Positions 1 through 64,000 of a stretch of 64,000 nucleotides of DNA are shown here, piece by piece (the stretch's first letter is position 1; every line of letters starts with the position of its first letter). The stretch comes from an uncultured Pelagibacteraceae bacterium. Lineage in GTDB: Bacteria > Pseudomonadota > Alphaproteobacteria > Pelagibacterales > Pelagibacteraceae. The notes beneath the pieces are model-generated. The model did not search any database, was not told the origin of the DNA, and saw only the letters and a list, made by a program, of their open reading frames with translations. The stretch is from contig CACMZL010000002.1 of assembly GCA_902618205.1 (NCBI GenBank), forward strand, positions 186,001-250,000, given 5' to 3'. Both the position numbers and the translations under genes were made by a program.

Positions 1-48
1 TTTGAAGAAAAATTAAAATCCACAAAGCCTTGGATATTTAATGATTAA
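1..48 (+). CDS. leuD: 3-isopropylmalate dehydratase small subunit, C-terminal end only (partial)
   Basis: An open frame enters from the left edge and ends at TAA 46-48, giving the last 15 residues ([15 protein letters not shown]). It overlaps the leuB start by 8 bases. The assignment to leuD rests mainly on position, because leuD normally precedes leuB directly, and on a C-terminus of plausible type. Too little sequence is present to confirm the family. Confidence 0.5.
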
Positions 49-1150
49 AGTCAAAAAAAGAAAATTCTTATTATTACCAGGTGATGGCATTGGTCCCGAG
101 GTTATTGGTGAAGTTAAAAAAATTATAACTTGGTTTAATGTAAATAAATCTCTTGATTTTGATATGGAAGAGGCTTTAGTTGGAGGAGCATCTTACGACA
201 AGCATGGAACACCGATTACAGATGAAGTATTTTATAAATCATTAGAATGTGAAGCAGTCATTTTAGGAGCTGTGGGTGGACCAAAATATGATAATTTAGA
301 TTTTTCCAAAAGACCTGAGAGAGCTCTTCTGAAGCTAAGAAAAGAATTAAAATTATTTGCAAATTTGAGGCCTGCAATTTGTTTTAAACAATTAGTTGAG
401 GCATCTACGCTAAAACCTGAAATCGTATCAGGTCTAGACATCATGATTGTTAGAGAATTGACAGGTGGTATTTATTTTGGTGAGCCGAGAGGTATCAAGC
501 CAATTGATAAAGGTGAACGTAAAGGAATAAACACTCATACTTATACTTCATCAGAAATTAAAAGAGTTGCTAGAGTTGCATTTGATCTAGCAAAGAAGAG
601 AAACAATAAAGTTACTTCCTGTGAAAAATCGAATGTTATGGAAGCAGGTCAATTATGGAAAGAGGAAGTTCAAAATCTTCACGATAAAGAATTTAAAGAT
701 GTTGAGTTAAATCATATGCTTGCAGATAATTGTGCAATGCAACTTTTGAGAAATCCAAAGCAATTTGATGTAATTGTGACAGATAATTTGTTTGGTGATA
801 TGTTGTCAGATGAAGCATCTATGTTGACAGGATCTTTAGGTTTACTACCTTCAGCTTCTTTGGGTGCAAAAAATAAAGATGGTGAAATGAGAGCAATGTA
901 TGAGCCTGTTCATGGATCTGCTCCAGATATTGCTGGAAAAGGAATTGCAAATCCAATTGCAACCATCTTGAGTTTTGCAATGGCCCTGAGGTACTCTCTT
1001 GATTTAGATAAAGAGGCTGATGACTTAGAAAAAGCAGTGCAAAATGTACTAGATGATGGGTTAAGAACTAAAGATATTATGTCAAAAGGAACAAAAGAAA
1101 TTTCAACTTCTGGTATGGGAGATGCGATTATTGCATATTTGCAAAAATAA
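41..1150 (+). CDS. leuB: 3-isopropylmalate dehydrogenase
   Basis: Third step of leucine synthesis: NAD-dependent oxidative decarboxylation of 3-isopropylmalate in the cytoplasm. The 369-residue protein has the family length and signatures: GDGIGPEV near the N-terminus, [13 protein letters not shown] for substrate arginines, [14 protein letters not shown], the CEKSNVME segment, the metal-binding [15 protein letters not shown] stretch, and the NAD-binding [15 protein letters not shown] loop. The ATG overlaps the end of the presumed leuD, so the two are translationally coupled. It closes the leucine genes; the next gene, 32 bases on, starts DMSP catabolism. Confidence 0.95.
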
Positions 1151-1182
1151 AAAAATTAACTTAATTTGATACTATTAAATTT

Positions 1183-2943
1183 ATGACTGTTTATTCCGCA
1201 CCTGTGAAAGATATGATGTTCTTATTTGAACATCTAAAAGATAATAAAAATTATAACGAAATTGAAAAATATAAAGAAGTTACTTCTGATCTAGTAAAAG
1301 ATATCTTAGAGGAAGCTGCAAAAATTAATGAAGAAATGCTTCTTCCTTTAGCAAAAGCTGGAGACGAAAATCCTTGTGTCTATGAAAATGGAGTAGTTAG
1401 AACCCCTCCAGGTTATAAAGAGGCATATTCAAAATTTATAGAAGATGGATGGGTATCTTTAACTTGTGATCCAAAATATGGTGGTCAAGGAATGCCAAAA
1501 ACTGTAAGTGCTTTTTTTGATGAAATGCTTTCATCATCAAGTTTATCTTTTAAATTATATAGTGAATTAAGTATAGGTGCATATAATTGTATTTTGAGTC
1601 ATGCAACTGAAGAAATCAAAAACACATATCTTCCTAAAATTGTTGAGGGTAAATGGAGTGGGACAATGTGTTTAACAGAGCCTCAATGTGGAACAGATTT
1701 AGGATTAATAAAAACAAAGGCAATTAAAAATGAAAATGGTACTTATAATATAAGTGGACAAAAAATCTTTATTACTTCTGGTGACCATGATTTAACTGAA
1801 AATATTATACACCTTGTTTTAGCAAGAACGCAGGACGCACCAAAAGGAACGAAGGGGATAAGTTTATTTTTAGTACCAAAATATGAAATTAATGATGATG
1901 GATCAATTGGTCCAAGAAACGGCGTCAATACTGTTTCAATTGAATCAAAAATGGGTATTAAAGGTTCACCGGCATGTGTATTAAGTTTTGATGATGCCAA
2001 AGGGTATATGATCGGACCAGAGAACAAAGGCTTAAATTCTATGTTTACAATGATGAACTTAGAAAGAATCGTTGTCGGTATACAAGGATTAGGTCTATCT
2101 GAAACAGCTTATCAAACTGCTTTAAGTTATTCTAAAGAGAGAAAACAAGGTAAATCAAATAATAATTCTAATGGAGAAACAGATTTAATTATTAAGCATG
2201 CAGATATAAGAAGAAGTTTATTAAATATGAAGTCTATAATTGAGGGAGAAAGATCCTTATCTTTTTGGATGGCTCAGCAGGTAGATGTAAGCTTAAGTCA
2301 TAGTTCAGAGGAAGTAAAAAAAGATGCATCGGATATTGTAGGTCTTATGACGCCTGTAATTAAGTCATTTTTTACAGATATGGGTATGGAAATAACCAAT
2401 GAAGCAATTCAGGTTTTTGGTGGCTATGGTTATACAAAAGACCAAGGAATAGAACAATTATTTAGAGATAATAGAATTACACCTATTTATGAAGGAACTA
2501 ATTCAGTGCAGGCAATTGATTTTGTATTTAGAAAAATAAGTCAGAAAAAAGTTTTTGATAATTTTATGAAATATGTAGAAACAGAAATTCAAGATTGTTC
2601 AAAAGTAGATAAATTAAATGAACATGTAAAAAAAATATCTGAATTAAAAAATATATTGTCAGATTTCACTGACTGGATATCTCCTAATGGTAACACACCA
2701 AAAGACGATATAAGCGCATCATGTAACGATTATTTAAGATTTTTTGGTTATTTTTGTCTTTCATTTATATGGCTAAAGACAATGAGAAAAAGCTATGAAA
2801 ATTTGGAAAATAATAAAGAGTTTTATGAAGATAAATTAAATACAGGAAATTACTATTTTGATAAAATTTTGCCTAGAGCTGAGAGCCATTATAAATCTGC
2901 TATTTCTGGTAGTAAATATACTATGAGCGCAAAATTTAACTGA
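1183..2943 (+). CDS. dmdC: Acyl-CoA dehydrogenase, probable 3-methylmercaptopropionyl-CoA dehydrogenase
   Basis: FAD-dependent alpha,beta-dehydrogenation of an acyl-CoA. Beside dmdB and dmdA the substrate is inferred to be 3-methylmercaptopropionyl-CoA, giving methylthioacryloyl-CoA. The protein is 586 residues, matching the long DmdC-type subfamily rather than the ~390-residue short-chain enzymes. Visible are CLTEPQCGTDLG in the middle domain, GGYGYTKDQGIEQLFRDNRI, and PIYEGTN whose Glu437 is the expected catalytic base, followed by an extra C-terminal domain. Its TGA overlaps the dmdB ATG (ATGA), so they are coupled. DmdC-type enzymes also resemble general long acyl-CoA dehydrogenases, so context carries the specificity. 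Confidence 0.85.
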   Translation: MTVYSAPVKDMMFLFEHLKDNKNYNEIEKYKEVTSDLVKDILEEAAKINEEMLLPLAKAGDENPCVYENGVVRTPPGYKEAYSKFIEDGWVSLTCDPKYGGQGMPKTVSAFFDEMLSSSSLSFKLYSELSIGAYNCILSHATEEIKNTYLPKIVEGKWSGTMCLTEPQCGTDLGLIKTKAIKNENGTYNISGQKIFITSGDHDLTENIIHLVLARTQDAPKGTKGISLFLVPKYEINDDGSIGPRNGVNTVSIESKMGIKGSPACVLSFDDAKGYMIGPENKGLNSMFTMMNLERIVVGIQGLGLSETAYQTALSYSKERKQGKSNNNSNGETDLIIKHADIRRSLLNMKSIIEGERSLSFWMAQQVDVSLSHSSEEVKKDASDIVGLMTPVIKSFFTDMGMEITNEAIQVFGGYGYTKDQGIEQLFRDNRITPIYEGTNSVQAIDFVFRKISQKKVFDNFMKYVETEIQDCSKVDKLNEHVKKISELKNILSDFTDWISPNGNTPKDDISASCNDYLRFFGYFCLSFIWLKTMRKSYENLENNKEFYEDKLNTGNYYFDKILPRAESHYKSAISGSKYTMSAKFN

Positions 2944-4571
2944 TGAACAAATATAATCAGAACTTAGATAAAAATCCTTCAAATTATGTCCCGTTAACAC
3001 CGCTTAGCTTTCTAGAAAGAGCAAAAGATATTTATCCAAATTATGAGGCTTTAGTATATGAAACAAAATCTTTCACATGGACTGAAGTATTTAACAGGTG
3101 CATCAAATTTGCAAGTGCACTAGAGAAGATTGGTATTGTTGAAGGAGACACAGTTTCAGTTATGACCTTTAATACTCCAGAGATTTTCGAGGCACATTAT
3201 TCTGTTCCTATGACAGGAGCTGTTTTAAATACAATTAATTCAAGACTTGATGCAAAAACTGTTGCTTATATTTTAGAACACAGTGAAGCAAAAGTATTAA
3301 TAATAGACAGGCAATTACATGCTATTGCAGAAAAGGCTTTATCAACTTTAAAAGACAAACCAATTGTAATTGATGTTCAAGACGATTTTGCAGATCAATC
3401 CTTATTAAAAAAAATTGGTGATAGAGAATATGAGGAATTTTTAAATACTGGTGATGAAAATTATATTTGGAAAAAACCAAAGGATGAGTGGCAAGCGATT
3501 TCTTTAAGTTATACATCTGGAACAACTGGAAATCCAAAAGGTGTTGTTTATCATCATAGAGGTTCTTATTTAATGTCAACAGGTAGTGCCGTTGCTTGGA
3601 ATATGCCAAATAGATTAAATTTTTTAACAGTTGTACCAATGTTCCACTGTAATGGATGGGGGTACCCGTGGACAATACCAATGTTAAATGGAAAAACAGT
3701 TTGTTTAAGAGCTATTGATGTAAAAAAAATATTTGAATTAATTGAAAAGCATGACATTACCCATTTTGGAGGCGCACCTATTGTACTTAATATGATAACA
3801 GGTGCATCACAAAATGATATCAAAGAATTAAAAAACAAAGTTTATGTTTTAACTGCTGGAGCACCACCTCCAAGTATTATTTTCAAAAAAATGAAAGCAT
3901 TAGGATTTGAGGTAATGCATGTCTATGGTTTAACAGAAACATATGGACATGTTTTACAATGTGCTTGGAATGATGAATGGAATGGTTTTGAAGAAGATAA
4001 AATTAATGAAATTAAAGCAAGGCAAGGTGTGAGATTTCCAAACACAGAAGGAGTAGTTGTTTTAGATCCAGAAACTATGAAACCGGTGCCTAAGGATGGA
4101 GAAACCATTGGCGAAATAATGATCAAAGGTAATGTTGTTATGAAAGGATATTTTAAGGACAAAGAGGCTACTGAAAAGGCTATGAAAGATGGATGGTTTC
4201 ACTCTGGCGATTTGGCAGTTATTTATCCAGATGGATACATCAAGGTTAAAGATAGGTCGAAAGATATTATTATTTCAGGTGGAGAGAATATTTCTTCTAT
4301 CGAAATCGAAAACACACTTTCTAAGCACCCAGCTGTTTCAATTGTTGCAGTAGTAGCAAAACCAGATGAGAAATGGGGAGAAGTTCCATGCGCATTTATA
4401 GAGAAAGTGGCAGATAAAGAGACAAATGAAAAAGAATTAATCGATTTTTGTAGAGAAACTCTAGCAGGGTTCAAAATTCCAAAAAAAATTGACTTCTGTG
4501 AACTTCCAAAAACATCAACAGGAAAAATCCAAAAATTTGAATTAAGAAAAAGAGCTAAGGAACTTAATTAG
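2943..4571 (+). CDS. dmdB: Acyl-CoA synthetase, probable 3-methylmercaptopropionate-CoA ligase
   Basis: ATP-dependent CoA ligase of the ANL superfamily, inferred to activate 3-methylmercaptopropionate made by DmdA. The 542-residue protein shows the phosphate loop YTSGTTGNPKGVVYHH (about residues 189-204), the adenylate motif HVYGLTETYG, GWFHSGDLA, the hinge region KDRSKDIIISGGENIS, and the C-terminal catalytic lysine in KTSTGKIQ (Lys528). It is coupled to dmdC by an ATGA overlap and followed 65 bases later by dmdA. The family also includes medium-chain fatty acyl ligases; the dmd neighbourhood makes the sulfur substrate most likely. Confidence 0.87.
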   Translation: MNKYNQNLDKNPSNYVPLTPLSFLERAKDIYPNYEALVYETKSFTWTEVFNRCIKFASALEKIGIVEGDTVSVMTFNTPEIFEAHYSVPMTGAVLNTINSRLDAKTVAYILEHSEAKVLIIDRQLHAIAEKALSTLKDKPIVIDVQDDFADQSLLKKIGDREYEEFLNTGDENYIWKKPKDEWQAISLSYTSGTTGNPKGVVYHHRGSYLMSTGSAVAWNMPNRLNFLTVVPMFHCNGWGYPWTIPMLNGKTVCLRAIDVKKIFELIEKHDITHFGGAPIVLNMITGASQNDIKELKNKVYVLTAGAPPPSIIFKKMKALGFEVMHVYGLTETYGHVLQCAWNDEWNGFEEDKINEIKARQGVRFPNTEGVVVLDPETMKPVPKDGETIGEIMIKGNVVMKGYFKDKEATEKAMKDGWFHSGDLAVIYPDGYIKVKDRSKDIIISGGENISSIEIENTLSKHPAVSIVAVVAKPDEKWGEVPCAFIEKVADKETNEKELIDFCRETLAGFKIPKKIDFCELPKTSTGKIQKFELRKRAKELN

Positions 4572-4636
4572 ATTTCTTTCAAATAAACAACTTACTTTCT
4601 TTACAAATTGATAAAAAGATGACACTAAGCTAAAAA

Positions 4637-5746
4637 ATGAAAAACTTTTCAATTGCAAAATCAAGAAGACTTAGAGGTACGCCTTATACATCAAGAATTG
4701 AAAAACAAGGTGTTACAGCTTACACAATATACAATCATATGTTGCTTCCTGCTGCATTTGGTTCTTTAGAAGACTCATATCATCATTTAAAAGAGCATGT
4801 TCAAGTTTGGGATGTGGCTGCTGAAAGACAAGTAGAGATTACTGGAAAAGATGCTGCAAAATTGGTTCAACTTATGACTTGTAGAGATCTTTCGAAATCA
4901 AAAGATGGAAGATGTTATTATTGTCCAATCATAGATGATAATGCTGGATTAATTAATGATCCAGTTGTTCTAAGATTTAATGAGAATAAATGGTGGGTTT
5001 CTATTGCAGATACGGATGTAATCTTATTTGCAAAAGGATTGGCAATTGGAAATAAATTTGATGTAAATATTATCGAACCCGAAGTTGACATTATGGCTGT
5101 GCAAGGGCCTAAATCATTTAAATTAATGGAAAAAGTTTTTGGTGAAAAAATAACAAATTTAAAATTTTTTGGTTTTGATTATTTTGATTTTGCTGGAGCC
5201 AAACATTTAATTGCTCAATCAGGATGGTCTAAACAAGGTGGATATGAAATATATGTAGAGAATAATGAGGCGGGTTTAAAACTATACGATCATTTATTTG
5301 AAATAGGAGATGAGTTTAATATTAGAGCAGGATGTCCTAATTTAATTGAACGTATCGAAAGTGGATTACTTTCTCAAGGAAACGATATGGACAATGCAGA
5401 CAACCCATACGAATGTGGCTTTGATAAATATATTAATATTGATAGTGATGTTGAATTTCTAGGAAAAGAGAAATTGAAAAAAATAAAGTCTGAAGGAATT
5501 AAAAGAAAACTAATGGGCGTTAAAATTGATACTGATAAAATAAGCGTAACTGGTTCAATGAATTTAACAGATGAAAAAAATAATATAATCGGAGAACTAA
5601 GATCAGGTTGTTACAATCCAACTTTTAAACAGGTAATTGGTATAGCTATGATAAAAAAACCATATTTTGAAGCAAAGCAAACATTCAAAATTGATATAAA
5701 TGGTAATAGTTTTAACGGAACAGTTTGCGATTTACCTTTCATTTAG
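4637..5746 (+). CDS. dmdA: Tetrahydrofolate-dependent dimethylsulfoniopropionate demethylase
   Basis: Moves one methyl group from DMSP to tetrahydrofolate, giving 3-methylmercaptopropionate and 5-methyl-THF, the committed step of the assimilatory DMSP route. The 369-residue protein is a GcvT relative (GCV_T fold, then a C-terminal barrel from about residue 280). I recognise it as DmdA rather than glycine-cleavage T protein from its N-terminal [13 protein letters not shown], the [12 protein letters not shown] segment, [17 protein letters not shown], and the adjoining CoA ligase and dehydrogenase genes. It starts after a 65-base gap and may have its own promoter, but I see no convincing -35/-10 pair there. 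DmdA is characteristic of SAR11 and Rhodobacteraceae. Confidence 0.93.
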
Positions 5747-5760
5747 TATAAATCTTTAAA

Positions 5761-6771
5761 ATGACTAATATAGCTATCATCGGTGCAACCGGTAATGTTG
5801 GAAGAAAGACACTAGAAGTTATAGAAAAAAAGGATATTAAATTTAATAACCTTTTTTTAGTAGCTTCTTCTAATAGTGCTGGAAAAAAAATAAGTTTTAA
5901 GGGCAAAGATTATGAAGTCCACGATCTTGAAAAATATGATTTTTCAAATGCAAATATAACTTTTTTTGCAGCAGGTGGTAAAATTGCAGAACAATATGCA
6001 GAAAGTGCAGCAAAATTAACAACTGTAATTGATAATTCTAGTTTTTTTAGAATGGATCCTGACGTTCCACTTATTGTACCTCAAGTGAACGCAGAAAAAA
6101 TTAATGAAATGAAAAAAAATATTGTGGCAAATCCTAACTGCTCAACAGCTCAGTTAGTATTAGCTCTTAAACCTTTACATGATTTATATAAAATAAAAAG
6201 AGTAATAGTTTCCACCTATCAATCTGTTTCTGGAGGCGGAAAAGCACCTATGGATGAATTGATTGAACAAACTAAATCTTATCTTAATGGAAATTCTGTT
6301 GAATCTAAAAATTTTACTAAACAAATAGCTTTCAATATCATTCCTCACATTGATGTTTTTTCGGATGATGGATACACAAAAGAAGAATTAAAAATGACTA
6401 ATGAAACAAAAAAAATACTGGACAATAATATAGAGCTAACAGCTACGTGCGTTAGAATTCCTGTTCTTGTATCACATTCAGAGTCGGTAAATATAGAGTT
6501 TGAAAATCCTTATTCTCTAGAACAAATCAGAGAAGCATTAAATAATGCTGATGGTTGTAGCGTTATAGATAAAAGAGAAAATGGAGGATATAGTACACCA
6601 ATAGAAGCAACTGGTAGTGATGAAACATTTATCTCAAGAATTAGAGATGATAAAACAAAAGAGAATTCAATTAATTTGTGGATCGTTTCAGATAACCTAT
6701 TAAGAGGCGCCGCATTAAATTCTGTTGAAATTGCAGAAACAATAATGAAAGCAAATCAAAATGGAAAATAA
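5761..6771 (+). CDS. asd: Aspartate-semialdehyde dehydrogenase
   Basis: Reduces aspartyl-4-phosphate to aspartate semialdehyde with NADPH, feeding lysine/diaminopimelate, threonine and methionine synthesis. The 336-residue protein begins with a Rossmann motif (IIGATGNVGRKTLEVI). It carries the active-site cysteine in NPNCSTAQLVLALKPL (Cys127), the STYQSVSGGGKAPMDEL region, and the catalytic histidine in RIPVLVSHSESVNIEF. The 3' end overlaps sdhC by 11 bases, so it probably leads the sdh transcript. Confidence 0.95.
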   Translation: MTNIAIIGATGNVGRKTLEVIEKKDIKFNNLFLVASSNSAGKKISFKGKDYEVHDLEKYDFSNANITFFAAGGKIAEQYAESAAKLTTVIDNSSFFRMDPDVPLIVPQVNAEKINEMKKNIVANPNCSTAQLVLALKPLHDLYKIKRVIVSTYQSVSGGGKAPMDELIEQTKSYLNGNSVESKNFTKQIAFNIIPHIDVFSDDGYTKEELKMTNETKKILDNNIELTATCVRIPVLVSHSESVNIEFENPYSLEQIREALNNADGCSVIDKRENGGYSTPIEATGSDETFISRIRDDKTKENSINLWIVSDNLLRGAALNSVEIAETIMKANQNGK

Positions 6772-7141
6772 TCCTTTATCTCCTCATATTCAAATTTATA
6801 GATGGCATGTATCATCTTTAGTTTCAATATCTCATAGAATTACAGGAATAATAAATATATTAGCAATAACTTTAATTTGTATCTTTTTTATTTTTTTTTC
6901 ATTTAGTGAAGGAAGTCATGAATTTATAAAATTATTCCTCCAATCTATTATTGGAAAATTTTTCATATTGGGTCTTACATGGTCTTTTAGTTTTCAAATC
7001 TTAAGTGAGATAAGACATTTAATAATGGATTTTGGTTATGGATTTGAATTAAAAACTACAAAGATTACTGGCTTGATTGTAATATTTGGATCTTTTGTAT
7101 TAACCGTTTCAATTTATTTAATAGGAAGAAATTTATTGTAA
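6761..7141 (+). CDS. sdhC: Succinate dehydrogenase cytochrome b556-type membrane anchor SdhC, lacking the heme-ligand histidine
   Basis: One of two membrane anchors of complex II that pass electrons to ubiquinone. The 126-residue protein has three hydrophobic helices (about 30-48, 62-82, 100-122) and the N-terminal signature RPLSPH-like SPHIQIYRWHVSS plus SISHRITG, keeping the quinone-site Ser22 and Arg26 (E. coli Ser27/Arg31). EIRHLIMDFG matches E. coli GIRHMMMDFG. Seven residues before that histidine, where E. coli has axial heme ligand His84, this protein has Gln79 (codon 6995-6997). It overlaps asd by 11 bases and sdhD by one. Confidence 0.92.
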   Translation: MENNPLSPHIQIYRWHVSSLVSISHRITGIINILAITLICIFFIFFSFSEGSHEFIKLFLQSIIGKFFILGLTWSFSFQILSEIRHLIMDFGYGFELKTTKITGLIVIFGSFVLTVSIYLIGRNLL

Positions 7142-7470
7142 TGAGAGCAGTAACAAAAAAGTGGGTATTTCTAAAAGTGAGTTCTCTCATATTAGTACCT
7201 TTGATGTTATGGTTTGCTTTAAATTTGGTTAGTATTTACGATAAAAGTTACTTAGAGATATTAACTTTTCTAACTTCTCAACCTTCAAAGTTCATATTTA
7301 GTCTTTTTCTTATTTTTGCTTACTTTTTCTCGGCATTAAGCATAAGGGAGGTTTTTGAAGACTATATTAAGGACGAAAAAATCAAAAATGCCGCAAACAA
7401 AGCTTTAAATTTTTTTGCTATAACAATTCCTTTAATTACAATATTTTCGGTATTTAAACTAACTATATGA
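7141..7470 (+). CDS. sdhD: Succinate dehydrogenase membrane anchor SdhD, with no histidine or cysteine
   Basis: Second complex II anchor, recognised by size (109 residues), three hydrophobic helices (about 13-32, 51-68, 88-107), position between sdhC and sdhA, and the quinone-site DY pair (Asp74-Tyr75, E. coli Asp82-Tyr83) in [14 protein letters not shown]. Eleven residues before that Asp, where E. coli has axial heme ligand His71, there is Phe63 (codon 7327-7329). The whole protein contains no His and no Cys, so the Cys ligand reported for yeast Sdh4 is not available either. It overlaps sdhC by one base and sdhA by four. Confidence 0.88.
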
Positions 7471-9242
7471 AATCTTATAATATTATAGATCATGAATACG
7501 ATGTCGTTGTGCTTGGTGCTGGAGGTTCTGGCCTAAGAGCTGCAGTTGGCTTAAGTGAAGCTGGATTAAAAACTGCATGCATTTCTAAAGTCTTTCCAAC
7601 TAGAAGTCATACATCAGCTGCCCAAGGTGGAATTTCAGCAGCCCTTGGAAATATGGGAGAAGATGATTGGCGTTGGCATATGTACGATACTGTAAAAGGA
7701 GCAGATTGGTTAGGCGATCAAGATAGTATTGAATATTTGTGTAAGGAAGCTCCAAAAGCAGTATTAGAATTAGAAAAGTATGGTGTTCCTTTTAGCAGAA
7801 CTGAAGACGGAAAAATTTATCAAAGACCATTTGGAGGAATGACAAAAAATTATGGAAATGGAATTGTACAAAGAACTTGTGCTGCAGCAGACAGAACTGG
7901 TCATGCAATTCTTCATACATTGTATGGTCAAGCACTTAAACATAACACAGAATTTTTTATAGAATATTTTGCATTAGATTTAATTATGAAAGATGGACAA
8001 TGCAAAGGTTTAATAGCTTGGAATTTAAATGACGGAACTATTCATCGTTTTAGATCTCACATAACAATTATAGCCACAGGGGGATATGGGAAAGTGTATT
8101 ACTCAGCAACATCCGCACATACTTGTACTGGTGATGGTAATGCAATGGTATTAAGAGCTGGATTACCTCTTCAAGATATGGAGTTTGTACAATTTCACCC
8201 AACAGGAATATATGGACATGGAACACTTATTTCTGAAGGTGTAAGAGGTGAAGGTGGATATTTGGTAAACTCTAAAGGTGAAAGATTTATGGAGAGATAT
8301 GCTCCCAACGCTAAAGATCTTGCATCAAGAGATGTAGTTAGCAGATCAATGTCAATTGAAATAAATGAGGGAAGAGGTGTTGGTAAAGATCAAGACCATG
8401 TTCATTTGTATTTAAGTCATTTAGATAAAAAAGTTATTGAAGATAGATTGCCAGGAATTACAGAAGCAGCAAGATTATTTGCAAATGTAGATGTAACTAA
8501 AGAACCAATACCAGTTGTTCCAACAGTTCATTATAATATGGGCGGTATACCAACAAATTATAAAGCTGAAGTTTTAACAGTAAATGGGTCTCAAAAAACA
8601 GTCCCAGGTTTGATGGCGATTGGTGAGGCTGCGTGCGTATCTGTTCATGGAGCAAATAGATTAGGTTCAAATTCACTTATTGACTTGGTTGTTTTTGGAA
8701 GAGCTGCAGCTAAGAGAGCAGCGGAATTAGTAAAACCTGGTACGCCTCACGAAGAAGTTAGTGAAAGCGAAACTGAAAAATGTCTAAATAGATTTGATAA
8801 ACTAAGGTATGCAGAGGGAGATAACGGAACCGCCGAACTTAGACTGGCGATGCAAAAAACAATGCAGTCTAAATGTGCTGTATTTAGAACTGAAAAGAAT
8901 CTTAAAGAGGGTGTGGATGAGATCAGAAAAACTTATGACGGCATGGAGTCGATTTCTGTTAAAGATAAATCATTGGTATTCAATACTGATTTAGTTGAGA
9001 CTTTAGAGTTTGATAATTTAATTAGACAAGCGATAACAACTGTAGATTCTGCATATCACAGAAAAGAAAGCAGAGGAGCTCATGCTCGTGAAGATTATCC
9101 GAAAAGAAATGACGAGAAATTTATGAAACATACATTATCTTGGTGTGATGGAAAAAATACTAAAATTGAATACAGAGATGTACATACTTCAACATTAACA
9201 AATGAAGTCCAATATTTTCCTCCACAAGAAAGAGTGTATTAA
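7467..9242 (+). CDS. sdhA: Succinate dehydrogenase flavoprotein subunit
   Basis: Oxidises succinate to fumarate and passes electrons to SdhB. The 591-residue protein has the FAD dinucleotide fold ([21 protein letters not shown]), covalent FAD attachment histidine in SHTSAAQGG (His48), the substrate segment [19 protein letters not shown]-type residues in [22 protein letters not shown], and the second FAD motif [17 protein letters not shown]. The C-terminal segment [18 protein letters not shown] is typical of SdhA rather than fumarate reductase. It ends one base into sdhB. Confidence 0.98.
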
Positions 9243-10015
9243 TGGTTCAATTAAATTTACCACAAAACTCAAAAGTTAATAAAGGTAAATATTTTAAAGA
9301 CAAAACCGGTTCAAAGAATATCAGAAAAGTAAATGTTTACAGATGGGATCCATCAACTGGAGAGAACCCAAGAATAGACACATATGAAGTAGACATGGAT
9401 AATTGTCCATCTAAAGTTTTAGACATACTAAATAAAATTAAAAACGAAATTGATCCAACACTTGCATATAGAAGATCTTGTGCGCATGGAGTTTGTGGTT
9501 CTTGTGCAATGAATATGGGTGGAAAAAATGGTCTTGCATGTACTAAGCCACATGCAGAAATTAAGGGAGATATAGATATATACCCTTTGCCTCACTTAAA
9601 AGTAAAAAAAGATTTAATAGGAGACTTAAGTGGATTATATAAACAATACCAATCCATTGAACCTTGGTTAAAAAATAATTCAAAAAGTGAAACAACAGAA
9701 ATTCATCAATCTCCAGAAGATAGAGCTAAACTTGATGGAGCTTATGAATGTATAATGTGTGCTTGTTGTTCTACTTCATGTCCTAGTTATTGGTGGAATG
9801 GCGATAAGTATTTAGGTCCTGCAGTTTTATTACAAGCTTATAGATGGATAATGGATAGCAGAGACGAAGATAGAAAGGAAAGACTTCAAAAGGTTGCAGA
9901 TGAACTTAAGCTTTATAGATGCCACACGATTTTGAACTGCACTAACGCATGTCCAAAAGGATTAAATCCAGCAAAAGCTATTGCTGAGATAAAGAAAATG
10001 CTTGCAACCACATAA
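9242..10015 (+). CDS. sdhB: Succinate dehydrogenase iron-sulfur subunit
   Basis: Relays electrons from FAD to quinone. Three clusters are visible in order in the 257-residue protein: [2Fe-2S] in [14 protein letters not shown] with the later Cys of GLAC, [4Fe-4S] in [13 protein letters not shown], and [3Fe-4S] in [14 protein letters not shown]. The quinone-site Pro and Trp after the second motif (CPSYWWNG) and the histidine of CHTILNC are kept. That shows the quinone pocket is preserved even though the anchors lack heme ligands. It is the last gene of sdhCDAB, with mmsA 20 bases downstream. Confidence 0.98.
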
Positions 10016-10035
10016 TTACTTATTTAAATACATCC

Positions 10036-12496
<2,461 letters not shown>

Positions 12497-12499
12497 TTA

Positions 12500-13660
12500 A
12501 TGAATATTCACGAACACCAAGCAAAGAATATACTTAGAAAATATGGAGCTAAAGTTCCGGATGGAGTTTATGCTCTAGATGTAAATGAATTATTGGAAAA
12601 AGCTAAAAATCTTAAAACTGATAAATATGTGTTGAAAGCACAAATTCATGCTGGAGGCAGAGGTAAAGCTGGTGGAGTTAAAATAGTAAATGATTTAAAA
12701 AGTCTTGAAACAGAGGCAAAATCCTTGCTTGGAAAAAAATTAATCACTCATCAGACAGGACCTAGCGGAAGAATTGTTAAAAGATTATATGTCGAAGTTT
12801 CATCTAACATTGATAAAGAATTTTATTTGTCTTGTGTTGTAGATCGTGCGAGCTCAAAGATAGCTTTTATCTCAAGTGATCAAGGGGGTATGGATATAGA
12901 AGAAGTCGCAATCAAATCTCCTGAGAAAATTTTAACAACAAAAGTAGATTTAGATAACGAAATATCTGATGAAAATTGTAATAAAATAATAAGTATTTTT
13001 AATCTAGATGAAGAAACAAAAGAACAAGGAATTAGTCTAATCAAGTCGATATACAAATTATTTATAGAAACCGATGCTAATTTAATCGAAATTAATCCTT
13101 TAATTTTAACAAAAGAAAAAGAGTTGATTTGTTTAGATGCAAAAATGAATTTTGATGGAAATGCTTTATTCAGACATCCAGAGCTAATTGAGTTGAGAGA
13201 CCTCAATGAAGAAGAAGAAACAGAGATAGAAGCTAGCAAGCATGATTTAGCATATATTAAACTTGATGGAACAATTGGATGCATGGTTAATGGAGCTGGG
13301 CTTGCAATGGCAACTATGGACATAATTAAATTATATGGAAAGGAACCAGCAAATTTTTTAGATGTTGGTGGTGGGGCTTCTAAAGAAAAAGTGGCAGCTG
13401 CTTTTAAAATAATTTTATCAGATAAAAATGTTAAAGGAATATTGATTAATATTTTTGGCGGAATAATGAGATGTGATGTTCTTGCCCAAGGTGTTGTGGA
13501 TGCAGCAAAAGAAATAAAAATGAATGTTCCTTTAGTTGTAAGATTAGCCGGAACAAATTTTGAAGAGGGAAAAAAAATACTTGATAATTCAGGTCTTGAG
13601 TTAATTTCTGCTTCTGATTTATCAGATGCTGCTAAAAAAATTGTAGAGGCTATTAAATAA
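12500..13660 (+). CDS. sucC: Succinyl-CoA synthetase beta subunit
   Basis: ADP-forming succinyl-CoA synthetase beta chain, carrying the nucleotide grasp and succinate site. The 386-residue protein starts [16 protein letters not shown] and contains the ATP-grasp glycine loop [10 protein letters not shown], Mg-binding [33 protein letters not shown] and [10 protein letters not shown]. sucD starts on the next base after its stop. A long antisense open frame over this gene is only a shadow. Confidence 0.98.
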
Positions 13661-14536
13661 ATGTCAGTTTTAGTTAATAAAAACACAAAGTTAATTTGCC
13701 AAGGTTTTACGGGTAGTCACGGAACTTTTCATTCAGAGCAAGCAATTAAATATGGAACAAATTTAGTCGGAGGAGTTACACCAAAAAAAGGTGGTCAAAC
13801 TCATTTAGATAGACCAGTATTTAATACAGTAAAGGAAGCAGTCGATGAAACTGGTGCCAACGCAACTATGATTTATGTTCCTGCGAAATTTGCATCCGCA
13901 GCAATAATAGAGGCCATTGAAGCTAACTTAGAATTAATCGTTTGTATCACTGAGGGTATACCAGTTCTTGATATGATTAAGGTCAAAAAAAAGTTACTTA
14001 ATTCAAAATCAAGATTAATCGGTCCCAATTGTCCAGGGATAATTACGCCTGATGAATGCAAGATCGGAATAATGCCAGGAAATATACATAAAAAGGGTTC
14101 TGTTGGTATTGTATCAAGATCTGGAACTTTGACCTATGAGGCTGTCGCACAAACTACAGAGAATGATTTGGGACAATCAACATGTATAGGTATAGGTGGT
14201 GATCCAATAAATGGTACGAACTTCATTGATTGTTTAGACTTATTTTTAAAGGATGAGGAAACTAAATCAATTTTAATGATTGGTGAAATAGGAGGATCAG
14301 CTGAAGAAGAAGCAGCTGAATTCGTAAAAAATCATGAAATAAAAAAACCCATGGTTGGTTTTATTGCAGGTGTTACAGCACCACCGGGTAGAAGAATGGG
14401 ACATGCAGGAGCCATAATATCAGGTGGCAAAGGCGGTGCCAAAGATAAGATCAAAAAAATGGAAGATTGTGGTATAGAAGTTGCCACATCCCCTTCAGAA
14501 ATTGGAAAAACATTGTTAAATAAATTGTCCAATTGA
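13661..14536 (+). CDS. sucD: Succinyl-CoA synthetase alpha subunit
   Basis: Alpha chain that binds CoA and carries the phosphohistidine intermediate. The 291-residue protein has the CoA-binding fold ([17 protein letters not shown]), [39 protein letters not shown], the [10 protein letters not shown] power-helix region, and the phosphorylated histidine in [20 protein letters not shown]. It directly abuts sucC. The 30-base gap before sucA holds an AT-rich stretch (TATATT at 14552-14557) that might serve as a weak -10, but no clear promoter. Confidence 0.98.
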
Positions 14537-14566
14537 AAACAAAATTTAGTATTATATTAAAATAAA

Positions 14567-17464
14567 ATGAGCTCTCCTAAAAATCTGGAATATAAAAAAA
14601 CATCATTTCTAAATAAAGCTAATAGTGCATTTATTGAGGAAATGTATGTAAAATTTATAAATAAAGATCCATCTCTATCTGAAAGTTGGATTGAATATTT
14701 CTCAGGTGTAGATGAGGATATGAAGATATTAGTCGATGAGATAAATGGACCGTCGTGGAAACCTTTCTCAAAAAAAATTAATATAGAAGATGTTGAGAAA
14801 ACAGCTAAAGAAAATGAAAAAAACAAAGATAATTCTAGCAAGTTTAATTTTCAAGTAATTGCAAATTCAAATAAAAATTCAATAAGTGCCGTAGCCTTGA
14901 TAAGAGCTTATCGCTTAAGGGGACATCTATTATCAAAATTAGATCCTTTAGAATTGATGAAGTCAGAATATTTAGACGAATTACATCCTGAGTACTATGG
15001 TTTTAAAAAAGAAGATTATGACAAAGAAATTTTTCTAAACGGAATAATAAATAAAAAAAGTGCAAATATTAGAGAAATACTGAAGTTTTTAAAAAAAACT
15101 TATTGTGGTCCCATAGGTTATGAATACATGCATATTTCAAATCCAACTGAGAGAATGTGGTTTAGAGATAGAGTTGAAAAAGACGAGAATGCACTCAAGT
15201 TTACAAAAAATGGAAAGCAAGCAATTTTAAATAAATTAATACAAGCAGAGGGATTTGAAAAATTTTTAAACACAAAATATGTTGGTACTAAAAGATTTGG
15301 TTTAGATGGTGGAGAAAGTTTAATACCTGCTCTTGAGCAAATTATAAAAATCGGAGGACAATCCAAAATAAAAGAAGTTAAAATAGGAATGTCACATAGA
15401 GGAAGACTAAATGTCTTAGCAAACGTTTTACAAAAGTCTTATAAAAGAATTTTTAATGAATTTGCTGGTGAAATGGATGGTTCAGAAGATGGTGCTGGAG
15501 ATGTCAAATACCATTTAGGAGCCTCATCTGATAGAGAATTTGATGGAAATCCTGTACATGTTAGTTTAACAGATAATCCTTCACATTTAGAGGCAGTTAA
15601 TCCTGTTGTTCTTGGCCAAACTAGAGCTAAACAATTTTTTCACCAAGACAAAGAAAGAAATAAAGTTATACCAATATTAATTCACGGCGATGCTGCATTT
15701 GCAGGGCAAGGAATAGTAGCAGAGTGTTTTGCGATGTCCGGACTTCCTGGTCATAACACTGGAGGGACAATCCATATTATTGTTAACAACCAAATTGGAT
15801 TTACAACAAGTCCTAGATTTGCGCGATCTTCCCCTTATCCTTCTGACGTAGGTAAAATGGTTGATGCACCAATCATCCATGTTAATGGAGATGATCCTGA
15901 GGCAGTTGTTTACGCAACTAGAATAGCAACTGAGTTTAGATTAAAATTTAATAGAGATGTTGTAATTGATTTAATATGTTACAGAAGATTTGGACATAAT
16001 GAGGGAGATGAGCCATCTTTCACCCAACCACTTATGTACAAAAAAATTAGATCTCATCCATCTACAATTAAGATTTATGGTGAAAAGCTCGTAAATGAAG
16101 GACTTTTTACGAAACAAGATTTAGATCAACAAATTATTGATTTTAAAAATTTATTAGATGATCAATTTAAAAATGCGAAAGATTATAAACCTAAAATTAG
16201 GTGGTTTGAGGGAACTTGGTCGAGATATAAACCCGAAAGAGGTAAAGATAAAAGAGGTGTAACTGGATCAGATTTGAAAATTTTAAATAATATTTCTGAC
16301 AGAATACATGTTTTTCCAACTGATAAAAATATTCACAAAACCATAACAAAAATTATGGAAAATAGAAAAAAAACTATTAATGAAGGCTCAGGAATTGATT
16401 GGGCAACAGCTGAGTCTTTAGCATTTGGTTCATTATTAGTTGAAGGTTATCCAGTAAGGTTAGTAGGTCAGGACTCAGGTAGAGGTACCTTTAGTCAAAG
16501 ACACTCAGTTTTAAGAAATCAAATTGATAATTCAAGGTACATACCTTTAAACAATATATCTAGTAACCAAAAAAATTTTGAAATTGTAGATAGTTTTTTA
16601 TCTGAACTTGCAGTTTTAGGATTTGAATATGGATACAGTTTAGTAGAACCGAATACATTGACAATTTGGGAAGCTCAATTTGGAGATTTTGCAAATGGTG
16701 CACAAGTAATTATTGATCAATTTATATCATCTGGTGAAAGAAAGTGGAAAAGAGCATCAGGACTGGTTATGTTATTACCCCATGGTTATGAAGGACAAGG
16801 TCCAGAGCACTCTTCTGCGAGATTAGAGAGATTTTTACAATTATGTGCAAATGATAATTTACAAGTTATGAATTGTACTACACCTGCAAATTATTTTCAT
16901 GCTTTAAGAAGACAGATGCACCGTGATTTTAGAAAACCTTTAATTATAATGACACCTAAGTCACTTTTAAGAAATAAATATTGTGTATCAAATTTAGAAG
17001 ATTTTAGTAAAAAAAATTCTTTTCATAGAGTGCTATGGGATCATGCTAGAGATACTAAGCAAAAAGGTTTTATTAAGTTAAAAGAAGATAAAAAAATTAG
17101 AAAAGTAATATTATGCTCTGGAAAAATTTATTTTGATCTTCTCGCGGCAAGAGAGAAAATAAAAATCAATGATGTGATTTTGTATAGAATTGAACAACTA
17201 TATCCTTTCCCTGCAAAAAGTTTGGTTAAAGAGCTAAAACCATTTGCAAAAAATTCAAAATTTTATTGGTGCCAAGAGGAGCCCAAAAATATGGGTGCTT
17301 GGTTTGCTGTTAGAGATTATATACAATGGACATTAGAGACTATTAAGGCTAAAAACAATGCAATTTCTTACATTGGAAGAAGTCCAGATGCTACACCTGC
17401 TACAGGTTATGCAAGAAGACATAATTCTGAACAACAAGAAATTATAAATAAAGTATTTGAATAA
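14567..17464 (+). CDS. sucA: 2-oxoglutarate dehydrogenase E1 component
   Basis: Thiamine-diphosphate-dependent decarboxylase that transfers the succinyl group to the SucB lipoyl arm. The 965-residue protein fits the OGDH E1 family: the N-terminal docking segment (NSAFIEEMYVKFINKDPSLS...), GMSHRGRLNVLANVL, HLGASSDR, the ThDP motif HGDAAFAGQGIVAE ending near VNNQIGFTT, the RRFGHNEGDEPSFTQPLMY substrate/ThDP histidine region, and the transketolase pyrimidine domain (GQDSGRGTFSQRHSVL). It is immediately followed by sucB (one base spacing). Confidence 0.98.
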   Translation: MSSPKNLEYKKTSFLNKANSAFIEEMYVKFINKDPSLSESWIEYFSGVDEDMKILVDEINGPSWKPFSKKINIEDVEKTAKENEKNKDNSSKFNFQVIANSNKNSISAVALIRAYRLRGHLLSKLDPLELMKSEYLDELHPEYYGFKKEDYDKEIFLNGIINKKSANIREILKFLKKTYCGPIGYEYMHISNPTERMWFRDRVEKDENALKFTKNGKQAILNKLIQAEGFEKFLNTKYVGTKRFGLDGGESLIPALEQIIKIGGQSKIKEVKIGMSHRGRLNVLANVLQKSYKRIFNEFAGEMDGSEDGAGDVKYHLGASSDREFDGNPVHVSLTDNPSHLEAVNPVVLGQTRAKQFFHQDKERNKVIPILIHGDAAFAGQGIVAECFAMSGLPGHNTGGTIHIIVNNQIGFTTSPRFARSSPYPSDVGKMVDAPIIHVNGDDPEAVVYATRIATEFRLKFNRDVVIDLICYRRFGHNEGDEPSFTQPLMYKKIRSHPSTIKIYGEKLVNEGLFTKQDLDQQIIDFKNLLDDQFKNAKDYKPKIRWFEGTWSRYKPERGKDKRGVTGSDLKILNNISDRIHVFPTDKNIHKTITKIMENRKKTINEGSGIDWATAESLAFGSLLVEGYPVRLVGQDSGRGTFSQRHSVLRNQIDNSRYIPLNNISSNQKNFEIVDSFLSELAVLGFEYGYSLVEPNTLTIWEAQFGDFANGAQVIIDQFISSGERKWKRASGLVMLLPHGYEGQGPEHSSARLERFLQLCANDNLQVMNCTTPANYFHALRRQMHRDFRKPLIIMTPKSLLRNKYCVSNLEDFSKKNSFHRVLWDHARDTKQKGFIKLKEDKKIRKVILCSGKIYFDLLAAREKIKINDVILYRIEQLYPFPAKSLVKELKPFAKNSKFYWCQEEPKNMGAWFAVRDYIQWTLETIKAKNNAISYIGRSPDATPATGYARRHNSEQQEIINKVFE

Positions 17465-18739
17465 ATGAGTGAAAAAATATTAGTTCCAGTTTTGGGAGAA
17501 AGTATTACAGAGGCTACGGTCACGAAATGGTTAAAGAAAAAGGGTGATAACGTAGTTGCTGATGAAGCTGTAGTAGAATTAGAAACTGACAAAGTAAACT
17601 TAGAAGTTCCTGCACCTGCGAGTGGTGTTATATCAGAGATCAACTCAAAAGATGGTGATACAGTCGAAGTTGGAACTGTATTAGGAATGATTTCAGAAGG
17701 TGGTGCTCTTAAAGAAGAAAAGGAAGCTGAGCCGGATAAAGGAAACGTTGAAAAAAATAATGTAATAAATTTAGAAATCGAAAAGAAAAAAGATACAAAA
17801 AAAACTCAAGAACCTTTATTGCTTGACGAAGAACCATTGGTATTAACTGATGAAGTTAAAGAAACCAAGCCTATTAAACAAAATAAAATACTTTCTCCTG
17901 CTGTAAGAAAAATGGTTGTTGAAAATAAAATTAATTTAGATGAGGTAAAAGGGACAGGTAAAGATGGTAGAATTTTAAAAGGTGATTTAATAAGTTTAAT
18001 GGGAGCTAACCCTCAACCTAACGAAAGAAAAATTCAATACGGCGAAGAAGAACGAATTAAAATGTCAAGACTAAGACAAACGATTGCTAAACGTTTAAAA
18101 GAGGCTCAAAATAATGCAGCTATGCTTACAACGTTTAATGAGGTTGATATGTCAAATATAATTTCAATGAGAAAAGATAACCAAAAAGATTTCCAAAATA
18201 GTTATGGAATTAAACTTGGCTTCATGTCCTTTTTTGTGAAAGCTTGTATAGTAGGATTAAAATTATTTCCTGCAATAAATGCTGAAGTTGAAAATGATGA
18301 AATGATTTACAAAAATTATTATAATGTGAGCTTTGCAGTAGGAACTGAAAAAGGATTAGTAGTTCCAGTATTAAAAAATGCTGATGAAATGTCTTTTGCG
18401 GACATTGAAAAAAACATAAAAGATCTGTCAGACAAAGCAAAAAATGGTAGTCTTACTATAGAGGATCTTCAAGGTGGAACATTTACAATTAGCAATGGAG
18501 GTGTGTATGGATCAATGTTATCAACTCCTATTTTGAACCCTCCACAATCAGCAGTTCTTGGAATGCATAATATTGTTGAAAGACCTGTTGTTGTTGATGG
18601 TGAGATAAAAGCCAGACCTGTAATGTTTTTAGCATTGTCTTATGATCATAGAATAATTGATGGAAAAGAATCTGTGAGTTTTTTAAAAACTGTTAAAGAA
18701 AACTTAGAAGATCCAAGAAGGTTATTTTTAAATTTATAA
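17465..18739 (+). CDS. sucB: Dihydrolipoamide succinyltransferase (E2 of 2-oxoglutarate dehydrogenase)
   Basis: Transfers succinyl from lipoamide to CoA. The 424-residue protein has one N-terminal lipoyl domain with the lipoylated Lys43 in [12 protein letters not shown], an acidic and Lys-rich linker (about 85-140), a peripheral-subunit-binding domain ([20 protein letters not shown]...), and a catalytic domain ending with [16 protein letters not shown], whose His/Asp are catalytic. The lipoyl motif ETDKVNLEV and the 2-oxoglutarate gene order favour E2o over pyruvate E2. lpdA follows after one base. Confidence 0.97.
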
Positions 18740-18740
18740 T

Positions 18741-20138
18741 ATGTCAGAAAAATTTGATGTTACAGTAATTGGTGGTGGTCCTGGTGGTTATGTTTGTGCA
18801 ATTAGATTGTCTCAACTTGGACTTAAAACTGCATGCATAGAGTCTAGAGGATCTCTAGGGGGGACATGTTTAAATATTGGATGCATCCCATCAAAAAGTT
18901 TACTTAATTTATCTGAAAAATTCCACAGTGCTAAAAATTTTGAAAAAATTGGAATCGAGACTGGAGAAATAAAACTCAATTTAGATAAAATGATGAAAAA
19001 TAAAGATAAAGCTGTAACAGTTTTGACTAAAGGAGTTGAATTTTTATTCAAAAAAAACAAGGTCACTTATTTTAAAGGCAAAGGTTCATTTGAGAACGAG
19101 AATTCAATAAAAATTGAAGGCTCTGAAGGCACTAAAATAATTCAAACTGATAAAACAATAATCAGTACAGGATCAGAGCCAGTTTCATTGCCTGGAGTAG
19201 ATTTTGATGAAGAGAGAATTCTTTCTTCAACTGGAGCCCTATCTATTCCCAAACTCCCCAATAAAATGATTGTTGTTGGTGGAGGATATATAGGATTGGA
19301 AATGGGATCAGTTTGGTCAAGACTTGGCACTGAAGTTATAGTCGTTGAATTTTTAGATCATATCACGCCTGGAATGGATCGAGATATTTCAAATGAATTT
19401 ATGAAAATATTAAAGAAACAAGGTATAAAATTCAACCTTAATACTAAAGTTGATAAAATAACTAAAAACTCTAACGGTGTGACGGTTGAGACTTCACAAA
19501 ATGATGGCCAAAAAGTTAAACACGATGTTGATGTTGTTTTAATTTCTGTAGGAAGAAGACCTTATACTAAAAACTTAAATTTAGATAAAGTTGGTGTAAA
19601 GTTAGATGAAAAAGGAAGAGTCAAAGTAAATAAAAATTTTGAAACAAATGTTAAAAATATTTATGCAATAGGTGATGTTATTGATGGCCCAATGTTAGCC
19701 CATAAAGCTGAAGAGGAAGGAATTGCAGTTGCAGAATTAATAGCAGGCCAGTCAGGTCATGTTAATTATGATATTATTCCTGGAGTTGTTTATACATCTC
19801 CCGAGGTTGCTTATGTTGGCAAAAGCGAAGAGCAATTAAAAAAAGAAAACATAGGGTACAAAATTGGTAAATTTCCTTTTATGGCAAATTCAAGAGCCAA
19901 AGCAATTGATGAGCCAGAGGGTTTTGTAAAAATTTTGGCAGACCAATCAACTGATAAAGTGCTTGGTGTACATATTATTGGTCCTCATGCAGGAGAAATG
20001 ATAGCTGAGATGGCTGTCGCAATGGAATTTGGAGCTAGTTCCGAAGATATTGCAAGAACATGTCACGCACATCCAACATTTTCTGAAGCTATAAAAGAAG
20101 CAGCATTATCAGTAGATAAAAGACAAATTCACTCTTAA
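18741..20138 (+). CDS. lpdA: Dihydrolipoamide dehydrogenase (E3)
   Basis: Reoxidises lipoamide with NAD. The 465-residue flavoprotein has the FAD motif VIGGGPGGYVCAIRLSQLG, the redox disulfide GGTCLNIGCIPSK, the NAD-binding GGGYIGLEMGSVW, the second FAD motif IYAIGDVIDGPMLAHKAEEEG, and the active-site His in CHAHPTFSEA. It ends the energy-metabolism block. Its stop lies 3 bases from the stop of the opposing methyltransferase gene. Confidence 0.97.
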   Translation: MSEKFDVTVIGGGPGGYVCAIRLSQLGLKTACIESRGSLGGTCLNIGCIPSKSLLNLSEKFHSAKNFEKIGIETGEIKLNLDKMMKNKDKAVTVLTKGVEFLFKKNKVTYFKGKGSFENENSIKIEGSEGTKIIQTDKTIISTGSEPVSLPGVDFDEERILSSTGALSIPKLPNKMIVVGGGYIGLEMGSVWSRLGTEVIVVEFLDHITPGMDRDISNEFMKILKKQGIKFNLNTKVDKITKNSNGVTVETSQNDGQKVKHDVDVVLISVGRRPYTKNLNLDKVGVKLDEKGRVKVNKNFETNVKNIYAIGDVIDGPMLAHKAEEEGIAVAELIAGQSGHVNYDIIPGVVYTSPEVAYVGKSEEQLKKENIGYKIGKFPFMANSRAKAIDEPEGFVKILADQSTDKVLGVHIIGPHAGEMIAEMAVAMEFGASSEDIARTCHAHPTFSEAIKEAALSVDKRQIHS

Positions 20139-20141
20139 TAA

Positions 20142-20786
20142 TTATTTTTCTACATTCAATAAAGCAAATCTTTTAAATTTTTCTTCAAGTTTTATTTTAT
20201 TATTATTTGCAAATTCTTTTATTGCTTTTTCAACACTTTCAATTTTTGTAATACCTGCAAAATCATCACAAACAATTTTAGAGTTATTTTTCATGTTGTC
20301 ATAAAGTTTTTGTAAATCACTTAAAACAGTATCGTAACTATGGCCTCCATCTAAAAATACGAAATCAATTTCACTTAAAGGAATTTTTTCTAAAGTCACC
20401 CTTGTGTCTCCTTCTATTAGCTCAATATTTTGCGAAAATTTCTTTAAAAAATTTTGAACAGATATCTTTGAATTTAAATTTTCTTTTTTTATGAAATTAT
20501 AATAGATAGTTTTAAGTGGATTCGAAAACTTTTGATTTTCAAGAAATTTAGGTTCGATCTCATCTACACATGATGTTTTAGAAGATCCAAATAAATCTAA
20601 TCCGTAATATCTAAAATCACTACCAAAATTTTTCGTTAACAATTCACATATATTTCTTGATGTAACACCACAAAAAACACCAATTTCTAGAACATTTTTT
20701 GGCTTATATTCCTCAACTAAACTCAAAAAATTGTCCCCATAAGGTTTTTTTAAACCTGATTTTCTCCAGTAATAATTATATTTCAT
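20142..20786 (-). CDS. Class I SAM-dependent methyltransferase of unknown substrate
   Basis: A 214-residue protein with SAM-binding motif I VLEIGVFCGVTSRNI (about residues 34-48), an acidic motif II region (YYGLDLF), and the post-core strand IDFVFLDGGHSYDTVLSDL followed by CDDFAG. This pattern resembles Methyltransf_24/CmcI-like class I methyltransferases acting on small molecules or sugars. There is no signal peptide or membrane helix. It stands alone between the end of lpdA and divergent priA, so context gives no substrate. The 51-base gap to priA would have to contain both promoters; only AT-rich TATATA/TATAAA-like boxes are visible. Confidence 0.7.
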   Translation of the reverse strand: MKYNYYWRKSGLKKPYGDNFLSLVEEYKPKNVLEIGVFCGVTSRNICELLTKNFGSDFRYYGLDLFGSSKTSCVDEIEPKFLENQKFSNPLKTIYYNFIKKENLNSKISVQNFLKKFSQNIELIEGDTRVTLEKIPLSEIDFVFLDGGHSYDTVLSDLQKLYDNMKNNSKIVCDDFAGITKIESVEKAIKEFANNNKIKLEEKFKRFALLNVEK

Positions 20787-20837
20787 TTGATCTATTTATA
20801 TATTTTTAAGATATAAAAAAACTAAAATTAAATATTT

Positions 20838-22793
20838 ATGAAATATCCAGTTTTGTTGCCAAATATCTTTGATTATCCTTTTACATATGAAAGTGATATT
20901 AAATTAAAAGCAGGAGATTATGTAAAAGTTCCATTTGGTAAGAAAAATATTATTGGTGTAATTTGGGATTTTTTTGAAGAAAAGAATAATAAGGAATTTA
21001 AATTAAAATCTATAATTGAAAAAATAGAAATTGAACCGCTAAGTAAAAAGACAATGAATTTTCTAAAGTGGTTTTCCAATTACAATATTGTACCCCTAGG
21101 AATGTGTTTAAAACTGCATTTGATTAATGATGAAAATTTAAAAATAAAAAATGACAAAGATTTACTAAAATATGCTCTATCAAATGAAAAAGAAAGTTAT
21201 CAACTTTCTGAAGAGCAAGATAAAGCCTATAAAGAGTTATCCAAAAATGATACCAGTTTTAGAGTTCATTTACTTCAAGGTACAACCGGTTCTGGAAAAA
21301 CAATAGTTTATTTTAAAGCTATTGAAAAAATTATAAATATAGGATTGCAAGCTCTAATTTTATTACCAGAAATAGGGCTAACAAATGAGTTTGAAAAAAA
21401 ATTTAAATCTTATTTTGGATTTGAAGCTGCAGTTTGGCATTCAAAAGTCAGCCCAAAAAAAAGAAAAATTATATGGAATGGATTATCAGCAGGAAAAATT
21501 AAAGTAGTACTCGGAGCAAGATCGTCCTTATTTCTGCCATTCAAAAAATTAGGTTTGATAACTGTAGATGAAGAGCATGATCAATCTTATAAACAAGATG
21601 AAGGAATTATCTATAATGCTAGAGATATGGCAATATCAAGAGCTAAACACGAAAACATTCCAATAAATTTAGTAACTGCAGTTCCATCAATCGAAACATA
21701 CGAAAATATTAAAATTAAAAAATATAATTACTCAAGATTACTTAATCGATATAAAGGTGCAAATTTACCCAAACACCATGTTATCGATCTTTATCAAAAT
21801 CAACTAGCGACCAAAAGTTCTATATCTCTTAAAACTCTTGAAAAAGTAAAAGAACATTTAAATAAAAAAGATCAAGTTCTATTTTTCATAAATAGAAGAG
21901 GTTTTGCACCCTATGTTTTATGTAAAAAATGTTTAAATGTTTTTACATGCCCAAGGTGTTCTATAAATTTAGTATTTCACAAAAATAAAAAAATTCTTTT
22001 GTGTCATTACTGTGGATATAATTCAAAATTAAATAGAGATTGTAAAAAAGGAAATGTTTGTGAGTTTGTATTTAGTGGACCTGGGGTAGAAAAAATTGCA
22101 GAGGAAGTTAAAAACCTTTTTCCTAATAAAAAAACAATAATTTTTTCTAGCGACACAATGAATAAAGTATCTGGCAAAGATAAATTGAATAAAATTATAT
22201 CTGGTGAAATAGATATTCTTGTAGGTACTCAATTAATATCAAAAGGATTTCACTTTCCAAAATTGAATTGTATTGTTGTATTAGATATTGATTTAACTTC
22301 TCAAGGACATGATCTTAGGAGCACTGAAAAAAATTTACAACTTTACCACCAGTTATCAGGAAGAGCAGGTAGAACCGGCAAACCAGCTAATATTTATTTC
22401 CAAACATACAATTTAAAACCAGAAGTTATAAATCAAATTACAAATGAAGATCCTTTTAAATTTCTAGAAAATGAATTAAATTTAAGAAAGAGGAATAATT
22501 TACCGCCCTACGAAAGATTTATCGCTTTAATCTTATCTTCATCAAATGAAAAAAAACTTGATATAGATGCCGTAAAACTTAAAAATATTTTATCAAAGTC
22601 TATAGATGCAAAAATTTTAGGACCAGTAAATGCTCCAATATATAGAATTAATCAAAAATTCAGAAATAGACTATTAATAAGGGCAAAAAAAACATCTAGT
22701 GTTCAGAAAAAATTGAAAGATGTATTGAAAGATTTTCAACTCTCCAAAGGAATGAAACTTTCAGTTGATGTTGACCCTATCAGCTTCAATTAG
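20838..22793 (+). CDS. priA: Primosomal protein N', replication restart helicase
   Basis: Recognises stalled forks and loads the replicative helicase. The 651-residue protein is slightly short for PriA. Visible are Walker A GTTGSGKTIVYFKAIE, the DEAH-like VDEEHDQSYKQDEG, VPSIETY, the zinc-binding insertion starting at CKKC and CPRC, and helicase motifs V/VI (VGTQLISKGFHFP, SGRAGRTGKP). The zinc region has CKKC, CPRC and CHYC, but the fourth pair is C-X5-C (CKKGNVC) instead of the usual CPxC. It is followed by a 102-base gap before the ATP synthase operon. Confidence 0.93.
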   Translation: MKYPVLLPNIFDYPFTYESDIKLKAGDYVKVPFGKKNIIGVIWDFFEEKNNKEFKLKSIIEKIEIEPLSKKTMNFLKWFSNYNIVPLGMCLKLHLINDENLKIKNDKDLLKYALSNEKESYQLSEEQDKAYKELSKNDTSFRVHLLQGTTGSGKTIVYFKAIEKIINIGLQALILLPEIGLTNEFEKKFKSYFGFEAAVWHSKVSPKKRKIIWNGLSAGKIKVVLGARSSLFLPFKKLGLITVDEEHDQSYKQDEGIIYNARDMAISRAKHENIPINLVTAVPSIETYENIKIKKYNYSRLLNRYKGANLPKHHVIDLYQNQLATKSSISLKTLEKVKEHLNKKDQVLFFINRRGFAPYVLCKKCLNVFTCPRCSINLVFHKNKKILLCHYCGYNSKLNRDCKKGNVCEFVFSGPGVEKIAEEVKNLFPNKKTIIFSSDTMNKVSGKDKLNKIISGEIDILVGTQLISKGFHFPKLNCIVVLDIDLTSQGHDLRSTEKNLQLYHQLSGRAGRTGKPANIYFQTYNLKPEVINQITNEDPFKFLENELNLRKRNNLPPYERFIALILSSSNEKKLDIDAVKLKNILSKSIDAKILGPVNAPIYRINQKFRNRLLIRAKKTSSVQKKLKDVLKDFQLSKGMKLSVDVDPISFN

Positions 22794-22813
22794 CCCATTA
22801 AATCTTACCATTT

Positions 22814-22857
22814 TTCACAATCTGAGCCTTGAAGACTGATAATTCGTATGTTATCTA
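22814..22857 (+). promoter_or_regulatory. Candidate promoter(s) of the F1 ATP synthase operon
   Basis: In the 102-base gap between priA and atpH there are two overlapping sigma-70-like candidates: TTCACA (22814-22819) with GATAAT (22838-22843, spacing 18), and TTGAAG (22829-22834) with TATCTA (22852-22857, spacing 17). Either would give a 30-50 base leader. I see no terminator hairpin for priA here. The call is based on motif similarity only. Confidence 0.3.
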
Positions 22858-22895
22858 AGCGAAATTTTAAACATCTTCATAATTGAAAGTATAAA

Positions 22896-23450
22896 TTGAG
22901 CGAAAATAAAATATCAATAACTTCTAATAACAGTTATGCTCAAGCATTATTTGAGCTGGCTAACGAAGATAAATCTCTGGTAAAAATAGAGGAACAAGTC
23001 GTTGCAATAAGTAAGCTCATAAATGAAAGTGAAGAATTTAGATATTTAATCAAAAACCCTACGACTAGCATTGAGGATTTAATTAAAGTTATTGAAACAA
23101 TTTCTGAAAAAAACAATTTTGATAATCTTTTAAAAAGATTTCTTGTTTTTTTAATTCAAAAAAGAAGATTTTTTTATTTAGAAAAAATTTTAAGTGACTT
23201 TATAGAGGTATGTTCGAAAGCTAGAGGTGAAATAAAAGCAGAGCTTTTTTCAGCTAAAGAACTTAATGAAACAGATATTTCTAAAATTAAAGAAGAGCTA
23301 TCTCAAAACTTTGGAGCAAAGATACAGTTAAATTATAAATTTGACCCAAGTTTAATTGGTGGCTTGGTATTAAAAGTAGGAAGTACAATGGTAGATAATT
23401 CTATTAAAAATAAACTGCAACAAATTCAAAAACAAATGATAGAGGCATAA
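22896..23450 (+). CDS. atpH: F1 ATP synthase delta subunit, TTG start
   Basis: Peripheral-stalk subunit linking F1 to the Fo b subunits. The 184-residue protein has the OSCP/delta pattern: YAQALFELA near the N-terminus and the C-terminal IGGLVLKVGSTMVDNSIKNKLQQI. The start must be TTG at 22896: an in-frame TGA at 22884-22886 lies just upstream, no ATG or GTG occurs between, and the conserved N-terminal helix would be lost at the next Met. It is the first gene of atpHAGDC, the usual alphaproteobacterial F1 operon separate from the Fo genes, and directly abuts atpA. Confidence 0.93.
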   Translation: MSENKISITSNNSYAQALFELANEDKSLVKIEEQVVAISKLINESEEFRYLIKNPTTSIEDLIKVIETISEKNNFDNLLKRFLVFLIQKRRFFYLEKILSDFIEVCSKARGEIKAELFSAKELNETDISKIKEELSQNFGAKIQLNYKFDPSLIGGLVLKVGSTMVDNSIKNKLQQIQKQMIEA

Positions 23451-24971
23451 ATGGAAATAAATCCTTCAGAAGTAACAAAAATATTAAAAGAACAGATAAA
23501 AAAACTTGGCGATAGAGCTGAGGTTTCAGAGGTCGGACAAGTATTGTCTGTTGGAGATGGAATTGCAAGAATTTATGGCTTGGATAATGTTCAAGCAGGA
23601 GAAATGGTTGAATTTTCTGATGGCTCTAAAGGAATGGCATTAAACTTAGAGAGTGACAACGTTGGTGTTGTTATATTTGGCGATGATAGAGAAATTAAAG
23701 AGGGGGATACTGTAAAAAGAACTGGTGCGATTGTTGATGTACCAGTTGGAAAACAACTTTTAGGAAGAGTTGTTGATGGATTAGGAAATCCAATTGATGG
23801 AAAAGGAGCTTTAGATAAAAGTTTAGAAAGAAAAAGAGTTGAAGTTAAAGCTCCAGGTATTATTCCACGACAATCAGTTGGTGAACCAATGCAAACAGGT
23901 TTAAAAGCAATTGATAGTTTAATTCCTGTTGGAAGAGGGCAAAGAGAACTTATAATTGGAGATCGTCAAACCGGTAAAACCGCAGTAGCTATCGATACAA
24001 TTATCAATCAAAAGAAAATTAATGAGTCAGACGATGAAAGTAAAAAACTTTATTGTATATATGTTGCAATTGGACAAAAAAGATCAACGGTTGCTCAGAT
24101 TGTAAAAACTTTAGAGGACGCTGGTGCAATGGAATATACAACTATAGTTTCCGCAACAGCTTCAGACTCTGCGCCTCTTCAGTTTTTAGCTCCTTATACA
24201 GGATGCACAATGGGAGAATATTTTAGAGATAATGGAATGCATGCTTTAATTATTTACGATGATTTATCTAAGCAGGCAGTTGCATATAGACAAATGTCAT
24301 TATTATTAAGAAGACCACCGGGGCGTGAAGCATACCCTGGGGATGTGTTCTATTTACATAGTAGATTATTAGAGAGAGCTGCTAAATTAAGTGATGAAAA
24401 TGGTGGAGGTTCTTTAACTGCGCTACCAATTATTGAAACACAAGCAGGTGATGTTTCTGCATATATTCCAACAAATGTAATATCAATTACAGATGGGCAA
24501 ATATTTTTAGAAACTGAACTATTCAATCAAGGAATAAGACCAGCAGTAAACGTTGGATTATCCGTATCTAGAGTAGGATCAGCTGCACAAACTAAAGCTA
24601 TGAAATCTGTAGCTGGATCAATTAAATTAGAGTTAGCTCAATACAGAGAAATGGCAGCTTTTGCTCAATTTGGATCTGATTTAGATGCATCTACACAAAA
24701 ACTTTTAAATAGAGGTTCGAAGTTAACTGAACTTTTAAAACAAGGGCAGTATTCTCCCATGACAGTTGCAGAACAAGTTATATCAATTTTCTGTGGCGTA
24801 AAAGGTTATTTGGATGATATTGAACTTAAAGATGTAGCAGACTTTGAAAATAAAGTTCTACAAAAGTGTAAATCTGATAAGCCTGAGATTATGAAGTCTA
24901 TTGCCAAAACCGGAAAGATTGAGGAAGACATTGAAAAACAATTAGTAGAATTAATTAAAGGAATTAAATAA
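23451..24971 (+). CDS. atpA: F1 ATP synthase alpha subunit
   Basis: Non-catalytic nucleotide-binding subunit of the alpha3beta3 hexamer. The 506-residue protein has the family length, the Walker [30 protein letters not shown], the segment [16 protein letters not shown], the ATP synthase alpha/beta signature in [17 protein letters not shown] (arginine finger in VSRVGSAAQ), and a C-terminal helical domain. It follows atpH without spacer and precedes atpG by 6 bases. Confidence 0.99.
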
Positions 24972-24977
24972 TTATAA

Positions 24978-27282
<2,305 letters not shown>

Positions 27283-27283
<1 letters not shown>

Positions 27284-27681
27284 TGAGTAATCTCTTTAAT
27301 ATAGATATTGTTAATCCAGAACAATCTTTTCTTTCTAAAGACAATGTATTTGAAGTTGTAATTCCTGCTGTAGAAGGAGAGATTGGTATTCTTAAAGACC
27401 ATATTCCAATTATCTCTTTTTTAAAACCAGGTATAATTAGAGTATTCTCTGGGTCCGAGGAACAAAGTTTTTATGTTGAAGATGGTATTGTCGAATTTAA
27501 AGACAATACATTATCTGTATTAACTAGTTCAATTTTTGATTTAAAGGATGCTGATAAAAATTTTGTATCTGAATCGATAAGTAGCGCTGAAGCAGAATTA
27601 TCAAAAGATAATATTGATGATCAAAAGAGATTTCTTTTAAATCACAAAGTCGAAGTTCTAAAATCTATAAGTATTAATTAA
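27283..27681 (+). CDS. atpC: F1 ATP synthase epsilon subunit
   Basis: Epsilon subunit at the base of the central stalk. The 132-residue protein has the N-terminal beta-sandwich (FNIDIVNPEQSFLSKDNVFEVVIPAVEGEIGILKDH region) and a C-terminal helical hairpin with SAEAELSKDNIDD. It ends the operon. Its stop overlaps the opposing rppH stop by 8 bases, leaving no room for a terminator between the two operons. Confidence 0.97.
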
Positions 27682-28150
27682 CTACTTTTTCTATTTCTTT
27701 TTGAATTTCTTGGTAAACATGAAGTTTAAAATCTACAACTTTAGTTGTTAAATCTTTAATATCTATCCATTTCCAATCTAAAAATTCAGGATGTTTAGTT
27801 TTAATGTTAATTTCATTTTCCTCTCCATTAAACTTTACAATAAACCACTTTTGCTTTTGTCCTTTATATTTTCCTTTCCAAATAATTCCTAAGAGGCGGT
27901 CAGGAAGATCGTAAGTTGTGTATTTGCTTATTTCTTTAATTAGCTTTACTGACTTTATGCTTGTTTCCTCTTCAAGTTCCCTCAACGCTGCATCAAAATA
28001 ATTTTCACCCTCATCAATACCGCCTTGAGGCATTTGCCAAAAATCAGCAGGATTATCAATTCTTTTTGCAACAAATAACTTGTTTTCTTTATTTAAGACT
28101 GCGATACCAACACCATTTCTTAATGGAAGTTTTTGAAATTTTTCTTTCAT
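27674..28150 (-). CDS. rppH: RNA pyrophosphohydrolase (Nudix)
   Basis: Removes pyrophosphate from 5'-triphosphate RNA to start decay; the same family also hydrolyses dinucleoside polyphosphates. The 158-residue protein begins LPLRNGVGIAVLN-like (LRNGVGIAVLNKENKLFVAKR) and has QMPQGGIDEGENYFDAALREL followed by EEETS, a complete Nudix box with the GG-E-RE-EE pattern, plus the LPDRLLGIIWKGKYKGQKQKW stretch typical of RppH/IalA. It is the last gene of the rplU operon, 2 bases after ctpA. Confidence 0.9.
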   Translation of the reverse strand: MKEKFQKLPLRNGVGIAVLNKENKLFVAKRIDNPADFWQMPQGGIDEGENYFDAALRELEEETSIKSVKLIKEISKYTTYDLPDRLLGIIWKGKYKGQKQKWFIVKFNGEENEINIKTKHPEFLDWKWIDIKDLTTKVVDFKLHVYQEIQKEIEKVVN

Positions 28151-28152
28151 TC

Positions 28153-29286
28153 TTAACCATTTAATAATTTAAGAGCAAATTCCAACTGGTTATCAGTATC
28201 TGTATTTATTCTAAATTCATCTGAACCTTCAGCAATAACTATATCTGGATTTACACCTACTCTTGAAATTGATTTACCTGATGGGAGATAATATTTAGAA
28301 ACAGTAAGTCTTATGGCACCTTCATTATCTAAAGGAATAATTGACTGAACTGACCCTTTTCCATATGTACTCTCTCCTACTAATATTGCTCTTTTGTGAT
28401 CTTGTAGTGCTCCTGCAACAATTTCAGACGCTGATGCAGACCCATAATTAATCAAAATAACCATTGTTTCTCCATCAATAATATCTCCTTTTTTTGCAAA
28501 CCATTTTCTATTTTCATACTTTCTTTTACTTTTTGTTGAAACTATTTCTCCATTTTCTAAAAAATAATCTGAAATCTTTATTGCTTGAGATAACAATCCA
28601 CCAGGATTATTTCTTAAATCTAATATGTAATTTTTAATTTTCTTATTTTTCTTAAATTCTTTAATTTTATTTTTTATTTGTTTACTACTATTTTCATTGA
28701 ATGATGTTAGTCTTATATAAGCTGTCTGATCATCTTTTATTTCAGACTTTACAGATGCAACTTGTATAATTTCTCTTGTAATTGTAAATATGAGTGCTTT
28801 TCTTTCTCCCCTTCTTCTAACGGTAATTTCGATATCAGATCCAACTGGGCCTCTCATTAATTCTACAGCTTCAGAAAGAGTTTTTCCTTGAACTTGAACA
28901 TCATCAATTTTAACAATATAATCTCCAGCTTTAACGCCAACCTCCTCAGCTGGTGAGTTATCAATTGGAGAAATTACTTTTACGACACCAGCCTCCATAC
29001 TGACTTCAATACCCAATCCTCCAAATTCTCCGCTAGTCTCAGTTTGCATATTTTTAAACGAGTCCGGAGACATATATGCTGAATAGGGATCCAAAGATTG
29101 CAAAACACCGTTTATAGCAGCATCCATTGCTTCACTCTGATTTACTTCATCAACATATTCTTTATTAATTTTATCTAATACTTCGCTGAATAAATCGATT
29201 TTTTTGTAAATATCGTTTTCATTACTCAAAATTGGGTTTGTAAATATGAAAAAAAATAAAGAAGCTATTAAGTATATTTTTTTCAT
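28153..29286 (-). CDS. ctpA: C-terminal processing periplasmic protease (S41 family)
   Basis: Tail-specific serine protease of the envelope. The 377-residue protein has a signal peptide (LIASLFFFIFTNPILS), an N-terminal substrate domain, a PDZ domain (about 80-165, GGLGIEVSMEAGVVKVISPI), then the S41 core with LDLRNNPGGLLSQAI, nucleophile Ser in NYGSASASEIVAGAL and the catalytic Lys in STYGKGSVQSIIPL. It is coupled to rsfS by a 4-base overlap. In this position CtpA usually acts in envelope turnover; its substrate cannot be read from the sequence. Confidence 0.95.
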   Translation of the reverse strand: MKKIYLIASLFFFIFTNPILSNENDIYKKIDLFSEVLDKINKEYVDEVNQSEAMDAAINGVLQSLDPYSAYMSPDSFKNMQTETSGEFGGLGIEVSMEAGVVKVISPIDNSPAEEVGVKAGDYIVKIDDVQVQGKTLSEAVELMRGPVGSDIEITVRRRGERKALIFTITREIIQVASVKSEIKDDQTAYIRLTSFNENSSKQIKNKIKEFKKNKKIKNYILDLRNNPGGLLSQAIKISDYFLENGEIVSTKSKRKYENRKWFAKKGDIIDGETMVILINYGSASASEIVAGALQDHKRAILVGESTYGKGSVQSIIPLDNEGAIRLTVSKYYLPSGKSISRVGVNPDIVIAEGSDEFRINTDTDNQLEFALKLLNG

Positions 29287-29633
29287 ATGATCAGTTTTTC
29301 TTTAGGAATTAATTCAGACCACATTTTTTCTAATTCGTAAAATTTTCTTTTTTCAGGATTAAAAATATGAACTATTAAGTCTATTCCATCTACAAGCTTC
29401 CAATCATTGCTATCTTTTCCTTCAATCTTACAATTATTCACACCATTAATTTTTAATTTTTCAAAAACTTGTTCAGATAAAGCTTGAATATGTCTTGATG
29501 ATGTACCACTAGCTATAATCATGAAGTCCGCAACTGATGATTTTCCTTCGAGATCTATTGAAACTATGTCTAAGGCTTTATTAATATCAAGCGTTTTGAT
29601 TATTTCATCTTTAAGAGCTGATATTTTTTCCAT
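29283..29633 (-). CDS. rsfS: Ribosomal silencing factor RsfS
   Basis: Binds L14 on the 50S subunit and blocks subunit joining in starvation. The 116-residue protein shows the RsfS/Iojap pattern: KALDIVSIDLEGKSSVADFM, IIASGTSSRHIQALSE, and the EGKDSNDWKLVDGIDLIVHIF stretch. The nadD-rsfS pair is widely conserved, with 17 bases between them here. It sits in the same operon as L21, L27 and Obg, consistent with a ribosome-linked role. Confidence 0.95.
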   Translation of the reverse strand: MEKISALKDEIIKTLDINKALDIVSIDLEGKSSVADFMIIASGTSSRHIQALSEQVFEKLKINGVNNCKIEGKDSNDWKLVDGIDLIVHIFNPEKRKFYELEKMWSELIPKEKLII

Positions 29634-29650
29634 TAATTAAATAAAGAGTA

Positions 29651-30193
29651 TCAAATTTTTCTTAATTGAGAAGATGAAATATTGACTTTATTAAACTTTA
29701 TAAATTCAACTGCTTTTTTATTATATTTCTTAAATGATTTAGATCTAAAAGCCTTTAATTTGTATCCATTTCGATCAAATACCAATATTTTGCACATTTT
29801 AGTTATTGAATTGTACCCTTTCCATTTATGAAAATTTATTAGGTTATCGGCCCCCATTAAAAAAAATATTTCTGAATGTTTAAATTTTTTTTTTAAATAT
29901 TTAATTAAATCTATTGTACGATTAGATTTTATTATATCTTCAAAACATTTAACTTTTATAAATTTATTATTTTTATTAATTTTTTTTGCATAAGCTGTTC
30001 TTTTATATAGATCATTTGGATTATTTTTTTTAAATGGATTTTGTTTTGTTATAGCCCATATAACTTGGCTCAAATCATAATTTTTTTTTGCTAATTTAGA
30101 AATTCTTACATGACCAACATGCGCTGGATCAAACGATCCACCGAGTACACCAATTTTTTTATTTTCTAATTTGCCCTGTACCATAAACTTCAT
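29651..30193 (-). CDS. nadD: Nicotinate-nucleotide adenylyltransferase
   Basis: Adenylates nicotinate mononucleotide in NAD synthesis. The 180-residue protein has the nucleotidyltransferase motif GVLGGSFDPAHVGHVRI, the FLMGADNLINFHKWKG region typical of NadD, and the C-terminal NVSSSQLRKI (the family ISSTxIR motif). The ORF overlaps proA by 35 bases; a second Met four codons in (30184) would shorten the overlap to 26. Both starts are compatible with the family. Confidence 0.9.
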   Translation of the reverse strand: MKFMVQGKLENKKIGVLGGSFDPAHVGHVRISKLAKKNYDLSQVIWAITKQNPFKKNNPNDLYKRTAYAKKINKNNKFIKVKCFEDIIKSNRTIDLIKYLKKKFKHSEIFFLMGADNLINFHKWKGYNSITKMCKILVFDRNGYKLKAFRSKSFKKYNKKAVEFIKFNKVNISSSQLRKI

Positions 30194-31406
30194 ATTTATA
30201 ACTTACTAACTGATTTAGACCGACAGGACCTCTTGGTGGCAAGGTGTTTGTTGAAATTCCAACCTCTCCACCAAAACCAAATTCTCCTCCGTCAGCAAAT
30301 TGTGTTGATGAATTTTGAATAGCAATAGAGCTTTTTACATTCTTAATAAAGAATTTTGCTGTATTATTGTTTTTGGTTACTATTGCATCTGTATGCATAG
30401 TTCCATATTTGTTGATATGGGCAACTGCTTCTTTGACATTATTCACTAATTTAACTGAAATAATCGGTGAAAGATGTTCTTTTGACCAAGTATTATTATT
30501 TGCAGGATATGTTTTGCCTTTAAATAATTTATTTATTTTTTTTTCAGCTAAAATTTTACAACCACTTTTAGCTAGTGAATTTAAAATTAAATTCACTGAT
30601 TTCGATTTACTTTTATGTATTAAGAGAGTTTCAGTTGCACCACATATACTAGTATTTCTCAACTTAGCATTCAATACTATTTTGTTTGCCATATTATCTT
30701 CTGCCTCTTTATCAATATATGTATGACAAATTCCTTCCAAATGACCAATAACTGGAACCTTTGAAAGTTGTTTAACTTTTTTTACTAAATTTTTTCCGCC
30801 TCGTGGTATTACAACATCAATGGAGTTTTCCATTTTTGATAATAAATAATCGACGAGTTTTCTGCTCTTGTTATTTATAAATTGGACATAATTTTCGTTT
30901 ACTTTATTTTTTTTTAGCGCTTTCCTAAATAAATTTACTAAAATTTTATTACTATTGTAGGCTTCGGAACCACCTCTTAATATAACAGCATTTCCAGATT
31001 TAAAACATAGTGCTGATACATCCGAAGTAACATTGGGTCTACTTTCAAATATTACACCTATAACTCCTATTGGTATTGTAACTCTTCTAATTTCAAGTCC
31101 ATTTGGCCTTTTCCATTTGGAAGTTACTTGATCTATAGGATCTTTAAAAGAAGTAATAGTTTTAACAGAGTCAATTATACTTTTTAATTTATTATTACTA
31201 AGAGTGAGTCTTTGAATTAAGTTTTCTTTTAATTTTTTTCCTCTTGCATAAAAAATATCTTTCTTATTTTCGCTAATAATTTTATTCTTATTAATCTCAA
31301 TTAATTTTACAAAATCTTTTAAAACTTTATTTTTTTTTTTTGGACTAATACTTGAATTCAAAGCTTTTCTAGAATTCAATCCAATTTTTTTAAGTAGTTT
31401 ACTCAT
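30159..31406 (-). CDS. proA: Gamma-glutamyl phosphate reductase
   Basis: Second step of proline synthesis: NADPH reduction of glutamyl-5-phosphate. The 415-residue protein has RVTIPIGVIGVIFESRPNVTSDVS, LRGGSEAYNSN, VIPRGGKNLV, the catalytic Cys in LRNTSICGATETLLI, and SSTQFADGGEFGFGGEVGIST. It is coupled to proB by a one-base overlap. Codons 23-27 contain an uninterrupted run of 12 adenines on the coding strand (31330-31341), a possible slippage site. Confidence 0.97.
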   Translation of the reverse strand: MSKLLKKIGLNSRKALNSSISPKKKNKVLKDFVKLIEINKNKIISENKKDIFYARGKKLKENLIQRLTLSNNKLKSIIDSVKTITSFKDPIDQVTSKWKRPNGLEIRRVTIPIGVIGVIFESRPNVTSDVSALCFKSGNAVILRGGSEAYNSNKILVNLFRKALKKNKVNENYVQFINNKSRKLVDYLLSKMENSIDVVIPRGGKNLVKKVKQLSKVPVIGHLEGICHTYIDKEAEDNMANKIVLNAKLRNTSICGATETLLIHKSKSKSVNLILNSLAKSGCKILAEKKINKLFKGKTYPANNNTWSKEHLSPIISVKLVNNVKEAVAHINKYGTMHTDAIVTKNNNTAKFFIKNVKSSIAIQNSSTQFADGGEFGFGGEVGISTNTLPPRGPVGLNQLVSYKYEVYGTGQIRK

Positions 31407-32512
31407 TAAATTTTAACCATATCATCTTTATGTATAACTTCAGACTTTGTAACATAGCCTAAAAGATTACTAATTTTGTTAGAATGTTCTCCTTTTATTT
31501 TGGATATCTCATCAGATGTAAAACTGCTCAACCCTCTAGCAAATTCTTTGTTATTTTTATCTAAAATTCTAACATGATCACCTTTAACAAATTTTCCTGA
31601 AACTTTTCTAATACCTGCAGCTAATAAACTTTTTCCATTTTTTAAAGCATTTAAAGCACCATCATCTATAATAATTTCTCCTTTTGGAGATATAGAGCTA
31701 ATTATCCATTTTTTTCTTGCATCTAATTTAGATACTTTTGGCAAAAACCATGTCCCAGAATTATGTTCTAGTATATTTTTAATTGGTCTTTTAATTAAAC
31801 CATTTGCAATAGCCATATAGCAACCCGAGACTTGACATACTTTTGCAGCATCAATTTTCGTTTTCATTCCACCAGTACCATACTCACTTGTGCTTTTACT
31901 TGAAAAATTTTCAATTTTAGAATCAATATTTTTTATTTCTTTAATCAATTTAGCATTTTTATGAATTTTTGGGTTTTTAGAATACAATCCATCAACATCA
32001 GACAATAATATTAAGCAATCTGCGCCTGATATTTGTGCAACTCTTGATGCTAATCTGTCATTATCTCCGTATTTAATTTCAGAAGTTGCAATACTATCAT
32101 TTTCATTAACAACAGGTACAAAATTAAGCTCAAATAAGTTTTCGAAAGTTCTTTTAGCATTTATAGCTCTTCTTCTTTGTTCTGTATCTTCTAAAGTAAT
32201 TAGAATTTGAGAAATATTTATTTTATTTGAGTTAAATGTCTTTTTAAAAAGATTCATTAATTCTATTTGTCCAATTGATGCAACAGCTTGACTTTTATCA
32301 AGTTTTAAAGTTTTTTTATTTAATTGTAATTTTTTACACCCTAAAGCAATTGCTCCAGAACTCACTATAACAATGTTCTTTTTAAGTTTTTGTAACTCTT
32401 TAATATCTTTAGCAAATTCCAAAAGCCATTTTTCTCTAATAACTTTATTGTCATTTATTAATAAAGATGAACCTATTTTTATTACTACAGTTTTGGATTC
32501 CTTAAGATACAT
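31406..32512 (-). CDS. proB: Glutamate 5-kinase with PUA domain
   Basis: First step of proline synthesis. The 368-residue protein has an amino-acid kinase domain (TVVIKIGSSLLI, VSSGAIALGCKKL, NENDSIATSEIKYGDNDRLAS, ILLSDVDGLYS, TGGMKTKIDAAK) and a C-terminal PUA domain from about residue 275 (GEIIIDDGALNALKNGKSLL, KGDHVRILD). In the family the kinase domain is the site of proline feedback inhibition. It overlaps obg by 11 bases at its 5' end. Confidence 0.97.
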   Translation of the reverse strand: MYLKESKTVVIKIGSSLLINDNKVIREKWLLEFAKDIKELQKLKKNIVIVSSGAIALGCKKLQLNKKTLKLDKSQAVASIGQIELMNLFKKTFNSNKINISQILITLEDTEQRRRAINAKRTFENLFELNFVPVVNENDSIATSEIKYGDNDRLASRVAQISGADCLILLSDVDGLYSKNPKIHKNAKLIKEIKNIDSKIENFSSKSTSEYGTGGMKTKIDAAKVCQVSGCYMAIANGLIKRPIKNILEHNSGTWFLPKVSKLDARKKWIISSISPKGEIIIDDGALNALKNGKSLLAAGIRKVSGKFVKGDHVRILDKNNKEFARGLSSFTSDEISKIKGEHSNKISNLLGYVTKSEVIHKDDMVKI

Positions 32513-33485
32513 GGTTTACCAACTTTGACTTTATATCTGATACTGATTTTTTATCCATTGTTGACATTAAAAAGATATTTTTTTTTAATTTATTCTTGAG
32601 TTTTTTTATCTTCTCTTTTATTTCCTCTTCATCAATTAAGTCAGTTTTATTTAAAACTACTATTTCTTTTTTTTTAACTAAATCTTTACTGTATTTTGAT
32701 AATTCCTTTCTGACTTGATTGTAAGAAATAAATAAATCATCTTCAGTTATATCTATTAAATGCAGCAAAGTTTTGCACCTTTCTATATGTTTTAAAAACT
32801 TTATTCCAAGACCAGTTCCAGTATGAGCACCCTCAATTAAGCCTGGTATATCTGCTAAAGTAACTTCTTTGTCATCATAACTAGCAACACCAAGATTTGG
32901 ATTAATTGTAGTAAATTTATAGTTTGCTATTTTTGGATTTGCACTCGTCATTGATGCAAGCAAGCTGGATTTCCCAGCATTGGGCAATCCTATGATACCG
33001 ATATCAGCAATTGTTTTTAGTTGAAGCCAAATCCAAAATTCCTCTCCTTGACCCCCTTTTGTAAATTTCTTTGGGGCTCTGTTGGTTGAGGACTTAAATC
33101 TTGTATTTCCAAATCCTCCTTTACCTCCGCTTGCTACTAAAAATTCATCTTTCTCACTTTTAAAATCATAAATAAGTGTTTTATTATCTTCTTCAAATAC
33201 TTGTGTTCCTAAAGGTACTTTTAAATATAAATCTTCACCACCTTTCCCAGTTTTGTTTTTTCCGCTGCCATCCTTTCCTCTTTCAGCTTTGAAGTGTTGT
33301 TGATACCTGTAATCAATCAAAGTATTAAGATTTCTTTCACTAATAAGAATTACAGATCCTCCTTTCCCTCCATCGCCGCCATCAGGGCCACCAAACTCTA
33401 CAAATTTTTCCCTACGAAAACTTGGAGATCCCGACCCTCCGTTGCCAGCTTTTACATATATCTTAACTTGATCTAGAAATTTCAT
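32502..33485 (-). CDS. obgE: Obg family GTPase, 50S assembly factor
   Basis: Ribosome-assembly and stress GTPase. The 327-residue protein has the glycine-rich Obg fold (KAGNGGSGSPSFRREKFVEFGGPDG... with repeated GG turns), then the G domain: G1 GLPNAGKSSLL, G2 TTINPNLGV, G3 ADIPGLIEGAHTG, G4 NKTD. The short C-terminus without an OCT domain is usual for Gram-negative Obg. It sits 27 bases after rpmA in the conserved rplU-rpmA-obg order. Confidence 0.97.
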   Translation of the reverse strand: MKFLDQVKIYVKAGNGGSGSPSFRREKFVEFGGPDGGDGGKGGSVILISERNLNTLIDYRYQQHFKAERGKDGSGKNKTGKGGEDLYLKVPLGTQVFEEDNKTLIYDFKSEKDEFLVASGGKGGFGNTRFKSSTNRAPKKFTKGGQGEEFWIWLQLKTIADIGIIGLPNAGKSSLLASMTSANPKIANYKFTTINPNLGVASYDDKEVTLADIPGLIEGAHTGTGLGIKFLKHIERCKTLLHLIDITEDDLFISYNQVRKELSKYSKDLVKKKEIVVLNKTDLIDEEEIKEKIKKLKNKLKKNIFLMSTMDKKSVSDIKSKLVNHVS

Positions 33486-33512
33486 ATAACAACTATGTGA
33501 GTGTTGTATCTA

Positions 33513-33767
33513 TTAATTGGGCTTTACAGAAACGTAAGTTCTATCAGATTTTGATTTTTTAAACTCTACTTTACCTTTAACAACTGAAAATATCGAATGG
33601 TCTTTACCCATGCCAACATTTTCTCCAGGAAATATTTTAGTTCCCCTTTGTCTTACAATAATGTTGCCAGGCACAACTATCTCGCCACCATATTTTTTCA
33701 CACCAAGTCTACGACCTGCACTATCTCTTCCGTTTCTTGACGATCCACCTGCTTTTTTCGTTGCCAT
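33513..33767 (-). CDS. rpmA: 50S ribosomal protein L27
   Basis: The 84-residue protein has the L27 pattern [20 protein letters not shown] and [20 protein letters not shown]. The N-terminal tail reaches the peptidyl-transferase centre. It lies 10 bases after rplU. The N-terminus begins directly with the mature ATKKAGGS sequence, so no Firmicutes-type cleavable extension is present. Confidence 0.98.
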
Positions 33768-33777
33768 AAATTACTTT

Positions 33778-34179
33778 TTATTTAGCTGCTTCCTTAGTTT
33801 CAAGTGTTTTTTTTGATTGTATTTCTTTTCTTTTTTCTGCTTCAGAAATAACTTTACCATCTTTTGAATAGATTTTACTTATTCTTACCATTGTAAATTT
33901 TTGTCTATGACCATTTTTTCTTCTCGAATTTTGCCTTCTCCTTTTTTTAAAAATAAGAACTGTTCTATTTTTTGCATTTTTTATTAATTCAGCTTCAACT
34001 TTAGCTCCACTAATTGTCGGCTCTCCTAACTCTAAATTTTTATCATCTCCGTAAGCTAGTATTTCATTAAACTCTATTTTTGAATTTTCTTTTGAATCTT
34101 CGAGCTTTTCAACTTTGAGAATCTCTCCAGCTTTCACTTTATACTGTTTACCACCTGTTTGAATTACCGCGAATGACAT
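33778..34179 (-). CDS. rplU: 50S ribosomal protein L21
   Basis: First gene of the nine-gene operon. The 133-residue protein begins MSFAVIQTGGKQYKVKAGEI and contains the L21 signature region KKRRRQNSRRKNGHRQKFT. About 30 extra C-terminal residues rich in Lys, Ala and Glu (ISEAEKRKEIQSKK onward) extend past the usual ~103-residue L21, as seen in other alphaproteobacterial L21 proteins. A strong promoter lies about 27 bases upstream. Confidence 0.97.
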   Translation of the reverse strand: MSFAVIQTGGKQYKVKAGEILKVEKLEDSKENSKIEFNEILAYGDDKNLELGEPTISGAKVEAELIKNAKNRTVLIFKKRRRQNSRRKNGHRQKFTMVRISKIYSKDGKVISEAEKRKEIQSKKTLETKEAAK

Positions 34180-34205
34180 AGTTAGCCCTAATTTTTATAG
34201 TCAGC

Positions 34206-34233
34206 AATATAGTCTGGGTTGCATCATAGTCAA
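34206..34233 (-). promoter_or_regulatory. Sigma-70-type promoter of the rplU operon
   Basis: On the minus strand, TTGACT (34233-34228) and TATATT (34211-34206) are separated by exactly 16 bases, in the 64-base gap between the gloB stop and the rplU start. A start site near 34199 would give a leader of about 20 bases, too short for an L21-binding leader structure. Confidence 0.65.
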
Positions 34234-34243
34234 GGTTAATAAC

Positions 34244-34963
34244 TTAGAAATTATCCTTTAAATCCCTCAATTTTTTGAAATTTTCTAGATCGTTTGACTT
34301 AAGAAAAATGTTACAATTAAGTTCCTCACCAATCGTTGACGGCATACTAGTTTTACCTAGTTTAATTTTTTCTTTAATTTCTTTAATTTTGTTTAGTAAT
34401 TCATTGTTATTGGAATCTTGTGCTAAACAAAATTCAGAATTCTTTAAAGTATATTCATGTCCACAATAAATTTTTGTATCTTTATCTAAACTTTTTAAAA
34501 CTTGTAGTGAGTTGTACATTTGCTCATAACTCCCTTCAAAAATTCTTCCACATCCCATAGAGAATAAAGTATCTCCTGTAAAAATTAACTTATTTTTAAA
34601 AAAATGAAAACAGATATGACCTATTGTATGGCCAGGGACATGATATATTTTTGCTTCAAAAATATCCTTCTTCCAAATTTCACCATCACTTAAGCAAATA
34701 TCAATTTGAGGTATTCTATTTTTATCTCCAATATAACCTATTACCTCTGCATTAAATTTTTTTTTTAATTCTTCATTCCCGCCAACATGGTCATAATGAT
34801 GATGTGTATTTAATATATATTTTAAATTTAATTCATTTTTCTGTAAATAATTTATAATTGGATCTGCTTCACCAGGATCAACAACACAACAATTTCTATT
34901 TGCTTCATTAATTAAAATGTAAGAAAAATTATCTTCCAGACACTTAATAATTTCTACTTTCAT
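34244..34963 (-). CDS. gloB: Hydroxyacylglutathione hydrolase (glyoxalase II)
   Basis: Hydrolyses S-lactoylglutathione to lactate and glutathione in methylglyoxal detoxification. The 239-residue protein has the metallo-beta-lactamase metal motif THHHYDHVGG, VDPGEADPI, HVPGHTIGHICFHF, FTGDTLFSMGCGRIFEG, and the later GHEYTLKNSEFC. The FEGSYEQMYNSL and CGHEYT segments are glyoxalase II specific. Its 5' end follows the metW stop directly, so it is probably cotranscribed with metX-metW. Confidence 0.93.
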   Translation of the reverse strand: MKVEIIKCLEDNFSYILINEANRNCCVVDPGEADPIINYLQKNELNLKYILNTHHHYDHVGGNEELKKKFNAEVIGYIGDKNRIPQIDICLSDGEIWKKDIFEAKIYHVPGHTIGHICFHFFKNKLIFTGDTLFSMGCGRIFEGSYEQMYNSLQVLKSLDKDTKIYCGHEYTLKNSEFCLAQDSNNNELLNKIKEIKEKIKLGKTSMPSTIGEELNCNIFLKSNDLENFKKLRDLKDNF

Positions 34964-35560
34964 TTAACTTTCTATTAAAAATATACCTAAATGAGAGTCA
35001 AGATTTTTATAATTTAAATTTGATTTATTTATTTCTGAAATTCGACTTTTTTTTAAAGCGATAGACTTAAATATTTTAATATTCTTACTACTGCAAAAAT
35101 TATAAAAATCTTTAATTGTGCACATATGTAAATTTGGTGTATTATACCATTCATGAGGTAAATTTTCTGTTACAGGCATTGTGCCTTTAAACAGTAATTG
35201 TAGTCTAACTCTCCAGTAACCAAAATTAGGTATAGTAACAATTACTTTTTTTCCTACTTTTAGTAATTCATTAATTACTAATTCAGGATTAAGAAAAGCT
35301 TGTAATGTTTGGCTTAAAATAACATAATCAAAAGACGATTTAGGAAATTGTTTTAAATCGCTTTCAGCATTCCCCTCAATTACAGTTAATCCTTTTGATA
35401 AACAATTTTGAACTTTTTCTTTAGATATTTCTAGTCCACGAATATCTTTAGTTTTGTTTTCTTGTAAAAATTTCATCAAGTCTCCATTGCCACAACCGAC
35501 ATCTAGAACTCTAGTATTTTCCTCTATCAAATTAGATATAATGTTAAATTCTTCTTTCAT
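34964..35560 (-). CDS. metW: MetW, methyltransferase-like partner of MetX
   Basis: A 198-residue class I methyltransferase fold protein with motif I VLDVGCGNGDLMKFL and the MetW-specific FPKSSFDYVILSQTLQAFLNPE and GKKVIVTIPNFGYWRVRLQLL, then LPHEWYNTPNLHMCTIKDF. In several bacteria MetW is needed for full homoserine O-acyltransferase activity with MetX; direct methyltransferase chemistry is not established. It overlaps metX by 17 bases, consistent with a functional pair. Confidence 0.93.
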   Translation of the reverse strand: MKEEFNIISNLIEENTRVLDVGCGNGDLMKFLQENKTKDIRGLEISKEKVQNCLSKGLTVIEGNAESDLKQFPKSSFDYVILSQTLQAFLNPELVINELLKVGKKVIVTIPNFGYWRVRLQLLFKGTMPVTENLPHEWYNTPNLHMCTIKDFYNFCSSKNIKIFKSIALKKSRISEINKSNLNYKNLDSHLGIFLIES

Positions 35561-36677
35561 TTATAACTTTGTAGGTTGAATTAATATAATCGCCAAGTGT
35601 CTTTAGGAAACTTGGAACATCGAGCAAAAATGAGTCATGCCCCTTATCAGATTCTATTTCTACAAATCCGACATCTGCACCAATAGAATTTAGTGCTATA
35701 ACTATTTCTCTATTCTCCGATGTTGGATACAACCAATCTGATGTAAATGATATTACAAAAAATTTTGTTTTAGTTTCTTTGAATGCATCAGATAAGTTTC
35801 CTTTGTACTGTTTGGATAAGTCAAAATAATCCATTGCACGAGTTATATATAAATAACTATTAGCATCAAATCTATCAACAAACACAGATCCTTGGTATCT
35901 AAGATAACTCTCAATTTGAAAATCTGCCTCAAATCCATATCTTAGGCTATCCCTATCTTGCAATTTTCTTCCAAATTTTTCCTGCAATCCTTTTTCAGAA
36001 AGATAAGTAATATGTGCTGCCATTCTTGCTACCGCTAACCCTTTGTCAGGATTTAATTTGTAATTACTATAAAATCCATTTTCCCACTTACTGTCAGCCA
36101 TAATTGCCTGTCTTCCTAATTCATTAAACGCTATGTTTTGTGCCGAGTGACTAGATGTGCAAGCAATCGGTATTGCAAGTTTTGCTTTATCTGGAAAATT
36201 GGCAACAAATTGAAGTACTTGCATTCCACCCATTGAACCACCTACTACAGCAAAAAGTTTTTCAATTTCTAAATATTTAATTAGCTCATATTGAGCGTTA
36301 ACCATGTCGTTAATAGTTATAATTGGAAAATCAGTTCCTATTTGTTTACCAGTGGACTCATTTATTGTGCTAGGTCCGTAAGATCCCATGCAGCCTCCAA
36401 TAACGTTTGCACAAATTACAAAAAATTTATTTGTATCAATTGGCTTATTTTCCCCAACAACATAACTCCACCAACCATCTTTATTAGTTATTGGGTTTTT
36501 TCCAGAAACATATTGATCTCCAGTCAAAGCATGGAAAACTAATATTGCATTACTTTTTTCACTGTTTAATTCCCCATATGTCTTATATGCTATTGGAAAT
36601 TTATTAATTTCCTTACCACAATCCAATTTAAGGGGATTTGATATAATTATTTTTTTTGTATCAATATTCTTATTCAT
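35544..36677 (-). CDS. metX: Homoserine O-acetyltransferase
   Basis: Acylates homoserine, the entry to methionine synthesis by direct sulfhydrylation. The 377-residue alpha/beta hydrolase has the nucleophile elbow GGSMGGMQ (Ser148), the acid in FTSDWLYP, the base in KGHDSFLLD, and FHALTGDQYVSG and NVIGGCMGSYGPST near the oxyanion hole. It leads metX-metW-gloB and is preceded by a SAM-II riboswitch, so expression should fall when SAM is plentiful. Some MetX proteins use succinyl-CoA instead; the donor cannot be assigned here with certainty. Confidence 0.95.
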   Translation of the reverse strand: MNKNIDTKKIIISNPLKLDCGKEINKFPIAYKTYGELNSEKSNAILVFHALTGDQYVSGKNPITNKDGWWSYVVGENKPIDTNKFFVICANVIGGCMGSYGPSTINESTGKQIGTDFPIITINDMVNAQYELIKYLEIEKLFAVVGGSMGGMQVLQFVANFPDKAKLAIPIACTSSHSAQNIAFNELGRQAIMADSKWENGFYSNYKLNPDKGLAVARMAAHITYLSEKGLQEKFGRKLQDRDSLRYGFEADFQIESYLRYQGSVFVDRFDANSYLYITRAMDYFDLSKQYKGNLSDAFKETKTKFFVISFTSDWLYPTSENREIVIALNSIGADVGFVEIESDKGHDSFLLDVPSFLKTLGDYINSTYKVINERRI

Positions 36678-36685
36678 AATAATTG

Positions 36686-36703
36686 TACTGATTGAATTGT
36701 GAG
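36686..36703 (-). other. 3' arm of a hairpin that competes with the SAM-II fold
   Basis: In RNA sense, 36703-36686 can pair with 36749-36736 inside the aptamer: six pairs, a 4-base bulge, four pairs, one C/A mismatch and three more pairs (13 pairs in all). It consumes the aptamer loop and two bases of the P1 3' strand, so it excludes the ligand-bound fold. It ends 8 bases before the metX start. It is seen by base complementarity only. Confidence 0.4.
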
Positions 36704-36711
36704 AAAAAAAA

Positions 36712-36760
36712 CATTTTAGCGGTTTTTTTATAGCGCTCGCAATTCAGTATAAATCAGCGC
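36712..36760 (-). promoter_or_regulatory. SAM-II riboswitch in the metX leader
   Basis: Reading the minus strand from 36760, the RNA starts GCGCUGAUUUA, continues through AUUGCGAGCGC, then an A-rich segment, then CCGCUAAAAUG. This matches the SAM-II pattern in order and spacing. P1 is GCGCU (36760-36756) with AGCGC (36737-36733). The loop UUGCG (36742-36738) can pair with CGC and AA around one U in the tail (36721-36716), making the pseudoknot. A run of eight U follows (36711-36704). SAM-II elements in Alphaproteobacteria typically precede metX/metA, as here. Confidence 0.8.
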
Positions 36761-36766
36761 ATGCAG

Positions 36767-36795
36767 CTTTTACTTCAAAGGAATTTATATGTCAA
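36767..36795 (-). promoter_or_regulatory. Candidate promoter of metX-metW-gloB
   Basis: A perfect -35 TTGACA (36795-36790) is followed after 17 bases by a poor -10 TAAAAG (36772-36767) on the minus strand. Transcription would begin near 36760, which is the first base of riboswitch stem P1. The weak -10 keeps confidence moderate. Confidence 0.45.
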
Positions 36796-36857
36796 ATATT
36801 GCTCAATTAATTATTGTTTTATCTAGTTAAAAGACTATTTATAGTGAAATATTTACT

Positions 36858-37940
36858 ATGACATTGCTAAGATTTAAAAACATAAAATTACAGAGTTACA
36901 AACCAGGAAAATCCTTATTGGCTGGTAATAAAAATATTATTAAGTTATCTGCAAATGAATCTGCTTTAGGTGTCAGTAAAAATGTTGAAAAAATTGTTAA
37001 GTCTAAATTTGATATATCAAAATATCCAGACAGTAAATTTTCGGAATTAACACAAAAAATATCAAAGAAGTATGGTTGTGATAAATCCAAGATAATTTGT
37101 GGCTCTGGTTCTGACGAAGTAATTCAAATGCTTTGTCAATTGTTCCTTAGAGAAAATGATGAAGTTGTTGTTCCCCAGTACAGTTTCCTCATGTATAGGA
37201 TATACTCCAAAATCATTGGGGCAAATGTAAAATTAGCTAAAGAAATTAATTTTAAAGTTTCAGTTAAAGAAATTCTTAAAAAGACATCAAAAAAAACAAA
37301 AATTGTTTTTATTGCAAATCCAAATAATCCAACAGGCACTTATTTAACAAAAAACGAGTTATTAGACTTAAGGAGAAGATTAAATAAAAATATTTTATTG
37401 GTTGTTGATGATGCATATTTTGAATATATGAAGAATAAAGATTACAAATCTGGAATTGAGTTATTTAAAAACTCTAAAAATGTATTTATTTTAAGAACAT
37501 TTTCAAAAATCTATGGTCTAGCTTCATTAAGAATAGGCTGGGGATACGGTGATAAATCTATAATTAAAGAATTATATAAAATTAAACCACCTTTTAACGT
37601 AAATAAATTTGCTCAAATTTGTGCTGTTGAATCACTTAAAGATGATAAATTTGTTAAAAAGTCAGTAATACATAATCTTAAATGGTGCAAAAAAATTAAA
37701 AATGAGATGTTAAAATATAATATTGGTACAAACAAAATATCTGGAAATTTCTTTTTGTTAGATTTCAAAAAAGCAAAATTTACCGCAGACACAACTTTAA
37801 AAAAATTACAGAAATATGGAATTATACTAAGAGAAATGAATTCATATGGCATAAAAAATTGTCTAAGACTTACAATTGGCAACACAAAAGAAAACCAAAT
37901 GTTCCTTAAAAGAATGAATACTATTTTTAAAAATGTTTAA
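36858..37940 (+). CDS. hisC: Histidinol-phosphate/aromatic aminotransferase
   Basis: PLP aminotransferase, fold type I. The 360-residue protein has KLSANESALG, CGSGSDEVIQMLCQLFL, ANPNNPTGTYL, VVDDAYFEY, the PLP lysine in RTFSKIYGLASLRIGWGYG, and the substrate arginine near LRLTIGN. Its pairing with tyrA (8-base overlap) and divergence from metX-metW match the alphaproteobacterial hisC2-tyrA arrangement. It may therefore transaminate aromatic keto acids as well as, or instead of, histidinol phosphate. Confidence 0.88.
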   Translation: MTLLRFKNIKLQSYKPGKSLLAGNKNIIKLSANESALGVSKNVEKIVKSKFDISKYPDSKFSELTQKISKKYGCDKSKIICGSGSDEVIQMLCQLFLRENDEVVVPQYSFLMYRIYSKIIGANVKLAKEINFKVSVKEILKKTSKKTKIVFIANPNNPTGTYLTKNELLDLRRRLNKNILLVVDDAYFEYMKNKDYKSGIELFKNSKNVFILRTFSKIYGLASLRIGWGYGDKSIIKELYKIKPPFNVNKFAQICAVESLKDDKFVKKSVIHNLKWCKKIKNEMLKYNIGTNKISGNFFLLDFKKAKFTADTTLKKLQKYGIILREMNSYGIKNCLRLTIGNTKENQMFLKRMNTIFKNV

Positions 37941-38826
37941 TAATATTCTTATTATCGGTTGCGGTTTAATAGGCTCATCAATATTAAAGGCTTCAATACA
38001 AAAAAAAATTTCTAAAAATTTTTTTGTATTTGAAAAGTCTAAAAAATATGGATCTATTATTAAAAAATTTAACAAAAAAATTAAATTTTTAACAAGGTTA
38101 GATAAAAATTTAAATAAAATTGATCTTGTGATTTTAAGCACTCCTATGAGTGAATATCCTAAATTTTTTTCGTCATTAAATAAAAATCTCAATCATAATT
38201 CAATTATAACTGACGTTGGTTCAACAAAAAAAAATCTAATTTCTTTGAAAAAAAAAAAATTATCAAAAAATCTTGATTGGGTGATGAGTCATCCTATCTC
38301 AGGATCCGAAGTTAGTGGGCCCAAATATGGTAATGCTAATTTGTTCAAAAACAAGTGGTGCATAATAATAAAAGATAAAAATGTTCTAAAACAAAAAAAA
38401 GTAGAGAGATTTTGGAAATCTTTAGGATCTAAAATAATTATTATGAATCCCGATGATCATGATAAAATTTTTTCAGTCACTAGCCATCTACCTCACTTGA
38501 TTGCTTACAATTTAATAAAAACTGCTCAGGATTTTCAGAAAAAAAAGAATAAAAATTTGATTAAATTTAGTGCAGGTGGATTAAGAGATTTCTCAAGAAT
38601 TGCTGCTTCTAACGAAATAATGTGGAGAGACATATTTTTCGAGAATAAAACTAATATGATTGAAGCAATAAATCTTTTTATGAAAAATTTAAAAGATTTT
38701 AAGAAGAATATAAGTAAGAAAGAAAATTCAAAGATAATAAAAAAATTAATCAATTCGAAAGTAGTAAGAAAACAAATAATTTCTCAAAAACAAGATATTT
38801 CTAAACCTGATTTTGGTCGAGAGTAA
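37933..38826 (+). CDS. tyrA: Prephenate/arogenate dehydrogenase
   Basis: NAD(P)-dependent oxidative decarboxylation in tyrosine synthesis. The 297-residue protein has the Rossmann start ILIIGCGLIGSSILKA, VILSTPMSEYPKFF, ITDVGSTKKNLI, the HPISGSEVSGPKYGNANLF catalytic His region, and SHLPHLIAYNLI. A 12-adenine run (38248-38259) encodes the Lys cluster SLKKKKLSK. It overlaps hisC by 8 bases and ends one base from the opposing NlpC/P60 gene. Confidence 0.92.
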   Translation: MFNNILIIGCGLIGSSILKASIQKKISKNFFVFEKSKKYGSIIKKFNKKIKFLTRLDKNLNKIDLVILSTPMSEYPKFFSSLNKNLNHNSIITDVGSTKKNLISLKKKKLSKNLDWVMSHPISGSEVSGPKYGNANLFKNKWCIIIKDKNVLKQKKVERFWKSLGSKIIIMNPDDHDKIFSVTSHLPHLIAYNLIKTAQDFQKKKNKNLIKFSAGGLRDFSRIAASNEIMWRDIFFENKTNMIEAINLFMKNLKDFKKNISKKENSKIIKKLINSKVVRKQIISQKQDISKPDFGRE

Positions 38827-38827
38827 T

Positions 38828-39574
38828 TCAGATCCTTGTTACTTTCTTTACATCTAATTTCGCCGTTTCTTTAATTAGTTTTATCGTTTTTTTAATTGGC
38901 ATTATGATCACTCTTTTTTTTGGACCATAAGCGTGGATAAGATCATTTGTATTGATGCATATAGCAACATGTCCTTTCCAAAAAATAATATCACCTTTTT
39001 TAAATTTTTTTTTGTATCCCACACCTTTTTTTAATTTAACTTGATCAATCGTGTCTCTTGGAAAAAAATTATTATTAAATTTATAAAATATTTGCAATAG
39101 AGCTGAACAATCGATTCCTTCGAATGTTTTTCCACCCCATTTATATTTACAATTTAGAAAACTTTTAAATATCTTTATAAAATCAGAATTTTTTTTTTGG
39201 ATTGGAAATATGTCTTTTGATCTTAGCCATTTATCTTTTTTATACATAATGAAATTTTGATCCTTTTTTAAAATTTGTATTTTGCTCGTAAATGGTAAAA
39301 ACTTTTTTGATTTCTTTTTTTTATTACCTAAATAAATTCTAGCTTTTAAAATTCCAACTTTGTGAGTTGGATTGAATTTTTCGTAGCCATCAATTTTTTT
39401 TATAAAGCCTGAATATTTGTCATATGAAGTCTTTATTTTAAAATAATTATTTTTTTTACTAATTATTTTAAAACTCTCACCGTAGACAAGTTGAGAGCTA
39501 ATATTAGAGTTCTTCTTTGGTTCCTCTAATATATCGACAAAAGGCTCTTTTAAAAAAAAACTATTTTGCACCAA
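38828..39574 (-). CDS. NlpC/P60 family peptidoglycan peptidase with SH3-like N-terminus
   Basis: A 248-residue cysteine peptidase predicted to cut muropeptide stem peptides. The N-terminal half resembles bacterial SH3 repeats (about 15-60 and 65-115). The C-terminal NlpC/P60 domain has catalytic Cys in KTFEGIDCSALLQIF, His in WKGHVAICI and a following polar residue near HAYGPKKR. No signal peptide is visible, so it may act in the cytoplasm on imported muropeptides, as dipeptidyl-peptidase VI types do. That fits its 14-base overlap with the ampG-like permease gene upstream in the operon. Confidence 0.82.
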   Translation of the reverse strand: MVQNSFFLKEPFVDILEEPKKNSNISSQLVYGESFKIISKKNNYFKIKTSYDKYSGFIKKIDGYEKFNPTHKVGILKARIYLGNKKKKSKKFLPFTSKIQILKKDQNFIMYKKDKWLRSKDIFPIQKKNSDFIKIFKSFLNCKYKWGGKTFEGIDCSALLQIFYKFNNNFFPRDTIDQVKLKKGVGYKKKFKKGDIIFWKGHVAICINTNDLIHAYGPKKRVIIMPIKKTIKLIKETAKLDVKKVTRI

Positions 39575-40934
39575 TTTTAATTTTATTCCTTATAAACCAT
39601 AAACAAATTAAGGATGGGATGACCATTAAAGTAGTAATTATAAAAAAGGTTCCCCAATCTCCATTTAGCCAATCAACTAAAGCACCCGATGAAGAAGCAA
39701 GTGTCGTTCTTCCTGCAGTTCCAATTGAAGCTAGAAGTGCATACTGTGTAGCGGTATAAGTCCTATCCACTAAAAGAGAGATAAAGGCTACGAAAGCAAC
39801 AGTTGCAAATGCTGCAGATATATCATCAGCGATAACCGCTAAAGCAAACAACCATTCAGATTTTCCTGACCACGCGAGAGCAGCAAATAATAAATTTGTT
39901 GCTGCCATAAATCCACCAGCAACAAACATTGTTTTTATTGTGCCAGCTCTCATAGCAAATATTCCACCTAATAATGTAAATACAACTGTCGTTATCCAGC
40001 CTAGAGTTTTAGAGTATATCGCTATTTCACCTTTTGAAAATCCTACCTCTTTATAAAAAACTATGGACATTCTTCCAAGAAAGGCTTCTCCAATTTTAAA
40101 AAGAAAGACAAAGCCAAGGATTCCAACTGCAATTGAGAAACCATTTTTTTTGAAGAAACTAATTATTGGACCTCCTATTGTACCAGTAATATAAGCAACA
40201 AATTTTGTTATTACATTATTTGATCCAAGTTTTGATTGTATTATTTCGTCTGTTTCTTTTTGTTTGTTTTGCCTATCTGTTGTTATAGGCTCGTGTATAA
40301 ACGTTAAACCTATATTCATCAGGATTACTACAACGCCAAGAACTAAAAAAGTAGTTTGCCAGTAATCTTCAATTCCAATGTTTTGAAAAAATTCGGCAGT
40401 AAACAATGCTATAACACCACCTAACTTATATCCGGTCCACCATCCAACTACAGCCATAGCAGCACCTGCTGCCATAGATTTTCCTTCATCAGCATTAATT
40501 TGTTCGATTCTCAACGCATCAACTGTAATATCTTGTGTTGCCGAAGCAATTGCTATAACTAATCCAACACTAATTAGTAACGCTAAATTTTCTGTAGGGT
40601 TAATAAAACTCCATACAATTAAACTAAATAAAATTATAATTTGCATAAGGACAATCCAGCCTCGTCGATGCCCTAATCTTTTTGTTAAAAATGGAATTTG
40701 TATTCTATCAATTATTGGTGCCCACAAATAATTAAAGGCGTACACCCCAAATATTAAACCTGCCCATCCAATAGTTGATCTACTTAAACCTTCTTCTTTT
40801 AGCCAAAGGCTTAAACTGCTGGCAATTAAAACCCAAGGAAATCCACTAATTGCACCAAGAAGTAATATTCTTAGCATTCGAATATCCTTGTAAACTAAAA
40901 TAGATTCTGACCAGGTTTGTTTTTTTTCAAACAT
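39561..40934 (-). CDS. ampG: AmpG-like muropeptide permease (major facilitator superfamily)
   Basis: Predicted importer of anhydro-muropeptides across the inner membrane. The protein begins at ATG 40934 (MFEKKQTWSESIL) and is about 457 residues with 12-14 hydrophobic segments. AmpG-like features are LLLGAISGFPWVLIASSLSL, GWAGLIFGVYAFNYLWAPI, DRIQIPFLTKRLGHRRGW and ATQDITVDALRIEQI. I rejected the longer frame from 41024 because its first 30 residues lie inside trkH; the chosen start overlaps the trkH stop as TAATG. AmgK and MurU encoded at 58281-59902 could use the imported sugars. Confidence 0.85.
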   Translation of the reverse strand: MFEKKQTWSESILVYKDIRMLRILLLGAISGFPWVLIASSLSLWLKEEGLSRSTIGWAGLIFGVYAFNYLWAPIIDRIQIPFLTKRLGHRRGWIVLMQIIILFSLIVWSFINPTENLALLISVGLVIAIASATQDITVDALRIEQINADEGKSMAAGAAMAVVGWWTGYKLGGVIALFTAEFFQNIGIEDYWQTTFLVLGVVVILMNIGLTFIHEPITTDRQNKQKETDEIIQSKLGSNNVITKFVAYITGTIGGPIISFFKKNGFSIAVGILGFVFLFKIGEAFLGRMSIVFYKEVGFSKGEIAIYSKTLGWITTVVFTLLGGIFAMRAGTIKTMFVAGGFMAATNLLFAALAWSGKSEWLFALAVIADDISAAFATVAFVAFISLLVDRTYTATQYALLASIGTAGRTTLASSSGALVDWLNGDWGTFFIITTLMVIPSLICLWFIRNKIKIGAK

Positions 40935-42382
40935 TAATATTTTCTCCAAAAAGATGGAATAAATAATACTAGAATTGCAAATAATTCCAACCTTCCAAGT
41001 ATCATTGCAGCACTGAGAACCCATTTAGAAAAATCAGACAGGCTTGAAAAACTTCCGTTCGGACCAATAATATCACCTAAACCTGGACCAACATTTGAAA
41101 TTGACGTGGCAGCTGCTGAAATTGCAGTAATAAAATTTAATCCATCAAGCGATAAAAGCGCAGTCACAACAAAAAATATTAATATATAAAGAAATATAAA
41201 AGAAATAATTGAGTCCATAAATTTTTCATCCACATTATTATTTTGATATTTAATTTTGAAAATTCCTCGAGGGTATATTATTTTTTTCAGCTGGTTTGAT
41301 ATGAATTGATACAAAATTTGAACTCTAAAAATCTTTATTCCGCAAGTTGTAGAGCCTGCACAGCCTCCAATGAACATTAAAATTATGAAGTATACTAATG
41401 GAAATTGACCCCAATTACTAAAATTTTCTGTAGCATACCCTGTTCCAGTTAAAATAGAAATTATATTAAAGCTAACAGACAAAAAACTTATCTCAGTTAA
41501 GCTTTTATTTATAACAGATAAATAAAAAAACATTAGAAGAATTGAAATAATAACCAAAATTATAAAAGTTTTTATTTGTGTGTCTTTGAAAAATATTTTC
41601 TTATCTCCAGCCAAGTATTTGATGTAACTAATAAAAGGTATACTTCCAAGAATAATAAATATTATTGCATTAATTTCTATTAACGAGCTGTTAAAATAAC
41701 CTATAGATTCATTATAATTTGCAAAACCTCCAGTTGCTATTGTTGTCATAGCATGCACGATACTATCAAAAAAATTCATCCCAAATATAAAATAAAAAAA
41801 AGCACAAGTTAAAGTTAATAAGGAATATATAGACAATAATCTCAAAGAAACTTCTTTAGTTTTAGGAAAAATTTTTTCAGATGTATCATTAGATGAAATA
41901 TTGAAAAGTTGCATACCCCCTATATTCATTAAAGGCATTAAAGTGATTGCCATTACGATAATTCCAATACCACCAAACCACTGTAACATTCCTCTCCAAA
42001 GTAATATCGCTTTAGACGTTTCATTTAGATTCGTGATAATTGTAGATCCTGTTGTTGTAATACCAGACATGCTCTCAAAAAACGCATCTGTAAAACTCAA
42101 ATCCGTACTAGAAAAAATTAAAGGTAAAGAACCAAATATAGCAATACTTAACCACGAAAGTGCTGTGAGCAAAAAAGCTTGAGGTAAACTTATCTTTTTA
42201 TCGTGATCATAATTAGAAATGAAAAATAAAAATCCAAAAACAATAGTAACAATCATTGATCCGATAAATCCTGCATCAATTTGATCAAATATTAATTGAA
42301 TCAAAATAGGTACAATCATTGAAAGACCTAAAATAATTTGCAAAACCCCTAATGTAAAAAAGACAGTTTTATAATTGGACAT
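40934..42382 (-). CDS. trkH: Trk potassium uptake channel subunit TrkH
   Basis: Potassium-conducting membrane subunit. The 482-residue protein has the four pore repeats with selectivity-filter glycines: GITTTGSTIITN, ATGGFANYN, GTGYATENF, and the ISNVGPGLGD filter of the fourth repeat, with GGCAGSTTCGIKIFRV between. About ten helices are predicted. The NAD-binding regulatory partner TrkA is not encoded nearby. It is transcribed with ampG and divergent from lysK across 86 bases of AT-rich DNA without a clear promoter. Confidence 0.92.
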   Translation of the reverse strand: MSNYKTVFFTLGVLQIILGLSMIVPILIQLIFDQIDAGFIGSMIVTIVFGFLFFISNYDHDKKISLPQAFLLTALSWLSIAIFGSLPLIFSSTDLSFTDAFFESMSGITTTGSTIITNLNETSKAILLWRGMLQWFGGIGIIVMAITLMPLMNIGGMQLFNISSNDTSEKIFPKTKEVSLRLLSIYSLLTLTCAFFYFIFGMNFFDSIVHAMTTIATGGFANYNESIGYFNSSLIEINAIIFIILGSIPFISYIKYLAGDKKIFFKDTQIKTFIILVIISILLMFFYLSVINKSLTEISFLSVSFNIISILTGTGYATENFSNWGQFPLVYFIILMFIGGCAGSTTCGIKIFRVQILYQFISNQLKKIIYPRGIFKIKYQNNNVDEKFMDSIISFIFLYILIFFVVTALLSLDGLNFITAISAAATSISNVGPGLGDIIGPNGSFSSLSDFSKWVLSAAMILGRLELFAILVLFIPSFWRKY

Positions 42383-42468
42383 TTTGAATGGACATTATTT
42401 TATGGTAAATAAATTTCAACTCTATATGAATTATTAAAAAGGCTGATATTAAGGATATTTAAGTAGTT

Positions 42469-44037
42469 GTGATAGACAAAACAAATTTTGACAAAACAAA
42501 CGCCTGGCCATTTGTTGAGGCTAAAAAGCTATTAAGAGAGAGAAAATCGAACATAGAGAAAAAAAATAAAATAGTTTTACAAACTGGTTATGGTCCTAGT
42601 GGTCTACCACATATAGGTACATTTGGAGAAGTTGCAAGGACGACAATGATTGTCAACGCTCTTGATCATTTAACAGATATTCCAAAGGAAATTATTACAT
42701 TTTCTGATGATATGGATGGTCTTAGAAAAGTACCTGAAAATGTTCCAAATCAAGAAAAGCTCAAAAACAATCTTCACAAACCTTTAACGGATGTCCCTGA
42801 TCCATTTGAAAAGTTTAGTAGTTTTGGAGAACATAATAATAATATGTTGAAACAATTTCTTGATAATTTTAAATTTAAATATTCATTTAAAAGTTCTACA
42901 GAACTCTACAAGTCTGGTTATTTTAATGACACCCTAAAATTAGTTCTAGAAAATTATGAAAAAATTATGGAAATAATTCTTCCAACTTTAGGCAAAGAAA
43001 GACAGAAAACCTATTCCCCCTTTTTACCAATATGCCCAGAAACTGGAAAAGTTCTTGAAATACCTGTTTTAGAAATTGATTCTAAATCTTCTAAAATCAT
43101 ATTTGATAATAATGGATCAAAATTGGAAAAAAGTATTTTAGACGGGAACTGCAAATTGCAATGGAAAGTTGATTGGGCAATGAGATGGTACGCTTTAGAT
43201 GTTGATTTTGAAATGTATGGAAAGGATTTAATTGAGAGTGCAATTCTTTCAACTAAGATTATTAAAACATTAGGTAAATCTAACCCATCTGGTTTTGCGT
43301 ATGAACTTTTTTTGGACGAAAAAGGTGAAAAAATATCTAAATCAAAAGGTAATGGAGTAACTATAGATGAATGGCTGAATTATGCATCTCCTCAAAGTCT
43401 ATCTCTTTACATGTATCAAAATCCAAAAAGAGCAAAAAAATTGTACAGAGAAGTTGTTCCAAAAGCTGTTGATGAATATCTAGATTTTATAGAAAAAGGA
43501 AAAACTCAAAATGATTTACAGAAGTTAATGAATCCAGTTTGGCATGTACATAATGGATCAATGCCAGAGGAAAATACAATTATGACTTTTTCAATGCTTT
43601 TAAATTTAGTTGAAACAAGTAATGCGGACAGCAAACAATTACTTTGGAAATTTGTAAAAAAATACAAGTCAGAAATTAATGAGAATGATCATCCAATTTT
43701 TGATAATTTAATTGAATATGCAATAAAATATTTCAATGATGTTATAAAAACAAAAAAAATTTATAAAACTCCAAATGAAAAAGAGAAAGTTGCACTGAAA
43801 GCATTAATTAAGTCTTTAGATAATTGTAATGATAAAATGGCTCCTGAAGATATTCAGACAAATATTTTTACCGTAGGAAAAGAAAATGGTTATAAAGAAA
43901 ATTTAAGAGAATGGTTTAAGCTTATCTATGAGGTTGTATTTGGTGACGAAAATGGACCCAGAATGGGCTTCTTCATTAGTTTTTTTGGAGTAAATGAAAC
44001 CAAAGAATTGATAAGAAAAAAGGTTGAAAATGTTTAA
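42469..44037 (+). CDS. lysK: Lysyl-tRNA synthetase, class I
   Basis: Charges tRNA-Lys. The 522-residue enzyme has the class I motifs GYGPSGLPHIGTFGEV (HIGH-type) and GEKISKSKGNGV (KMSKS-type), characteristic of the archaeal-type LysRS also normal in Alphaproteobacteria. The start is GTG 42469: an in-frame TAA at 42460-42462 leaves no ATG, and AAGGA lies at 42451-42455, 13 bases upstream, rather far for a ribosome site. It overlaps pyrD by 8 bases. Confidence 0.95.
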   Translation: MIDKTNFDKTNAWPFVEAKKLLRERKSNIEKKNKIVLQTGYGPSGLPHIGTFGEVARTTMIVNALDHLTDIPKEIITFSDDMDGLRKVPENVPNQEKLKNNLHKPLTDVPDPFEKFSSFGEHNNNMLKQFLDNFKFKYSFKSSTELYKSGYFNDTLKLVLENYEKIMEIILPTLGKERQKTYSPFLPICPETGKVLEIPVLEIDSKSSKIIFDNNGSKLEKSILDGNCKLQWKVDWAMRWYALDVDFEMYGKDLIESAILSTKIIKTLGKSNPSGFAYELFLDEKGEKISKSKGNGVTIDEWLNYASPQSLSLYMYQNPKRAKKLYREVVPKAVDEYLDFIEKGKTQNDLQKLMNPVWHVHNGSMPEENTIMTFSMLLNLVETSNADSKQLLWKFVKKYKSEINENDHPIFDNLIEYAIKYFNDVIKTKKIYKTPNEKEKVALKALIKSLDNCNDKMAPEDIQTNIFTVGKENGYKENLREWFKLIYEVVFGDENGPRMGFFISFFGVNETKELIRKKVENV

Positions 44038-45070
44038 TCTTATAAGACCTTTTATATTTAAATTTAGCCCTGAAGTTGCACACTCGCTAGCAATAAAGGC
44101 TTTAAAGTTAAATCAGATACCAGCTATAGATAAAACAACCAGAGTTACTATCCAAACTAAATTTTTAAACAAAACCTTAAATTCTCCTCTAGGTGTTGCT
44201 GCTGGATTTGATAAAAATGCAGAAGTTTACAATCCTCTATACAAACTAGGGTTTGGTTTTGTTGAGGTAGGTACAATTACACCTAAACCACAAATAGGAA
44301 ATCCGAAGCCAAGAGTGTTCAGATTGGAGGAAGATGAAGCTTTAATTAATAGACTTGGATTTAATAATATTGGATCAGAAGAAAGTAAAAAAAATATTGA
44401 AAATAATTCACCTAATGGATTACTTGGTATTAATATAGGACCTAATAAAGATACTGAAAACAGATTTGAAGATTATTTAATTTGTTTCAGAAAATTTCAT
44501 AATTTAGCAGACTATATTACAATTAATATCTCTTCTCCTAACACAGAAAATTTAAGAAACTTTCACAAAAATGAAGAGTTAGATAATCTTTTAAAATGTA
44601 TAAATGAAGAAAAGAAAAATTTAAATTCAAATGTGCCAATAGCAGTCAAAGTATCTCCTGATATTGATGAAAAAAGTATTGATGAAATCTCAGAACTTTT
44701 TTTAAAATATAATGTTCAAATAGTTATAGTTTCAAATACGACAGATAGAAATAGAGAAAATATATCTAATATAAATAAATTAGAGAAAGGCGGTTTGTCT
44801 GGAAAACCACTTGAAAATATCTCTAATGAATTGATTAATAAATTTTTTAAATTAGTTGGAAAAAAAATTTTAATAATTGGAGTAGGAGGCGTTGACTCTG
44901 CCGATGGCGTTTTTAATAAAATTGTAAGCGGTGCAACTCTTGTGCAATTGTATACAGGTATGGTTTATAAAGGACCAACTATTGCTTCAAAGATTAATAA
45001 AGATCTCGACGAAATTGTAAAAAGAGAAGGTTTTAAAAATATTTCTGAAGTTATTGGAACAAAAAATTAA
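44030..45070 (+). CDS. pyrD: Dihydroorotate dehydrogenase (quinone), class 2
   Basis: Membrane-associated FMN enzyme of pyrimidine synthesis that reduces quinone. I start it at ATG 44030 rather than TTG 44024, because AAGG (44020-44023) sits 6 bases before it; this gives 346 residues (MFNLIRPFIFKFSPEVAHSL). Family marks are GVAAGFDKNAEVYNPLYKLG, VEVGTITPKPQIGNPKPRVF, RLGFNNIG, catalytic Ser in NISSPNTENLR, and GVGGVDSADGVFNKIVSGA. The amphipathic N-terminus is the class 2 quinone tunnel. Confidence 0.96.
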   Translation: MFNLIRPFIFKFSPEVAHSLAIKALKLNQIPAIDKTTRVTIQTKFLNKTLNSPLGVAAGFDKNAEVYNPLYKLGFGFVEVGTITPKPQIGNPKPRVFRLEEDEALINRLGFNNIGSEESKKNIENNSPNGLLGINIGPNKDTENRFEDYLICFRKFHNLADYITINISSPNTENLRNFHKNEELDNLLKCINEEKKNLNSNVPIAVKVSPDIDEKSIDEISELFLKYNVQIVIVSNTTDRNRENISNINKLEKGGLSGKPLENISNELINKFFKLVGKKILIIGVGGVDSADGVFNKIVSGATLVQLYTGMVYKGPTIASKINKDLDEIVKREGFKNISEVIGTKN

Positions 45071-45072
45071 TC

Positions 45073-45101
45073 TTGACTGGTATTCTTTAAGAACATATAC
45101 A
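45073..45101 (+). promoter_or_regulatory. Sigma-70-type promoter of rpmB-yhhQ
   Basis: TTGACT (45073-45078) and TATACA (45096-45101) are 17 bases apart, and begin 2 bases after the pyrD stop. The start site would fall near 45108, leaving a leader of only about 6 bases before rpmB. The -35 is the same hexamer as at the rplU promoter. Confidence 0.5.
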
Positions 45102-45113
45102 TCTTGAAAATTT

Positions 45114-45395
45114 ATGTCTAAAAAATGTGAACTTACTGGTAAAATCCCTCTAAAAGGCCATAATGTTAGTCATGCTAACAATAAAACTAAGAGAAGATTT
45201 CTTCCAAATTTAAAGAAAGTAAAATTTAAAAGTGAACTTTTAAAAAAATCTATGAGATTAACAGTTTCAAATGCAGGTATTAGATCTGTAGATAAAAAAG
45301 GTAGCTTTGATAATTTCTTAAAATCTGCAAAATCAAGAGATTTATCGTTAAGATTAAAAAAGCTTAAAAAATCAATAATCGCAAAAACAGCATAA
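45114..45395 (+). CDS. rpmB: 50S ribosomal protein L28
   Basis: The 93-residue protein has the L28 signature [36 protein letters not shown] and [20 protein letters not shown]. Its single early Cys is typical of the proteobacterial form without a full zinc site. It overlaps yhhQ by one base (TAATG). Confidence 0.97.
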
Positions 45396-45943
45396 TGAAT
45401 AAAGTTTTCCTTACTCTCTCATTTTTAATGGGATTGGTTGTGCTAGCATCTAATTATTTAGTTCAATTTCCTATAAAATATTACGGTTTAGAGGAAATTT
45501 TAACTTACGGTGCTTTTAGTTATCCAATTGCATTTTTAATTACAGATTTAGCCAACAGATCCTTTGGAAAATTAGTAGCTAGAAAAATTGTCTATATAGG
45601 CTTCACAATTGGAATTTTGTTTACTTTAATATTTTCAACTAATTTTACTGATCTTATTTCTATAAGAATAGCAATTGGTTCAGGAACAGCTTTTATAATT
45701 GCTCAACTTTTAGATGTTCAGATATTTGATCAATTAAGACAAAAAAAATGGTTTATAGCACCTTTAACATCTTCTTTGATAGGTTCAACTGTTGATACTT
45801 TTTTATTTTTCTCAATATCATTCTATGGAACGGGAATTCCTTGGGTAACTTTATCGTTAGGAGATCTTGCGGTAAAAATATTTGTAGCCCTTGTAATGTT
45901 GATACCTTTTAGATTATTACTCGGCACACTAAAAGCAGCATAA
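45395..45943 (+). CDS. yhhQ: VUT-family queuosine precursor transporter (YhhQ)
   Basis: A 182-residue inner membrane protein with six hydrophobic segments, predicted to import queuosine precursors such as preQ0. The family pattern is LASNYLVQFPI, FLITDLANRSFGKLVARKIVY, LLDVQIFDQLRQKKWFIAPL and STVDTFLFFSISF, where the buried acidic residues (TDL, DVQIFD, VDT) match YhhQ/VUT proteins. It is coupled to rpmB. No queuosine synthesis genes are in the window. Its stop abuts the aguA stop with no spacer. Confidence 0.88.
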   Translation: MNKVFLTLSFLMGLVVLASNYLVQFPIKYYGLEEILTYGAFSYPIAFLITDLANRSFGKLVARKIVYIGFTIGILFTLIFSTNFTDLISIRIAIGSGTAFIIAQLLDVQIFDQLRQKKWFIAPLTSSLIGSTVDTFLFFSISFYGTGIPWVTLSLGDLAVKIFVALVMLIPFRLLLGTLKAA

Positions 45944-46996
45944 CTAAATTTTAGGTTCTTGTTGGGTCATGCAATGTATTGCACCAAATCCCCATATCAA
46001 TTTGCTACAGTCAACTGTTTCGATTTTTCTATTTCTAAAGTAATTTTTGAAAATTTTAATTGCAATATTGTCTTCTTTTACTCTGAATATTGGAAGAATT
46101 ATTTTTTTATTACAAATATAAAAATTCATATAACTTGCAGGAACTCTTGTATTCTCAATATAAATTGGTGAAGGCATAGGAACTTTTATAATTTTGAATT
46201 TCTTTCCTTTCTCACATTTACTCTCTTTCAATATATTTAAATTCTTATTTAAGTTTTTGTAATTTATATCTTTTTTATTATTTTCAACCGCAGTCATAAT
46301 CGTATTTCTTGAAACAAATCTTGATATGTCATCAACATGTCCATGCGTGTCATCGCCAGCAATTCCTTTTTTAAGCCATATAAAGTTTTTTATATTTAAG
46401 TATTTATTAAACATTTTTTCGTAGTCTTTTTTTTTAAAATTTTTATTTCTTTCTTGAATTTTGCTTAATAAACATTCTTCAGTTAATAGAATTGTACCTG
46501 AGCCATTTACATCAAACGCCCCTCCTTCCATGATTATTTTTCTAATTCTGCCTTTTTTTTTGATTATTGGATCAATCTTCTTAAAATTAGCAATTTTACT
46601 AATACTATTATTGATTTTATTGTCATTTTTATAATTATTATACTTTGACCATCCGTTAAAACCAAAATTTAGTATTACTTTTTTCTTTTCAACTTTATTT
46701 GTTATAAAGATGGGTCCAGAATCTCTTAACCATATTCTATCAGTTTTAATATAGTGGAAGTTGATATTATTAATTTTATTAAGTTTTATTAATTTTTTTA
46801 TATTTTTTATATTTTTGCTAACGATTAAATTAATTTTTTGATTTTTTGAAATTTTTTTTATAATCTTTAAAATTACTTCAGGAATAAATTGATATAATCC
46901 AGGCCAATCATTTTTATTATAAGGCCAAGCAATCCAAACTGAATTTTGAGGCTCCCATTCAGCTGGCATTCTAAATTCATTAAAGTTTTCATTCAT
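45944..46996 (-). CDS. aguA: Agmatine deiminase
   Basis: Converts agmatine to N-carbamoylputrescine and ammonia. The 350-residue guanidine-modifying enzyme begins with RMPAEWEPQNSVWIAWPYN and has the DRIWLRDSGPIFI substrate segment, IMEGGAFDVNGSGTILLTEE, the catalytic His/Asp region AGDDTHGHVDDISRFV, and nucleophile Cys342 in GFGAIHCMTQQEP. It is last in the polyamine operon and overlaps aguB by 8 bases. A nearby arginine decarboxylase to supply agmatine is not seen. Confidence 0.93.
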   Translation of the reverse strand: MNENFNEFRMPAEWEPQNSVWIAWPYNKNDWPGLYQFIPEVILKIIKKISKNQKINLIVSKNIKNIKKLIKLNKINNINFHYIKTDRIWLRDSGPIFITNKVEKKKVILNFGFNGWSKYNNYKNDNKINNSISKIANFKKIDPIIKKKGRIRKIIMEGGAFDVNGSGTILLTEECLLSKIQERNKNFKKKDYEKMFNKYLNIKNFIWLKKGIAGDDTHGHVDDISRFVSRNTIMTAVENNKKDINYKNLNKNLNILKESKCEKGKKFKIIKVPMPSPIYIENTRVPASYMNFYICNKKIILPIFRVKEDNIAIKIFKNYFRNRKIETVDCSKLIWGFGAIHCMTQQEPKI

Positions 46997-47873
46997 CTGC
47001 AGGATTTTTTAGTATGCCTTTATAATAATCGATTCTTCTATCTCTTAAAAAAGGCCAATGCTCTCTGGCTGAATCAATTTTTTTATAGTTTATTTCACGA
47101 ATTAAAATTTCTTCTTTTTTATTCCCAAGTTTTCCAATTATTTGCCCACTAGGATCTATGATCATTGAGTTTCCCCAGAATTCTATTTTCTTCTTACCTT
47201 TTTTTTCTGTTCCAACTCTATTTATAGCAACTACATAAGTACCATTTGCGATTGCGTGAGATTTTTGCATTGTTATCCAAGAATCTAGTTGAGATTTTCC
47301 AAATTTTTTTTTCTCTTTAGGATGCCATCCAATAGCAGTAGGATAAAAAATTATTTGTGCACCTTTAAGTGCGGTCAATCTTGCAGCTTCCGGGAACCAT
47401 TGATCCCAACAAATTAAAGGTCCAATTTTACCAAATTTTGTTTTAACAGATTTAAAACCTAAATCTCCAGGAGTAAAATAAAATTTTTCATAATAACCAG
47501 GATCATCTGGTATATGCATTTTTCTATATTTCGATAAAATTTTACCTTTCTCGCTAATAACGATACTGGTATTATGATAGAAGCCATGTGTTTTTTTTTC
47601 AAATAATGAGATCATTAATACTATTTGTAAATCTTTGGCTAACTCACAAAATATTTTTGTAGTTTTGCCAGGTATTTTTTCCGCTAGCTTAAAGTTGGAA
47701 TGACTTTCTGTTTGACAAAAATAATTTGATAAAAATAGTTCTGGTACACAAATTATTTTAGCTTTTTTTAATGCTGCTTTTTTTATATTTTTAATAGCTG
47801 AATTTATATTTTTTTGAATATTATCTGAAATTTTACTTTGAATAATTCCAATTTTTACTTTTTTGATCATCAA
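46989..47873 (-). CDS. aguB: N-carbamoylputrescine amidase
   Basis: Nitrilase-superfamily amidohydrolase that splits N-carbamoylputrescine to putrescine, CO2 and ammonia. The 294-residue protein has the catalytic Glu45 in CVPELFLSNYFCQTE, Lys in YRKMHIPDDPGYYEKFYF, and Cys in GPLICWDQWFPEAARL. The YFCQTE and IPDDPGYYEKFYF stretches are AguB-specific. It directly follows the deoxyhypusine-synthase-like gene and overlaps aguA, so agmatine would be converted to putrescine by these two products. Confidence 0.92.
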   Translation of the reverse strand: MMIKKVKIGIIQSKISDNIQKNINSAIKNIKKAALKKAKIICVPELFLSNYFCQTESHSNFKLAEKIPGKTTKIFCELAKDLQIVLMISLFEKKTHGFYHNTSIVISEKGKILSKYRKMHIPDDPGYYEKFYFTPGDLGFKSVKTKFGKIGPLICWDQWFPEAARLTALKGAQIIFYPTAIGWHPKEKKKFGKSQLDSWITMQKSHAIANGTYVVAINRVGTEKKGKKKIEFWGNSMIIDPSGQIIGKLGNKKEEILIREINYKKIDSAREHWPFLRDRRIDYYKGILKNPADE

Positions 47874-48914
47874 TTAAAATATTTTGGAAAAGTTTTTTCT
47901 GTCTCTATTTTTCCACTCTCCAGTATGGTAGGCGTCACTTGCTATTAATGGTAAAACACTTGTAGCTTCAGCAAATACCATTTGTTCTTTGGTAGTATCA
48001 ACCTTACCCCATGAACTTGCTTCTTTTAATGTTGAACTACTGCAAGCTCCATCTCTTGAGTCAGCAACAGTAATTTGTATTGCATATTTGTGCATATCTA
48101 CATTTTTTCCCAAAAGTTCAGCACAAATTACCGTGTCTTGTATAAAGTTTTTAGGAACTCCACCACCAATCATAAATAATCCCGAACCTTTAGATTTAAT
48201 TTTAATCTCTGTTAATTCTCTAAATTCTCTAATTGAGTCTATTGTAATATGATTTTTTGGATTTCTCTCTTGGTGCATGACTAATCCAAAACCTGCACTT
48301 GAGTCTGTAAATGCAGGACAGAATATAGGTACATCGTTATCAAAAGCTGTTTCAATTAAAGAACCTTTCTTTTTAGAATTAGTTTTTAGATATTTGCCAA
48401 TCTCTTTAATAAATTCTCTCGATGTGTAAGACTTCGGCTCAAGTCCGTCTGCTATTTCTCCTATTGTTTTATCACAAACCTGGAGCTCCTCTTCATCGAT
48501 GTAAGTATCATAAATCCTATCTATATAATTGTCTCTAAGTTCATTATCATTTTGATATTGTGATCCTTGGTAATGTTTAAATCCAAGCGCTTCAAAAAAA
48601 TCCATATCTATTATAGATGCTCCAGTTGCTACAATTGCATCTACCATGTTATATTTAACCATATCTCTATAAATATGCATACATCCAGCAGCAGAAGTAG
48701 ACCCTGCAAGCGTTAAGAATATTGTACAATCTTTATCTTTAAGCATTTCATTATATATCTTAGATGCATTAGCAGTTTCTCTTGAAACAAAAGACATTTT
48801 TTCCATAGAAGATATAATTTTTCTAGAGTCAAATGATGTAATATCAATATGCTCAACCTCTTTACTTAAAAAGTTTTTTTTTCTGTTATGATTAAGATTT
48901 TTTGTATCTGACAT
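47874..48914 (-). CDS. Deoxyhypusine-synthase-like protein, probable homospermidine synthase
   Basis: A 346-residue member of the deoxyhypusine synthase family. It keeps the NAD-binding TLAGSTSAAG and VDAIVATGASIIDMDF, DSSAGFGLVMHQE, MIGGGVPKNFIQD, and the active-site lysine in SSWGKVD (Lys304). Bacteria lack eIF5A, and bacterial homologues of this kind are linked to homospermidine made from putrescine (SpeY-type). The one-base overlap with the decarboxylase gene upstream and the aguBA genes downstream supports a polyamine product. The exact product is inference. Confidence 0.82.
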   Translation of the reverse strand: MSDTKNLNHNRKKNFLSKEVEHIDITSFDSRKIISSMEKMSFVSRETANASKIYNEMLKDKDCTIFLTLAGSTSAAGCMHIYRDMVKYNMVDAIVATGASIIDMDFFEALGFKHYQGSQYQNDNELRDNYIDRIYDTYIDEEELQVCDKTIGEIADGLEPKSYTSREFIKEIGKYLKTNSKKKGSLIETAFDNDVPIFCPAFTDSSAGFGLVMHQERNPKNHITIDSIREFRELTEIKIKSKGSGLFMIGGGVPKNFIQDTVICAELLGKNVDMHKYAIQITVADSRDGACSSSTLKEASSWGKVDTTKEQMVFAEATSVLPLIASDAYHTGEWKNRDRKNFSKIF

Positions 48915-50092
48915 TATGCAACAAGAAACTCTTTATTTGTTTCTTTGTCATACATCGTCATTATTGGATCATCGCAAACTTCGTAAATACTATCAGAATA
49001 ATATCCATTGAATTGAGTTCTAAATGTCAATCCGTATGCTCCTAATTGACCTAATTCAATGTAATCACCTTCTTTAATATTATTAGGTAGAATAAAAGGT
49101 CCCTTCATATAATCCATGCTATCACATGTTGGTCCATAAAAATCAAATGAAGTCAATTTTTTTGATATAATTCTTCCACTTGTAATTATCCTTGATGGAT
49201 AAACTATATTAGGCACACCTGCATCAAATAAAGTTCCGTATGTTCCATCATTAATATATAGCTTTTGTTTTTTTCTTAAGTTTACTCTCACAATTGTCGA
49301 ACCACTTTCTGCAACAATTGCTCGACCTGGCTCACATATAATTTCTGGTTTTTTTTCTAATTTTAATTTATTTAATGAATTTTTTATTTCCTCAAAATAA
49401 GAGTCTAATGATTGAGGAACTAGGTCAGGGTAGATTGTCGGAAATCCTCCACCTATATTTATAACATCTGGAACTATTTTTGTTTTTTTTATTATATATT
49501 TAATTTCATTAATCCCTTTTGAATAGGATATTGGATGCATACATTGCGAACCCACATGAAAACTTAATCCTATTTTTTTTGCATACTGTTTTGTTAATCT
49601 ATAAAGGCCTATTGCTTCAGAAGTTTGCGCGCCAAATTTTTTAGATAAATCTATTTCTGCGTGCTCATTAGAAACTGCAACTCTTACAAATAACTCCAAA
49701 TCCTTAGCTTGATTAGTACTATTAAGAATTTTTATTAATTCATCTTTTGTATCTATTGAAAAAGTCTTAATATTATATTTGAAATATGCTTCGCTTATAC
49801 TTTCCTTGCTTTTTACAGTATGCATGTAGGAGCATTTTGCATCTGGGCTAACACTTCTAATTGCCTCAACTTCTCTAATTGAAGCGATATCAAAATCATT
49901 AATTCCACTTTCCACGATAGTTTTTAATACTAATGGATGTGGGTTAGTTTTAACTGCATATAGGATTTTACCAGGAAATTTATTCTGAAAAAATTTAGAA
50001 GCTATGTTTATAGAATCTCTTCTAATACAATAAACAGGTTCTGTTGGTTTCAGTTGGTTTACTAATTTATCAACTGATTTAAATTTTTGCAT
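48914..50092 (-). CDS. Fold III PLP decarboxylase, probable ornithine decarboxylase
   Basis: First gene of the polyamine operon. The 392-residue alanine-racemase-fold decarboxylase has the PLP lysine in ILYAVKTNPHP (Lys48), DIASIREVEAI, HVGSQCMHP, the glycine loop INIGGGFPTIYP, CEPGRAIVAESG, and the partner-subunit catalytic Cys in YGPTCDSMDYM. This is the short alphaproteobacterial ODC/lysine decarboxylase type and not the ~630-residue SpeA arginine decarboxylase. Ornithine is the likeliest substrate; lysine or another basic amino acid is possible. The 145-base leader contains attenuator-like hairpins. Confidence 0.85.
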   Translation of the reverse strand: MQKFKSVDKLVNQLKPTEPVYCIRRDSINIASKFFQNKFPGKILYAVKTNPHPLVLKTIVESGINDFDIASIREVEAIRSVSPDAKCSYMHTVKSKESISEAYFKYNIKTFSIDTKDELIKILNSTNQAKDLELFVRVAVSNEHAEIDLSKKFGAQTSEAIGLYRLTKQYAKKIGLSFHVGSQCMHPISYSKGINEIKYIIKKTKIVPDVINIGGGFPTIYPDLVPQSLDSYFEEIKNSLNKLKLEKKPEIICEPGRAIVAESGSTIVRVNLRKKQKLYINDGTYGTLFDAGVPNIVYPSRIITSGRIISKKLTSFDFYGPTCDSMDYMKGPFILPNNIKEGDYIELGQLGAYGLTFRTQFNGYYSDSIYEVCDDPIMTMYDKETNKEFLVA

Positions 50093-50116
50093 TTAAAGCT
50101 CCAAAAAAAATTTAAC

Positions 50117-50170
50117 AAAAAAAACCGGCATAACTGCTATGCAAGTTTATATAAAACGAGCATTTATGCT
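50117..50170 (-). promoter_or_regulatory. Attenuator-like hairpins in the polyamine operon leader
   Basis: On the minus strand, AGCAUAAAUGCU (50170-50159) is self-complementary. Downstream, GCAUA-GCAGU-UAUGC (50142-50128) forms a short stem followed by CGG and eight U (50124-50117), resembling a weak intrinsic terminator 25 bases before the decarboxylase ATG. GCAUAA of the first element can instead pair with UUAUGC of the second, giving mutually exclusive structures. The stems are only 5-6 pairs, so the call is tentative. Confidence 0.3.
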
Positions 50171-50237
50171 GAAAATGAGCCAATGTAAAGTAAAAATGTA
50201 CCCTTGAAATAATTTAGAATGTTTCCATATAAGGTCC

Positions 50238-50801
50238 ATGCCAGAAGCAGAAGTGTTAAAAAAAATAACAGAATTTGAGGATAAATCTCTACTTATAGTA
50301 GATGATGATAACCCTTTTAGAGAAAGACTAGCTCGAGCAATGGAGAAGAAGGGCTTTTCTGTTTCACAAGCAGAGGGTGTAAAAATTGGCATAGAGTCTG
50401 TTAAATCAAAAAAACCTGCTTTTGCAGTTGTTGACTTGAGACTAAACGATGGAAACGGACTAGAAGTTGTAAAAGAAATCCAGAAAAATAACTCAGAGAG
50501 CAGAATAGTGATGCTTACTGGTTATGGAAATATACCAACCGCTGTAGCAGCCATTAAAGAAGGTGCAATAGACTATTTAGCTAAACCGGCAGATGCAGAT
50601 GACGTAGAAAAAGCACTTTTAGCTGATCCAAATAAAAAAGCTGCTCCACCAGAAAATCCAATGTCCGCTGATAGAGTTAAATGGGAACATATTCACAGAG
50701 TTTTTGAATTATGTAACAGAAATGTATCTGAGACTGCAAGAAGACTTAAAATGCATCGAAGAACACTTCAAAGAATTCTATCAAAAAGATCTCCAAGGTA
50801 A
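50238..50801 (+). CDS. regA: RegA/PrrA/ActR-type global redox response regulator
   Basis: A 187-residue two-component regulator: receiver domain with LLIVDDDNPFRERLARAM, phosphoacceptor Asp66 in VVDLRLNDGNG, MLTGYGNIPTAVAAIKEGAIDYLAKP, a short Pro/Ala hinge (PNKKAAPPENP), and a Fis-like helix-turn-helix in CNRNVSETARRLKMHRRTLQ. This short layout is distinctive of RegA/PrrA/ActR, which control energy and redox genes in Alphaproteobacteria. The cognate RegB sensor kinase is not in the window. It is divergent from the polyamine operon. Confidence 0.92.
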   Translation: MPEAEVLKKITEFEDKSLLIVDDDNPFRERLARAMEKKGFSVSQAEGVKIGIESVKSKKPAFAVVDLRLNDGNGLEVVKEIQKNNSESRIVMLTGYGNIPTAVAAIKEGAIDYLAKPADADDVEKALLADPNKKAAPPENPMSADRVKWEHIHRVFELCNRNVSETARRLKMHRRTLQRILSKRSPR

Positions 50802-50803
50802 TT

Positions 50804-51355
50804 CTATATATATTTTCTAATTTTAATAATTTTATTAACTAAAGCTGTTAGTAATAATATCTTAAATAATTCAGCATAAAGAAATGGGTAAACACCAAAT
50901 TCTAATATTGGTTTATCCCAACCAATTAAATTTCCAAGCCACAAAATACCTAAAATATATATTACTGATGTTGCAATTATAATTTTTAAAAAATTTAATA
51001 TATGGTTTTTATCGTATGTAAATATGCCTGCTATCAGACATGCAAATATAAAACCTATTAAATATCCCATTGTGGGACCAACAAAATAAGCTAATCCTAT
51101 TCCTTTCTCTGGTGAGTTAGAAAATACCGGTAATCCCATAATTCCTTCTATCAAATAAAAAACTACCGAAAGTACCCCGACTTTATATCCAAAGGAAATT
51201 CCTAAAAATAAAACTATAAATGTTTGCATAGTCATAGGAACTGGGTAAAAAGGTATTTTAATTTTTGCAGATATTGTCAATAAAATAGAACCTATTAATG
51301 CAAATATTATGATTTTAATTATTTTATTATTAGAAATTGAATTTACTAATTCCAT
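50804..51355 (-). CDS. bioY: Biotin transporter substrate-binding subunit BioY
   Basis: A 183-residue protein with six hydrophobic helices and the BioY pattern: KIPFYPVPMTMQTFIVLFLG, GVLSVVFYLIEGIMGLPVF, and GPTMGYLIGFIFACLIAG. It is the S-component of an energy-coupling-factor transporter. No EcfA/EcfT genes adjoin it; solitary BioY proteins exist and some work alone. It implies import of biotin. The gene stands alone, convergent with regA and divergent from polA. Confidence 0.9.
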   Translation of the reverse strand: MELVNSISNNKIIKIIIFALIGSILLTISAKIKIPFYPVPMTMQTFIVLFLGISFGYKVGVLSVVFYLIEGIMGLPVFSNSPEKGIGLAYFVGPTMGYLIGFIFACLIAGIFTYDKNHILNFLKIIIATSVIYILGILWLGNLIGWDKPILEFGVYPFLYAELFKILLLTALVNKIIKIRKYI

Positions 51356-51401
51356 TAGCTTTAAATTACTATTTTAATAAAGTTTAATCCACTAATATTT
51401 A

Positions 51402-51430
51402 TTAACAGGATGTTTTATTCTTACTATAAT
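51402..51430 (+). promoter_or_regulatory. Sigma-70-type promoter of polA
   Basis: TTAACA (51402-51407), 17-base spacer, and a perfect -10 TATAAT (51425-51430) lie in the gap before polA. The predicted start site near 51437 gives a leader of about 19 bases. Confidence 0.65.
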
Positions 51431-51455
51431 ACATTAATTTATTATAAATTAAATT

Positions 51456-54221
51456 ATGGGTAAAATTAAAAAAACAGATCATTTCTATCTTATTGATGGG
51501 TCCGGATACATATTTAGAGCCTATTATGCATTGCCACCATTAACACGAAAAAGTGATGGTTTGCCAGTAGGAGCAGTAAGTGGATTTTGTAACATGCTGT
51601 TTAAATTATTAGAGGACTCTAAATCTAGCGAAAATTTGGAAAAACCAACTCATTTTGCAGTAATCTTTGACTCTGCAAGAAAGAATTTTCGAAACGAAAT
51701 ATATTCAGATTATAAAGGAAATAGGTCTGATGCTCCCGATGATCTAATTCCACAATTCGATTATATTAGAAAGTCAGTATTAGCATTCAATTTACCCTCT
51801 ATAGAAATGTTAAATTACGAGGCTGATGATTTGATAGCCACATACGTAGAGCAAATATTAGAAGAAGGTGCAAAGGTTACAATTGTATCATCTGACAAAG
51901 ATTTAATGCAACTTTTCAAAAAAAAGGTTCGTATATACGATCCAATGAAGAATAAATTTATATCTAATGACGATGTAATCAATAAATTTGGGGTTGGTCC
52001 GGATAAAGTAATTGATGTTCAATCACTAGCAGGGGATAGTACAGACAATGTACCTGGCGTTCCAGGTATTGGTGTAAAAACAGCAGCAGAATTAATTAAG
52101 GAATATGGAAATTTAGAAAACCTTCTCAAAAACGCAAATAAAATAAAACAGAATAAAAGAAGAGAAACACTTTTAGAAAATAAAGATAAGGCTTTGGTAA
52201 GTAAAAAACTGGTCACATTAAAAAATGATGTTCCGGTGAAAGACAAATTAACCGACTTTGTTCTAAAAAAAGTAGACGTAGACAAGTTATACAATTTTTT
52301 GAGAGAAATGGAATTTAATAGGTTATTGAGTTCGGCAATTTCGACGTATGGTCAATCCAAATTTACTGATGAAATAGAAGTCAAAAAAGAAACATCTAAA
52401 ATATCAAAAAATAAATATGTTTTGATAAAAAATTTATCTGAAATAAAAGATTGGATGCAAGAAGCCGAAGAAGCTGGTGAATTTTCTATTGATACTGAAA
52501 CAGATTCTCTTGACCCACATCAGGCAAATTTAGTTGGTATCTCAATTTCTAGCAAAATAGGTAAAGCTTGTTACATTCCAACAGGTCATATTGATAAAAA
52601 TAATCTAAATGAAAAAGATGTTTTGAGAATTTTAAAACCATATTTAGAAGATAAAAGTTTAAAAAAAATTGGGCAAAATATTAAATTCGATTACATAATA
52701 TTTCGTAAAAGGGATATAGATATTCAAAGCATGGAAGATACAATGTTGATGTCATACGTTTTAGATGCTGGGAAAAATAGACATAATATGGATACCCTTT
52801 CAGATATTCATCTTGGTCACAAAACAATTAAATACAAAGATCTTGTTGGATCTGGAAAAAAAGAAATTAAATTCAGTCAAGTAGAGTTAAATGTTGCAAA
52901 AGATTATGCGGCAGAAGATGCTGATATAACTTACCGTTTATATAAAATATTTTTGAAATCGCTTAAATCAGAAAAATTACTAAATATTTATGAAATTTTC
53001 GAAAAACCTTTAATTAAAATTTTAGCATCAATGGAAATCAATGGCATAAAATTGGATAATAATTTTCTTAAAAAATTATCTGTTAAGTTTGAAAAAAAAC
53101 TTCAAGATTTAGAAAAACAAATTTTTAAAATTTCAAAAAAAAAATTTAATATTGCATCGACTAAACAGTTGGGTGAAATAATGTATAATGACCTCAAAAT
53201 TGCATCGCTAAAAAAGACTAAAAAAGGGAGTTTTGCAACTGGTGCAGCAGTTCTAGAGGATTTGGCTTACAAAGGGAATGAATTTCCTAAATTGGTTTTA
53301 GAATGGAGGCAATCTAGTAAATTGAAAAATACATATTCAGATTCCTTGCCAGAGCATTTAAATCCCACTACAAAAAGAGTGCATACATCTTTTCTGTTAG
53401 CAGCAACTACAACAGGTAGACTTGCATCTAGTGATCCAAATTTACAAAATATTCCTATTAAAACTGAGGAAGGCAAAGATATTCGTAAAGCCTTCATATC
53501 AGAAAAAAATAAAAAACTTATATCAGCAGACTATAATCAGATCGAAATGAGAATTTTGGCTGATCTAGCTGATGTAAAAGAACTAAAAAAAGCTTTTAAA
53601 AATAATGAGGACATTCACTCATTAACCGCTAGCCAGGTTTTTGGTACAGACATAAAAAAAATTGATGCTGATATGAGGAGAAAAGCGAAAGCTATTAATT
53701 TTGGAATAATTTATGGAATATCTCAATATGGTTTGGCCAAACAAATTGGTGTATCAAACAAAGAAGCCGAAGAATTTCTAAATTCATATTTTATTAAATT
53801 TCCAGAAATTAAAGAATACATGAATAACACCATTAAATTCTGTAGAAAAAGTGGATATGTAAGAAATATTTTTGGTCGAAAAACTCATATTCCAGGAATC
53901 AATGACAAAAATTTTAATGTTAGAAATTTTCAAGAAAGGGCAGCTATAAATGCACCTATACAAGGATCTGCATCAGAAATAATGCGACTTGCTATGATTA
54001 GAATCAACGATGAGCTTGATGCTAAAAAAACAAATGAATTTAATATGTTGCTTCAAATTCACGATGAATTGATTTTTGAGGTAATTAATAATGGTACTAA
54101 ATCTGCTTCTAAAAAGATTAAAGATATTATGACAAGTGTTAAAGATAGTGATTTGCATTCATTTTCAATACCATTATCGGTAGATGTAAACATAGGTGAT
54201 AACTGGGGAGAGCTTCATTAA
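51456..54221 (+). CDS. polA: DNA polymerase I
   Basis: Repair and Okazaki-fragment polymerase. The 921-residue protein has an N-terminal 5'-nuclease domain (YLIDGSGYIFRAYYALPPL, VIFDSARKNFRNEIYSDYKG, NYEADDLIATY, AGDSTDNVPGVPGIG), a 3'-5' exonuclease domain that keeps DTETD (FSIDTETDSLDPHQANLVG), and a polymerase domain with SADYNQIEMRILADL (motif A), RRKAKAINFGIIYG (motif B) and QIHDELIFEV (motif C). Retained exonuclease acids suggest active proofreading. Confidence 0.98.
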   Translation: MGKIKKTDHFYLIDGSGYIFRAYYALPPLTRKSDGLPVGAVSGFCNMLFKLLEDSKSSENLEKPTHFAVIFDSARKNFRNEIYSDYKGNRSDAPDDLIPQFDYIRKSVLAFNLPSIEMLNYEADDLIATYVEQILEEGAKVTIVSSDKDLMQLFKKKVRIYDPMKNKFISNDDVINKFGVGPDKVIDVQSLAGDSTDNVPGVPGIGVKTAAELIKEYGNLENLLKNANKIKQNKRRETLLENKDKALVSKKLVTLKNDVPVKDKLTDFVLKKVDVDKLYNFLREMEFNRLLSSAISTYGQSKFTDEIEVKKETSKISKNKYVLIKNLSEIKDWMQEAEEAGEFSIDTETDSLDPHQANLVGISISSKIGKACYIPTGHIDKNNLNEKDVLRILKPYLEDKSLKKIGQNIKFDYIIFRKRDIDIQSMEDTMLMSYVLDAGKNRHNMDTLSDIHLGHKTIKYKDLVGSGKKEIKFSQVELNVAKDYAAEDADITYRLYKIFLKSLKSEKLLNIYEIFEKPLIKILASMEINGIKLDNNFLKKLSVKFEKKLQDLEKQIFKISKKKFNIASTKQLGEIMYNDLKIASLKKTKKGSFATGAAVLEDLAYKGNEFPKLVLEWRQSSKLKNTYSDSLPEHLNPTTKRVHTSFLLAATTTGRLASSDPNLQNIPIKTEEGKDIRKAFISEKNKKLISADYNQIEMRILADLADVKELKKAFKNNEDIHSLTASQVFGTDIKKIDADMRRKAKAINFGIIYGISQYGLAKQIGVSNKEAEEFLNSYFIKFPEIKEYMNNTIKFCRKSGYVRNIFGRKTHIPGINDKNFNVRNFQERAAINAPIQGSASEIMRLAMIRINDELDAKKTNEFNMLLQIHDELIFEVINNGTKSASKKIKDIMTSVKDSDLHSFSIPLSVDVNIGDNWGELH

Positions 54222-54272
54222 TAAACATTTAATTGCCCAATTTTAAACATTTTAGTATTTTTATAGTTAAAC

Positions 54273-54971
54273 ATGAAACAAACAATTGCCCTTGTTGATG
54301 ATGATAGAAATATATTAACTAGTTTAAGTATTGCTCTAGAGAAAGAGGGTTTTAATATTCAAACTTATTTGGATGGAGAAAGTGCCTTAATAGGTTTGTC
54401 AAGAAATCCCCCAGACCTTGCAGTTATAGATATTAAAATGCCAAGAATGGATGGAGAAGAATTGTTAAAAAAATTGAGAAAAAAAACATCTATGCCCGTT
54501 ATCTTTTTAACTTCAAAAGATGAAGAGGTGGATGAGCTCTTAGGACTAAAACTAGGGGCTGATGATTTTGTAAAAAAATCAGGTGGCTTTTCAACTAAAG
54601 TTCTTATTGAGAGAATTCGTGTCCAACTTAGAAAAAAAGATAATAATTTAGAGGATAATAGAAATATAATTTCACATGGAAAATTAAAACTTGACCCTTC
54701 ACAGCTAGAGTGTGAATGGGATGGCAAACAATTACCAGATAAATTAACAACAACAGAATTCTTAATTGTAAAGGAATTAGCAAAAAGACCTGGAATTATT
54801 AAAGAAAGATCTCAATTAATGGATGTTGCTTACAGAGAAGACACAGATATTGAAGATAGAACAATAGATAGTCACGTAAAAAGGATTAGAAAAAAGTTTA
54901 AAAAAGTAGATAATAACTTTTCAGCGATAGAAACCAGATATGGTAGTGGTTATCGTTGGAATGTTAAATAA
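54273..54971 (+). CDS. chvI: ChvI-type response regulator (OmpR family)
   Basis: A 232-residue regulator with receiver domain (ALVDDDRNILTSL, phosphoacceptor Asp53 in VIDIKMPRMDGEE, IFLTSKDEEVDELLGL, ADDFVKKSGGFSTKVL) and an OmpR-type winged helix (LTTTEFLIVKELAKRPGIIK, DRTIDSHVKRIRKKF, RYGSGYRW). The FVKKSGGFS and C-terminal GSGYRW segments match ChvI. It is coupled to chvG by a one-base overlap. In rhizobia this system responds to envelope and acid stress. A weak TTGCCC/TATTTT pair (54233-54261, 17-base spacing) may be its promoter. Confidence 0.9.
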   Translation: MKQTIALVDDDRNILTSLSIALEKEGFNIQTYLDGESALIGLSRNPPDLAVIDIKMPRMDGEELLKKLRKKTSMPVIFLTSKDEEVDELLGLKLGADDFVKKSGGFSTKVLIERIRVQLRKKDNNLEDNRNIISHGKLKLDPSQLECEWDGKQLPDKLTTTEFLIVKELAKRPGIIKERSQLMDVAYREDTDIEDRTIDSHVKRIRKKFKKVDNNFSAIETRYGSGYRWNVK

Positions 54972-56503
54972 TGGCTACTTCAAAATCTAATAATCAATCT
55001 ATTTTAAAAAAATTCTTAGTTATCAACTTTATTGTTTTTTTAGTGATAGGTGTATTAACATTATTTTACCTTAACACAGTAAAACCTACACTCATTAAAA
55101 ATAAAACTGCCTCGCACATAAAAATTATTGATAATACAACAGAAAATATTGATCGTTTAAAAATAAATTTCTCAGCTGAAGATATTAGAGAGTTTCTGTT
55201 TTCCACTAAATTTTTATTTCAAAGTATAGATAGAGTACAGATATTTGATAGTGAATTTAATTTATTAGGAGATACCGACACATTAGATTTAGATCCAAAT
55301 GCTTTCTCAAGAAGTCTAAACATAATTGAAATGAGTGACTTAAATAATCAAAGTATTCAAAATAAGAATTTGGAAGAGCGTAATAAAAGCTTTGAAAGTA
55401 AAGAAATATTTGAAGATTTAAAAAAGTACTCATATTCATCAGATTATGGAAAACCGTTAACTTACTCTAAAGAAAACTATGATCAATTTTTATTAGTAAC
55501 TGTTAAAAATGTAGTCAGTGAAAACAAAACAATAGGCTATTTAGCTATTACTGAAAATGCCAATGAAATAAAGGTTGCAATAGATGAAAGAAGAAATTTT
55601 ATAATCAGAACTGCTTTGCTTGTTGCATTAGTAATTTTAATTTTTTCATATGTATTAAATAGATACTTCTTAAAACCAATTAAAAATTTGGTTCAATATA
55701 CAAATATTATAAAAAATAAAAGTAAGGAAAAGACCAATATTGGAAATATAAAAAAAAGAAATGACGAATTGGGAAAATTATCAAATTCTCTTGATGAAAT
55801 GACTAATGAATTAAACAAAAGAATTACTACAGCAGAAAATTATTCAACAGATCTTTTGCATGAAATCAGAAATCCCTTAGCATCTCTAAAAAGTGCCTCT
55901 GAGATAATTTCTGAAACAAATGATAAATCTCAAAGAAGCAAATTAATTAACATTGTATCACATGACGTAGAGAGAATTGAAAGATTAATAACTGATTACT
56001 CTCAAATGCTAAGAGATGAGGCTGCAATTTCCTCTGAGAAAATGCAAAAATTAAATTTAAAAGAGATTGCTCAATCTGTTGTTGATGATTTTAACAGTAT
56101 CTATGAAACAAAAAAATCGATTGGAATTAAATTGAAATCTAATGGAATTAAAAATTATAGTATCTTAGGGATAGAAAATAGAATTGAACAAATTATTGCA
56201 AACTTATTAGAAAACTCAATTTCTTTTAGTGAAAATAATCAAGAAATTACCGTTGAAATATCTAAAGATAAAAATGACAAAATTAAATTAGTTGTCGTTG
56301 ACCAGGGATCTGGATTTAGTGAAAAGGATACAAATAAGATATTTAATAGATTTTATAGTAATAGACCTGAAAACTTTGGAGAACACTCGGGTTTGGGATT
56401 AAATATTGTCAAAAATTTAGTTGAAATTCATGGTGGTGAAATCAACGCATCTAATAATAAAGATAAAGGGGCAAGAATTGAAATAATTTTCCCAGAAGCA
56501 TAA
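54971..56503 (+). CDS. chvG: ChvG-type sensor histidine kinase
   Basis: Membrane sensor paired with ChvI. The 510-residue protein has two transmembrane helices (about 17-33 and 210-229) flanking a ~175-residue periplasmic domain, a HAMP linker, the phosphoacceptor His297 in DLLHEIRNPLASLKSA, N box LLENSISFSENN, G1 VVDQGSGFSEKD, F box FNRFYSNRPE, and G2 GLGLNIVKNLVEIHGG. The periplasmic domain keeps the ChvG-type RVQIFDSEFNLLGDTDTL segment. In related species hprK and PTS genes follow; here the next gene is ahcY. Confidence 0.9.
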   Translation: MATSKSNNQSILKKFLVINFIVFLVIGVLTLFYLNTVKPTLIKNKTASHIKIIDNTTENIDRLKINFSAEDIREFLFSTKFLFQSIDRVQIFDSEFNLLGDTDTLDLDPNAFSRSLNIIEMSDLNNQSIQNKNLEERNKSFESKEIFEDLKKYSYSSDYGKPLTYSKENYDQFLLVTVKNVVSENKTIGYLAITENANEIKVAIDERRNFIIRTALLVALVILIFSYVLNRYFLKPIKNLVQYTNIIKNKSKEKTNIGNIKKRNDELGKLSNSLDEMTNELNKRITTAENYSTDLLHEIRNPLASLKSASEIISETNDKSQRSKLINIVSHDVERIERLITDYSQMLRDEAAISSEKMQKLNLKEIAQSVVDDFNSIYETKKSIGIKLKSNGIKNYSILGIENRIEQIIANLLENSISFSENNQEITVEISKDKNDKIKLVVVDQGSGFSEKDTNKIFNRFYSNRPENFGEHSGLGLNIVKNLVEIHGGEINASNNKDKGARIEIIFPEA

Positions 56504-56547
56504 ATCTTTGTTGATATATTAAGTGAAATTGTTAAAAGCCTCTTTCT

Positions 56548-57834
56548 ATGGAAGATTTTAAAGTAAAAGATATATCCCAAGCGGAATTTGGAAGAAAAGA
56601 AATTTCACTGGCTGAAACTGAAATGCCAGGATTAATGGCTCTTAGAGAAGAATATAAGGGTAAAAAACCTTTAAATGGAGCTCGGATTGTTGGTTGTTTA
56701 CACATGACAATACAAACAGCTGTCTTAATAGAAACTTTAGTTGATTTAGGAGCCGAAGTAAGATGGTCCTCATGTAATATTTTTTCGACACAAGACCATG
56801 CAGCAGCAGCAATTGCAAAAGCTGGCATTCCTGTATTTGCTTGGAAAGGCGAAACAGAAGAAGAATATTGGTGGTGTGTAAAGCAAACTATTGAAGGTAA
56901 AGATGGCTGGAAACCAAATATGATACTTGATGATGGTGGCGATCTTACAGCATTGATGCACAAAGATTATAAACAATTATTAAATGATGTTAAAGGTTTA
57001 TCAGAAGAGACAACTACAGGAGTTTTAGCATTAAAAAAAATGGAAAGTGAAGGCAATTTACTTGTCCCAGCAATAAATGTTAATGACTCAGTAACAAAAT
57101 CTAAGTTCGACAATTTATATGGATGCAGAGAAAGTTTAGTTGATGGAATTAAAAGAGCTACTGACGTCATGATGTCAGGTAAGGTAGCTATTGTAGCTGG
57201 ATTTGGAGATGTTGGAAAGGGAAGCGCTGCTTCTCTTCGTCAAAGTGGTGCAAGAGTTATGGTTACAGAAACAGACCCAATTTGTGCTCTCCAAGCTGCA
57301 ATGGAAGGTTATGAAGTAGTTTTAATGGATGAGATGATAAAAGAAGCCGACATTGTTGTTACGGCAACAGGAAATAAAGATATTGTGACAGCTGACCATA
57401 TGAGAGAAATGAAAGATAGAGCAATTCTATGCAATATTGGTCACTTTGATAATGAGATCCAAGTAGATGCTCTTAAAAATTATAAATGGGATGAAATAAA
57501 ACCACAAGTTCACGAAATTACATTGCCGGATGGAAAAAGAATTATTTTATTAGCAGAAGGTAGATTGGTTAATCTTGGATGTGCAACAGGACACCCAAGT
57601 TTTGTAATGAGTGCTTCTTTTACAAATCAAGTAACAGCTCAGATAGAATTATGGAATAACTCAGATAAATATGAGAAAAAAGTATATGTTTTACCTAAAC
57701 ATTTAGATGAAAAAGTAGCCAGACTTCATTTAGAAAAAGTTGGAGCTAAATTAACCAAATTATCAGATGATCAAGCAAAATATATAAGTGTAACACCAGA
57801 AGGACCTTATAAACCAGATGCCTATCGCTACTAA
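56548..57834 (+). CDS. ahcY: S-adenosylhomocysteine hydrolase
   Basis: Splits S-adenosylhomocysteine to homocysteine and adenosine, keeping methyltransferases active and recycling homocysteine. The 428-residue protein has [48 protein letters not shown], the NAD motif [43 protein letters not shown], and the C-terminal KPDAYRY, which reaches the neighbouring subunit. No SAH-riboswitch-like structure is visible in the 44-base gap upstream. It overlaps tsaE by 17 bases. Confidence 0.98.
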
Positions 57835-58300
57835 ATGTAGCAAAATAGATATTTCAAAAGAAATTATCACACAAAAAATTGCTGAAAAAATTGCAAGTAA
57901 AGTTAGCAAAAATACAACTTTGCTTTTTTATGGAAACATCGGAGTTGGTAAGACTACATTTATTAGGTATCTAATTAATTATCTTCAAAAAAAAAATGGT
58001 TTAGAAAAAACAGAAATACCTAGTCCAACTTTTAATATTATAAATGAATACGAGATTAATTCTTTGATTGTTAGACATTTTGATCTTTACAGAATTAAAG
58101 ATAAAAAAGAATTAAATAACTTAGGAATTAATGAAAACTCAGAAGATTATGTTAGATTAATCGAATGGCCTGAAATCTTGGGTCAAAATATAGAAAGTAC
58201 TTTTAAATTAAAATTTGAATATGATGAAAAGCTTGAAAATAGGTACTTAATTATATCTAATAATATTGATTTTAATTTTGATGAATTTGAAAAAATTTAA
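57818..58300 (+). CDS. tsaE: tRNA threonylcarbamoyladenosine synthesis ATPase TsaE
   Basis: Essential ATPase partner of TsaD/TsaB in t6A37 modification. The 160-residue protein has Walker [50 protein letters not shown], and LIEWPEILG, all typical of TsaE/YjeE. The ATG at 57818 lies inside the end of ahcY. The tsaE-phosphotransferase-nucleotidyltransferase order is common in Alphaproteobacteria. Confidence 0.95.
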
Positions 58301-59213
58301 AAAACTATCAGGAGATGCATCTTTTAGACAATTTTATAGAACAAATAATTCAGTATTAGTTTATAGCAAAATTCAAAAGCGATCAAACCTGTTAAATTAT
58401 GATGCAGTTAACAAAATATTGATTAAAAATAAAATATTAGCACCAGGTTTAATTAGTCAAAATTATAAAAAAAATTTTATAGAAATTGAAGATTTCGGCA
58501 ATAAAAACATGTTGGATAAAATTAAATCCTCAAAAACTAAATTAAATGAATACAAAAGAATACTAAAAGTTTTATATCAAATTCAAAAAATTAAAAATTT
58601 TAAAACTCAAAATTTTCTTAAAAAAAAATTTAATTTATCAAACTATTCAAAAGCTAAAATACTTAAAGAGTCATACCTTTTTTTGGATTGGTACTTAGCA
58701 GCAAATAAATTAATTATTCAAAAAGGACATTTAAAAAAAAATCTAAAAAAAATAATAGATAATTTGTATTTAAATTTAAAATTCAAACACAAAGTGTTTG
58801 TACATAGAGATTTTCACGTCTCAAACATGATGTTTTATAAAAAAAAAATCGCTTTAATAGATAGTCAAGATGCAGTCGTTGGTAATCCAGCATATGATTT
58901 GGCCTCACTTATAGATGATGTAAGAATTAAAACTTCAAATAGTTTTAAGTCAAATATTTTAAAAGTATATCTTAATAAATTTAAGTATAAAAATGAAAAT
59001 CAATTTATTAATGATTTTGAAATTTTATCTGTTTTAAGAAATCTAAAAATAATTGGTATATTCACAAGACTTGCAAAAAGAGATAAAAAAAGAAAATATC
59101 TAAAATTAATACCTTATGCGTGGAAATTAATCGATAATCGTATTAAAAATAATCCAAATTTCCATGATTTAAAAAATTTTCTACAAAAAAACCCAAGAAT
59201 AAAAAAAATATGA
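58281..59213 (+). CDS. amgK: Sugar kinase of the aminoglycoside phosphotransferase fold, probable AmgK
   Basis: Predicted to phosphorylate the anomeric carbon of N-acetylmuramate (and GlcNAc) for cell-wall recycling. From ATG 58281 the protein is about 310 residues; an in-frame TTG at 58266 is less likely. It has an N-terminal GDASFRQFYR nucleotide loop, the Brenner motif HRDFHVSNMMF, and the metal-binding LIDSQDAVVGNPAYDLASL. The nucleotidyltransferase that follows with a 4-base overlap is the usual AmgK partner MurU. Substrate assignment rests on that pairing. Confidence 0.83.
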   Translation: MNLKKFKKLSGDASFRQFYRTNNSVLVYSKIQKRSNLLNYDAVNKILIKNKILAPGLISQNYKKNFIEIEDFGNKNMLDKIKSSKTKLNEYKRILKVLYQIQKIKNFKTQNFLKKKFNLSNYSKAKILKESYLFLDWYLAANKLIIQKGHLKKNLKKIIDNLYLNLKFKHKVFVHRDFHVSNMMFYKKKIALIDSQDAVVGNPAYDLASLIDDVRIKTSNSFKSNILKVYLNKFKYKNENQFINDFEILSVLRNLKIIGIFTRLAKRDKKRKYLKLIPYAWKLIDNRIKNNPNFHDLKNFLQKNPRIKKI

Positions 59214-59902
59214 AAATTAAAACAGCAATAATTTTATGTGCAGGCTTTGGAAAAAGATTAATGCCATTAACTGAGAAAACACCAAAACCACTCTTAAAAA
59301 TTAATGAGATTAGCTTATTAGAAAATACTATAAACTTGATAAAAGTATTAGAAATAAAATCTTTAAAAATTAATACTTTCTATTTAAGTGATAAAATAAA
59401 AGATTTCATTTTTTCAAATAATTTTGGTTTAGAAATTCAAATTATAGAAGATGGTAAAGAAATATTAGATACAGGGGGCGGTCTTTTAAATGTAGTAAAT
59501 AATTCAGTTGAAACAGATTTTATAGTTTTTAATCCTGATACAATTTGGAACGCTGAATATGCAAATGAAATTAAGAAGATGGAAAATATATATTTTAAAA
59601 ATAACTTAGAAAATATTTTAATGGTTGTAAAAAAAGATTTAAGTTTTGATAAAAGATTTAAAGGCGATTTTTCTATGGATGGCAATAATTTAAAAAAGAA
59701 CAATGATAAAAATTATATTTATACAGGGTGTCAAATTATAAATAAAAAAATATTTAAAAATTTATCAAAAAAAATATTTTCAATGAATGAGATTTGGGAC
59801 AACTACATTGAAAAGGAAAATTTGTATGGTTTCGAGAGTGGTATTGAGTTTCTTCATTTAACAGATAAAGATATTTACGAAAAACTTCTTCAAAAAGGTT
59901 AG
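59210..59902 (+). CDS. murU: N-acetylmuramate-1-phosphate uridylyltransferase-like protein
   Basis: Sugar-phosphate nucleotidyltransferase of 230 residues with the signature ILCAGFGKRLMPLTEKTPKP, the Mg-binding VFNPDTIWN, and TGGGLLNVV. Coupled to the AmgK-like kinase, it should make UDP-MurNAc from recycled MurNAc-1-phosphate and bypass de novo synthesis. Similar proteins are sometimes annotated mannose-1-phosphate guanylyltransferase; the kinase partner favours MurU. Confidence 0.82.
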   Translation: MKIKTAIILCAGFGKRLMPLTEKTPKPLLKINEISLLENTINLIKVLEIKSLKINTFYLSDKIKDFIFSNNFGLEIQIIEDGKEILDTGGGLLNVVNNSVETDFIVFNPDTIWNAEYANEIKKMENIYFKNNLENILMVVKKDLSFDKRFKGDFSMDGNNLKKNNDKNYIYTGCQIINKKIFKNLSKKIFSMNEIWDNYIEKENLYGFESGIEFLHLTDKDIYEKLLQKG

Positions 59903-60609
59903 AATTTAATTAAATCCCTAGATCTACTCTGATCTAGGTATTTAGCTTCTTTTATATTCTTTTTTTCAAATTTCAAAAGTAGAGGATTTCCTGTTGGTAT
60001 TTCAAGTTTAGAAATTTCATTGTTATCAATTTTAAATAAATATTTTAAAAGTGATCTAATAGAATTACCATGAGCAGATATAATTATATTATCCTGCAAA
60101 TTTTTTTCTATGTTTTCAACAAAATAGGGCACAACTCTTTCATAAGTATCTTTAAGAGACTCTGTATCTGGAATTAGGTTTCGGGGTATATCATTGTAAA
60201 TACTTATATTTTTTGGATGGTATGGACTATTTATATTTAAAGGTTTAGGTGGATTATCCCAAGATCTTCTAAATTTGCGAACTTCTTCTTCTCCTAATTT
60301 TTTTCTCATTTCATCTTTGTTTAATCCTGTAAGTGACCCGTAGTGCCTTTCATTTAATTGCCAGGCCTTAATCATATTATCTGGTTTTACTCTGATTGTA
60401 TTTAAAATGAGTTTTAAAGTATCAATCGATCTTAGTTGATATGAAGTATAAAAATATTTGATTTCTAAATTTAATTTTTTTATAAACTCTCCGGCTTTAC
60501 AAGCTTCCAATTTCCCTTGTGGTGCAAGCTCAACGTCAACCCATCCTGTAAATTTATTTTCTAAATTCCATTCGCTTTGACCATGTCTAACAAGTATTAA
60601 GTGACTCAT
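59899..60609 (-). CDS. gpmA: 2,3-bisphosphoglycerate-dependent phosphoglycerate mutase
   Basis: Interconverts 3- and 2-phosphoglycerate. The 236-residue protein has the phosphohistidine motif LVRHGQSEWNLENKFTGW (His9), the dPGM-specific ERHYGSLTGLNKDEM and RRSWDNPPKPL, PDTESLKDTYERVVPYF, and the second catalytic His in SAHGNSIRSLLKYL. It overlaps the murU stop by 4 bases. In a SAR11-type metabolism it would serve mainly gluconeogenesis, which is inference. Confidence 0.97.
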   Translation of the reverse strand: MSHLILVRHGQSEWNLENKFTGWVDVELAPQGKLEACKAGEFIKKLNLEIKYFYTSYQLRSIDTLKLILNTIRVKPDNMIKAWQLNERHYGSLTGLNKDEMRKKLGEEEVRKFRRSWDNPPKPLNINSPYHPKNISIYNDIPRNLIPDTESLKDTYERVVPYFVENIEKNLQDNIIISAHGNSIRSLLKYLFKIDNNEISKLEIPTGNPLLLKFEKKNIKEAKYLDQSRSRDLIKF

Positions 60610-60635
60610 TTGTGAATATTTAATATAGATTAACT

Positions 60636-61007
60636 ATGAATTACATAAAGCAATTTTTTTATCTGTCTAATGTAGTTTTATTTATTTTTTACTTGTACCC
60701 TGGAAGTATTTTAGGATGTTTAATTTATAATGATTGTAAAATTCAACCTCAATTAACAAGAGATTTTTTAGTATCTTCAAATCACGTTTATGTTTTCTTT
60801 ATTGTATCAATTCTAGGATTAATTGCTTTTAAGTATAAATTAAAAAATATATTTATTTATCTTATTTGTATTTCTATCATTTTAGAAATTCTGCACTTAA
60901 TTATTCCAGAAAGAGGATTTGAATTAATTGATTTGTTTGGTAATATAATAGGAGTACTTATATCATTTTTAGTTTTTAAAATAATTTATAAAGGTAGATT
61001 GCAATGA
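60636..61007 (+). CDS. VanZ-like small membrane protein
   Basis: A 123-residue protein with four hydrophobic segments (about 10-28, 46-64, 72-88, 98-117) and the sequence LEILHLIIPERGFELIDLFGNIIGVLIS. That segment resembles VanZ-like proteins (pattern LE..Q...p.R..d..D...N..G). The function of this family outside glycopeptide resistance is unknown. It overlaps the DUF1476 gene by 4 bases. The 26-base gap from gpmA must hold both divergent promoters or be transcribed through. Confidence 0.6.
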   Translation: MNYIKQFFYLSNVVLFIFYLYPGSILGCLIYNDCKIQPQLTRDFLVSSNHVYVFFIVSILGLIAFKYKLKNIFIYLICISIILEILHLIIPERGFELIDLFGNIIGVLISFLVFKIIYKGRLQ

Positions 61008-61312
61008 GTTCATTCGATGAAAGAAAAAAAGGTTTTGAAAAAAAATTTGCTCATGATGAGGAAAAACAATTTAAAATTAATGCAAGAAAAAATAAATACT
61101 TAGGAGAGTGGGCCTCACAAATTCTTGGATATGATGAGGAAAAAAAAAATCAATATATTCAAGATGTAATCAAAGCAGATTTTGCTGAGGCAGGCGATGA
61201 AGATGTATATAGAAAGCTTTATGGAGATTTAAAAGATAAAAATATATCCGAAGATCAAATTAGAAAAAAAATGCAAGAATGCAATGAAAAAGCAACTACT
61301 GAAGTTAGTTAG
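61004..61312 (+). CDS. F1-ATPase inhibitor zeta subunit (DUF1476)
   Basis: A 102-residue soluble helical protein with the DUF1476 pattern MSSFDERKKGFEKKFAHDEE, RKNKYLGEWASQILGY, YIQDVIKADFAEAGDEDVYR and KKMQECNEKA. In Paracoccus this family is the zeta inhibitor that blocks ATP hydrolysis by F1 through its N-terminal helix. It is encoded 33 kb from atpHAGDC. The gene overlaps the VanZ-like gene before it and the nuclease gene after it (29 bases). Confidence 0.87.
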   Translation: MSSFDERKKGFEKKFAHDEEKQFKINARKNKYLGEWASQILGYDEEKKNQYIQDVIKADFAEAGDEDVYRKLYGDLKDKNISEDQIRKKMQECNEKATTEVS

Positions 61313-61796
61313 TTTTCTATTTTTATTTACATTTGTAGCAACAAATTACTTACTATCAGAAACAATCCTAATTTCAGATAAGATTAAAATAATTGATGGT
61401 GATACAATTTTATTAGATAATAAAAAAATTCGTTTTTCAGGCATAGATGCTCCAGAAACTAAATTTAAAGGGAAGCAACAGTTTTGCCTAAAAAATAAAA
61501 AAAAAATTAATTGTGGAAAAATTTCAAAAAATTCTCTTACGGAAAAAATTATAAATAAAAAATTAAAATGTCTAATCGAGCCACAAAAGGACTATTTTGG
61601 TAGGTATTTAGGTGAGTGTTTTATCAATAATGAAAGTGTTTCAGCTTACATGGTAAGAAATGGGTTAGCCTTCGACTATCCAAAATATTCGAAAAAAAAA
61701 TATTCTAAAGATCAAATTTATGCAAAAAACAATAAGTTAGGTTTATGGAGTATGGAATTTGATTATCCATGGATATGGAGAAAAAATAATAGATAA
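61284..61796 (+). CDS. Exported thermonuclease-like protein (SNase domain)
   Basis: A 170-residue protein with an N-terminal signal sequence or anchor (LLKLVSFLFLFTFVATNYLL) and one staphylococcal-nuclease domain: KIIDGDTILLDNKKIRFSGI, DAPETKFKG, a catalytic Arg/Glu region around GRYLGECF, then YMVRNGLAFDYPKY and NKLGLWS. The expected Ca-binding acids (DGDT, DAPE) are present. Four Cys residues may form disulfides in the periplasm. A role in degrading external nucleic acid for phosphate or nucleosides is plausible but not shown. Confidence 0.82.
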   Translation: MKKQLLKLVSFLFLFTFVATNYLLSETILISDKIKIIDGDTILLDNKKIRFSGIDAPETKFKGKQQFCLKNKKKINCGKISKNSLTEKIINKKLKCLIEPQKDYFGRYLGECFINNESVSAYMVRNGLAFDYPKYSKKKYSKDQIYAKNNKLGLWSMEFDYPWIWRKNNR

Positions 61797-61809
61797 TTTA
61801 TATTAAACT

Positions 61810-62409
61810 GTGATTCTTTTTAGAAAGTATTTTTTATTTTTTGGTCTATTATTTTTAACTGCTTGCTCATCGATACCACGAAATACAGCAGATGGCTGTT
61901 CAATATTTTCTGAGAGATATCTTTGGTATAAACACGCGAAAAAAACTGAAAAAAAGTGGGGAACACCAATCAACTTACAATTAGCAATAATAAAAATGGA
62001 ATCTGATTTTGACTGGCTCGCTAAGCCTGCACGTCAAAAATTATTTAAAGTTATACCTTATAAAAGACCTTCTAGTTCATTTGGATACTCACAAGCTATT
62101 AAAGGTACTTGGAAACAATATAAAGATGAGACTGGAAATAAATATGCTTTAAGAACTAGATTTAAAGATAGTGTTGATTTTATTGGCTGGTATACAAACA
62201 AAACGGAAAAAATTTTAAAGGTTTCAAAAAAAGATGCTTTCAGACAATATATTGCTTATCATGAAGGCTGGGGAAATTATAAAAATTATAAAAACAATCA
62301 GAAAGTTATAGTATTGGCAAAAAAAGTAGAGGGTTATTCAAATAAATTCAAGAAGCAGCTTAATAAATGTAGTAAATCTTTGACTACTAGAAAATATATT
62401 ATTTTTTAA
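61810..62409 (+). CDS. Lytic transglycosylase-like lipoprotein
   Basis: A 199-residue protein starting with GTG. The signal peptide ends in a lipobox LTAC (Cys19), followed by SSIP. The SLT-like fold shows the catalytic Glu in LAIIKMESDFDW, SSFGYSQAIKGTWKQYK and YIAYHEGWGNYKN. No Asp follows the lipid-anchored Cys, so outer-membrane sorting is likely. It would cleave glycan strands with release of anhydro-muropeptides, the substrate of AmpG. Its stop overlaps the opposing RND gene by 11 bases. Confidence 0.78.
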   Translation: MILFRKYFLFFGLLFLTACSSIPRNTADGCSIFSERYLWYKHAKKTEKKWGTPINLQLAIIKMESDFDWLAKPARQKLFKVIPYKRPSSSFGYSQAIKGTWKQYKDETGNKYALRTRFKDSVDFIGWYTNKTEKILKVSKKDAFRQYIAYHEGWGNYKNYKNNQKVIVLAKKVEGYSNKFKKQLNKCSKSLTTRKYIIF

Positions 62410-64000
62410 TCAATTGCTTTTCTAGCTCCAGATCTACAGCATCTATTCTCTTGGTATTTTTTGCTAGTGTTAAATACATAGTTGGCGTCACATATAATGT
62501 AAAGAATGTTGAAATAATCATTCCACCAAAGATTGTTGATCCAACTGCTAATCTAGACGCCTCACCTGCGCCTGGACCTATGTTACCTACTATAAGAGGC
62601 AACATTGCAATCATGGTGCTTAATGAAGTCATTATGATGGGTCTTATTCTTAATTTGCAAGCTTCCATCAATGCTTCCTCAATTTTTGCACCTGTAGTTC
62701 GAATTTGATTAGTATAGTCGACGATTAAAATACTATTTTTAGTGGATATACCGATTAATATAATCAAGGCGATTTGTGAAAATATATTTATCGAACTATT
62801 TAGAAATAAAATGAATACAAGACCTCCAAAAACTGCAAGAGGCACAGTCAATATTATAATAAAAGGATGGACAAACGAGTTAAAAGTAGCAGCCATTACT
62901 AAATATGCAGTTATTAATGCTAAAGCGAAAATAAGAAATATTTCGTTACTAGTCTCTTTTAGTTCTTCAGACTTACCTTTCCAAGTTATTTGATTTTGAG
63001 GAGCAACTCTCAACATTACGTCTTCTAAATATTTTATAGCTTCAGACAATGTGTATTCTTCAGATAAAGCTGCCGATATAGTTACTGCTCTTTGTCTATT
63101 ATATCTAGGTAATGACTCAGCAGTTCCTTTCTCTTCAAATTCCACCAAACTTGCAACTGACACTAATTTTCCTGTAGTTTCAGATCTTACAAAAATCTTT
63201 GATAAGCCATCTTTATCTCTTCTATCTGCTAAATACTGCTGAAGAATAATGGGATATTCTCTTCCTTCTTTATTATATGTTGTAACCCTCTTTCCACCGT
63301 ATAATGTTTCTAGTGTTCTGCCTATATTCTCTATTGAAACTCCTAAATCATTTGCTCTATTTTTGTTAGTAATTAATTTTACTTCAGGTTTATTTTTTGT
63401 GTAATCACTTTCAATTCTAAACATATTTCTATTTCTTCTTAGCTCTCTTAAAACTTGGCTTTGAATTTGTTCTAACTCTTCATAACTTGTCCCATAAATC
63501 ACCATTTGAACAGGTTTATTGTAGCTAGAAACCCTTATAGATTGAGGTGATATAGGAAACGCAAACGTCTCAGGCACACTAACAACTTGTCCAATAGCTT
63601 CTCTTAAAACAACTTGTGTGCTCTTTTCTCTATTTTTCCATTCATCTAAAAGTGCTATTATAATAAAAGTATTATATGAAGTTGCGGACTTACCGAAACC
63701 AGGTACCCTCATAATTAATCTTTGGTAAGGGCTGTCTTCTGCTTGTAACAATTTTAATATTCTTCCCTCAATTATTTGGGCTTTTTCTTGTGTGTACTCG
63801 AATGAACTTCCTTCATCAGTAGAACCAATTATTAAATAAGCTCCCCTATCTTCTAGTGGTATCAATTCTTTTTTAGTGAAGTTAAATAAATAAACTGAGG
63901 CTGCAATTAACAGAATTATAAATATCGAAATTGTTTTCTGTTTATTAATCCAAAATTTTAGGGTATCGGTATAAAATTCTGTAAAAGATTTAAATCCATT
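62399..64000 (-). CDS. RND-family efflux transporter, C-terminal part (5' end beyond the window)
   Basis: The frame stays open to base 64000, so the gene is cut by the window; an apparent TTG start at 63865 is internal. At least 533 residues are visible. They include the transmembrane helix before KELIPLEDRGAYLI, the porter domains, TSNEIFLIFALALITAYLVM, VPLAVFGGLVFILFLNSSIN, GISTKNSILIVDYTNQIR and ACKLRIRPIIMTSLSTMIAMLPL. This is the AcrB/MexB-like HAE1 group. Membrane-fusion and outer-membrane partners would lie to the right of the window; the substrate is not readable. Confidence 0.92.
   Translation of the reverse strand, partial: NGFKSFTEFYTDTLKFWINKQKTISIFIILLIAASVYLFNFTKKELIPLEDRGAYLIIGSTDEGSSFEYTQEKAQIIEGRILKLLQAEDSPYQRLIMRVPGFGKSATSYNTFIIIALLDEWKNREKSTQVVLREAIGQVVSVPETFAFPISPQSIRVSSYNKPVQMVIYGTSYEELEQIQSQVLRELRRNRNMFRIESDYTKNKPEVKLITNKNRANDLGVSIENIGRTLETLYGGKRVTTYNKEGREYPIILQQYLADRRDKDGLSKIFVRSETTGKLVSVASLVEFEEKGTAESLPRYNRQRAVTISAALSEEYTLSEAIKYLEDVMLRVAPQNQITWKGKSEELKETSNEIFLIFALALITAYLVMAATFNSFVHPFIIILTVPLAVFGGLVFILFLNSSINIFSQIALIILIGISTKNSILIVDYTNQIRTTGAKIEEALMEACKLRIRPIIMTSLSTMIAMLPLIVGNIGPGAGEASRLAVGSTIFGGMIISTFFTLYVTPTMYLTLAKNTKRIDAVDLELEKQLIKK

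Follow-up and report, generated by a model that had tools for sequence, protein, structure and literature searches.

The succinate dehydrogenase operon of an uncultured Pelagibacteraceae bacterium raises the question of whether a complex II that has lost both axial histidines of heme b still holds the heme, and what has taken its place if not. By the window we mean the whole stretch of DNA that was analyzed, 64,000 nucleotides in length. The genes sdhC-sdhD-sdhA-sdhB occupy positions 6761-10015 of the window in frames that overlap end to start and are all open, downstream of a frame (4637-5746) that we take to resemble the SAR11 DMSP demethylase DmdA.

The sdhCDAB operon and its heme-ligand positions

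The four genes were assigned as follows:

6761..7141, + strand: sdhC, cytochrome b556-type membrane anchor, 126 aa (TIGR02970 110.9 bits, cut-off 52.3; PF01127 92.8 bits)
7141..7470, + strand: sdhD, membrane anchor, 109 aa, free of His and Cys (TIGR02968 50.6 bits, cut-off 41.8)
7467..9242, + strand: sdhA, flavoprotein (TIGR01816 958.8 bits, cut-off 727.35)
9242..10015, + strand: sdhB, iron-sulfur subunit (CPSYWW and RCHTILNC motifs kept)

SdhA keeps its FAD-His motif (HTSAAQGG at residue 48). Both anchors passed the Pfam PF01127 cut-off as well as those of their own TIGR families, which together with the SdhD model described below places them among the type C anchors, a family with three helices per subunit. 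A class D fumarate reductase was rejected, with SdhC scoring 15.3 bits against PF02313 (FrdD; cut-off 25) and no Frd family listed for SdhD, as was a second Sdh copy, only one sdhC and one sdhD being found in the source genome (1.376 Mb, 28 contigs, 97% complete). Judged from its sequence, the complex is type C by subunits, fold and quinone site, with the bis-His feature absent: where type C enzymes have one axial histidine per anchor, Gln79 and Phe63 are found. The residues concerned are:

6824..6838, + strand: SdhC Ser22, His25 and Arg26, kept (E. coli Ser27, His30 and Arg31; alignment)
6995..6997, + strand: SdhC Gln79 (CAA), where E. coli has heme ligand His84 (alignment)
7007..7009, + strand: SdhC Glu83 (GAG), corresponding to Gly88 (ligand +4; alignment)
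7174..7176, + strand: SdhD Lys12, at the place of Arg20, putative partner of SdhC Glu83 (alignment and superposition)
7327..7329, + strand: SdhD Phe63 (TTC), where E. coli has heme ligand His71 (alignment and SdhD superposition)
7339..7341, + strand: SdhD Ser67 (AGC), corresponding to Gly75 (ligand +4; alignment and superposition)
7360..7365, + strand: SdhD Asp74-Tyr75, quinone site, kept (E. coli Asp82-Tyr83; alignment and superposition)

An earlier note on this DNA had put Gln79 of SdhC at E. coli His84 and Phe63 of SdhD at His71; alignment with the E. coli proteins bore out both, the second also by gapless structural superposition. Its statements that SdhD contains neither His nor Cys and that the quinone residues are intact agreed with what we counted and found, SdhC Ser22 and Arg26, SdhD Asp74-Tyr75 and both SdhB motifs all being present. 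SdhC further retains the histidine that faces the heme ring, His25 (E. coli His30), and His86 (E. coli His91).

These assignments depend on the register of the alignment, and some observations invite the suspicion that it is off, that another pair of histidines lines the pocket or that the genes are broken or misassembled. A PDB sequence search with SdhD alone found no chain, and the best Foldseek E-value for the SdhD model was only 7.7e-3. Against this, the SdhD model (mean pLDDT 91.3) superposed without gaps on E. coli SdhD (2wdq), residues 3-107 on 11-115, over 105 residues at 1.7 A with a Z of 13.6; values up to ~13 can arise by chance for helical bundles, as the tool warns, and the top rows were complex II anchors. 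The superposition makes Phe63 equivalent to His71, Ser67 to Gly75, Lys12 to Arg20 and Asp74 to Asp82, and the profile of SdhD matched E. coli SdhD with an E-value of 7e-7. The SdhC model built from the single sequence was poor (pLDDT 74) and was not used. Moreover, SdhD has no histidine whatever to offer, the frames are open and the Gln/Phe pair recurs in 62 of the 72 genomes of the genus, with Gln at the SdhC place in 72/72, so neither chance nor sequencing error accounts for it. As far as sequence can tell, no alternative His pair at the pocket is supported, and we regard an error of register or assembly as extremely improbable.

Axial histidines across the order and their probable stepwise loss

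The earlier note had proposed mapping the histidines over SAR11 and other alphaproteobacteria, and the map showed a loss that is fixed in the window's genus as sampled and a neighboring clade that keeps both ligands. Among 148 genomes of the order, 132 had an Sdh_cyt match and 16 had no anchor-family match; anchor pairs were read from 111, the window's included. One of these (L009) has its SdhD cut by the contig end and was left out, giving 10 complete two-His pairs in the order. From the counts as a whole, duplicates (L001, L002, L149, L150, L151) and loci with no usable pair (L147, L148) were excluded. L147 and L151 come from a genome of 0.9 Mb (G298) in which two Sdh_cyt matches share one 224-aa frame, perhaps a fused SdhC and SdhD.

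Both ligands were missing in 71 of the 111 pairs (the cut pair L009 included in the denominator). In the window's genus (g1, n=72) the residues at the SdhC/SdhD places were Gln/Phe in 62 genomes, Gln/Tyr in 7 and Gln/His in 3; the SdhC histidine was thus absent in 72/72 and both histidines in 69/72. Genus g5 had 8 His/Phe and 2 Gln/Phe genomes and g6 a single His/Phe, while g2, g3 and g4 were His/His in 8/8. A second family (f2) was Tyr/His in 17/17 genomes of g7 and g9 (L054, L061, L065 and 14 more: SdhC Tyr, SdhD His kept) and His/His in g8. In these Tyr/His genomes, SdhC Gly88 is replaced by Cys (14) or Ser (3).

A set of named loci extended this picture; it comprises 80 of 584 relatives, which had been ranked by how closely they resemble a two-His query. 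Its proportions therefore carry a bias, and some of its loci duplicate genomes already in the order set. The losing clade takes in Pelagibacteraceae, Candidatus Pelagibacter ubique (L221) and SAR11 loci (L242, L250), L250 being identical in SdhA+SdhB to a g1 genome. The neighboring clade with HIMB114 (L193; also L197, SCGC AAA028-D10, presumably an LD12 cell) differs in keeping both ligands and both of the glycines discussed below. We take the two-His and the losing clades to be SAR11 subclades III and I. Within the losing clade, L077 (G112) has Gln at the place of SdhC His91 and L083 (G015) has Thr at the place of His30.

On an SdhA+SdhB tree of 144 rows, g1, g5 and g6 formed one group with support 100; on the SdhA+SdhB tree that includes the named loci, the HIMB114 clade adjoined the losing clade. 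When the two-His loci L199, L205 and L213 were added, the fork between them and the genomes with Glu at SdhC Gly88 (Glu88) received no clear support; holding the Glu88 rows together gave a slightly better tree (p-AU 0.544). A single clade of the f2 Tyr/His genomes was not rejected (p 0.337), which leaves one or two losses in that family. By parsimony on these trees, loss of the ligands looks stepwise, with SdhD first: in the ancestor of g1, g5 and g6, the SdhD histidine would have become Phe while Glu replaced SdhC Gly88, Ser or Thr replaced SdhD Gly75 and Lys replaced Arg20; the SdhC histidine would then have become Gln in g1 and, independently, in two genomes of g5. The three Gln/His genomes (L080, L088 and L108; G102, G094 and G074), which have an SdhD histidine in an otherwise heme-free context, sit among Gln/Tyr ones on the SdhA+SdhB tree and may represent a return of His, perhaps from Tyr.

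Glycines next to the lost ligands

What the earlier note said of the ligand losses stands; it left unmentioned that the glycines four residues beyond the ligands have changed with them. In g1, g5 and g6, the SdhC Gly88 place held Glu in 83/83 rows, compared with 0/8 in g2, g3 and g4; in the same 83 rows, the SdhD Gly75 place held Ser (62), Thr (20) or Asn (1) and the Arg20 place Lys (81) or Arg (2). All 8 genomes of g2-g4 had Gly, Gly and Arg at these three places, respectively. The 80 named loci gave the same division, SdhC Glu88 being found in 69/69 with a lost ligand and 0/11 two-His pairs. SdhD Gly75 was already Ser in 2 of those 11 two-His pairs, L205 (AG-439-C13) and L213 (AG-464-B04), so this glycine can go while both histidines stay, and both loci, placed close to where the losing clade begins, are possible intermediates. 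Two-His proteins, too, commonly have Lys or Arg at the Arg20 place. Judged by eye over 21 columns, SdhD changes at the E. coli heme-contact positions V19, R20, A23 and H71 were fixed.

The same coupling was found in the class outside the order. There, 152 genomes had a TIGR02968 match, and 151 of them plus G203 were read, giving 151 complete pairs once L341 (SdhC cut) was left out; of 39 class genomes that were re-searched, 33 were without any Sdh_cyt match, so very divergent or absent anchors lie outside these counts. Both glycines were kept in 146/146 His/His pairs, and all five ligand-losing pairs had lost a +4 glycine, 4/5 to Glu. The losers are G203 (Tyr/Val), G246, G222 and G268 (Tyr/His) and G275 (His/Tyr); the Glu of the four sits in SdhD, and G246 has a Glu in SdhC as well. 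G203 had no TIGR02968 match and G246 a weak one, their SdhD being found by eye 3' of sdhC and registered by the Asp-Tyr motif. These very divergent SdhD proteins (L145 and L146, respectively) have Glu at the Gly75 place, and Tyr stands at the SdhC His91 place in both loci.

Counting genomes with relatedness ignored, Fisher's test in the class outside the order gave 1.6e-9 for loss of any such glycine and 2.4e-7 for Glu. On the SdhA tree, the five class losers lie apart, each beside two-His relatives, on forks with support of 82 to 95, mostly without high support. Independent pairs drawn on this tree had glycine loss following ligand loss in 6/6 (p 0.031) and Glu in ~3.6/6 with none the other way (p 0.125, not significant); on the other tree, the figures were 5/5 (p 0.0625) and 3/5 (p 0.25).

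The case for a probably heme-free enzyme and possible causes of the loss

Known complex II enzymes suggest what such changes could mean. In the available part of the 2026 cryo-EM report on yeast complex II (PMC13066397), the enzyme has no heme, an absence also stated from spectra; there is a direct bond between Sdh3 His156 and Sdh4 Tyr108, and the contact of a heme propionate is taken over by a salt bridge to Sdh3 Arg97 from Sdh4 Glu112, a residue that "replaces a glycine". The Cys ligand of yeast Sdh4, which the earlier note had taken care to exclude, is out of date by the same account, the Cys making no contribution. Counted from Tyr108, Glu112 lies at +4 and the conserved Tyr120 at +12, which matches the spacing of E. 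coli His71, Gly75 and Tyr83; thus, four of the class alphaproteobacteria share both residue and position with yeast, and the window clade has its Glu at the corresponding SdhC place. The window enzyme shares with that of S. cerevisiae the type C fold, the quinone site, a replaced heme ligand and the change of a ligand+4 glycine to Glu. However, yeast keeps the Sdh3 histidine and has Tyr in Sdh4, whereas the window enzyme has neither histidine; the Glu lies in Sdh4 in yeast and in SdhC here; and yeast Sdh4 has an N-terminal extension. The Tyr/His pair of f2 is a mirror image of the yeast His-Tyr pair. We did not equate yeast Sdh4 Lys73 with SdhD Lys12, the match to yeast Sdh4 being gapped.

E. 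coli SdhABCD (1NEK) resembles the window enzyme in subunits, fold, quinone residues and the equivalents of SdhB His207 and SdhC His91, the latter a heme propionate partner, but the wild-type E. coli enzyme has a bis-His heme b and both glycines. An excerpted E. coli study (PMC3290573) places SdhC His30 ~3.5 A from the heme ring, names SdhD Arg20 as the distal propionate partner and describes SdhC Arg31 and SdhD Arg20 as equivalent across the pseudo-twofold axis of the heme. It calls what heme b does in complex II ambiguous. A heme-free variant keeps significant activity and supports growth on succinate, and the isolated enzyme needs heme for stability (PMC3290573). That variant was engineered, in contrast with the natural enzyme of the window. 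Further afield, Tetrahymena complex II has strongly reduced anchors, whose place is taken in part by ciliate-specific subunits (PMC10060162, in part), and E. coli fumarate reductase (class D) has two anchor subunits with no integral membrane heme (PMC10238741, in part), although its anchors belong to families other than those of the window enzyme.

We consider it very likely that the operon encodes a working type C succinate:ubiquinone oxidoreductase without heme b, in which polar contacts between the anchors replace the heme. The earlier note's proposal that this complex II reduces quinone without heme b is thus the best reading of the locus. It is supported by the fixation of the loss in the genus as sampled, by filled glycines that recall yeast and by the same coupling elsewhere in the class, as well as by the activity and growth of the heme-free E. 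coli variant (PMC3290573). Electrons would pass from succinate to FAD, through the three SdhB iron-sulfur clusters and directly to ubiquinone at its intact site. The heme, helpful in holding the anchors together, would have given way to protein, with SdhC Glu83 and SdhD Ser67 filling the space left by the two glycines. Given the pseudo-twofold equivalence of Arg31 and Arg20 in E. coli, a contact of SdhC Glu83 with SdhD Lys12 across the interface would be predicted, most likely as a pair that mirrors the yeast Sdh3 Arg97-Sdh4 Glu112 bridge about the pseudo-twofold axis; this bridge is proposed by analogy of symmetry. Since the heme-free E. coli variant is active and the pocket here is refilled, we would expect ordinary succinate:ubiquinone reductase function to be retained. 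Single-His forms may be heme-free too, as yeast is with one histidine left.

Loss of ligands is no proof of loss of heme. Axial-ligand mutants of E. coli can retain it, according to the title of a work cited in PMC13066397, and the three g1 genomes with an SdhD histidine count against the heme-free reading. Heme b might therefore still be bound in the window enzyme through SdhC His25 or His86, in a five-coordinate state, or by packing and propionate contacts alone, and His25, Arg26 and His86 are indeed all kept. Yet neither axial residue is left, the adjoining glycines have become Glu and Ser, and the spare histidines appear dispensable in Glu88 rows, the His30 place being Thr in 3/152 and the His91 place Gln in 2/152 (order and named loci together, with some genomes counted twice). 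Yeast complex II, moreover, has one axial histidine left and no heme (PMC13066397). On this evidence, we judge retention of heme b to be improbable.

If the enzyme is to be placed anywhere, it would be in the heme-free type C subdivision called for by the yeast authors in the available text of PMC13066397: of the features of that subdivision, replacement of at least one axial histidine is found here in both anchors, and a Glu in place of the +4 glycine, the putative bridging residue, is present, but in SdhC rather than SdhD. Heme-free type C enzymes have already been reported from yeast, Tetrahymena and Perkinsus, the latter two as lacking the membrane heme (PMC13066397, in part). Our literature search, which covered mostly papers available without subscription, turned up no heme-free type C Sdh described from SAR11 or other bacteria. 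What appears new here is a natural, bacterial case with both ligands gone and a recurring signature that would predict others.

SAR11-type ocean bacteria are very abundant. We lean toward a broader view, in which heme b is easily discarded from type C complex II: reduced alphaproteobacteria would have dropped it several times, as yeast did, with the glycine one turn past an axial histidine lost each time and most often turned to Glu. The Gly-to-Glu change would then be a readable signature of heme-free enzymes, and SAR11, with its mirror-image version, would be oxidizing succinate over large parts of the ocean with no heme b. The heme-free reading also predicts which uncharacterized complex II enzymes are without heme, would replace the automatically assigned "cytochrome b556 subunit" (TIGR02970) wherever that name is inapplicable and is relevant to how much iron and heme this group of ocean bacteria needs. 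Because related natural enzymes with two axial histidines, one or none occur within one bacterial order, the role of heme b becomes directly testable.

Why the heme would have been lost is a separate matter, with odds of its own. Missing heme synthesis was dropped as a cause, the source genome encoding ferrochelatase as well as complex III cytochrome b, so that heme as such is not missing. A strict rule by which fresh or coastal water keeps the ligands and the ocean loses them was also dropped: besides HIMB114, both histidines are kept by AG-439-C13 and AG-464-B04, which we take to be open-ocean single cells. Iron saving in ocean water, which the earlier note had inferred, is a possible cause that these observations neither support nor refute. 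SAR11 iron-transport genes respond to iron in a study whose available text leaves complex II heme unmentioned (PMC11069385). We give about even chances to the alternative that heme was lost by drift during genome reduction rather than by selected iron economy. Retention of ferrochelatase and cytochrome b speaks for drift, but HIMB114 keeps both ligands on a contig of 1.24 Mb, so a small genome is not sufficient, and a change that is fixed in the genus as sampled and that brings specific replacements looks like adaptation of the protein once the heme was going. Small genomes and nutrient-poor water also co-occur, so the two causes are confounded. The class losers outside the order all had genomes of <=2.0 Mb (5/5, vs 45 of the 151 complete pairs; hypergeometric 0.002, with the small genomes picked by hand from tables and relatedness ignored), which fits reduction as well as iron economy.
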